Virus record (IMG/VR): IMGVR_UViG_3300044617_000210
Location: 1-25,986 of that record
DNA: 25,986 nt
Direction: 5' to 3' (one strand)
Source: a virus
The notes under the pieces are model-generated. The model was given only the letters and a program-made list of their open reading frames with translations. It had not been told where the DNA came from and did no database searches. A program made the translations under genes and the position numbers. Positions 1-25,986 of the stretch are shown piece by piece; position 1 is the first letter of the stretch; every line of letters begins with the position of its first letter.

Positions 1-16
1 AAATGACCGGTCAAAG

Positions 17-102
17 TGTCCGAGGCGGGACTTGAACCCGCACAGCCCGTAAAGGCCACTGGCACCTCAAGCCAGCGCGTCTGCCAATTCCGCCACCCGG
101 AC
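17..102 (-). tRNA. tRNA-Leu (anticodon GAG)
   Basis: An 86-nt cloverleaf can be read on the minus strand. The acceptor stem pairs bases 96-102 with 18-24 (7 bp, one G-U) and A73 is the complement of base 17. The T-arm has a GCGGG/CCCGC stem around TTCAAGT. The anticodon arm is CTGGC-TTGAGGT-GCCAG, giving anticodon GAG, and a long variable arm fits the leucine class. No CCA follows position 73, as is common in actinobacteria. The 3' end points to the left edge, away from the integrase, so the element may be a host attachment-site gene or a phage-borne tRNA. Confidence 0.95.
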
Positions 103-278
103 GAGTGCCGCATCAGGGTAGCAAGTCCAAAGAGCAGATAGACTAGGGGGCGTCAACTAAACAGCGGGCCGCTAGTAACTGATCCCCACAGGTTCAACAT
201 GGTTCATGTACAGGCATTGGAAAGGGCAGTGTTTGCCCACGTCAAAGCCGCATATCTTTTATGAACCCAACTGCAAGA

Positions 279-319
279 GTGTGGCATGCTACGAAAGCCA
301 CACACGGGAGGCTGTGGCA
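279..319. promoter_or_regulatory. Repeated TGTGGC sites upstream of the integrase
   Basis: A 7-bp inverted repeat (GTGTGGC at 279-285, GCCACAC at 297-303) is followed by a further direct copy of TGTGGCA at 313-319. These copies lie 41-80 bases before the integrase start. Repeated short sites beside an integrase gene could be arm-type recombinase sites, excisionase sites or an operator. This is inference from position and repetition. The rest of 103-359 shows no convincing ORF and no strong promoter. Confidence 0.35.
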
Positions 320-359
320 GGTTACAATCGGCCCAAAGAGCACCCCGGAGGAGGCTTCA

Positions 360-1406
360 ATGAACAGGAACATCCAGCCAACGAGCCTGTCAGCGGCGAT
401 AGATGAGTTCGCCGCTCACCTGCGAGCCAAGAGGCGAGCAAAGAACACGGTCGATGGATACGTGTACGTGCTACATAAGGCACTCAAGACGTGGGGTGAT
501 ATCTCCACGGATGCGATAGAGCCCATCCACATTGACCGCTTCTTCGCGGCAGGCGACTGGGCTGACTCCACACAGAACCAGTACCTCGCCAGCCTGCGTG
601 TCTTCTTCAAGTGGCTGCGGAACTCCCGCTACACCTGGCCCGACCATGACCCCACGGTCACGTGGGAGGTGGCCAGGGTGCGGTCGAAGGACCGCTTGCG
701 CCTGTCGCCGGATGAGTTCTACCCGCTGATGGATGCCTGCAGCCACCCCCGTGATCGGGCAGTAGTGGCTCTGGCCTTGTTCACCCTGCTGCGTGGCTCC
801 GAGATCGCCACCCTCAAGTGGGCTGACGTGGACTTCGGCGCTGGCTTGCTGCATGCGGTGCATCACAAGACGAAGTTGGAGGATGCGAAGCCGATTGGTG
901 AGGAGTTGCGGGAGGAACTGGTGGCTTGGCAGAACTGGTATCGCCTGGATCAAGGCACCATCAAGCCTGAGTGGTTTCTGGTTCCGGCGAAAGGACCGGA
1001 CTTCTATGAGCAGGACCCGGCAACGAAGCGGCTTGTGCGGGACACCCGTAAGCCAGCGCACCTCAAGCCGACGAAGAAGTTGGGCAAGCCGTATGAGGTG
1101 ATCAAGAGGCCGTTGAAGGCTCTCGGCTACGACACCCACTGGGAGGGTGTGCACACCTTGCGGCGTTCCGGTGGCTCTGCCCGCTTCCAAGAGTTGCGAG
1201 GTTCGGAGGGTGCGGACTTCGCCATCATGGAGGTGGCCAGCCTTCTCGGGCACACCGACGTGAAGGTGAGCCAGCGGTATATCGGTTGGAATATCGCCAA
1301 GGAGCAGCGCAACGAGTCGATCATTGGCAAGCGTATGTATCCGTCAATCCAGCGGGATAGTAGGATTCGCCTTGTCAGGGGAGGCGAGGATGGCTCAACG
1401 TCTTAG
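360..1406 (+). CDS. int: Tyrosine recombinase / phage integrase
   Basis: This 348-aa protein is predicted to catalyse site-specific integration and excision. Residues about 8-90 form a SAM-like core-binding domain and about 115-325 a catalytic domain. The active-site set is visible: R145 (LLRGSE), K170 or K172 in the beta-hairpin, H265-x-x-R268 (HTLRR), H298 (LLGHTD) and nucleophile Y307 (QRYIGW). The frame is open back to 261, but I start at 360 because GGAGGAGG at 347-354 sits five bases before that ATG and the extra residues look unlike the family. The gene lies beside a tRNA-Leu gene and reads toward the lysis genes, which lie on the opposite strand. Its end overlaps the next gene by 17 bases, so the two are probably co-expressed. 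Confidence 0.96.
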   Translation: MNRNIQPTSLSAAIDEFAAHLRAKRRAKNTVDGYVYVLHKALKTWGDISTDAIEPIHIDRFFAAGDWADSTQNQYLASLRVFFKWLRNSRYTWPDHDPTVTWEVARVRSKDRLRLSPDEFYPLMDACSHPRDRAVVALALFTLLRGSEIATLKWADVDFGAGLLHAVHHKTKLEDAKPIGEELREELVAWQNWYRLDQGTIKPEWFLVPAKGPDFYEQDPATKRLVRDTRKPAHLKPTKKLGKPYEVIKRPLKALGYDTHWEGVHTLRRSGGSARFQELRGSEGADFAIMEVASLLGHTDVKVSQRYIGWNIAKEQRNESIIGKRMYPSIQRDSRIRLVRGGEDGSTS

Positions 1407-1608
1407 TGTGGTGTGTGACGGCTGCCAGGTGGAGGGGCCCACAGAGCGGTTCCGGATCAAGAACCGGCATGGCACCGAGTGGTTCATGGACTACTGCCCC
1501 GACTGTGCTTGGCCGCTTGAGCAAGGCAAGGGAGTGAACCTACCTAAATCAACTAGGTATCAAAGATTCAAGGTGACTCACCTACCACCCCAGCCGAAGC
1601 GTAAGTAG
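1390..1608 (+). CDS. Small CxxC zinc-ribbon protein co-expressed with integrase
   Basis: A 72-aa protein with two CxxC pairs (CDGC near residue 9 and CPDC near residue 38), likely binding one zinc ion. The start at 1390 is preceded by GGGGAGG and lies inside the end of the integrase gene, indicating translational coupling. The beta-hairpin layout of the N-terminal half, beginning MAQRLSVV, faintly recalls the N-terminal dimerisation region of the actinobacterial nucleoid protein Lsr2, with cysteines added. That resemblance is by eye only. The C-terminal tail is basic (QPKRK). By position it could be a recombination directionality factor or a DNA-binding regulator, but no specific function can be assigned. 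Confidence 0.75.
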   Translation: MAQRLSVVCDGCQVEGPTERFRIKNRHGTEWFMDYCPDCAWPLEQGKGVNLPKSTRYQRFKVTHLPPQPKRK

Positions 1609-1663
1609 CACGGGCCCTACAGTGCCCGTAGGAGGCCACAGGAGCCCCGTAGAACGACGAAAA

Positions 1664-1696
1664 GGCCCGGACCCCTACATGGATAGGGTCCGGGCC
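1664..1696 (-). terminator. Intrinsic terminator after the lysis cassette
   Basis: A perfect 11-bp GC-rich stem (1664-1674 pairs with 1686-1696) encloses an 11-nt loop. On the minus strand it is followed by TTTTCGTCGTT (complement of 1663 downward), so it should end the leftward late transcript just past the endolysin gene. It lies between convergent genes and could also act on the rightward integrase transcript, though the plus-strand side lacks a T tract. Confidence 0.8.
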
Positions 1697-1715
1697 AATC
1701 AGGGCTCAGAATCGC

Positions 1716-2369
1716 TTAAAGAGCCTTCGCCTTGCTGGGCTTGCCAGGGTGTTTAGTCAGCCACCGGTCCTTGGCCTGCCGCCTAATGAACGGGGTGTCA
1801 GCCCACACGTCATTCTTCCTGCCCACCGTAGGCAGGGTCGTGCCCGCCACACCGCCAGTACCGTCCGTCCAATCAGCATGGGTCACGACCCGCTGGAAGT
1901 TCGGGAAAGCCTCAGCCCCCGCCACCTCACGGATAGCGCAGATCACCCGAGCAGTGTTCCGCCACTGCTGATCCGTCATGTCATCCACACCGAACTTCGT
2001 CCCCGGCTGGGGGCCTTCCATTTCGATACCCCACACCATCAGGTGAGCGGCATCCTTCGGAACACCAGCCCGATTCCACGGGCCACCAAGACCTGAGTGC
2101 CAAGCCGACAAGGCGGACAGCACCATGACACGGCCATCAGTGCGCACCGTGTTGTTGCAGTACGGGTAAGCGGACGTGCCGTTCTGCTCCATCCACGCCT
2201 GGCCACCATCACCCGTGCCAGCCCAGTGATGCACCATGCAGCCGCGAATCCCATACGACCACTGACGGCCACGGGTATTCCATCCTGGCCGGAAGATCAG
2301 TTTCCTCTCCGGAACCCAATCCCGAAGAGCCTCAGCAATCTGGTCGGCGGACGGCTTTAGGACTGCCAC
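1716..2369 (-). CDS. Endolysin, N-acetylmuramoyl-L-alanine amidase (PGRP/Amidase_2)
   Basis: This 217-aa enzyme should cleave the amide bond between N-acetylmuramic acid and L-alanine in peptidoglycan at lysis. The Amidase_2 signature is visible: MVHHWAGTG with H47/H48, SAWHSG with H91, GIEMEG with E116/E118, VVTHADW with H164, and GRKNDVW with K185 and D187. The zinc ligands are probably H47 or H48, H164 and D187. No separate wall-binding repeat is seen beyond a short basic tail (KPSKAKAL), and there is no signal peptide, so release should depend on the holin. The frame opens at a TTG at 2384, but GTG at 2369 has GGGGAGG at ideal spacing. The gene is last in the leftward late operon. Confidence 0.93.
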   Translation of the reverse strand: MAVLKPSADQIAEALRDWVPERKLIFRPGWNTRGRQWSYGIRGCMVHHWAGTGDGGQAWMEQNGTSAYPYCNNTVRTDGRVMVLSALSAWHSGLGGPWNRAGVPKDAAHLMVWGIEMEGPQPGTKFGVDDMTDQQWRNTARVICAIREVAGAEAFPNFQRVVTHADWTDGTGGVAGTTLPTVGRKNDVWADTPFIRRQAKDRWLTKHPGKPSKAKAL

Positions 2370-2476
2370 AGTGCCTCCCCGCAAGCAACGTCAGAAGGAT
2401 CAGGCTCAATGTCCACAGCCGGAACCTCAGCGGGTGCCGTGCCTGGATCAAACTCAAGGTCATCTATTGGGCTCAC
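2357..2476 (-). CDS. Small acidic protein between holin and endolysin
   Basis: A 39-aa ORF starts at a GTG whose GTGA overlaps the holin stop codon by four bases and ends inside the first codons of the endolysin. It fills an otherwise empty gap of about 100 bases. The product is acidic and proline-rich (MSPIDDLEFDPG, then VDIEPDPSD). No function is recognised. The tight GTGA coupling supports translation, perhaps to carry ribosomes from holin to endolysin, but an ORF this short is not certain. Confidence 0.5.
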   Translation of the reverse strand: MSPIDDLEFDPGTAPAEVPAVDIEPDPSDVACGEALWQS

Positions 2477-2727
2477 AGATCATCGTCCTCATCCGGCAGC
2501 ACCACTGCCTCATCCACCAGCGACGGGCCGAGGAACGGACCCACGGAGTACGACGCGATCGACGTGAGCACAGACACCACAGCAGCCGTCGCAGCCACAG
2601 CCAAGCCCTGCTGCCAGTCAATCGTCAGCACCGTCACCCCAGCCACAAACAGGGCCACGAGAGCCTGGGCAAACGTCTTCACTGCCCGCTCGGCAGCAGC
2701 AATCCAGAAACCTCTATCAGTCAGCAA
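2473..2727 (-). CDS. Holin, phage r1t type
   Basis: An 84-aa membrane protein with two predicted transmembrane helices (about residues 17-36 and 41-64) and an acidic C-terminus (DEAVVLPDEDDDL). The N-terminal pattern, FWIAAAERAVKTFAQALVA, matches my memory of the r1t holin family. It should form the membrane lesion that lets the endolysin reach the wall. The frame is open to 2778, but the family-like N-terminus begins with the TTG at 2727, which has GGAGAGG nine bases upstream. The start overlaps the end of the upstream membrane-protein gene by 11 bases. Confidence 0.85.
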   Translation of the reverse strand: MLTDRGFWIAAAERAVKTFAQALVALFVAGVTVLTIDWQQGLAVAATAAVVSVLTSIASYSVGPFLGPSLVDEAVVLPDEDDDL

Positions 2728-2986
2728 GATGCTGCACCTCTCCGTCGATACGAATGATCTCCTTCTCAATCCGCACAATGCGGTCAGAGATCACATCCAC
2801 TTTCTGATGCAAGTCACCAAGTGACTTGCCGCCGTTACGCGGCGTGCGCTGATCTATGTAATGTTCAAGCGGACGCACAATCAGGAAGCGGCCCACAGCC
2901 GCCACAGAACCCACCACTGCAGCGATGACACCAATCAAGATGCCGATGTCCTGAGCAATCTGAATCCAATCCGGAGTCTCATACAT
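2717..2986 (-). CDS. TM plus coiled-coil lysis-cassette protein (DUF2746-like)
   Basis: An 89-aa protein with one transmembrane helix (about residues 14-37), a short basic linker with the motif PRNGGKSLGD, and a C-terminal heptad-like coiled coil (about residues 58-88). I recall this architecture and the NGG-x-SL motif from small actinobacteriophage proteins next to holins, sometimes annotated as DUF2746. It could be a second holin, an antiholin or a membrane tether. The start shares one base with the stop of the nozzle-like gene (TGATG), and its 3' end overlaps the holin start. The lysis assignment comes from this context. Confidence 0.75.
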   Translation of the reverse strand: MYETPDWIQIAQDIGILIGVIAAVVGSVAAVGRFLIVRPLEHYIDQRTPRNGGKSLGDLHQKVDVISDRIVRIEKEIIRIDGEVQHLAD

Positions 2987-4914
2987 CAGATCAGCCTCAA
3001 CACCACTTGCCCGACACCGCCAGCATTACCGTTCGCACGAGTTGGCGGAGTGGTGCGCTGCAACGACACCCGCTCTATGTAAGCCTCAGCCACTTCACCC
3101 GTAGTGAAGTCACGCCACAACACCACACCAGCAGAAGACTCAAGATCCTCAAGAGCCTTCAAGCGCAGATAAGCACCGCCCACCTGGCCATGACGCAAGC
3201 CCTTGCGGTCAGTCTCGAAATCAAACAGCATGACCACGGCCTGCACTAGACGACTGCGCTTAGGTGCAGGCACCGCACGCACCTGATAACCCACCACCGC
3301 AGGTGACGTAGCCTGCCCCGAAGGAGCCACCAGTCGCACAGCCGCAAACAGTTCCGCCTCCGGACTGGGAGACACCGCAGCCAAAGAGCCATACAAGTCA
3401 TAGGCAGTGCCATCAACACCGATGACACGACTCCACTCAGAAGGAGCCGTCGTGTCACGAGTGGAGGCATAAGCCTCAGCGGACCCCGTAGATGCACGCT
3501 TCACAATCAAACGCACATCCCGCCACGCCTTCGGCTCAAGAGTGCCAAGGCGGATACGGCCAGACTCAAGCCAACCCTCAGACACGAAAGTGGACTTCTC
3601 GCGGAACAAACCAGCACCATCCACCGCGAACCACACCCGGCCACCAGCAAGAGTTACCTGCGTAGCCGAACCAGCCGTATCTGCAGGAGCCACAAGATCC
3701 GACGCATAGGCGTACCGCAACTGGCCAGAGTCAAGAGGCTGGCCAAGGTCAATCCGGTACAGGCCAGCCCGCTTCACCCGGTTACCCGCATCAGCATCAG
3801 CAGCACCCGTCACGTACACGTAACGGTCCACAGCCACCGCATCCGTAGATCCGCCAGCAATCTCCACAATCAGCGGGCCCATACTCAGGCTTCCATCTGA
3901 CTGAATAGCAGCGATACGCACACCCTTGCTCGTGCCCACAATCAGGAACGAACCAATGTAGGAGTACGTGCTGAGCACAGTCTCACCGCGAGGCAGTTCA
4001 GCCACCACCACCGGCTGATCCAACTCAACAGCAGTAGTCGAAGCAGTCACACCAATGTTGAAAATGGCAGACGTGTCACCCGCATACCCGGACGCATAAA
4101 TGCTTGCAGGTCCCTCAGCGAAATCAGTCCACGTCCACGAAGACACAGGATGCGTGTACAGAGCAGCAGGCAGCGCCGCAGGGGCACCAGAAGGTGACAA
4201 GTCAGTCACCTCATGGATCGCCGCACCTGTCGCCACCATAAGACGCTGCTTCACCCAACGCACAAGGCCAGCAGCAGAAAGTTCATAGATCGCAGAGCCC
4301 GCACTAGACGGCAAGTTGCCCTTGTAAATCTTGTCGTTGTCGCATACAAAATACTGCGAACCATTCGACGTTATACTCGTGATCGCGTTAGACCCGCCCC
4401 ACGTCACAGCACTACTGCTACCCGTCGAAGGCTGATACGTCAGGTCAATACCCTGCCCATACAGCACACCCGTATCCACACCGATCAACACCGGGCCAGC
4501 ACCCGTGTCCGTGACCAGTCGCTCCGTGTCATGCAGTAGCCGCAACTCGCCAGGAGTCCACGGGTCTACGCCACCAGATGCAGCGAACCGGAATCGGGCC
4601 TCAGCGTCATTCACTTCCAGAGGCTCAGCGGAAGTAAGTCCCGCACCGTAATGCCAAGAAGACTGCGACCGAATCCAGAACCCCGAATCAAGGGACTGCT
4701 CGCCCACATCACGTTGACTATCGACCCGCTGCCTACGAAACTCAGACGTTTCCCTGCGCATCGGATACTGGTCCGACAAAGCAAACAGGAAAGGCAAGCC
4801 ACCCACACTGCAATCCCATGCCACGTTGCTAGACACCGTGGCCTGAGTGGGGCTAGAAGCACCCCGGCCAGTCAGGTCAAAGACCACATCCTCAGTGATG
4901 TCAAACGACGGCAC
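2986..4914 (-). CDS. Tail nozzle / tail-tip-like protein
   Basis: A 642-aa beta-rich protein. Residues about 120-440 show recurring short strands of the type LMVATGAAIHEV, FLIVGTSKGVRI and RVWFAVDGAGLF, which suggests a beta-propeller. The last 150 or so residues form a separate domain ending VGQVVLRLI. With the adaptor upstream and no tube or tape-measure gene present, the best guess is the nozzle of a short tail, comparable in role to T7 gp12. The N-terminus (PSFDITEDVVFDLTGRG) resembles that of the 285-aa repeat protein. The GTG start at 4914 has AGGAG at a suitable distance, and a terminator hairpin lies 37 bases upstream. It could instead be a siphophage-type minor tail protein. Confidence 0.65.
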   Translation of the reverse strand: MPSFDITEDVVFDLTGRGASSPTQATVSSNVAWDCSVGGLPFLFALSDQYPMRRETSEFRRQRVDSQRDVGEQSLDSGFWIRSQSSWHYGAGLTSAEPLEVNDAEARFRFAASGGVDPWTPGELRLLHDTERLVTDTGAGPVLIGVDTGVLYGQGIDLTYQPSTGSSSAVTWGGSNAITSITSNGSQYFVCDNDKIYKGNLPSSAGSAIYELSAAGLVRWVKQRLMVATGAAIHEVTDLSPSGAPAALPAALYTHPVSSWTWTDFAEGPASIYASGYAGDTSAIFNIGVTASTTAVELDQPVVVAELPRGETVLSTYSYIGSFLIVGTSKGVRIAAIQSDGSLSMGPLIVEIAGGSTDAVAVDRYVYVTGAADADAGNRVKRAGLYRIDLGQPLDSGQLRYAYASDLVAPADTAGSATQVTLAGGRVWFAVDGAGLFREKSTFVSEGWLESGRIRLGTLEPKAWRDVRLIVKRASTGSAEAYASTRDTTAPSEWSRVIGVDGTAYDLYGSLAAVSPSPEAELFAAVRLVAPSGQATSPAVVGYQVRAVPAPKRSRLVQAVVMLFDFETDRKGLRHGQVGGAYLRLKALEDLESSAGVVLWRDFTTGEVAEAYIERVSLQRTTPPTRANGNAGGVGQVVLRLI

Positions 4915-4950
4915 CAGTGCTCCTCACAGTACGGCGGGCATGCAGAAGAA

Positions 4951-4972
4951 GGCCGGGCCCGAAGGCCCGGCC
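4951..4972 (-). terminator. Intrinsic terminator with UUCG tetraloop
   Basis: A perfect 9-bp GC stem (4951-4959 with 4964-4972) closes a four-base loop that reads UUCG in the minus-strand RNA, an exceptionally stable tetraloop. TTCTTCTGC follows on that strand. It lies between the 202-aa gene and the nozzle-like gene, so it should end or attenuate the transcript starting in the 5791-6102 control region. Downstream genes would then depend on read-through. Confidence 0.8.
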
Positions 4973-4986
4973 CCCCACCACAAACA

Positions 4987-5595
4987 TCAGGTCAGGTCAA
5001 TCCACACGTAGCGGAACGTTGCCGCAGCCTCGTCAATAGGCGAAGCCGTCACGTTCGTCGCATACACCGTGACCGTATTGGAGGCCGTCACAGCGGCCCC
5101 ACCGAACACAAGGCCAGTGGTGAGAGCAGGCGGATTCACAATCACGACATCGCCAGAAGCAGCGCCAGTCAGCGTGAACGTGGCCGAACCAGTCGCACCA
5201 GCAGCAATCTCCGGCAGATTCACAGACGCCGTAGCAGTCGCAATCAGGGCCTTCTGCGCAGCACCCTTGCCCACATAGCGGGCATCCGACTCCTCAACGC
5301 TGACACGACGGTCAGGGTCCGAAGACGGAGTGAACACGAGGGCCTGACCATCCTTGATACGGACAGTCCGAGTGCCATCAGGAGTGTTGGCAACCTCAAC
5401 ACCGTTGCGCTTCACAGAGATCACAACATCCGTGTCCCCGCCAATGTAGTACGACTTGCTCGCAGTGATCGTGTCAGGGAATGAAACGTTAGAGCCAGAC
5501 AGGTCGGCATTGGGCTTCCAAGTGCCGCCCGTAAACTCCACTACCAGTGTCTCTCCACGCGGGTTCTCAACCCGCACCAGGCCACCAAGTGACAT
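4987..5595 (-). CDS. Beta-rich tail appendage protein
   Basis: A 202-aa protein of two beta-sandwich-like parts. Residues about 1-85 contain short strands around TDVVISVKRNGVEV, and about 115-200 form a C-terminal domain with GATGSATFTLTGAASGDVV. I recall this C-terminal pattern (Aga...tGA..GDvV...pp) from many phage structural proteins, often at fibre or appendage tips. ATG at 5595 is preceded by AGGAG, which overlaps the end of the 46-aa zinc-ribbon gene. A strong terminator follows. The exact role is unknown; host-surface binding or an accessory virion decoration is inferred from context. Confidence 0.65.
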   Translation of the reverse strand: MSLGGLVRVENPRGETLVVEFTGGTWKPNADLSGSNVSFPDTITASKSYYIGGDTDVVISVKRNGVEVANTPDGTRTVRIKDGQALVFTPSSDPDRRVSVEESDARYVGKGAAQKALIATATASVNLPEIAAGATGSATFTLTGAASGDVVIVNPPALTTGLVFGGAAVTASNTVTVYATNVTASPIDEAAATFRYVWIDLT

Positions 5596-5599
5596 GCTG

Positions 5600-5740
5600 T
5601 TACTCCTTGCTAGTTATCGGTATACCGTTGAAAGCGAGGGGTGCCCCCTCACAGCAGTGAGCCTTGACGTGGCAGTGCGGACACAGCCAGCGGGACCAGG
5701 CAGGCTCAAAGGCCATGCCGCAGTTATCGCAGTCGATCAC
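5600..5740 (-). CDS. 46-aa zinc-ribbon protein
   Basis: A short ORF starts at a GTG that overlaps the preceding 17-aa ORF by GTGA and ends just before the 202-aa gene. The product begins MIDCDNCGMAF and has CDNC (C4, C7) and CPHC (C20, C23) pairs, plus HCC at 28-30, consistent with a compact zinc ribbon. It has no good Shine-Dalgarno of its own, so translation is probably coupled to the 17-aa ORF. The spacing C-x2-C-x12-C-x2-C and absence of stops support a real gene. Function unknown. A DNA/RNA-binding regulator or a moron product is possible, because it sits just downstream of an operator-rich region. Confidence 0.7.
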   Translation of the reverse strand: MIDCDNCGMAFEPAWSRWLCPHCHVKAHCCEGAPLAFNGIPITSKE

Positions 5741-5790
5741 TCGTCGTCATACTGCGTGTAACCCAGGTACTCCCAGATGTCGTCATCCAT
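5737..5790 (-). CDS. 17-aa leader-like ORF
   Basis: The sequence AGGAGAGG at 5793-5800 precedes an ATG at 5790 that opens an acidic, aromatic peptide (MDDDIWEYLGYTQYDDE) ending in TGA at 5737. That stop overlaps the GTG of the 46-aa gene. It may be a leader peptide delivering ribosomes to the next start, or a tiny protein in its own right. The good ribosome site and the coupling are seen directly; function is unknown. Confidence 0.55.
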   Translation of the reverse strand: MDDDIWEYLGYTQYDDE

Positions 5791-5813
5791 AACCTCTCCT
5801 TATCCGGCAGCAC

Positions 5814-5836
5814 AATGCAGCACTAAGTGCTGCATT
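5814..5836. repeat. 23-bp palindrome near the 17-aa ORF
   Basis: Two perfect 11-bp arms (AATGCAGCACT and AGTGCTGCATT) surround a single central A. It ends 24 bases upstream of the ATG at 5790. Such near-continuous symmetry suits a dimeric repressor operator; in RNA it would fold into a hairpin only after opening the centre. Confidence 0.65.
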
Positions 5837-5854
5837 ACTGCATCACAGTGCAGT
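5837..5854. repeat. Second TGCA-type dyad (ACTGCA-N6-TGCAGT)
   Basis: A 6-bp inverted repeat with a 6-base spacer directly abuts the 23-bp palindrome and shares its TGCAG/CTGCA core. The two may be tandem sites for one protein. Confidence 0.45.
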
Positions 5855-5856
5855 GG

Positions 5857-5892
5857 TTCTCATAGCCGGAAGTCATACCCCAGGTATGAGAA
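5857..5892 (-). promoter_or_regulatory. Mutually exclusive hairpins in the leader
   Basis: Bases 5857-5864 (TTCTCATA) can pair with 5885-5892 (TATGAGAA). Bases 5873-5879 (TCATACC) can pair with 5883-5889 (GGTATGA). The two helices share 5885-5889 and so exclude each other. This could be an RNA switch in a leader transcript, or simply overlapping protein-binding dyads. Confidence 0.35.
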
Positions 5893-5910
5893 GTGTGTGC
5901 ATATACGCAA

Positions 5911-5926
5911 CGGCACGATCGTGCCG
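5911..5926. promoter_or_regulatory. Operator-like palindrome, left copy
   Basis: The 16-bp sequence CGGCACGATCGTGCCG is perfectly palindromic. A near-identical copy lies 61 bp to the right. A minus-strand TATATG box is six bases away, so a bound protein would block that promoter if it is used. Confidence 0.6.
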
Positions 5927-5931
5927 AACTG

Positions 5932-5966
5932 GACCGTTTGCCGGACTTCTACGCGACCGTCTGCCG
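5932..5966. repeat. Direct repeats GACCGTYTGCCG
   Basis: Two 12-bp direct repeats (5932-5943 and 5955-5966; one T/C difference) lie 23 bp apart, close to two helical turns, between the two 16-bp palindromes. They could be sites for an activator or for cooperative binding. Confidence 0.5.
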
Positions 5967-5977
5967 AGAATCGGCAG
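5961..5977. repeat. CTGCCGA-N3-TCGGCAG dyad
   Basis: A 7-bp inverted repeat with spacer GAA overlaps the right-hand operator-like palindrome by six bases. Overlap of two dyads suggests either competing binding sites or one extended site. Confidence 0.4.
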
Positions 5978-5987
5978 GATCGTGCCG
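5972..5987. promoter_or_regulatory. Operator-like palindrome, right copy
   Basis: CGGCAGGATCGTGCCG differs from the left copy at one of 16 positions. It lies five bases from a minus-strand TTGACG box (5992-5997), a position where a repressor would interfere with RNA polymerase. Confidence 0.58.
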
Positions 5988-6067
5988 ATGGCGTCAACTC
6001 TTACTTTCACGACCTAGACGCGCCAACCCCTAGGTTGCCGACTTAGTTTCGTTAGGAGGTTTAGTGT

Positions 6068-6090
6068 GGTTTATCCAGAATGAATAAACC
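6068..6090 (-). terminator. Possible hairpin after the 121-aa gene
   Basis: A 7-bp stem (GGTTTAT 6068-6074 with ATAAACC 6084-6090) has a 9-base loop. An outer TTTAG/CTAAA pair may extend it. It begins about 13 bases past the stop of the 121-aa gene. No T tract follows on the minus strand, so terminator activity is uncertain. Confidence 0.35.
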
Positions 6091-6102
6091 CGCCTAAAGT
6101 TC

Positions 6103-6468
6103 CTAAGACTCTCCGACCTCGACCCATGCGAGGGTGTCCTCGTCCCACGCCCACGGACCGCCCTCCTCGGGCATCGGCGTCGGCGCATCCCATAGGGCCG
6201 TGTCAGGATTCAGCACCCATGACGGGAACGGCTGCGGGGGAATAAAGGCACCGTCAGGGCCAAAGTCGGGGTCGAACGTGTAGCCGATCCCGGCGTAGTT
6301 GTAGCGGAAGGGCGTCCCGCCCGTGGTGTGCTGACCGCCGTGCGTGTTGTACGAGCAACGCACCGCACCGTAGTAGTCCTCCCAGTCGGTGTCGCCCTCG
6401 TCCTCGTCTTTGCCGACAATGACCTGCGTGACGACGTTATCCGCGTTCAGATATGCGTAATGAGCCAC
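6103..6468 (-). CDS. Conserved aquatic-phage tail-module protein
   Basis: A 121-aa protein beginning MAHYAYLNADNVVTQVIVG and containing the hallmark segments SYNTHGGQH, FRYNYAGIGYTFD, AFIPPQPFPSWVLN, LWDAP and WDEDTLAWVEV. I recognise this pattern from a small protein common in cyanophages, pelagiphages and aquatic viral metagenomes, usually beside tail fibres and without a proven function. I use GTG at 6468, five bases after AGGAG, rather than the GTG at 6474, because it gives the family's usual MAH start. It directly follows the glycine-rich adhesin gene and precedes the control region. A role in the tail fibre or adhesin complex is inferred. Confidence 0.8.
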   Translation of the reverse strand: MAHYAYLNADNVVTQVIVGKDEDEGDTDWEDYYGAVRCSYNTHGGQHTTGGTPFRYNYAGIGYTFDPDFGPDGAFIPPQPFPSWVLNPDTALWDAPTPMPEEGGPWAWDEDTLAWVEVGES

Positions 6469-6476
6469 AGTCACTC

Positions 6477-7325
6477 CTAAGCAAAGGTCACGGTGTCAGA
6501 GGCACCGGCAGCGGTGATCGTGTAGATGCGGCGACCACCCGAGGTAGTTGAGGTCTGCGAAACGCCGCCGGAGAAAGACGCCGTATTTCCTTCTGGAATA
6601 GACAAGATGACGACGCCGGAACCACCAGAACCAGCAATCCTGCCGCTGCCAGCGCGGTGTCCAGCGCCCCCGCTGCCAGTGTTTACTGTACCGTTCCCCC
6701 CGCTAGCAAAGTAATCAGCCGACCCTCCACCTCCGGTTCCCCCCGCAAGACCGACGGCCGCGCCGCCGTCCAACCCTCCTCCACCACCAGCGCGCGTAAC
6801 TGACGTCCCAGTAATATCGGAAGACGCCCCATTGCCGCCCGTGTTTCCTGATACAGAACCGCCGCCGACGCTGGCTGCGCCTCCTCCGCAGGCGCCATAA
6901 TTACTGCTTGCACCGCCAGCGTAGCCTTGATTAGCAGTACCCGCGCCGCCTGCGTAGCCGCTGCTGCCACCGCCTCCACTGCCTCCTGACGCTCCGGCAT
7001 ACGAACTGCCGCCAAGTCCTCCGCGACCCCCTCCGGTACTTGATACGGTGCTAAACGTTGTCGTAGAGCCGTTGCTTGATCCTCCCCCTCCAGCCCCGAT
7101 GACGACTGAGTAGGCAGTGCCGGGCGATAATTCAAGGCTTGACTCTGCACTTGCGCCACCGCCAGAGACTTGTCCCGGTACGTTGCTTCTGTAGCCTCCC
7201 GCGCCGCCTCCCCCGGTCATACTTGTCGCTGTCTGGCCACCGCCACCGCCGCCAGCGATGACAAGGTAACGAACGTCAATTGTTGAAGGCTGAACAAGAA
7301 AAGGGTTGATAAAAAGGACTGTCAT
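6477..7325 (-). CDS. Glycine-rich tail adhesin
   Basis: A 282-aa protein. After a short N-terminal part it reads VRYLVIAGGGGGG near residues 18-30, followed by about 200 residues of GG-x-GG segments and a small C-terminal beta region (RRIYTITAAGASDTVTF). The YLVIAGGGGGG entry motif and the glycine runs are typical of phage receptor-binding tips, where polyglycine-II helices pack into a lattice and variable loops touch the receptor, as described for S16 gp38. It starts inside the end of the tail-fibre gene (ATGA overlap). Receptor recognition at the fibre tip is the likely role. Confidence 0.82.
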   Translation of the reverse strand: MTVLFINPFLVQPSTIDVRYLVIAGGGGGGQTATSMTGGGGAGGYRSNVPGQVSGGGASAESSLELSPGTAYSVVIGAGGGGSSNGSTTTFSTVSSTGGGRGGLGGSSYAGASGGSGGGGSSGYAGGAGTANQGYAGGASSNYGACGGGAASVGGGSVSGNTGGNGASSDITGTSVTRAGGGGGLDGGAAVGLAGGTGGGGSADYFASGGNGTVNTGSGGAGHRAGSGRIAGSGGSGVVILSIPEGNTASFSGGVSQTSTTSGGRRIYTITAAGASDTVTFA

Positions 7326-8293
7326 GCCCGTGTCCCGATGATGTAAACCTTAGCGCCCTTAGCGCCCGTGCCTGCCGTGTCAATGTCTATGGTGATCTCG
7401 GCATCATCGGCTAGAGCAGAGTCCGTGATAGTCGCGGCTGACGCCGCCGTGGTCGAGGTCTTTTCGTTCGCGTCGATGCTGAGTTTCGTGCCAAGGATTG
7501 AGGAGCCGCCCTCATTTATGTCAAAGGTAGGCGTGCCAGACGTAGACGCCGTAGACAGGGACGCCCGTACCGCCGTCACGGTCATAGCGAAAGGCATACG
7601 AAACGTGACCTTAGCCGTGCCCGTCGTGATCGCCGTTGTCTCGTCACTAACCGCAACCGCCAGGACAACGGGGTCCGGTGCCCACTTCACGCCAGACGCC
7701 TGAGCGGAGTCGGCCTCTAGCCGCCTGCCGTTAGCGCCCACGGCGACATTAGTGACCGTGTCTGCCGCGGTGCCGACTAGCAGATCACCCTTTGCCCCGA
7801 TGGCGTAGTTGGTGGTGTCCGCGACGTACTTGAGGCCAAGGGTCTGCCCTGAGTCAGCGACTAGGCGGTGCTCGTTAGTGCCCGGTGCAAGGTCGTCCAC
7901 GGCTGATCCCGTGGACGTAATCAGGGCACCTTTCGTGTTCTGAATTAGGGCTTTTAGGACGTACTGCCCGTGAACGTCCGTAGACGTGTCGTTTACGTGC
8001 GCATTAGGCTCATCGAAGTCACGGGCCGAAACGCCGTGGTTCACGGGGGCACTGGCACTGTGAGACACGCCACTCGTGCCGTCCACGCCACGAGTAACTG
8101 TCAACGTAGTACCAGATGCAGCAGTGACCGTAACAATTTCCTCGGTCACAAGGTCTTGGTCAATGATCAGCGTGTACGGGAAACTCGCAGGAAACCCTGA
8201 CGTAGAAGCCACAGTGATCGACGTGACACTAGAGTTGATGCCGCTAGAGAGAGTTGTCCTAGCAGCCGTACTTGAGTAATACCTTCTTGGCAT
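7322..8293 (-). CDS. Tail fibre protein
   Basis: A 323-aa fibre. Residues about 12-90 form an N-terminal beta domain (TLSSGINSSVTSITVASTSG, then TRGVDGTSG). A linker ARDFDEPNAHVNDTSTDVHG follows near 90-109. Two imperfect copies of a roughly 38-aa shaft repeat lie at about 120-157 and 167-205 (compare EHRLVADSG with GRRLEADSA). The C-terminal domain (about 210-320) looks like a jelly roll. The shaft pattern is common in trimeric phage fibres. The N-terminal domain resembles residues 27-96 of the neighbouring adaptor, suggesting related folds. ATG at 8293 has GAGAGG upstream. Confidence 0.78.
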   Translation of the reverse strand: MPRRYYSSTAARTTLSSGINSSVTSITVASTSGFPASFPYTLIIDQDLVTEEIVTVTAASGTTLTVTRGVDGTSGVSHSASAPVNHGVSARDFDEPNAHVNDTSTDVHGQYVLKALIQNTKGALITSTGSAVDDLAPGTNEHRLVADSGQTLGLKYVADTTNYAIGAKGDLLVGTAADTVTNVAVGANGRRLEADSAQASGVKWAPDPVVLAVAVSDETTAITTGTAKVTFRMPFAMTVTAVRASLSTASTSGTPTFDINEGGSSILGTKLSIDANEKTSTTAASAATITDSALADDAEITIDIDTAGTGAKGAKVYIIGTRA

Positions 8294-8301
8294 CGTGCCT
8301 C

Positions 8302-9195
8302 TCAGCGGGTGTAGTGGCTACGGATCGGGTAAAGTTCCTGCAAACGCTTCACTTCCTCCTGCAAACGCATCTGATACATCTGCAGCATGTAGCGGCCCAG
8401 TTGGCTAGAGCCACCCACGGGCCGCATGTTGGAAGAGAAGTCAGCCTCAGCGGACATGCCCGACAAGTGCGGGGTGTCGAAGAACGGCACCAGTCGGTAA
8501 GCCGCCCCCAGGCGGATCACATCCTCAGAAGAAGCCGGTAGGCCAGTGACCGTCACATAGTCATCAGAATCATTAGTCATCGTGGTGGGCTGCTTAGAGA
8601 ACACGACCCTGATGGGTCGGCCAGGCACCACCATGTCGTACACGCTGATAGTCACACCGGACGTGAACACGGACGGGGCAGCCTGCCTGTCCACGCGCCA
8701 GCGGCGCAGTGGAATCCACTCACGAGTGGGGCCGATAGTGCGCCACGAGGCAGCCATCACCTGCTGCGCACCCACAGGCAGCGGGTAGGTGAGGATCGCA
8801 GGGGAGAACGTGATCTCTGTGGAGCCGATCCCAAACAGGTCCGGGTACACGGCCCTGATGGACTCGTTCAACACCTGCTTGATCAAAGTCCTGGGGAACA
8901 GCGGTGACGTGACCACGCGGGCACCAGAAGAGTGTGCCGCTGCGGTGGTGCCACGGTAGCCGCGCCCATAAGGCGCGACAGTCACCAGATTGTTCTGCGT
9001 GTCCACCGAGTCCACCCACATCAACTCGGAGCCAACCTCAATGATGCCCCGGCTAATAGCGGACGTGTCAGCAACCGCGAAGGTCGTGCCATTGTTCGTC
9101 AGGTTCGCAGTCAAATGCGTGGACTGATCCTGCAGCGTCGTGAAACCAGACAGGTACAGGAGCGTCTGATCCACCATTTCAGTGAACGTGCTCAC
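8302..9195 (-). CDS. Head-to-tail adaptor
   Basis: A 297-aa protein. An inserted beta domain lies at about residues 27-96 (TFAVADTSAISRG, then YGRGYRGTTAAAHSSGARVV). The helical part includes LIKQVLNESIRAVYPDLF and a C-terminal arginine-rich helix (QEEVKRLQELYP) followed by IRSHYTR. This mix and its position between capsid and fibre genes fit a podovirus gatekeeper/adaptor comparable in role to T7 gp11, joining portal to nozzle. GTG at 9195 overlaps the stop of the 105-aa gene by GTGA. Confidence 0.7.
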   Translation of the reverse strand: MSTFTEMVDQTLLYLSGFTTLQDQSTHLTANLTNNGTTFAVADTSAISRGIIEVGSELMWVDSVDTQNNLVTVAPYGRGYRGTTAAAHSSGARVVTSPLFPRTLIKQVLNESIRAVYPDLFGIGSTEITFSPAILTYPLPVGAQQVMAASWRTIGPTREWIPLRRWRVDRQAAPSVFTSGVTISVYDMVVPGRPIRVVFSKQPTTMTNDSDDYVTVTGLPASSEDVIRLGAAYRLVPFFDTPHLSGMSAEADFSSNMRPVGGSSQLGRYMLQMYQMRLQEEVKRLQELYPIRSHYTR

Positions 9196-9509
9196 GAGTC
9201 ACCCGCCTTCACGTAAGCCGCAGCAGCCTTAGAGGTAATCAGATGGGCAGGCGGATCTTTCTCCGCGTTATAGGCACGGCCAAGCCGTTCAGTTGCCTGA
9301 CGTGCAGCCGTGATCTTGTCCATCGTCGTGCCCTCCGGCTGGATGCCATCCTTACGAAGAGCCTGATACGCGGACAGTTCCCGCTTCGTCTGCTCAAACA
9401 TGCCCTGCTTCGGGCTGTTGATCACCGCAGTCACACTGATGTTCGATGCTTTAGCGCACTCAGCCCACGAGCGGTGATCCTGCGTGGGGCAGCCAGATCG
9501 GCAAGCCAT
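9192..9509 (-). CDS. Conserved small phage protein (MACRSGCPTQDH family)
   Basis: A 105-aa protein starting MACRSGCPTQDHRSWAEC, with three cysteines in its first 18 residues, followed by a helical segment with GIQPEGTTMDKI and a C-terminal alanine/lysine-rich part. I recall similar small proteins with a CxSGCxTxDHxxWxEC start in other actinobacterial phages, near the head-tail genes. The cysteines and histidine could bind zinc. The function is unknown; its place between the repeat protein and the adaptor suggests a virion or assembly role. Confidence 0.7.
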   Translation of the reverse strand: MACRSGCPTQDHRSWAECAKASNISVTAVINSPKQGMFEQTKRELSAYQALRKDGIQPEGTTMDKITAARQATERLGRAYNAEKDPPAHLITSKAAAAYVKAGDS

Positions 9510-9511
9510 AT

Positions 9512-10369
9512 CTAGTCTTCCTCAATGTAGGAACCGAAACCTGCAGCAATCAGGGTTGCCCGCTGCGCCGGGGTGATCGGGTTGTTGCGGCCACCCAAGA
9601 AGTAGTAGTCAGCCTCAGCCAGTTCCGTCTGCGACGGAACCTCCACCTCAGTGACCACACCGTTCTTCACGATCAGCGACAGGCCAGCGTCAATGGGGTA
9701 ACGCTTGAGCAGCCAGTCATCCGTGATGGACCGCTTAGCCGAAGCCATACGCAGCCGGAATACAGGCGAGGCAGTGGCCTGAAAGGCGGTGGCCTCAGCA
9801 CTCATGCTGGCCGTGCCGAACTTGCGAATGAACGCAGTGCCTTCCATGGTGGCCAGGTCGCCCTCAAGGGCTGCCTCACCGAAGCGGATCTTCACTGGCT
9901 GGCCAGTCGTAAACGTGGCCGCCACATCGCCCGTGAGGGCGGCAGTGGCGAACGTGACACGCACACCCGCTGACACTGAGCCGGTGTTGCTTGCCAGGGC
10001 AGCCGCACCTAGTGCTTTACGCACGCCGGTAGCAGTAGCCGCACTGTCAGCCGTCATGGCTGATGAGCCACCGAACAGCACCGCACCGTCCGCTGTGACC
10101 GCAGACTCAGCCACCAGGGCTGAGGCGGGGGAGCGGAACGTGGCATTAGCCGAACCAGCCAGCACTGCATCGAAGTCGGCGGTGATCGACACAAACAGTG
10201 TCGCCCTAGCCGTAGCCTGCAGGTCGGACTCAACAGTGAGTCCCGCAGCACCAAGAGCCTTCCGGGTGCCAGCCGCAGACAGGGCAGTGTCCGAAGTGAG
10301 GCTTGCCTGCCCGCTGCTCGTGAGGCCGACACCCAGCAGGTCAACTACCCTGCTGGTGATGTCAAACAT
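9512..10369 (-). CDS. Alanine-rich 20-aa-repeat structural protein
   Basis: A 285-aa protein whose residues about 22-215 comprise around nine imperfect repeats of 20-21 aa with alternating small and hydrophobic residues. The block RKALGAA occurs at 36-42 and again at 117-123, 81 residues apart. The pattern suggests a beta-solenoid or a trimeric fibre shaft. The C-terminus (YYFLGGRNNPITPAQRATLI, then AAGFGSYIEED) is a small helical domain I associate with actinophage minor structural proteins. The N-terminus MFDITSRVVDLLGVG resembles that of the nozzle-like protein. The start shares one base with the stop of the 127-aa gene. A capsid spike or tail appendage is inferred. Confidence 0.65.
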   Translation of the reverse strand: MFDITSRVVDLLGVGLTSSGQASLTSDTALSAAGTRKALGAAGLTVESDLQATARATLFVSITADFDAVLAGSANATFRSPASALVAESAVTADGAVLFGGSSAMTADSAATATGVRKALGAAALASNTGSVSAGVRVTFATAALTGDVAATFTTGQPVKIRFGEAALEGDLATMEGTAFIRKFGTASMSAEATAFQATASPVFRLRMASAKRSITDDWLLKRYPIDAGLSLIVKNGVVTEVEVPSQTELAEADYYFLGGRNNPITPAQRATLIAAGFGSYIEED

Positions 10370-10752
10370 CAGGACAGGGACAGGGTGATCGACCCGATAG
10401 CGAACTCAAGAGTGTCGCCGGAAGTGAGCGCCTTGCTGGCAGTGAGCGAGCCGTAGGCGAGGCGCGAAGGCGTGCCAGCGGAGTCCCACAGTTCAATGCC
10501 CACCACAGTGCACGTGGGCATGTTCGTGAAAGTCTCTACGGCGTCGTTGCTGATAGAGCCACTTGAAGCGGCAGAGAAGGTGATGTCCTGCCGTGCATAC
10601 GATCCGCCAGACACCTCGGTGCCCGCAGTGGCATCGTTGCCATTAGCGGTCACCAGGGCCAACTTGATCGGCGTGTCAGCCGAGTAGGAGGCGGTGCCGA
10701 CAAGAGCATCAAGCATCTTGTTCTCGGCAGTGTTGGTGAGATTGTCGGCCAC
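10369..10752 (-). CDS. Putative minor structural protein after the capsid gene
   Basis: A 127-aa beta-rich protein. It starts ADNLTNTAENKMLDALVG, has a central SYARQDITFSAASSGSISND, and continues VVGIELWDSAGTPSRLAYG before a short strand-rich end. I recall the IELWD-x-AGTP-x-LxYG pattern from proteins in phage structural operons, but not a proven function. The GTG start at 10752 has TAGGAG upstream. A hairpin terminator lies between it and the major capsid gene, so it is probably expressed at a lower level than the capsid protein. Decoration protein and tail component are both possible. Confidence 0.6.
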   Translation of the reverse strand: MADNLTNTAENKMLDALVGTASYSADTPIKLALVTANGNDATAGTEVSGGSYARQDITFSAASSGSISNDAVETFTNMPTCTVVGIELWDSAGTPSRLAYGSLTASKALTSGDTLEFAIGSITLSLS

Positions 10753-10800
10753 GTGTTCTCCTATTTAGCCGGGGTTTACAGAAAAGCGGGGGATGCCAAA

Positions 10801-10827
10801 GGGCCGGGGTCTTGTGAACCCCGGCCC
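10801..10827 (-). terminator. Terminator-like hairpin after the major capsid gene
   Basis: A perfect 10-bp GC-rich stem (10801-10810 with 10818-10827) and a 7-base loop lie 13 bases past the capsid stop codon. TTTGGCATC follows on the minus strand, a weak T tract, so partial termination with read-through into the 127-aa gene is the likely behaviour. Confidence 0.72.
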
Positions 10828-10840
10828 CTCAGCGGACGTG

Positions 10841-11776
10841 CTATGCGATTGAGGAAGAAGACTCAATGCGGTACAGAGCAGGCTCGCGGTAGCGGGCCCA
10901 TCCCTGCAGTGAGTACCAGCCGATCGGGCGGAAACGCATCAGGCGGTCCACAACCGGGCCAATCACCACGCCGGGCTCAACAGCGGTCGCCTCAGCGAGC
11001 GCCTGCTGGCCAGCAACAATGGTGCGGTACACCTTGATGCTAGAAGCACCATCGTTCGCCGTGAACGCACGCGGGGTTTCCACGAAGTACGCACCGTGCA
11101 TGACACCGACGACACCGCCAAGGATGTTGCCGACGTTGCCCTCGGTGTACTTACGGATGTCGTCGAAACTTCCGCTCCCGGTTTCTGCCCTAAGGTCATG
11201 GGTCACTTCGGGATGGCAATATGCGGCGTATAGTTGCCCCTCGCGAGGAACAGCCTTGTTCGCACGCAACTTTGCAACAACCTTACGGATGTCCGCAGCA
11301 GCGATGGTGTCCTCCGCAGCAACAGAGACCGTGGAGGTCGGGGTGGACGCGCCACCCGTGCCGTACTCCACGTTGGTGCCGCCGACAAGAACCGTGTTGA
11401 CCACGGCATCCAGCGAGTCAGCCATATTGAACGCCACAATGTTCGCAACTGCCGGGTCGATGTCGCTGAAAGCGAACTCACCCAACTTGCGAGTCTGCAG
11501 CACGGTGTTGCCGTACTCATTGAGCGTCACCGACACCGTGCTGATGTCGGAAAGCGCAACGGCATCCGGATCAGTGGTTTCAGTGAGAGTGGACGTGGCC
11601 GTGGCCAGGTCGTTGTAGATGGAGAACACGACCGACGATCCAGGCATAGCCTGCTGGACAGGGCGCTTGTCCGCGAGCGACCGCATAAGCGGCTGCGAAC
11701 GCAGAGCGAACTCCACGTAACGGTCATACGCTGCCTTTACAAGACCAGCAACAGCAGTTGTACTTGTGTAAGCCAC
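10841..11776 (-). CDS. Major capsid protein (N4gp56-like, HK97 fold expected)
   Basis: A 311-aa protein. Signature-like segments are LMRSLADKRPVQQAMPGSSV near residue 30, STLTETTDPDAVALSDI near 60, the strand VSVTLNEYGNTVLQTRKLGE near 80-98, and a C-terminal GWYSLQGWARYREPALYRI. I recognise the order as the N4gp56 family of major capsid proteins. About 415 such subunits would form a T=7 shell if the usual geometry holds. The gene has the best ribosome site in the window (AGGAGGTGA at 11783-11791, complement), fitting high expression. The scaffold gene lies upstream and a hairpin terminator downstream. Confidence 0.88.
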   Translation of the reverse strand: MAYTSTTAVAGLVKAAYDRYVEFALRSQPLMRSLADKRPVQQAMPGSSVVFSIYNDLATATSTLTETTDPDAVALSDISTVSVTLNEYGNTVLQTRKLGEFAFSDIDPAVANIVAFNMADSLDAVVNTVLVGGTNVEYGTGGASTPTSTVSVAAEDTIAAADIRKVVAKLRANKAVPREGQLYAAYCHPEVTHDLRAETGSGSFDDIRKYTEGNVGNILGGVVGVMHGAYFVETPRAFTANDGASSIKVYRTIVAGQQALAEATAVEPGVVIGPVVDRLMRFRPIGWYSLQGWARYREPALYRIESSSSIA

Positions 11777-11823
11777 AGTTCTTCACCTCCTAACAGTGAA
11801 GTAGTAGTCAGAAATGAAACGAA

Positions 11824-12324
11824 CTAGAAGGCGTCAGGACCCTGAGTGGTTCCGAAGATCACCTTGTTCAACTCCTCCGGAGTGCGGGCACTACGGATGA
11901 GTGCAGCCACCTGATCGGAGTCCCCGTCAAATGGCTGCCCCGTGGACTGCATTTGGCTAATCTGCGTCAGCCCCGAAAGATCAGGGCCACCCGCCTCACC
12001 ATCAGAATCCACAGGCGCAGGAGCACCGCCGAAGATTTCGGCGTTCTCCTCAACCCAAGCCGACACATCCTCCTCAGAGGTCATGTCCTCGGGAATGAAC
12101 TTTGCGATCTTCGGGCTCAAGCCCTTAGCCGCGAGAACATCCTTGACGCTACGTTCACGAGTCTGCTGAGCCAGCCCAGTAAGCCGCTCAGTCAACTCCT
12201 TGATCTGCTTCTCCTTCGCACGGTTCTGCTTACGCAGTTCCCGAAGGACGTTGTTATCGGAGCCGCGAGCGTCCCCGCCGAACTCGTCGTCGTAATCGTC
12301 GTAGTCGTCCTCAATGCCTGACAT
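11824..12324 (-). CDS. Capsid scaffold protein
   Basis: A 166-aa, strongly acidic protein. Its N-terminus is MSGIEDDYDDYDDEFGG, a coiled coil follows at about residues 25-60 (LRELRKQNRAKEKQIKELTE), then VKDVLAAKGLSPKIAKFIPE, and a C-terminal helix near RSARTPEELNKVI. The composition, the coiled coil and the position directly before the major capsid gene are those of phage scaffolding proteins, which guide procapsid assembly and then leave. ATG at 12324 is preceded by GGGAG. No protease gene is seen nearby, so exit rather than cleavage is likely. Confidence 0.85.
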   Translation of the reverse strand: MSGIEDDYDDYDDEFGGDARGSDNNVLRELRKQNRAKEKQIKELTERLTGLAQQTRERSVKDVLAAKGLSPKIAKFIPEDMTSEEDVSAWVEENAEIFGGAPAPVDSDGEAGGPDLSGLTQISQMQSTGQPFDGDSDQVAALIRSARTPEELNKVIFGTTQGPDAF

Positions 12325-12439
12325 GGCACTCCCTAACTGTTATGAGATGAACGCAGACCACAGCACCACTGGGGGGTGGGGCTGGCTTCTGCTACCGGGC
12401 TCAATACGCGCACAAGGGCCGGTCGGTCTTGTTGCGGAG

Positions 12440-12518
12440 TGGAGGTGCCAGGAATCGAACCTGGGTTATGGTTCGCCGCCGTCAGCGGGCTAAGCGATCC
12501 AACTGTCCATTCACCCCC
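12440..12518 (-). tRNA. tRNA-like element, identity unresolved
   Basis: A 79-nt segment has a 7-bp acceptor stem (GGGGGTG 12512-12518 with CACCTCC 12441-12447, one G-U) and A73 at 12440. It also has a canonical T-arm (CCAGG-TTCGATT-CCTGG, 12448-12464). The 47 bases between acceptor and T-arm include AGTTGGA, like a D loop, but no good D stem. The anticodon arm is poor: a 3-bp stem with a U33-type loop would read GAC (valine); an alternative fold reads CUG without U33. It may be an unusual or decayed tRNA, or a tRNA mimic that recruits processing enzymes. No CCA is encoded. Confidence 0.55.
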
Positions 12519-12537
12519 CGGTGGCTAAATGCCACCG
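12519..12537 (-). promoter_or_regulatory. Hairpin spanning the stop codon, abutting the tRNA-like element
   Basis: A 7-bp stem (CGGTGGC 12519-12525 with GCCACCG 12531-12537) has the loop TAAAT and includes the stop codon of the 385-aa gene. In the transcript it directly precedes the tRNA-like acceptor stem. No T tract follows, so it is more likely an mRNA 3'-end stabiliser or processing landmark than a terminator. Confidence 0.5.
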
Positions 12538-13682
12538 CCCGACAAAGTGCCGGAAGTCGTTGACGACTGGCCGGAGAAGCGTGCACGTTCACGCGACTGC
12601 ATCTTCTTCACCCGCTGACCGGCCTGAGCGTCGATACCGAACTCGCCCTTCACCACGTCACGGTCAGAAACCCGCTCTTGGTCAATGCCTGACAGTCGGC
12701 GCGTCGAACGCGCCAGCCCGCCGATAGCATCGAACTGCGACCGCAACGTCCGCTCATCACCGAACGTGAGATCACCGATCTGCTCAGCAAGGCTCGTGTC
12801 ACCCATAGAGCCAAGGTCAATGCCCTGGCCACGAGCCACACCAGTAGCGAAGCCTGCGTTCACGCGGCGCTGCACCACCTCAAGAGCAGTCTCCGGTGCC
12901 AGTACATAGCCCAACATGTCCGACATGCCCACCCCATACAGGCCCACCAGGCTGTTCTTGATGTTCGGGTCAGCGTTGTCAATGACCTTCTTAGCCTGGC
13001 CGATACGTCCATCCACCTCGGTAGCGGACACATCCCCACCGATAAGGGTGGCAAGTTTGTCGCGGCTGTAGTAGTCGCCAGTCAAGCCGTACTTGCGCAT
13101 CGTGGACTTGATGGCATCCTCAGAAGACAGATACTCCGCTTCCGAAAGTGCGTTGTATCCATTCTTGATGCGGTCAGCGTTCCCTCTGAATCGCGTCTTG
13201 TAAGCCTCAGTGCCGCGCAAGCGAGACACGATGATGTTCGTGTTCGTGCCCCACTCTTTGATCAGTCCCGAAACGGTAGGGATGAGTTCCTCAAGCCCGT
13301 ACTGGCTAAGCAGGTCCGTCAGATACGACTCGGCGGTCTGCCGGTCACGCTGCTCCTTAGCCTCACGCTCACGCTTATCCGACTCGGACTCGTAGCCCTC
13401 CACATCGAACGGCACCCACACTTGGCCATTCCAGTAGAAGTCTTTGCCGGGCACGACAGGCTTAGGCGGAATCTCGCCAGTCTCAGGTTCCGTGTCGCCA
13501 TCCGATAGGGCTTGCGGCAGCGGAACTAGCGCCGCACCACCATGAGACTGCAGCACCCACTGCATACCGTCAGGAGCAGGCCCAAGTTCCTCAAGCGTCC
13601 ATGCCTCAGAAACACCCTGCACTGGCTTAGGGTCCGGCTTCGGCTTCTTGTCGTTCTTCGGGGGATTCCTATCTTTAGCCAC
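12525..13682 (-). CDS. Putative internal virion protein (385 aa)
   Basis: A helical, charged protein. A lysine/proline-rich N-terminus (about 1-25) leads to a short region with DFYWNGQVWVPFD. A charged helix follows near residues 95-115 (SDKREREAKEQRDRQTAESY), then a long helical body. The C-terminal segment (DRDVVKGEFGIDAQAGQRVK, then SRERARFSG) precedes a Ser/Gly tail. I recall similar endings (RDLI.GEF....A...L..LK.RE...F) in virion proteins of other actinobacterial phages. It is probably packaged in the head and ejected or part of an inner core. GTG at 13682 lies after AGGGG. Function is inferred from order and composition. Confidence 0.55.
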   Translation of the reverse strand: MAKDRNPPKNDKKPKPDPKPVQGVSEAWTLEELGPAPDGMQWVLQSHGGAALVPLPQALSDGDTEPETGEIPPKPVVPGKDFYWNGQVWVPFDVEGYESESDKREREAKEQRDRQTAESYLTDLLSQYGLEELIPTVSGLIKEWGTNTNIIVSRLRGTEAYKTRFRGNADRIKNGYNALSEAEYLSSEDAIKSTMRKYGLTGDYYSRDKLATLIGGDVSATEVDGRIGQAKKVIDNADPNIKNSLVGLYGVGMSDMLGYVLAPETALEVVQRRVNAGFATGVARGQGIDLGSMGDTSLAEQIGDLTFGDERTLRSQFDAIGGLARSTRRLSGIDQERVSDRDVVKGEFGIDAQAGQRVKKMQSRERARFSGQSSTTSGTLSGGGI

Positions 13683-13684
13683 GT

Positions 13685-14893
13685 CTAACCCCTAAACCCG
13701 AACGAGCGAAGGATTCCCTCACCAATATCCGTGTACATGGACATAGCGTTGTCAGTCTGCTGCCAGTCGTCAGTGCTACGCACTTCCTGCTCAAACTCAT
13801 ACCGCGTCATGGGACGCGCCTTGCCATCCTCACCGCGCCGCTGCATAGCCCGCTGCACCAGTGGATCGTCGAAGTCAACGTCCTCAATAGTCCGCTCAAG
13901 CAAGTTAGCCATTACTGAGCGGAAGTCCATGGCGATCTCCGAGGCATCCATTCCGCGAGCGAAATCATCGGCATAGCCGCCGTAAGTCACAGACAAGCGG
14001 TTGTCCCGATACCACTGCTTCAACTCGTCAATCGTCGTGCCGCCCGTCTGGATCTGGTCGATGTACCCATCCAGTGTTTCGCTCTGCACGACAAGTCCGT
14101 TAGCGGAAAACCAGTTCGCCAGCGTGGTGCGCAAGCGCCCACGCTCACCACCGCCCGTGAACTCCTCAGAGCCCGGCTCGGTCACCTCAGCGTCATCATC
14201 GGCAGGCTTGCGATTGTCCGTGATCCACCTGCGGACACGGCGAGCCACCGCCATTTGATCGTTCTCTTCACCCGCATAGATCAGTTCGACAGCCAGTTCC
14301 TCGGCAGCGGCCTGATCCAACTGGCCGCCAGCCTCAGCAGTGAAGAACTCCGATATGCGAGTAACTGTGCGCTCCACACGCTTGAGCCAGTTAGACTCGT
14401 TGTTCTCCTTGTAGCGGTCAAGGTCAGCGGCGATCTCAGTGTTTGTTCGCTTACCGAAAGCGGTATCCGCGATCAGTTCCTCAAACTTTGCAAACAGTGT
14501 TTGCTCTGTGACCTTGCCACGGGCCAGCATGTCCGACAGTCTCCGGAAAACCTCACGCAACTCCGGATACGCCCGGATCAGTTCCATTGTGAAGCCGGAC
14601 TTGTCTACGATCTCACTGACCGTGGCTCGGTCATTCACGTAAACTTCGTCACGAGCCGTGTTGGCTTCCTTACGGCTGTACTCCTTGCGGACAGCCTCAT
14701 AGAACAAGTCACGGGCAGCCTTGTTCTTTAGGTCCGCCTCCGTGTAGCCATACTTACGGAGCAGCCGCTTGCGAGTATCAGCGTCCTCAAGAACATCAGG
14801 CACGCCGTCAGCGTTCTTATCCCACTTGCGGGAAGCCCCAGTCGCAGTGCCACTTGCAGGGGTGCCGCTGTTAGGAACTACCTGATCAGCCAC
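13685..14893 (-). CDS. Putative internal virion protein (402 aa)
   Basis: A mainly helical protein. A low-complexity start (about 1-30) is followed by KYGYTEADLKNKAARDLFYE and a long helical body with an acidic linker near 225-240. The C-terminal region contains GMDASEIAMDFRSVMANLLE, VDFDDPLVQRAMQ, and TRYEFEQEVRSTDDWQQTDN. This C-terminal domain is one I recall from phage virion proteins of unknown function in the same gene neighbourhood. The GTG start at 14893 overlaps the end of the 296-aa gene by 8 bases. A core or ejection protein is inferred. Confidence 0.55.
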   Translation of the reverse strand: MADQVVPNSGTPASGTATGASRKWDKNADGVPDVLEDADTRKRLLRKYGYTEADLKNKAARDLFYEAVRKEYSRKEANTARDEVYVNDRATVSEIVDKSGFTMELIRAYPELREVFRRLSDMLARGKVTEQTLFAKFEELIADTAFGKRTNTEIAADLDRYKENNESNWLKRVERTVTRISEFFTAEAGGQLDQAAAEELAVELIYAGEENDQMAVARRVRRWITDNRKPADDDAEVTEPGSEEFTGGGERGRLRTTLANWFSANGLVVQSETLDGYIDQIQTGGTTIDELKQWYRDNRLSVTYGGYADDFARGMDASEIAMDFRSVMANLLERTIEDVDFDDPLVQRAMQRRGEDGKARPMTRYEFEQEVRSTDDWQQTDNAMSMYTDIGEGILRSFGFRG

Positions 14894-15776
14894 TAAACAT
14901 GCCCCTCTTCTGCAAGTACTGCATCATCAAGTCAGCAGACTGTGAGCCAATCGTGTACTCGTTGTAATCCTTAGAATCACGCAGCGACTCCTGCAAGGCT
15001 GCAGTGCGGCCCTCAGCACCAAGGCCACCCTCCACCACCTGCACAGGGTTGCCCTTGTCGTCCACGTCCATGCGCACCGTCTGCGGACTGGACATTTCCA
15101 GTTCAGTCAGCGACTTGTAGTACGTCTTGAACTCACGATCCGTGACAGTGCGGCCAAGCATCTGCAGGCTCAACTGGTTGATCACCGCGCGAGCATCCTC
15201 GGGGTTCGTCAAGTTCACAGACCCGACAGAACCACCACCACCGAAGCCACCGCCACCGCCATACGAGTAGGACCCACTCCCACCCGACTGATCATCACCA
15301 AGGCTGACCCTGCCATCGGCAAGATCAGCCAGCAGAAGATCCGTGGGGGAGTAGTTCCTGCCAAAGCCGGTTTCGTATGCGGAGCGAGCCGCATACTCGT
15401 CAAAGACGGAGTTCACGTTAGACATGCCACCGCGCTCCTGCGCAACCGCATTGAACAGATCCCACTGCCAGCGCGGCAACGTGTTGACAAGATTGCCGCC
15501 TTGAGCCGTCGTGACCGGCACATAGTGGTAATACTGGCTGTAGTGCGTGTACATGCCAGGGCGAGCAGCGCCCTTAGGCCATGTCTGCAGGTTCTCCACA
15601 ATGGGTGTGCCCATGGCCACCTGGCCACGGTTAGCCGCTGCACTAGCCGTTGAACTGGGAGAATAGCCACCAGGCACATTCGGGTACGTGGAGACTGTCT
15701 CGCGGTTCTGTGCCGCTTCCTTGCGCTTCTGATACTCCGACCTGTCAGCCGAAGTAGGAACGTCGCCCCTAGCCAC
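14886..15776 (-). CDS. Putative virion protein (296 aa)
   Basis: An N-terminal polar half (about 1-120) contains many Tyr/Pro/Gln residues (TWPKGAARPGMYTHYSQYYHY). A glycine/serine linker follows near 165-190 (SGGSGSYSYGGGGGFGGGG). The C-terminal helical domain has AVINQLSLQMLGRTVTDREF and KDYNEYTIGSQSADLMMQYL. The frame extends to an ATG at 15791, but GTG at 15776 with GGAGGG five bases upstream is better and overlaps the previous stop by 8 bases. The bipartite layout with a flexible linker suggests an adaptor inside the particle. Function unknown. Confidence 0.6.
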   Translation of the reverse strand: MARGDVPTSADRSEYQKRKEAAQNRETVSTYPNVPGGYSPSSTASAAANRGQVAMGTPIVENLQTWPKGAARPGMYTHYSQYYHYVPVTTAQGGNLVNTLPRWQWDLFNAVAQERGGMSNVNSVFDEYAARSAYETGFGRNYSPTDLLLADLADGRVSLGDDQSGGSGSYSYGGGGGFGGGGSVGSVNLTNPEDARAVINQLSLQMLGRTVTDREFKTYYKSLTELEMSSPQTVRMDVDDKGNPVQVVEGGLGAEGRTAALQESLRDSKDYNEYTIGSQSADLMMQYLQKRGMFSG

Positions 15777-18700
15777 CGAAGCCCTCCACATCCCAGTTCT
15801 TCGACAGCGCCTTCGTCAACGTGTAGACGATGGTGCGGGCCGAATCCTCATCCACTACCTCAAGACCGGCAAGCCACGACGACACCGTGGCATCCCACGC
15901 TTCCTTGATCAGCGGTGACTCCTCAGCGAAATCCATGCTGTAATCAGTGCGCGCCCGGTTCATGTCATTCATGGCGTCAAGGTATGACTCAATCAGGCTC
16001 ATCGTTTCCTGAGCCTTACCGTTGCCGCGCGTAGCCAATTCACGGCCAGCCGTCACAATCTGATTAGCCTCGTCAATCCAGTCATCCCGGTCCTTCTGCT
16101 CGCGCAGATTCAAGCGCGTTTCAAGCCCCGAGAACTGGGTGACGAGCGCCCGCTTTGTGTCCTGCCAGGCAGTCTCAGCCAACGCATACTGCTCGTTGAT
16201 AGAGCCGTCAGGGTTGTACTTGGCGACACCGGCAGTGTCGGCCTCAAAGTCAGACTTGCTCAGAAGATACTGCTGGTAGGCGTACTGCGTGACAAGTTCA
16301 GTCCCGTACTGCTCAAGATCCTTGAACTCCGATGCATTGAACATCTGCATCGCCTTGTACGACTTGTACGACTCTTCGCCCGTGTTCGGGGCGAACACCG
16401 TCACACCGTTCGGCACCGTGTCCCACAGGTCACGGTTCTGTCGAATGTAATCGACATTCCCCGACAGGGGCTCCACGAAGCCGTACTCGGAACCCTTGCG
16501 TCGCGTCACCATGAACGCACCCGAGTTCGGGTTGGCCGCAGTCCACGAAATGTAGGCGTCCTCCCACGTCCTGCCGTTATCCGTGGACGCCGTGATGGCG
16601 TCCCGCAGGGCAGGAACCAGGGACTCCCAGCCAGCCTCACGGGCAGCAATCGTGAGATTGTCGTCCATGTACTGCGGCGAAGCCGGAGCCATAGTTCCGA
16701 AGATCAGCGACAGTAACGAAACTTGAATCGTGTGCCGGTCAAGATCCGCAAGGAACTTGCTGGCATTGTCACCCGTCACCCACTCTTCGGCAGTGGGTGC
16801 AAGACCGGCAGCAGCCATCAACATAAATGTCTTCATGGCAATCTTGTTGCCAAACGTGCCAGGCGGCTGACCGCCATACAGGGTGCCGCCCAGTGTGGCC
16901 AACTTCTTGAAGTTGGGGGGAAGTGCCGAGTACAGACTGGACGCGAACTCTCCGCCTAGCCCATCGTATGCCGACTCCACTGTGGTGTCAGCCGCGATAT
17001 CACCGAACAGGTTGGACTCAATCTGCTTGGCCGTGTCCTCGGACACCTGAGCGAACTCAGGAAGGTTCAAGAACTCAGTGAACATCGGCAAGCGGCGAAT
17101 GAGAGGCTGCAGGGACACTGCAGCCCACGGGCTTGACAGTGTGGGAATCCACTGGTTCGGGTCAGCCGAAGGGCTGATCCACTGCACGTTGCCACCGAAA
17201 GCGACCGGGGCTTGCGCGAACTTCGCATCCACGCCGATAGCAGCCAGGTGCGTCAATGCCGCACGGCTGAACGGGTACATGAAGTACGAGTTGCCGTACT
17301 GGTCATTGTTCACGAACCCGAAGTCCTGGCTGGCCTGCCACGCGAGGGTGGCCTTCCAGTAGGCAATCGGATCGTTCTTGCCCACACGGATTAGGCGTCT
17401 ACCGAAGTCCTCTACGGCGCGGTAGTAGCGGGCAATATTGCGCACACTCCACGCGAGTTGCGTGCGCGTCGCCGGATTGTCCACATACGCCATTGTCAGG
17501 TTGTAGGCACGCTCAGCCGCCAGGTCCGTAATCATCCGGTCGGCCTGGGCCTCACCGAAAATCTTGGCGTACTTGAGGCGCAGCGGCTCCAACTGGTAGG
17601 CGGCATCAAGGTAGTTGCCGTACCACAGGGGCTCACGGGTCATGCGGGCCAGCGAGCGGCCCATCGTTTCCCACGCCCAGTTCGTGAACCGCTCATACCC
17701 GCCACGAGTGGCAGGAAGTAGCGCAGGCTCACCCCGGTACACAAGGATCGACTCAGGTGCATCGAACGTGCCATCCATGAAGTCCATGTCGTGCACGACA
17801 GACTTCTGCTCAGCGTCATCCCAAATACGGAAGTACGCCCCGCCCTTATCGTCCTCGGTGCGCAGCGCCTTCCACAGCGACTCATTCCACTGGCCCCTGC
17901 GGGTAGTGAAAGTGGAAGCCATATCCGTGAGCAGGTCTTCCACGAACTTGAGTTCACCGTCTGTGGCGATCTTGCGGAACCGGGATGCGAACATAGGCCA
18001 GTCCTTGCCACGCCTCGCCTCAGCCAGCACCTCTTCCACGATCTCACGCATAGCAAGACCATTAGATGCACCAGCAGCGTTGTACGCCTCCCAGAAGCGG
18101 GGCAAGCGTTCAAGGGCAGCCTGACCAAGCCGACCGTTACCGACGATGAACTGCAAATGCTGCATCATCGCTCGCGCCTGATTCTCATTCAGACGCCCGC
18201 CGACACGCTCAGTCGTGTATCCGGCATCGAAGAAGATGCGCCGGAAAACCTCACCCTCAATGATGGTGTAGTCACCCATGTCATCAACGGCAGGGAACGT
18301 TCCGTCCGCAAGGTGCCGTGAAGTTTCGGCAGCATTGTCGCGGTAGATCGTGCCGTACTCAGACTTGAGGAGGCGTTCAGTGGCAGCCATGGCTTGCTGC
18401 TGACGTGGCGACAGTTCCGGAATATCCGCACCTCGGCGCAGACGAACAGGGATACCGCGCAGTTCCTTGTCCACGACCAGCATCAACTTGTTCCGAAGAA
18501 TGGCCTTGACCTGCAGGTCAGCAGCAGCCTCACGGCCACCCTCAGCAGCGAGCAGGCGCTCCTGCTTCGACGTGGTAGGCACGAGCCACTGCGAGAACCG
18601 GGCAGCCATATTGTCGTTGACGCGACCGCTCACCGCATCGCGTGACACGCGATCCGAAAGCCGCACAAGCGAAGTGCGAACGAAGCCGAGTTTCTGGTTG

Positions 18701-21700
18701 GCTCCGACCTTGTTGCTCTTCTCAAGATGCTGCAGCACATTAGCGGCACGCTTGAGCCGATCCTCAGCAACCCGCAGATCACGCTTGTCGATCTCACCGT
18801 TATCAAACTTCAAGCGAGCCGCATCAAGTTCCTCGGCAGCCTTCTTGCGATCCAGTGTCGCTGCACGCAGGCGCATGTCGTCACGAGCCGAAGCCTCACG
18901 AACCGTCTGGCTCAGTTTCCGGCCACGGGCAAAGTTGCCGACAGTGCCGCCAGTGAGCGCATACAGGCCCACATCCTCAACACCGTTACGCAACTGGAAG
19001 CGAGGCCCACCCAGGGTGCCCAGCACCCAGGCGTCCACGATGAGGGATGACACGTTGTTGCTGAACAGCAGCGCGTTGAGCATGGACTTGCGGGCCGTGT
19101 AACGATCTAGTGCGGCAAAGTTCGGCATCCATGCCACCGGACTTGTCTGCCCGATGTACTGCGCTGACGACAGTTCCCCACCCGCGTGCATACTGGGGGA
19201 CACGTAGGTGCGCAGTGCCCCACCTGGCTGACGGGCTTCCTTCTCAAGCGTGCGGGCAATAGTGGACACCGACTCCACAGGCGGGATGTCCTCACCAGCG
19301 GCCTTGGCTGCCTTAGCGGCTGCCTGCTGCTGGGCGTGAATGTCGTTAGCGGCCTTCTCAATGTCACGCATGACACCGCCGTGCCGGGCCACACTGAATG
19401 GTGCATGCAACTCACGGGAAGCAATACCCGTGACACGCTCAAGAACCTCGGCCTCCACCTCGGGAGCCACAAGGTGCATGCCATTAGCGCGCAGAGAACT
19501 GCGCACAATACCCGTGTACGCCACCATGCGAGCGTTCTCACTGGCACCGATCCAGAAGTCCTTGAACAGTGTGGCTGCAGCATGGTCGATGCCAGCCCAA
19601 CGCATGATCTGATACACCTTGTCCGCATCAGAAGCGTCAGCCGTCACGATGCCGAAACGTGAGTCAGGGAGCGTGGCACCTAGGCGACGCCAGCGATCCA
19701 CCTTCGCCACGACAGCCTCACTGAACGTGAGGTCGCCCCGTCCGAAGTACCAGCCACGGCGGCGATAGCCTTTGCGATCAGTGCCCAAGGCGGACGTTAG
19801 GCGCTCCCGGCTGCCGTAGGCGGTGACGAAGCGGTCAAGGAACCGGGCAACAGCAGTGCGCTGCCCACCGGAATCCATGGCCACGAAGTCACTCAGGCGT
19901 GCACCCACAAGGTCTGCGATGTCCTCGCTTCCCAAAGCCGTGAACAGCGCCTCGGTGCGCTCATCAGCGTTCATGGTGCGCCACTCAGGCACCACGTCAT
20001 CAAGCAGTTTCTCCATGCGGGCCACGCCGGGGCCGCCACGAGACATCACTGAACTGCCCAGGATTTTCCCCGACAGGGAGGCGAACGCCTCCGATGTGCG
20101 AGACATATGGGGCATCATGAGGGTGCGCTTCGGCCCCTGCGCAGCCTTCTGCATGCCTTCCGCACGCGCGGCATCCCACACGCGCTCAGGGTTGGGACGG
20201 GCAGCGCGAGCGGCCCGAGTTGCCTCCTGTCGCGCCTGCGCTCCGTACTGGCTCAGGAACTCAGCGCCCCGCTTGGACGGGTCAATAAATGGGAAGTTCA
20301 CGGGCTGGCCCTTGGCCAACTTCTCCGCAGTGTCAAGATCGTCGTAGAAGCGGGCCCAATCGTCAGCCGTGTAGAGTTTCCACTTCCTGCCCAGTTGAGC
20401 GAGGCCAGCGGAACCGTATAGGGCTTCACGCTTGATAAAGCGATTCAGCCGACTCTGAGCGTTCTTTTGCGCGGCCAGATTGGTGCCTTCGCGGACATCA
20501 TCCACAGCCTTGAGGGCCGCACCGAAACTGTCATACCAGCGGCGCACAGCCTTATCCCCACGGATAGCCGTCGCAACACTGCCACCGAATTGGTTAGCGT
20601 TTGCCGCCCAACGTGCAGCCTGCAGGCCCTTGACGATCGTGCCGCCGTACAGCAGCGGGTCCATGACGAACCACGACGATACGTTCGCCACGTCGCGTGT
20701 CGTGGAAAAGGCGAGGTTCTGCAGGTCGTTGTCAGGGTCCGGCTCAAGGCCAAACGTCTGCGCATACAAGTTGCCCCAGTTGCCCTGATCCAACGCAGCA
20801 ACCTCAACGAACAGGCTCGCGGCTGTGCGGTCACCGCCCGTGTCCGTGCCGTTGATCATCTGGTTGATCAACGCCTGCGCGTTTGGGTCGGACTCGTGAA
20901 GTCGCAGAAAGTTCTGCATGGCGTTCGGGTCTTCCGACTGCGTGGCCATGTAGAAGTCAACAGCAAGATCCACCGCGAAGTCACCGTACTCGGTGCGCAG
21001 CCCACTGAGGCCCTGCTGATTCAGTGCACCCGGTGCGGCACTGTCCCAAGCCTGTCGAAGCAGACCGAGCACTCCGCCCTCTTGCTCAGACCGAGGCGCA
21101 GCCGTCGTGTCCAGCAGTCCCGTGTCACCTTCTACCGCAGCGAACGGACTAACCGTGCGCAGCAGAATGTTTCCCGCACGTGACGCTTGAACGGAATACT
21201 GAAGCGGCACCATTAGTGCGTTCAGTATCGAATTGAAGCCCGTCATCAGGAGGTTCTCCTCCTCGCCCTCCACGGGCGCGGCAGAAGCAGCCTGAGCACC
21301 AACGCTCTCACCACGCACCGTGTCGGGTGTACCACCGCGAGTACCGGCAGCGCCACGAGCATTGGCGGCCTGCTCAGCGGCAGCGGCATGCTGCTTGCGC
21401 TCCTCGTCCACCAATGCAGCGACAAGCACACGCTGACGCGGGGGAAGGACTGAAACGATTTGCAGAGCCTTGTACTGCAGGCCCATCGTCAACAGTTCCG
21501 CAACCGTCTGCGACGTGCGCTTCGCGTAAAAGACTTCGGTGGCGTTAGCCACATCGCCCGGCTTCAAACCCTCTTCGGCAAGAGCCGACAGGGCACCAGG
21601 CGCATTATTGGTCAGCCATGCCACCTGCTCCCAGTAACCCTGCGGGGCGGCAAGGCCACCCCAGTTCGGGTAGCGGCCCGGAGTGGGGGAGTCATAGTCA

Positions 21701-22182
21701 GCCGACTGCGACTCCGCATCAGCACGCGACTCACCGGAGTAGTACGCCTTCTCCGTGGCCGACAACTGATCCGGCACGTACCCGCCGTCAGCGGAACGTG
21801 TGCCGTTCAAGAGTCCTTGCAGGAACTCGGCCTGTCGCTCCGCTGAATCAGCCAGCGACAAGCCACGAGCACCAAAGGGACGAAGCATGTTTGCGGCACG
21901 CCGAGCCTCAGTAATGCGCTGCTCAAGGCGATCCGCCGTAGACATATGCACCGTTCCCGGCGCGTACAACATGGGGTTCTGCGTGACCGGACGGTACCGG
22001 GCAGGACCCATCGGGATCGGGGCCGTCTGCATGAACACAGGGTCCATGGATGCAGTGGGGAACTCCATCGTGGAGGTCTGCTGGATGCGGCCCACCACAC
22101 CAAGGTTCGATGCGCCAGTCACATACGCAGGAGGATTCTTGCTCTCCTGATTCGCTCGCTCTTTGCGAGTGTATTCAGCCAC
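15769..22182 (-). CDS. Giant virion-associated / ejection protein (2137 aa)
   Basis: By far the largest gene here (6.4 kb). Visible features: a Pro/Gln-rich N-terminus; Ala-rich helical stretches; a probable coiled coil near residues 1095-1165 (RKKAAEELDAARLKFDNGEI); a hydrophobic/aromatic segment near 1625-1680 (NSYFMYPFSRAALTHLAAIG); and helical C-terminal repeats. There is no signal peptide, no regular tape-measure periodicity and no convincing polymerase or lysozyme motif. It lies among putative internal proteins in a phage without a visible long-tail module. I therefore infer a head-packaged ejection protein, analogous in role to T7 gp16 or other giant internal proteins. The GTG start shares one base with the upstream stop (TAGTG). 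An enzyme domain too divergent to see is possible. Confidence 0.6.
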   Translation of the reverse strand: MAEYTRKERANQESKNPPAYVTGASNLGVVGRIQQTSTMEFPTASMDPVFMQTAPIPMGPARYRPVTQNPMLYAPGTVHMSTADRLEQRITEARRAANMLRPFGARGLSLADSAERQAEFLQGLLNGTRSADGGYVPDQLSATEKAYYSGESRADAESQSADYDSPTPGRYPNWGGLAAPQGYWEQVAWLTNNAPGALSALAEEGLKPGDVANATEVFYAKRTSQTVAELLTMGLQYKALQIVSVLPPRQRVLVAALVDEERKQHAAAAEQAANARGAAGTRGGTPDTVRGESVGAQAASAAPVEGEEENLLMTGFNSILNALMVPLQYSVQASRAGNILLRTVSPFAAVEGDTGLLDTTAAPRSEQEGGVLGLLRQAWDSAAPGALNQQGLSGLRTEYGDFAVDLAVDFYMATQSEDPNAMQNFLRLHESDPNAQALINQMINGTDTGGDRTAASLFVEVAALDQGNWGNLYAQTFGLEPDPDNDLQNLAFSTTRDVANVSSWFVMDPLLYGGTIVKGLQAARWAANANQFGGSVATAIRGDKAVRRWYDSFGAALKAVDDVREGTNLAAQKNAQSRLNRFIKREALYGSAGLAQLGRKWKLYTADDWARFYDDLDTAEKLAKGQPVNFPFIDPSKRGAEFLSQYGAQARQEATRAARAARPNPERVWDAARAEGMQKAAQGPKRTLMMPHMSRTSEAFASLSGKILGSSVMSRGGPGVARMEKLLDDVVPEWRTMNADERTEALFTALGSEDIADLVGARLSDFVAMDSGGQRTAVARFLDRFVTAYGSRERLTSALGTDRKGYRRRGWYFGRGDLTFSEAVVAKVDRWRRLGATLPDSRFGIVTADASDADKVYQIMRWAGIDHAAATLFKDFWIGASENARMVAYTGIVRSSLRANGMHLVAPEVEAEVLERVTGIASRELHAPFSVARHGGVMRDIEKAANDIHAQQQAAAKAAKAAGEDIPPVESVSTIARTLEKEARQPGGALRTYVSPSMHAGGELSSAQYIGQTSPVAWMPNFAALDRYTARKSMLNALLFSNNVSSLIVDAWVLGTLGGPRFQLRNGVEDVGLYALTGGTVGNFARGRKLSQTVREASARDDMRLRAATLDRKKAAEELDAARLKFDNGEIDKRDLRVAEDRLKRAANVLQHLEKSNKVGANQKLGFVRTSLVRLSDRVSRDAVSGRVNDNMAARFSQWLVPTTSKQERLLAAEGGREAAADLQVKAILRNKLMLVVDKELRGIPVRLRRGADIPELSPRQQQAMAATERLLKSEYGTIYRDNAAETSRHLADGTFPAVDDMGDYTIIEGEVFRRIFFDAGYTTERVGGRLNENQARAMMQHLQFIVGNGRLGQAALERLPRFWEAYNAAGASNGLAMREIVEEVLAEARRGKDWPMFASRFRKIATDGELKFVEDLLTDMASTFTTRRGQWNESLWKALRTEDDKGGAYFRIWDDAEQKSVVHDMDFMDGTFDAPESILVYRGEPALLPATRGGYERFTNWAWETMGRSLARMTREPLWYGNYLDAAYQLEPLRLKYAKIFGEAQADRMITDLAAERAYNLTMAYVDNPATRTQLAWSVRNIARYYRAVEDFGRRLIRVGKNDPIAYWKATLAWQASQDFGFVNNDQYGNSYFMYPFSRAALTHLAAIGVDAKFAQAPVAFGGNVQWISPSADPNQWIPTLSSPWAAVSLQPLIRRLPMFTEFLNLPEFAQVSEDTAKQIESNLFGDIAADTTVESAYDGLGGEFASSLYSALPPNFKKLATLGGTLYGGQPPGTFGNKIAMKTFMLMAAAGLAPTAEEWVTGDNASKFLADLDRHTIQVSLLSLIFGTMAPASPQYMDDNLTIAAREAGWESLVPALRDAITASTDNGRTWEDAYISWTAANPNSGAFMVTRRKGSEYGFVEPLSGNVDYIRQNRDLWDTVPNGVTVFAPNTGEESYKSYKAMQMFNASEFKDLEQYGTELVTQYAYQQYLLSKSDFEADTAGVAKYNPDGSINEQYALAETAWQDTKRALVTQFSGLETRLNLREQKDRDDWIDEANQIVTAGRELATRGNGKAQETMSLIESYLDAMNDMNRARTDYSMDFAEESPLIKEAWDATVSSWLAGLEVVDEDSARTIVYTLTKALSKNWDVEGFGG

Positions 22183-22613
22183 TACAGACCCCGCTGCTGC
22201 AGAATCAGCGCCAGGGTTTCAAACTCGCCCGTAGTGTCTCGCGCGGCCAGGCGCATAAGGACGTTACTCGGGCGCTCACCGCCCTGACCAAGTGAAGGGC
22301 CAGGACCCGGCCCAAGTACCGCCCCTGACGTGACCGGCTCCTCCGGTCGCTGCGTGGGGGAGAACAGCGGCGTCGCCTGCTCCTCCACCATGCGAGGCTG
22401 CGATTGACGTGCACGTCGTACACCCGCTGCAGCGTTGTCTGTCTCTGCCATAGGCGCTGCGGTTTGCATGTCATAGAAATCCTGCCCGTCCCCATACGGC
22501 ATGCCGGAGGCGTACCGTGCGGGCTGACCGTCAGTGCGCTGGGACAAAGCACCCGGCCCACTCACCGGGGCCGGGTTACTGGGGGTGCGCATCCCACCAT
22601 GACCATTAGCCAT
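22182..22613 (-). CDS. Conserved phage protein (RTPSNPAPVSGPGALS family)
   Basis: A 143-aa Pro/Gly-rich protein beginning MANGHGGMRTPSNPAPVSGP. It continues SQRTDGQPARY, DFYDMQTAAPMAE and SPTQRPEEPVTSGAVLGPGP, with a C-terminal helix (RLAARDTTGEFETLALILQQ). I recognise this family from actinobacteriophage structural operons, where it sits near the portal and large virion genes, but know of no experimental function. The frame reaches a TTG at 22631; ATG at 22613 is chosen for its AGGGGAG site and for the family's MANGHGG start. Likely a mostly disordered assembly or packaging accessory. Confidence 0.75.
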   Translation of the reverse strand: MANGHGGMRTPSNPAPVSGPGALSQRTDGQPARYASGMPYGDGQDFYDMQTAAPMAETDNAAAGVRRARQSQPRMVEEQATPLFSPTQRPEEPVTSGAVLGPGPGPSLGQGGERPSNVLMRLAARDTTGEFETLALILQQRGL

Positions 22614-22627
22614 GCGTTTGGCTCCCC

Positions 22628-22858
22628 TCAATCAGATGCTTCTTCTACCTCTTCGGACTCCGACTCAAACTCCTCATCGTCCTCATCAGTCGTGAGGACG
22701 TAATCGGAAATGTCGGAGAGTGCCTGCTTGAACATGGCACCCGCTTGCTTACCCATGTCGTTCAGCACATCCGGGTAGTAGGCCACGTTCTCCACGTGTA
22801 GTGAAACCATCGTTTCAGCCCACCGGATCTGCAACGCAATATCTCCACGCTGACTCAC
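22628..22858 (-). CDS. Small helical protein with acidic tail
   Basis: A 76-aa protein. The first 55 residues are predicted helical (SQRGDIALQIRWAETMVSLH, then VLNDMGKQAGAMFKQAL) and the last 20 are almost all acidic (TTDEDDEEFESESEEVEEAS). GGAGG lies five bases before the GTG start at 22858. It could partner the adjacent basic proteins. I do not recognise a characterised family. Confidence 0.65.
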   Translation of the reverse strand: MSQRGDIALQIRWAETMVSLHVENVAYYPDVLNDMGKQAGAMFKQALSDISDYVLTTDEDDEEFESESEEVEEASD

Positions 22859-22889
22859 CGTGGCCTCCTACCACTAGATGTAACTAACG

Positions 22890-23036
22890 TCAGTGCGATC
22901 CCTTACCGGAACCCTTAGTGCCACCGGGCTGATGACCAAGGCGAAGGTCACCATGCTTCGGGGCAGGTGCCTTCTTGTCCATCAAAGGCTCCTGCGTGTG
23001 CGGCTTGCCGTGCGTTCCCTTATTGGGCTGAGGCAT
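22890..23036 (-). CDS. 48-aa basic His/Gly/Lys-rich protein
   Basis: An uninterrupted ORF begins MPQPNKGTHGKPHTQEPLMD and ends GGTKGSGKGSH. GGGAG precedes the ATG at 23036. It fills the gap between the 81-aa and 76-aa genes. It is basic, with several histidines and no hydrophobic core, so it is probably disordered and may bind DNA or a virion partner. No family is assigned. Confidence 0.6.
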   Translation of the reverse strand: MPQPNKGTHGKPHTQEPLMDKKAPAPKHGDLRLGHQPGGTKGSGKGSH

Positions 23037-23045
23037 TGTTTCTCC

Positions 23046-23291
23046 CTATACCTTGCGCTTCTTCTTGCCTGACTGTCCTGGTGTGTAACTCATGGAGTAA
23101 CCGCCAGGCTTCGACTTCTTTGGACCCTCTGCGCCCTTCTTTGCGGCAGCGGTTCGCTTCCGAGCGGCCTTCTCTTCGACCACATCCCTGGCGTCAAGTA
23201 TTCTGCGATACCGCTGACGAGTTCGGGCGCGCTCTGGCGGGAACCTCAGGTCAGCCAAGTTTCTTGGATCTCCCGGCTTCGCTGCTGGCAT
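23046..23291 (-). CDS. 81-aa basic protein with EGPK motif
   Basis: This protein starts MPAAKPGDPRNLADLRFPPE and has an arginine-rich helix (RARTRQRYRRILDARDVVEE). It then carries KKGAEGPKKSKPGGYSMSY and a KKKRKV tail. The EGPKKS element recurs in two neighbouring small genes. The ATG at 23291 follows the 88-aa gene by one base. The charge suggests nucleic-acid binding; function is not known. Confidence 0.65.
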   Translation of the reverse strand: MPAAKPGDPRNLADLRFPPERARTRQRYRRILDARDVVEEKAARKRTAAAKKGAEGPKKSKPGGYSMSYTPGQSGKKKRKV

Positions 23292-23292
23292 G

Positions 23293-23559
23293 TCACCACT
23301 TCACCTTGTCTGCCCAATAGGCTGCGCTCATCTTGCCTTTAGCAATATTGCTTGCGTGCCGAGCCTTGAACGACGCCTGACGCTTCGTAGGCTGCTTGTC
23401 ACCAGTAACGCCCTGCTGGCCAAACCGGATCGTCTTCACCTTGTCACCGTCTTTCGCAACGACAACGTGACTCTTGGTGGGGTGGCTGGGTGTGCGCTTC
23501 GGCTTGTTGTAGCCGTCCACACCGGCCCGCTCAAGGCGGGGATCTTTCTTACTTGCCAC
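23293..23559 (-). CDS. Conserved 88-aa protein (IRFGQQG ... AAYWADKVKW)
   Basis: The sequence holds SHVVVAKDGDKVKTIRFGQQ, ASFKARHASNIAKGKMSAAY and a terminal WADKVKW. I recall this arrangement (a short beta sheet reading V.K.IRFG, then RRxSFxARH, then sA.YW...KW) from small proteins in many unrelated phages, including marine T4-like ones. I am not aware of a proven function and do not assign a Pfam number. It is basic. The GTG start at 23559 overlaps the upstream 59-aa gene by 11 bases. Confidence 0.78.
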   Translation of the reverse strand: MASKKDPRLERAGVDGYNKPKRTPSHPTKSHVVVAKDGDKVKTIRFGQQGVTGDKQPTKRQASFKARHASNIAKGKMSAAYWADKVKW

Positions 23560-23728
23560 GCTTCTTCACAGGCTTCGGCTTAGGGCCACCCTGACCAGGA
23601 CGAGGACGAGTCGTAGGCTTTGGCTTGGCAACCATCTGACCCTTCTTCTTGGTCGGATCAGTTGGGGTCCTGATGAAACCGGGACGCGACGGGTTCAACT
23701 TCTCACCGTTCTTCTTCATTCCAGGCAT
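23549..23728 (-). CDS. 59-aa Lys/Pro-rich protein
   Basis: This ORF starts MPGMKKNGEKLNPSRPGFIR and continues TDPTKKKGQ. It ends in a proline/lysine-rich tail (PKPTTRPRPGQGGPKPKPVK, then KRGK). The ATG shares one base with the preceding stop (TGATG at 23726-23730). It is strongly basic and probably disordered. It is part of the run of small basic genes; no family is recognised. Confidence 0.6.
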   Translation of the reverse strand: MPGMKKNGEKLNPSRPGFIRTPTDPTKKKGQMVAKPKPTTRPRPGQGGPKPKPVKKRGK

Positions 23729-23907
23729 CAGCGAGCCTTCTTCTGGGCGGGCTTATTCATGGCAACACCACGACCACCAGCCTTGCCCTCAACCGGACCC
23801 TTCACGGAACGCTTCGGACCCTCAGCGCCCTGCTTGGCGGCAGCCTTCTTGGCAGCAGCCTTACCGGCAGGCGTGTACGGGAACTTCTTGCCATCAACGT
23901 TAGGCAC
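23728..23907 (-). CDS. 59-aa Lys/Ala-rich protein with EGPK motif
   Basis: The GTG start at 23907 shares one base with the preceding TAG. The product begins MPNVDGKKFPYTPAGKAAAK, has KQGAEGPKRSVKGPVEGKAG in the middle and ends NKPAQKKAR. The YTPAGKAAAKKAA stretch is reminiscent of histone-tail-like or nucleoid-associated basic tails. It is probably a DNA-interacting virion or packaging accessory, inferred from composition only. Confidence 0.62.
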   Translation of the reverse strand: MPNVDGKKFPYTPAGKAAAKKAAAKQGAEGPKRSVKGPVEGKAGGRGVAMNKPAQKKAR

Positions 23908-24251
23908 TACTTGCTCCGCTTCTTAGGTGTCGCCTTCTTAGCGACAGGAACCGACTTCTTCGGACCCTCAGATCCCTTAGTCGTAGCGAACGACACCGCC
24001 GCGCCAGCAGCAGCACCGGCCACAATGCCGCCAGCAACCTTGCGCTTCGTTGCGGCCTTCGCGGCAGCCACCCGACGCTCATAGGCAGCCTTACCGGCAG
24101 CGACACGGTTCTCGTTCTTAGTGATGTACGTGCGGGCTGCAGCCGACTGCTTGTTCTGCGCCTTCGTCGGGCCACCGCCACGAGCCGAACCACTACCCGA
24201 ACCGCCAGCGCCGCCACCTACGCGACCGCTACTGCTACCCTTTGCGGGCAT
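23907..24251 (-). CDS. 114-aa basic protein with hydrophobic segment and EGPK motif
   Basis: Residues about 1-30 are Gly/Ser-rich. A basic helix follows (KNENRVAAGKAAYERRVAAA), then a small-residue hydrophobic stretch near 72-88 (VAGGIVAGAAAGAAVSF) that could be a membrane-active helix. The end is GSEGPKKSVPVAKK and a KKRSK tail. ATG at 24251 has TAGGAG upstream and lies eight bases after the portal stop. Charge plus a glycine-zipper-like segment suggests a membrane- or DNA-contacting virion component; unproven. Confidence 0.62.
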   Translation of the reverse strand: MPAKGSSSGRVGGGAGGSGSGSARGGGPTKAQNKQSAAARTYITKNENRVAAGKAAYERRVAAAKAATKRKVAGGIVAGAAAGAAVSFATTKGSEGPKKSVPVAKKATPKKRSK

Positions 24252-24259
24252 AACAACTC

Positions 24260-25986
24260 CTATGCGGGTATGCGCCGGGAAACACCGGCAGTCAGATTGG
24301 GTTCGCCACGACCCGTAAGGCTGGCCATAAGCATCTGCAAATCAGGGCGACCACCAGGGGCCATACCCGCCTGGCCAGGGGCAACACCACGAAGTAACCC
24401 AGTTGCCTCGTTGATGCCCTCAAGACCACCGCCCGCCCCAGGCTGTACCTCACCGGGCGCGCCCATCATCGTTTCGGCTGCGCCACCGGGAGCCTCACCT
24501 GGGGCAAGCGGCTGCTCCTCGGGAGCAAACGCCTTCGCAACCACCTCTTCGATGGAGCGTCCACGTTGTCTTCCGAGGATGATTTCTGACAAGCGCGCCA
24601 GGATCTCACCTGGGTCTTGTCCGTTCTGTGCGAGGACCGGGATTGCCTGCGCGTAACCGGCAACAGCCTGCTTGAGCGCGTCCCGCATTTCCTCAATATC
24701 GACCTTCGACTCTTCTTCGCTCGCGTCAAGCGCGAACGGCATCTGGCGTCGAAGAAAGTCTCTGCTAATCAGTTTGTCGCCACGAGCCTGCAAACCAAAC
24801 ACGAGTGCACGGTTCGGGTCCAGGCCAGCCATCAGACCGTACTGCACGTCCACCGTGTAGTCGCCCTTGATGTCCCTGTCGGGGCGGTACTTGATCTCAT
24901 ACGGGGTGCCGTCCGCGTTACCGCGCACCGACTTCTCCACCGAACCGTAAATCTTCTCGTCCACGAACAGGGCCTTGCGCACAAGGTTCGTGAACCCGAC
25001 CGCGAACATGGCCTGAGCCGTGCGAATCTGCGAATCGAACCCGGACATGAGTGCCTGCACACCGCGACCCGTCACAATGGACGCATCGACGTTGCCGCCA
25101 CGAGCCTCCGGATACCGGGAACCCTGCCGCAACTCCATGTCCAGCACGGACTGCTGCGCAAACGCCGACTGCGGAACCTCAATCGGGACACGGCGTACCT
25201 GCTGGCCGTTCGCGGTACGGATCACCGCATCAGGGCCCAAAGCAAGTTCCTGCGCATCGGGTGGCATCACGATAGGTGCCTGCACCGACTTCTGTGCCGC
25301 TTCCAGGCTCAGCAGCGCGAAACGTGCCTTCGCCACCTGCACCGCGAGCACATCATCGAACTGGCCGTGCGGCTCATCGTCCACACCGGGACGCTGAATC
25401 CACTCACATAGCACCTCACCCACCGGGTTCGGTACACGAGTCAGCACCAGGCCCTCGTTCGACGGCATGAACAGCAAGTCCTGATAGCGGTCGTGATATC
25501 GCACGACCTCCACCAGATCACCGCCACCACCACGAGAGGCACCCATGATCGCGGACTCAAGTTCGGGGTAGGCGTACACGAGTTCATCGCGTGTCTTGTA
25601 GAACGAGAAGAACGCCGCAGCGAGGCGACCCCACCTGTCAAACATGGGGTACGCGCCGATAGCGTCAAGGAAACGGATGCGCGGCATCTTCTCGTCCGCG
25701 TCCACTTCCACCATCGCAGGCACGAAACCATACGTGACGTAACGGTCAGCAGCGGTGTACATCTGCCGCTGCACATCCGAGTAGGCGATGTAGCCGTTGA
25801 CGATCTTGCCGCGCTTCTCCGCAAACTCCCGGGCACGGTCACTGACCGCCTTGGACGATGCACAGTTGAACGACGGTAGCGGGGCCATCACCTCGGCCAG
25901 ATCACGTGCCGCCACATCCACCATGTTCGCCACGATGCCCCGATCAAACGGGCCCTCGGGGAACAAGTCCGGGTACACGTCACGCA
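24260..25986 (-). CDS. Portal protein, 5' end cut by the window edge
   Basis: At least 572 aa. The frame remains open past the GTG at 25978 to the last base, so the true start may lie outside. Portal-like segments include EKRGKIVNGYIAYSDVQRQM, TAADRYVTYGFVPAMVEVD, PRIRFLDAIGAYPMFDRWGR, and a central region with SRYPEARGGNVDASIVTGRG, VQALMSGFDSQIRTAQAMFA. A long C-terminal helix follows (DIEEMRDALKQAVAGYAQAI). The end is Gly/Pro-rich. The order matches phage portals: mixed wing, stem and clip, then a helical crown. It should form the dodecameric DNA gate. The terminase gene is probably just beyond the right edge. Confidence 0.82.
   Translation of the reverse strand, partial: RDVYPDLFPEGPFDRGIVANMVDVAARDLAEVMAPLPSFNCASSKAVSDRAREFAEKRGKIVNGYIAYSDVQRQMYTAADRYVTYGFVPAMVEVDADEKMPRIRFLDAIGAYPMFDRWGRLAAAFFSFYKTRDELVYAYPELESAIMGASRGGGGDLVEVVRYHDRYQDLLFMPSNEGLVLTRVPNPVGEVLCEWIQRPGVDDEPHGQFDDVLAVQVAKARFALLSLEAAQKSVQAPIVMPPDAQELALGPDAVIRTANGQQVRRVPIEVPQSAFAQQSVLDMELRQGSRYPEARGGNVDASIVTGRGVQALMSGFDSQIRTAQAMFAVGFTNLVRKALFVDEKIYGSVEKSVRGNADGTPYEIKYRPDRDIKGDYTVDVQYGLMAGLDPNRALVFGLQARGDKLISRDFLRRQMPFALDASEEESKVDIEEMRDALKQAVAGYAQAIPVLAQNGQDPGEILARLSEIILGRQRGRSIEEVVAKAFAPEEQPLAPGEAPGGAAETMMGAPGEVQPGAGGGLEGINEATGLLRGVAPGQAGMAPGGRPDLQMLMASLTGRGEPNLTAGVSRRIPA

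Follow-up and report, generated by a model that had tools for sequence, protein, structure and literature searches.

Phage RNAs that resemble the tRNA-like domain of tmRNA without a message domain, found mostly at a conserved late-operon site

A tRNA-like element in the late operon

In the late operon of the phage DNA analyzed here (the window, 25,986 nt), a tRNA-like element lies on the minus strand directly ahead of the scaffold and capsid genes, which raises the question of what kind of RNA it is and why it is located there. A preliminary description of the locus had proposed a canonical acceptor stem and T-arm flanking a body without normal D and anticodon arms, and folding bore out both proposals. 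The element is 79 nt long (12440..12518; G1 at 12518, A73 at 12440). Its 5′ acceptor strand GGGGGUG (12512..12518) pairs with CACCUCC (12441..12447), including a G3·U70 wobble (12516 with 12443), and A73 follows 3′ of the stem. An unpaired D-loop-like segment, AAUGGACAGU (12502..12511), contains GG and has no D-stem; it is followed by a P2-like helix with an A·A mismatch, capped by a short hairpin in the place of an mRNA-like domain (12469..12501), and by a T-arm with the loop UUCGAUU (12448..12464), all on the minus strand. The body is thus a single long hairpin instead of a D-arm and an anticodon arm. A tRNA scan revealed no ordinary tRNA with full arms: ARAGORN made no call at the element, and the Rfam tRNA model RF00005 gave 24.2 bits, below its cut-off of 29 bits. 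The fold of 12439-12537, which includes a hairpin at the 5′ end, reached −44.8 kcal/mol (z −3.42; none of 200 shuffles equal), and that of 12439-12517, the element minus its first base, gave z −1.15, with 28 of 200 shuffles as good. Because the element on its own has an unremarkable fold energy, we used conservation as evidence instead, and conservation is the feature of the element that goes beyond chance.

The element had been placed between internal-protein genes and the scaffold/capsid genes. The position stands, but the upstream gene (12525..13682, minus strand) matches PHROG 8424, a group of unknown function; its 385-aa product is a distant homologue of gene 13 of Streptomyces phage FlowerPower (28.7% identity over 68%). 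The 7-bp hairpin described at the stop codon of this gene (12525-12527) is present on the minus strand at 12519..12537 and abuts the 5′ end of the element. It did not hold up as a companion of the element, however. Judged by our own criterion over 45 loci, the hairpin was absent from 12 of 26 loci with a tRNA-like domain (TLD) of the kind described below and present in 11 of 19 loci without one, and we rejected it as part of a conserved unit.

Downstream, the minus strand carries a putative scaffold gene (11824..12324; PHROG 7813, unknown function, 3e-31, and PHROG 3760, head scaffolding, 5e-6) and the major capsid protein gene (10841..11776; PHROG 1357, Pfam PF13252). The leader of the scaffold gene contains a second conserved RNA (12353..12432, minus strand), made of a hairpin, a pseudoknot and another hairpin. 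In 23 sequences, from which the structure itself was drawn, 92.7% of cells were paired and covariation was 0.612 versus 0.208 after shuffling; the pseudoknot stem covaries (ACCGG/CCGGU, ACCAG/CUGGU, AUCGG/CCGAU). This leader RNA occurs with or without a TLD (in the window, L008, L012, L045 and others), and the regular expression used to find it missed 40 of 74 loci. It had no credible match in Rfam, the one overlapping hit being to RF04321 with an E-value of 4.2. It may serve the scaffold-capsid genes as a translational operator. Elsewhere in the window, a 2137-aa late-operon protein (15769-22182, minus strand) matched no Pfam or PHROG family at our thresholds, and a tRNA-Leu (gag; 16-102) adjoins an integrase-family gene (261-1406; PHROG 1) in what is probably a temperate-phage att region.

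Relatives of the element and the slot they occupy

Relatives were collected from environmental phage contigs using the 385-aa and capsid proteins as queries, and a T-loop with an acceptor stem was seen at the same place in many of them. At the DNA level, the 2 kb around the element matched nothing in a phage collection, capsid searches of genome contigs (with a single sequence and with an alignment) gave no named hosts of close relatives, and the element, searched against plasmids, gave short Sinorhizobium matches only. Candidates for an alignment came from a regular expression that demanded U70, G or A at position 3, at least six of the seven acceptor pairs and at least four of the five pairs of the T-stem. 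Of its 99 candidates, 33, mostly ARAGORN tRNA calls or tRNA-rich loci and with L165 among them, were set aside before folding; we aligned the window element with 33 of the other 66, chosen for similar length and fold (alignment A1, 34 sequences). A1 has four helices with compensatory changes in each, helices 2 and 3 covarying and the T-stem being 99.4% paired with double changes at four of its five pairs. Paired cells amounted to 91.5% versus 66.5% after shuffling, and covariation to 0.577 versus 0.136, with every slid version far lower, although these counts lean towards structure because the rows were picked by fold. A fairer check of the acceptor and T-stem came from 26 distinct hits in the slot selected solely by the letters of the T-loop and inner T-stem. 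A full 7-bp acceptor partner lay 35-100 nt upstream in 25 of the 26, whereas, depending on the locus, 1-29% of same-composition shuffles reached a 7-bp acceptor. By our reading, these hits are 20 TLDs, five ordinary tRNAs and one chance hit (L008).

A covariance model built from A1 (R1) scored the window element, one of its own 34 training rows, at 77.5 bits (E 2.5e-19). Besides the window, 42 of the 87 loci collected had R1 matches at E<1e-6, L056-L086 having been searched with R1 alone; the next matches below the TLDs were the tRNA-Ala genes of Streptomyces phages FlowerPower and Stella, at 31-32 bits (best 31.7). Among the 45 loci without a strong match, some have too little upstream DNA and several have only a short gap in the slot. 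Measured in 38 of the R1-positive loci, the distance from the start of the element to the capsid gene downstream is 713-974 nt. A second set was anchored on a T-loop/acceptor pattern, and many of its loci are contigs of the gene-anchored first set. R1 gave at least 36.5 bits in 76 of these 99 loci, followed by a tRNA-Ala at 34.6 bits. In 29 of 40 RNA-anchored picks, a capsid homologue with 36-85% identity lies about 630-810 nt downstream, counted from the 5′ end (plus strand) or the 3′ end (minus strand); one pick (L119) is a first-set contig, and 7 of the 11 without a capsid homologue had more than 800 nt of downstream DNA. Since the capsid-linked site recurs at 36-85% capsid identity, the late-operon site of the TLD looks old.

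The family also extends beyond this site and varies in form. Unannotated TLDs lie near or among the tRNA genes of the isolated Streptomyces phages LuckySocke, GiJojo, Alone3 and Shaeky, scoring 68.9, 68.9, 66.7 and 57.1 bits on R1 and 57.1, 57.4, 36.8 and 59.3 bits on the Rfam tmRNA model RF00023, respectively; in GiJojo, the annotation places a hypothetical protein across the TLD. Other members occur in environmental tRNA arrays (L328, L331, L332, L338). Reduced forms without P2, of 45 nt (L095, L174) or 41 nt (L127, only 25.4 bits), retain the acceptor, the GG segment and the T-arm. We excluded from the TLD count those BLAST hits in named phages that were weak or that turned out to represent ordinary tRNAs, tmRNAs of the full or permuted type, or sequence beside an integrase gene. 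In FlowerPower (L087 9917-9984) and Stella (L088 3609-3678), we also noted an unannotated tRNA-like gene between tRNA-Asn and tRNA-Val, with an apparent anticodon CCU by eye.

The contents of the slot bear on the mechanism that the preliminary description put forward, tRNA punctuation, by which RNase P and 3′ processing could cut the late transcript at the element, between the upstream genes and those for scaffold and capsid. The conserved site directly before the scaffold leader is in line with this idea, and so is the filling of the slot by tRNAs instead of or beside the TLD: FlowerPower and Stella have 21 tRNAs each in the slot, L026 has a tRNA-Tyr replacing the TLD (with a like sequence in L082), and L021, L027 and L043 have an extra tRNA beside it. 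Slot hairpins in L031, L033, L044 and L047, which by eye look like minimal acceptor/T-arm remnants without G3·U70, point the same way. Punctuation needs neither G3·U70 and A73 nor tmRNA-like D-loops, however, several relatives have a short elementless gap at the site, and members also occur in tRNA arrays without this capsid type in the available DNA. As the main reason for the element it is unlikely, but a unit of this kind would naturally lead RNase P and 3′ processing to cut the late transcript, and such cutting is compatible with another function as a by-product.

tmRNA-like rather than tRNA-like identity

When six relatives were compared with all of Rfam, four were assigned to RF00023 and aligned with the model end to end (1-374), with 294-326 model positions, corresponding to the mRNA-like domain, deleted and 9-41 nt in their place. 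RF00023 and RF00005 were then both run on 50 gene-anchored and 48 pattern-anchored records. RF00023 reported 23 TLD places in the gene-anchored records; RF00005 was silent at seven of these, and wherever both models reported, RF00023 won (16 of 16; for example, 43.2 versus 34.3 bits in L040). RF00005 alone matched at the TLD places of G001, G008, G034 and G036, the last at 34.3 bits and thus above the tRNA cut-off, and likewise in the window; among the matches listed for the second set, G053, G061, G068, G073 and G086 had one RF00005 match each and none to RF00023. Five tRNA-Ala controls gave tRNA/tmRNA bits of 69.2/24.1, 73.7/29.3, 71.8/24.2, 54.4/18.6 and 54.6/21.7 among the matches listed, and full-length phage tmRNAs gave 94-150 bits on RF00023. 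Because archaeal control genomes also gave sub-threshold RF00023 matches, it is the comparison of model against model, and not the raw hit, that constitutes the evidence.

Detection by RF00023 was uneven. No match was reported for the window itself, and the sequence-identical element of L007 scored 31.9 bits; the model could pick up a copy in one record and pass over an identical one in another, and L007 and L041 were silent in some scans. One of the 50 gene-anchored records and five of the 48 pattern-anchored ones, including a full-length tmRNA, exceeded the cut-off of 47 bits, with TLD relatives reaching 50.6 (L049), 54.6 and, in the named phages, 59.3 bits. An mRNA-like domain with a tag frame and stop is absent, being deleted in the four relatives assigned to RF00023, and the stop in the cap is not conserved; we therefore did not file the element as a functional tmRNA. 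A 324-nt tmRNA called by ARAGORN in L250, ending beside the TLD, is probably a false long version. Judged by the models, the element groups with tmRNA within the tRNA/tmRNA clan, without the mRNA-like domain, and it looks like the TLD of a tmRNA that has no message domain.

This comparison, together with conservation, contradicts the earlier suggestion of an atypical or decaying ordinary tRNA. Such a tRNA would account for the sub-threshold RF00005 score of the window, for the 34.3 bits of L039/L040, which exceed the tRNA cut-off, and for the ARAGORN labels tRNA-Pro (L043) and tRNA-Leu (L165). The helices are nevertheless maintained by compensatory change, in A1 rows picked for similar fold, the anticodon arm is not conserved, and the tmRNA model prevails at all 16 places where both models report, so that we consider this explanation very improbable.

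Still less credible is the idea that the element belongs to an attP site, or to a permuted tmRNA, as its 3′ portion. Weak RF04321 hits do fall on the T-arm and 3′ acceptor strand, and phages Niklas and Squirty have weak TLD-like matches beside integrase genes. Both acceptor strands, however, lie within 79 nt and covary, and the integrase-family gene of the window adjoins the tRNA-Leu, 11 kb off. A permuted tmRNA, with a separate coding piece and reversed ends, failed as a candidate: the window matched RF04321 at 18.9 bits (E 4.2), whereas true permuted tmRNAs of four named phages gave 103-119 bits. These four genes, in Pseudomonas phage SM1 (L192), Xanthomonas phage Rb1 (L195), Synechococcus phage BUCT-ZZ01 (L196) and Rhodobacter phage RcSimone-Hastad (L208), have no tmRNA annotation in the stretches examined. 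In Gordonia phage GMA2, a match to the Pistol ribozyme (L207 1140-1196; 56.8 bits against a cut-off of 34.5) has a full tmRNA on one side and tRNA genes on the other. Equally hard to credit is a tmRNA whose cap encodes a two-codon tag (GCC GCA UGA, Ala-Ala-stop), for in 24 of the 50 elements that carry the cap motif there is no in-frame stop before the element ends, even though a third-codon stop occurs in nine of the 50 and two-residue Ala-Ala tags are known in bacteria, as mentioned in PMC11915505.

The bases that specify alanine are nearly invariant in the family. Among 30 distinct gene-anchored sequences, the window included, G3·U70 is present in 29 and A73 in all, the sole G3-C70 being that of L029/L030; acceptor pairs 4 and 5 are variable. 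Both G3·U70 and A73 were found in 17 of 17 distinct sequences from a cap-anchored scan without acceptor constraint, in three of three from the named Streptomyces phages, and in all 20 TLDs selected by T-loop letters. The gene-anchored, cap-anchored and T-loop-letter sets give the fair counts of G3·U70, although the first two rest on hits of R1, a model whose training sequences had G3·U70. The cap-anchored and Streptomyces rows number 24, namely 20 cap-anchored loci (17 distinct; L262 and L013 are the same contig) and four loci of named Streptomyces phages, which came from BLAST (three distinct). The cap scan covered 79 of 120 stretches (eight with a TLD) and 13 new loci (12 with a TLD), and its three further weak R1 matches each overlapped ARAGORN tRNAs. 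ARAGORN called 13 genes that by our reading have G3·U70 and A73, ten of them as tRNA-Ala and three otherwise (L043, L165 and L132); R1 gave 57.5 bits for L043 and 43.7 bits for L165. For L133, an ARAGORN tRNA-Ala, the regular expression had picked the wrong 5′ strand. G3·U70 is the alanine determinant, and the tmRNA acceptor carries it. The TLD of tmRNA resembles tRNA-Ala and is charged with alanine, as stated in PMC8012679. The near-invariance of G3·U70 and A73 suggests that charging matters, and on this comparative evidence alanine charging of the TLD probably does matter in nature.

Known relatives and a possible role in ribosome rescue

A TLD-only tmRNA of Mycobacterium phage DS6A was reportedly described by Mao et al. 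in 2009. DS6A is listed as a 'TLD only' phage tmRNA, and a molecule similar to that of DS6A, chargeable or not, is stated to inhibit tmRNA strongly, perhaps by titrating SmpB (PMC4131195); the DS6A form is also described as inhibiting endogenous tmRNA in E. coli (PMC11915505). As these sources describe it, the DS6A RNA is like the element in being phage-encoded, with little beyond a TLD and no tag frame (PMC4131195, PMC11915505). The comparison is one of descriptions, and in it DS6A is one phage, whereas the family reported here is broad, has a mostly conserved late-operon site and a P2 cap, and includes the 41-45 nt forms. By model comparison, the element is a tmRNA TLD standing alone in a phage. 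The canonical one-piece tmRNA (RF00023) shares with it the G3·U70 acceptor, A73, a stemless D-loop (GGUUUCGAC, kept literally in some members), P2 and the T-arm, but the element lacks the entire mRNA-like domain, the pseudoknots and the tag. The CDS-less tmRNAs of mitochondria and plastids likewise have a tRNA-like part without a tag frame (PMC11915505); unlike the element, they are organellar and have no phage operon context, and the mitochondrial ones are usually permuted. tRNA-Ala has G3·U70 and A73 in common with the element, which differs in having neither a D-stem nor an anticodon arm and in being preferred by the tmRNA model. tmRNA genes have been counted in 402 of 18,146 phage genomes (PMC9004378), and the text that accompanies this count makes no mention of TLD-only forms. 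In the open-licence literature, as far as its available text goes, DS6A was the only phage found with such an RNA, and others elsewhere are possible. What is new here is thus the breadth of the family, its mostly fixed late-operon site and the P2 cap, the kind of RNA being known already from DS6A.

We favor, at a probability of about 0.6, the interpretation that the element is a TLD with a P2 cap in place of the lost mRNA-like domain, which would be processed, charged with alanine and made to compete with host tmRNA. Its architecture, conservation, alanine identity bases and late-operon site come from comparison of the sequences, as does the finding that its cap conserves no tag frame; from these we infer release by tRNA enzymes, alanylation, and binding to SmpB and EF-Tu. 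Host RNase P, 3′ trimming and CCA addition would release the TLD from the late transcript, the cut just before the scaffold-capsid leader being a likely by-product, and alanyl-tRNA synthetase would charge it. The charged TLD would then bind SmpB and EF-Tu and, late in infection, act as a decoy or tag-less acceptor that competes for stalled ribosomes with the tmRNA of the host, sparing nascent phage proteins from degradation tagging. Since published inhibition needs no charging, a pure SmpB sponge would not explain the conserved G3·U70.

A bolder version of this interpretation, which we put forward tentatively and would not bet on, is that the RNA acts as a chargeable, tag-less rescue factor. 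Alanylated TLD with host SmpB would take over the nascent chains of stalled ribosomes without offering a tag, its dose would be tied to transcription of the capsid operon, and its release would set the 5′ end of the scaffold-capsid mRNA. If true, ribosome rescue in the host would change, late in infection, from a destructive into a non-destructive process.

The TLD family is widespread and structurally conserved, and it has been mostly missed by ARAGORN and lies mostly under the Rfam cut-off. That its alanine identity is nearly invariant suggests a role for charging, something that a simple SmpB sponge could do without. Through this RNA, the phage can probably interfere with or re-route host ribosome rescue, and the presence of TLDs in LuckySocke, GiJojo, Alone3 and Shaeky makes the handling of ribosome rescue by phages testable in laboratory strains.

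Follow-up and report, generated by a model that had tools for sequence, protein, structure and literature searches.

T4-like phages provide the best-known examples of variable internal proteins that carry short targeting tags, and we know of no motif like the one described below in the basic DNA-binding proteins of chlorella viruses. The internal proteins of T4 are small, basic, late and varied, they are joined only by a shared peptide of about ten residues, and their repertoire differs between related phages; the 10-residue capsid-targeting sequence (CTS) suffices, and the proteins that form this basic and diverse set are partly counter-defence proteins (PMC9026906, PMC3012670). In the chlorella viruses, which differ from the present case in being a eukaryotic virus system, basic virion proteins have been proposed to neutralise packaged DNA (PMC3281028). 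The stretch of DNA analysed here (hereafter, the window) is a virus record of 25,986 bases. Its portal protein is 40-44% identical, over most of its length, to those of Beephvirinae (Immanuel3, Dennebes, Kumquat), which also share the order portal, small genes, 140-aa protein and giant protein. However, the Beephvirinae have no basic island, no 88-aa protein and no copy of the motif described below. We infer the host of the window phage only from the kinship of its portal with those of Streptomyces phages and prophages. The likeness to IPI-IPIII of T4 is that of sequence-diverse small basic late proteins with a short shared peptide. The T4 CTS is N-terminal, has another sequence and is removed by gp21, whereas the window motif is C-terminal or internal; because position, sequence and processing differ, membership of the T4 CTS is not claimed.

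On the (-) strand, the window reads portal, six basic genes, genes of an acidic 76-aa, a 149-aa and a 2137-aa protein, further unassigned genes, scaffold (11824-12324), major capsid and later genes. The initial annotation described six consecutive basic genes of 114, 59, 59, 88, 81 and 48 aa after the portal, three of them sharing a motif. All six are found there, with charges of +5 to +21 and K+R contents of 17-31%, and the motif, G[AS]EGPK[KR]S, is present in the 114-aa, first 59-aa and 81-aa proteins. The portal gene (phrog_104; 24260..25984), whose 5' end is truncated by the window, forms one border of the island, and every island feature that follows is likewise on the (-) strand. The 114-aa protein (23907..24251, charge +21) carries motif copy 1, KGSEGPKKSVP (23946..23978), close to its C-terminus, with a Gly/Ala-rich hydrophobic stretch, GIVAGAAAGAAVSF, ahead of it. 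The first 59-aa protein (23728..23907, charge +12, GTG start), the start of which is similar to phrog_33179, has copy 2, QGAEGPKRSVK (23800..23832). The second 59-aa protein (23549..23728, charge +16) and the 88-aa protein (23293..23559, charge +14, GTG start, phrog_7595) are motif-free. The 81-aa protein (23046..23291, charge +16) has copy 3, KGAEGPKKSKP (23106..23138), where the motif KGAEGPKKSKPGGY directly follows a long helix predicted with low confidence. The last protein, of 48 aa (22890..23036, charge +5), is motif-free and is the sole basic gene retained here in most relatives. The six ORFs are packed stop-to-start, with overlaps of 1, 1 and 11 nt and gaps of 1 to 9 nt. The opposite border is the gene of the acidic 76-aa protein (22628..22858, (-), charge -16), followed by those of a 149-aa protein (phrog_8200; 22182..22631, (-)), which is conserved within the lineage and has NPAPVSGPG close to its start, and of the 2137-aa protein (15769-22182, (-)). 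The island had been placed between the portal and capsid-associated genes; this is correct on the portal side but not on the other, as the major capsid gene (10841-11776, (-)) is about 12 kb from the six-gene cluster. Among relatives, the acidic protein that closes the island is of unlike types, for example an AETMVSLHVEN type and a TPWFNSDTVATS type, both strongly acidic.

The consensus of the motif is G-[AS]-E-G-P-K-[KR]-S-x-P (GAEGPKKSxP), about ten residues usually located in a short basic C-terminal tail and often followed by K/R-rich residues up to the C-terminus. In 26 aligned copies, not all of which are independent, the positions are G (21/26), A/S, E, G, P, K, K/R (24/26), S (21/26), any residue and P (23/26). 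The first G, at position -1, is outside the patterns used for scanning and is nevertheless conserved, also in 19 of the 24 unique copies. With the motif masked, its carriers formed 17 BLASTP groups, and alignments supported two merges, which leaves about 15 families. This number is an upper limit, because A/K-rich proteins hide kinship. The first residues in L247 are like those of the 114-aa family, in which TKGSEGPKKSVPVAKK is the longest invariant block. In the 81-aa family, whose other members are 45-54% identical to the window's protein, the best conserved stretch is G-x-EGPK-x-S-x-PGGY. Two copies are found within one protein in three loci (L020, L197, L242), and two or three proteins of the same phage carry the motif in the window, L133, L135 and L250, as would be expected of a tag. 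The carriers scanned had no Pfam or NCBIfam match, including nucleoid-associated and histone-like families of the HU, H-NS and Lsr2 types. Five strings of the motif were absent from the text, as distinct from the figures and supplementary files, of the literature searched, where we also found neither a function in work on the motif strings, DUF5754, Beephvirinae or cobavirus virion proteomics, nor virion proteomics or binding data for motif-bearing phages.

A 7-mer shared among the six proteins (taking K=R and A=S) was obtained in 1 of 20,000 residue shuffles. Shuffling yields an exact 4-mer common to three of the six more often (7.8%), owing to AAAK-like runs. Relatives were collected via the portal or via the 88-aa protein, so that the pattern was also tested outside the sequences from which it had been derived. 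In 117 distinct portal loci, 12 of the 291 basic ORFs called after the portal contain [AS]EGPK[KR], distributed over 8 loci, versus a mean of 0.010 in 300 shuffles. Nine of these carriers are in loci reached without the motif; the other three, in L135 and L136, were obtained through the motif scan. The set is not fully blind, because some loci of the first motif scan were already included. Eight letter permutations of the pattern, as well as its E-to-D and E-to-Q versions, had no occurrence in the portal loci. There, in a reduced alphabet and A/K runs aside, AEGPKK was the most widely shared six-letter word.

We also scanned 2.9 million viral contigs with three DNA back-translations of the motif, which gave 10, 15 and 18 stretches on a total of 33 contigs. 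The match lies inside a small basic ORF in 23 of the 33, and 21 of those 23 encode a relative of the window's portal. The remaining two, L238 and L239, have one ORF in common; in L238, an unrelated phage with a P22-like portal, the major capsid gene is followed by two genes and then by this motif-bearing ORF. A codon-permuted control of equal information gave 6 stretches, none of them in a portal relative. Motif families using other codons may have been missed, because the codons allowed for E, K and S were limited in these scans. The search in small ORFs of other phages that the initial annotation had proposed finds the motif again, on about 15 small basic families and mostly beside portals.

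The degenerate codon positions of the motif all vary, except that the invariant Lys is almost always AAG, and copies of one locus differ at synonymous sites. Since synonymous codons vary, even within one locus, it is the peptide rather than the DNA that is kept, and recent local duplication is unlikely because copies within a locus differ in codons. The distance from the motif to the end of the gene ranges from 13 to more than 100 codons. The motif had been interpreted as a duplicated short functional tail. A shared functional element is upheld by its occurrence on about 15 families and its retention in diverged orthologs; simple local duplication is not, in view of the synonymous differences, of flanks that are not detectably alike and of the presence of the motif in many other phages. 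The DNA core CGGACCCTC, also pointed out earlier, is indeed present at the motifs (twice exactly, once with one mismatch). However, it is weak evidence alone, because near-matches across the window number 17 vs 8.8 expected, and as an independent signal we rejected it as not convincing. The motif is real and portable, occurs mostly in small basic island genes and is kept at the peptide level.

The dN/dS values against relatives were 0.17-0.27 for the 114- and 81-aa genes, 0.04-0.07 for the 88-aa gene and 0.10-0.26 for the portal gene. The most diverged 81-aa pair gave 0.53, an uncorrected ratio with saturated synonymous sites. The low values for the cluster genes indicate selection on real proteins. 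Where orthologs exist, the 114-, 81-, 88- and 48-aa genes are under purifying selection comparable to or stronger than that of the portal.

The relatives are nearly all metagenomic and unannotated, with gene starts picked by a simple score. In most of the 117 loci, about 200-600 bases separate the portal from the 149-aa gene, with zero or one basic gene between them. Because most relatives have neither island nor motif, the motif is an accessory trait, and on a portal tree of 106 rows it requires at least 6 changes. An expanded island of 1.0-2.1 kb is present in 19 loci with both ends visible, and the 88-aa gene is found in all 19; L242 is an exception, with a motif-bearing island and no 88-aa gene. 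Gene content turns over rapidly. In L002, whose portal is 100% identical to that of the window, most of two of the six genes is gone and a short lysine-rich end is found instead. In L003 (portal 91% identical), the 81-aa gene and one 59-aa gene are missing. Both relatives lack the second 59-aa gene and the motif part of the first, so that the counterparts of the first 59-aa gene are motif-free there, whereas orthologs of the 114- and 81-aa genes keep the motif. Absence from orthologous clusters, named in the initial annotation as counter-evidence, thus applies to the first 59-aa gene but not to the 114- and 81-aa genes. L001:4690-5075 and L002:2680-2835 lie in otherwise nearly identical DNA but differ by the loss or replacement of a cassette of some 230 bases, which marks a recombination hot spot inside the island. 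The island itself is a mosaic insert in the head-gene operon, and phages whose portals are identical differ in its gene content. One motif-free island gene matched DUF6496. When 84,980 species genomes were searched for prophages with a portal profile, the only matches were two Streptomyces contigs and one binned contig, and none of the three has the island. At the island position, L242 encodes an 814-aa protein (L242:5429-7873) with a net charge of +132, the end of which resembles the motif-bearing gene just upstream; this suggests a possible duplication and fusion. Another relative has, inserted within its basic island, a 167-aa neutral ORF (L045:6272-6775) that is by eye endonuclease-like.

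The 88-aa protein matches the profile of phrog_7595 over its full length (residues 2-88, E 5.5e-37). It is near-invariant: viral contigs contain at least 598 stretches, the best 80 of which are 74-93% identical, and homologs 53-80% identical are found in Celeribacter, Roseobacter, cyanophage, HMO-2011 and Vibrio phages. The gene occurs at most once per genome searched and in differing places; in other phages of the lineage and in unrelated families it is sited elsewhere, often among small basic genes. The protein carries no EGPK motif, and its match to DUF5754 is weak (14.3 bits vs a cut-off of 27.4), with weak matches in 36 of 75 members. An AlphaFold2 model from 68 sequences was too poor to assign a fold (pLDDT 51), and searches of PDB sequences gave only matches with E of 0.18 or worse. 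The homolog in Roseobacter phage SIO1 (L131:5001-5213; NC_002519 24065-24277) is not annotated as a gene.

Our leading reading, to which we give somewhat less than an even chance, is that in these podovirus-like phages, relatives of the Streptomyces Beephvirinae, the motif may tag variable basic proteins for docking or for targeting to the head. The mosaic island supplies small basic late proteins, differing from phage to phage, from the head-gene operon. The motif would dock the tagged proteins to one conserved partner in head assembly (a procapsid, scaffold or portal-proximal protein), and candidates for this partner are the scaffold, the acidic protein, the 149-aa protein and the portal. 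Docking would place a variety of basic proteins inside the head or on it, in a position to contact packaged DNA or to be delivered to the host. By analogy, the motif would act like the T4 capsid-targeting sequence on diverse basic internal proteins. As most relatives have neither island nor motif, this partner would need to work without the latter too. A more specific form, which we put forward with marked reservation at about one chance in three, is that GAEGPKKSxP may be a previously undescribed cargo tag that loads rapidly changing basic proteins into the heads of small podovirus-like phages independently of a maturation protease, with the genes exchanged through an island set aside for them, of which the 88-aa protein is the marker. 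If the docking reading is true, a second, unrelated tag would exist in small phages that are actinobacterial by portal kinship, which would suggest that 'tag plus variable cargo' is a general phage strategy. Candidate injected phage proteins could then be found from sequence alone, and a new peptide would be available to load proteins into phage heads.

The main rival holds that the tail binds nucleic acid: the basic proteins would themselves attach to DNA or RNA, of the phage or of the host, with charge neutralisation or nucleoid effects as the result, and GAEGPKKSxPRKK would need no protein partner, serving as a turn or as a contact to DNA. The K+R content of the six window proteins, the usual position of the motif within a K/R-rich tail and the DNA contacts of lysines in T4 internal proteins (PMC3012670) are all in line with it. 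Nevertheless, an invariant glutamate, never D or Q in the portal set, and a G-P pair are odd for a pure DNA-contact motif, most other basic proteins of the same islands are motif-free, and one paper sees no evidence for a large contribution of basic proteins to the neutralisation of phage DNA, holding that phages do not depend on them for this (PMC3281028). We consider this explanation unlikely. Less probable still is a structural helix-ending linker, spread among small genes by illegitimate recombination and with little specific function. The low-confidence model of the 81-aa protein consists of a single helix up to residue 53, where the G of the motif lies, and then a tail, and the island is recombination-prone (L001 vs L002). 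A neutral linker of this kind would hardly have retained E, G, P, K, S and P where synonymous sites are saturated and orthologs have diverged at about half of their residues, nor would its codons be expected to differ between copies of one locus. That the motif is cut by a prohead protease (..E|G..), as happens in T4-like heads, appears very improbable. The T4-type maturation protease cleaves internal basic proteins after Glu, but a search for Peptidase_S78 came up empty in 20 related records, although it succeeded in control genomes, the scaffold is a separate gene, and conservation reaches S and P, well beyond the supposed cut; an S77 model matched none of its control genomes, so its search carries no weight here. 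Finally, although A/K-rich tails share short words by chance (any 4-mer, as above) and GAGG is similar to a Shine-Dalgarno core, a low-complexity coincidence or a ribosome-binding-site-like DNA signal (GAGGG/GAAGG) forcing the peptide is refuted by an approximately 1000-fold enrichment over shuffles, the outcome of the motif scans, the varying codons with residues conserved on both sides and the variable distance to the gene end.

Two further features of the window lie outside the island. The 2137-aa protein, which has no PHROG match (E up to 0.01) and no convincing Pfam match, is perhaps a virion or ejection protein. At the window end far from the portal, a tRNA-Leu(GAG) gene (16-102, (-)) adjoins a tyrosine integrase gene (261-1406, (+)), and this arrangement may represent the attachment site of a temperate phage.
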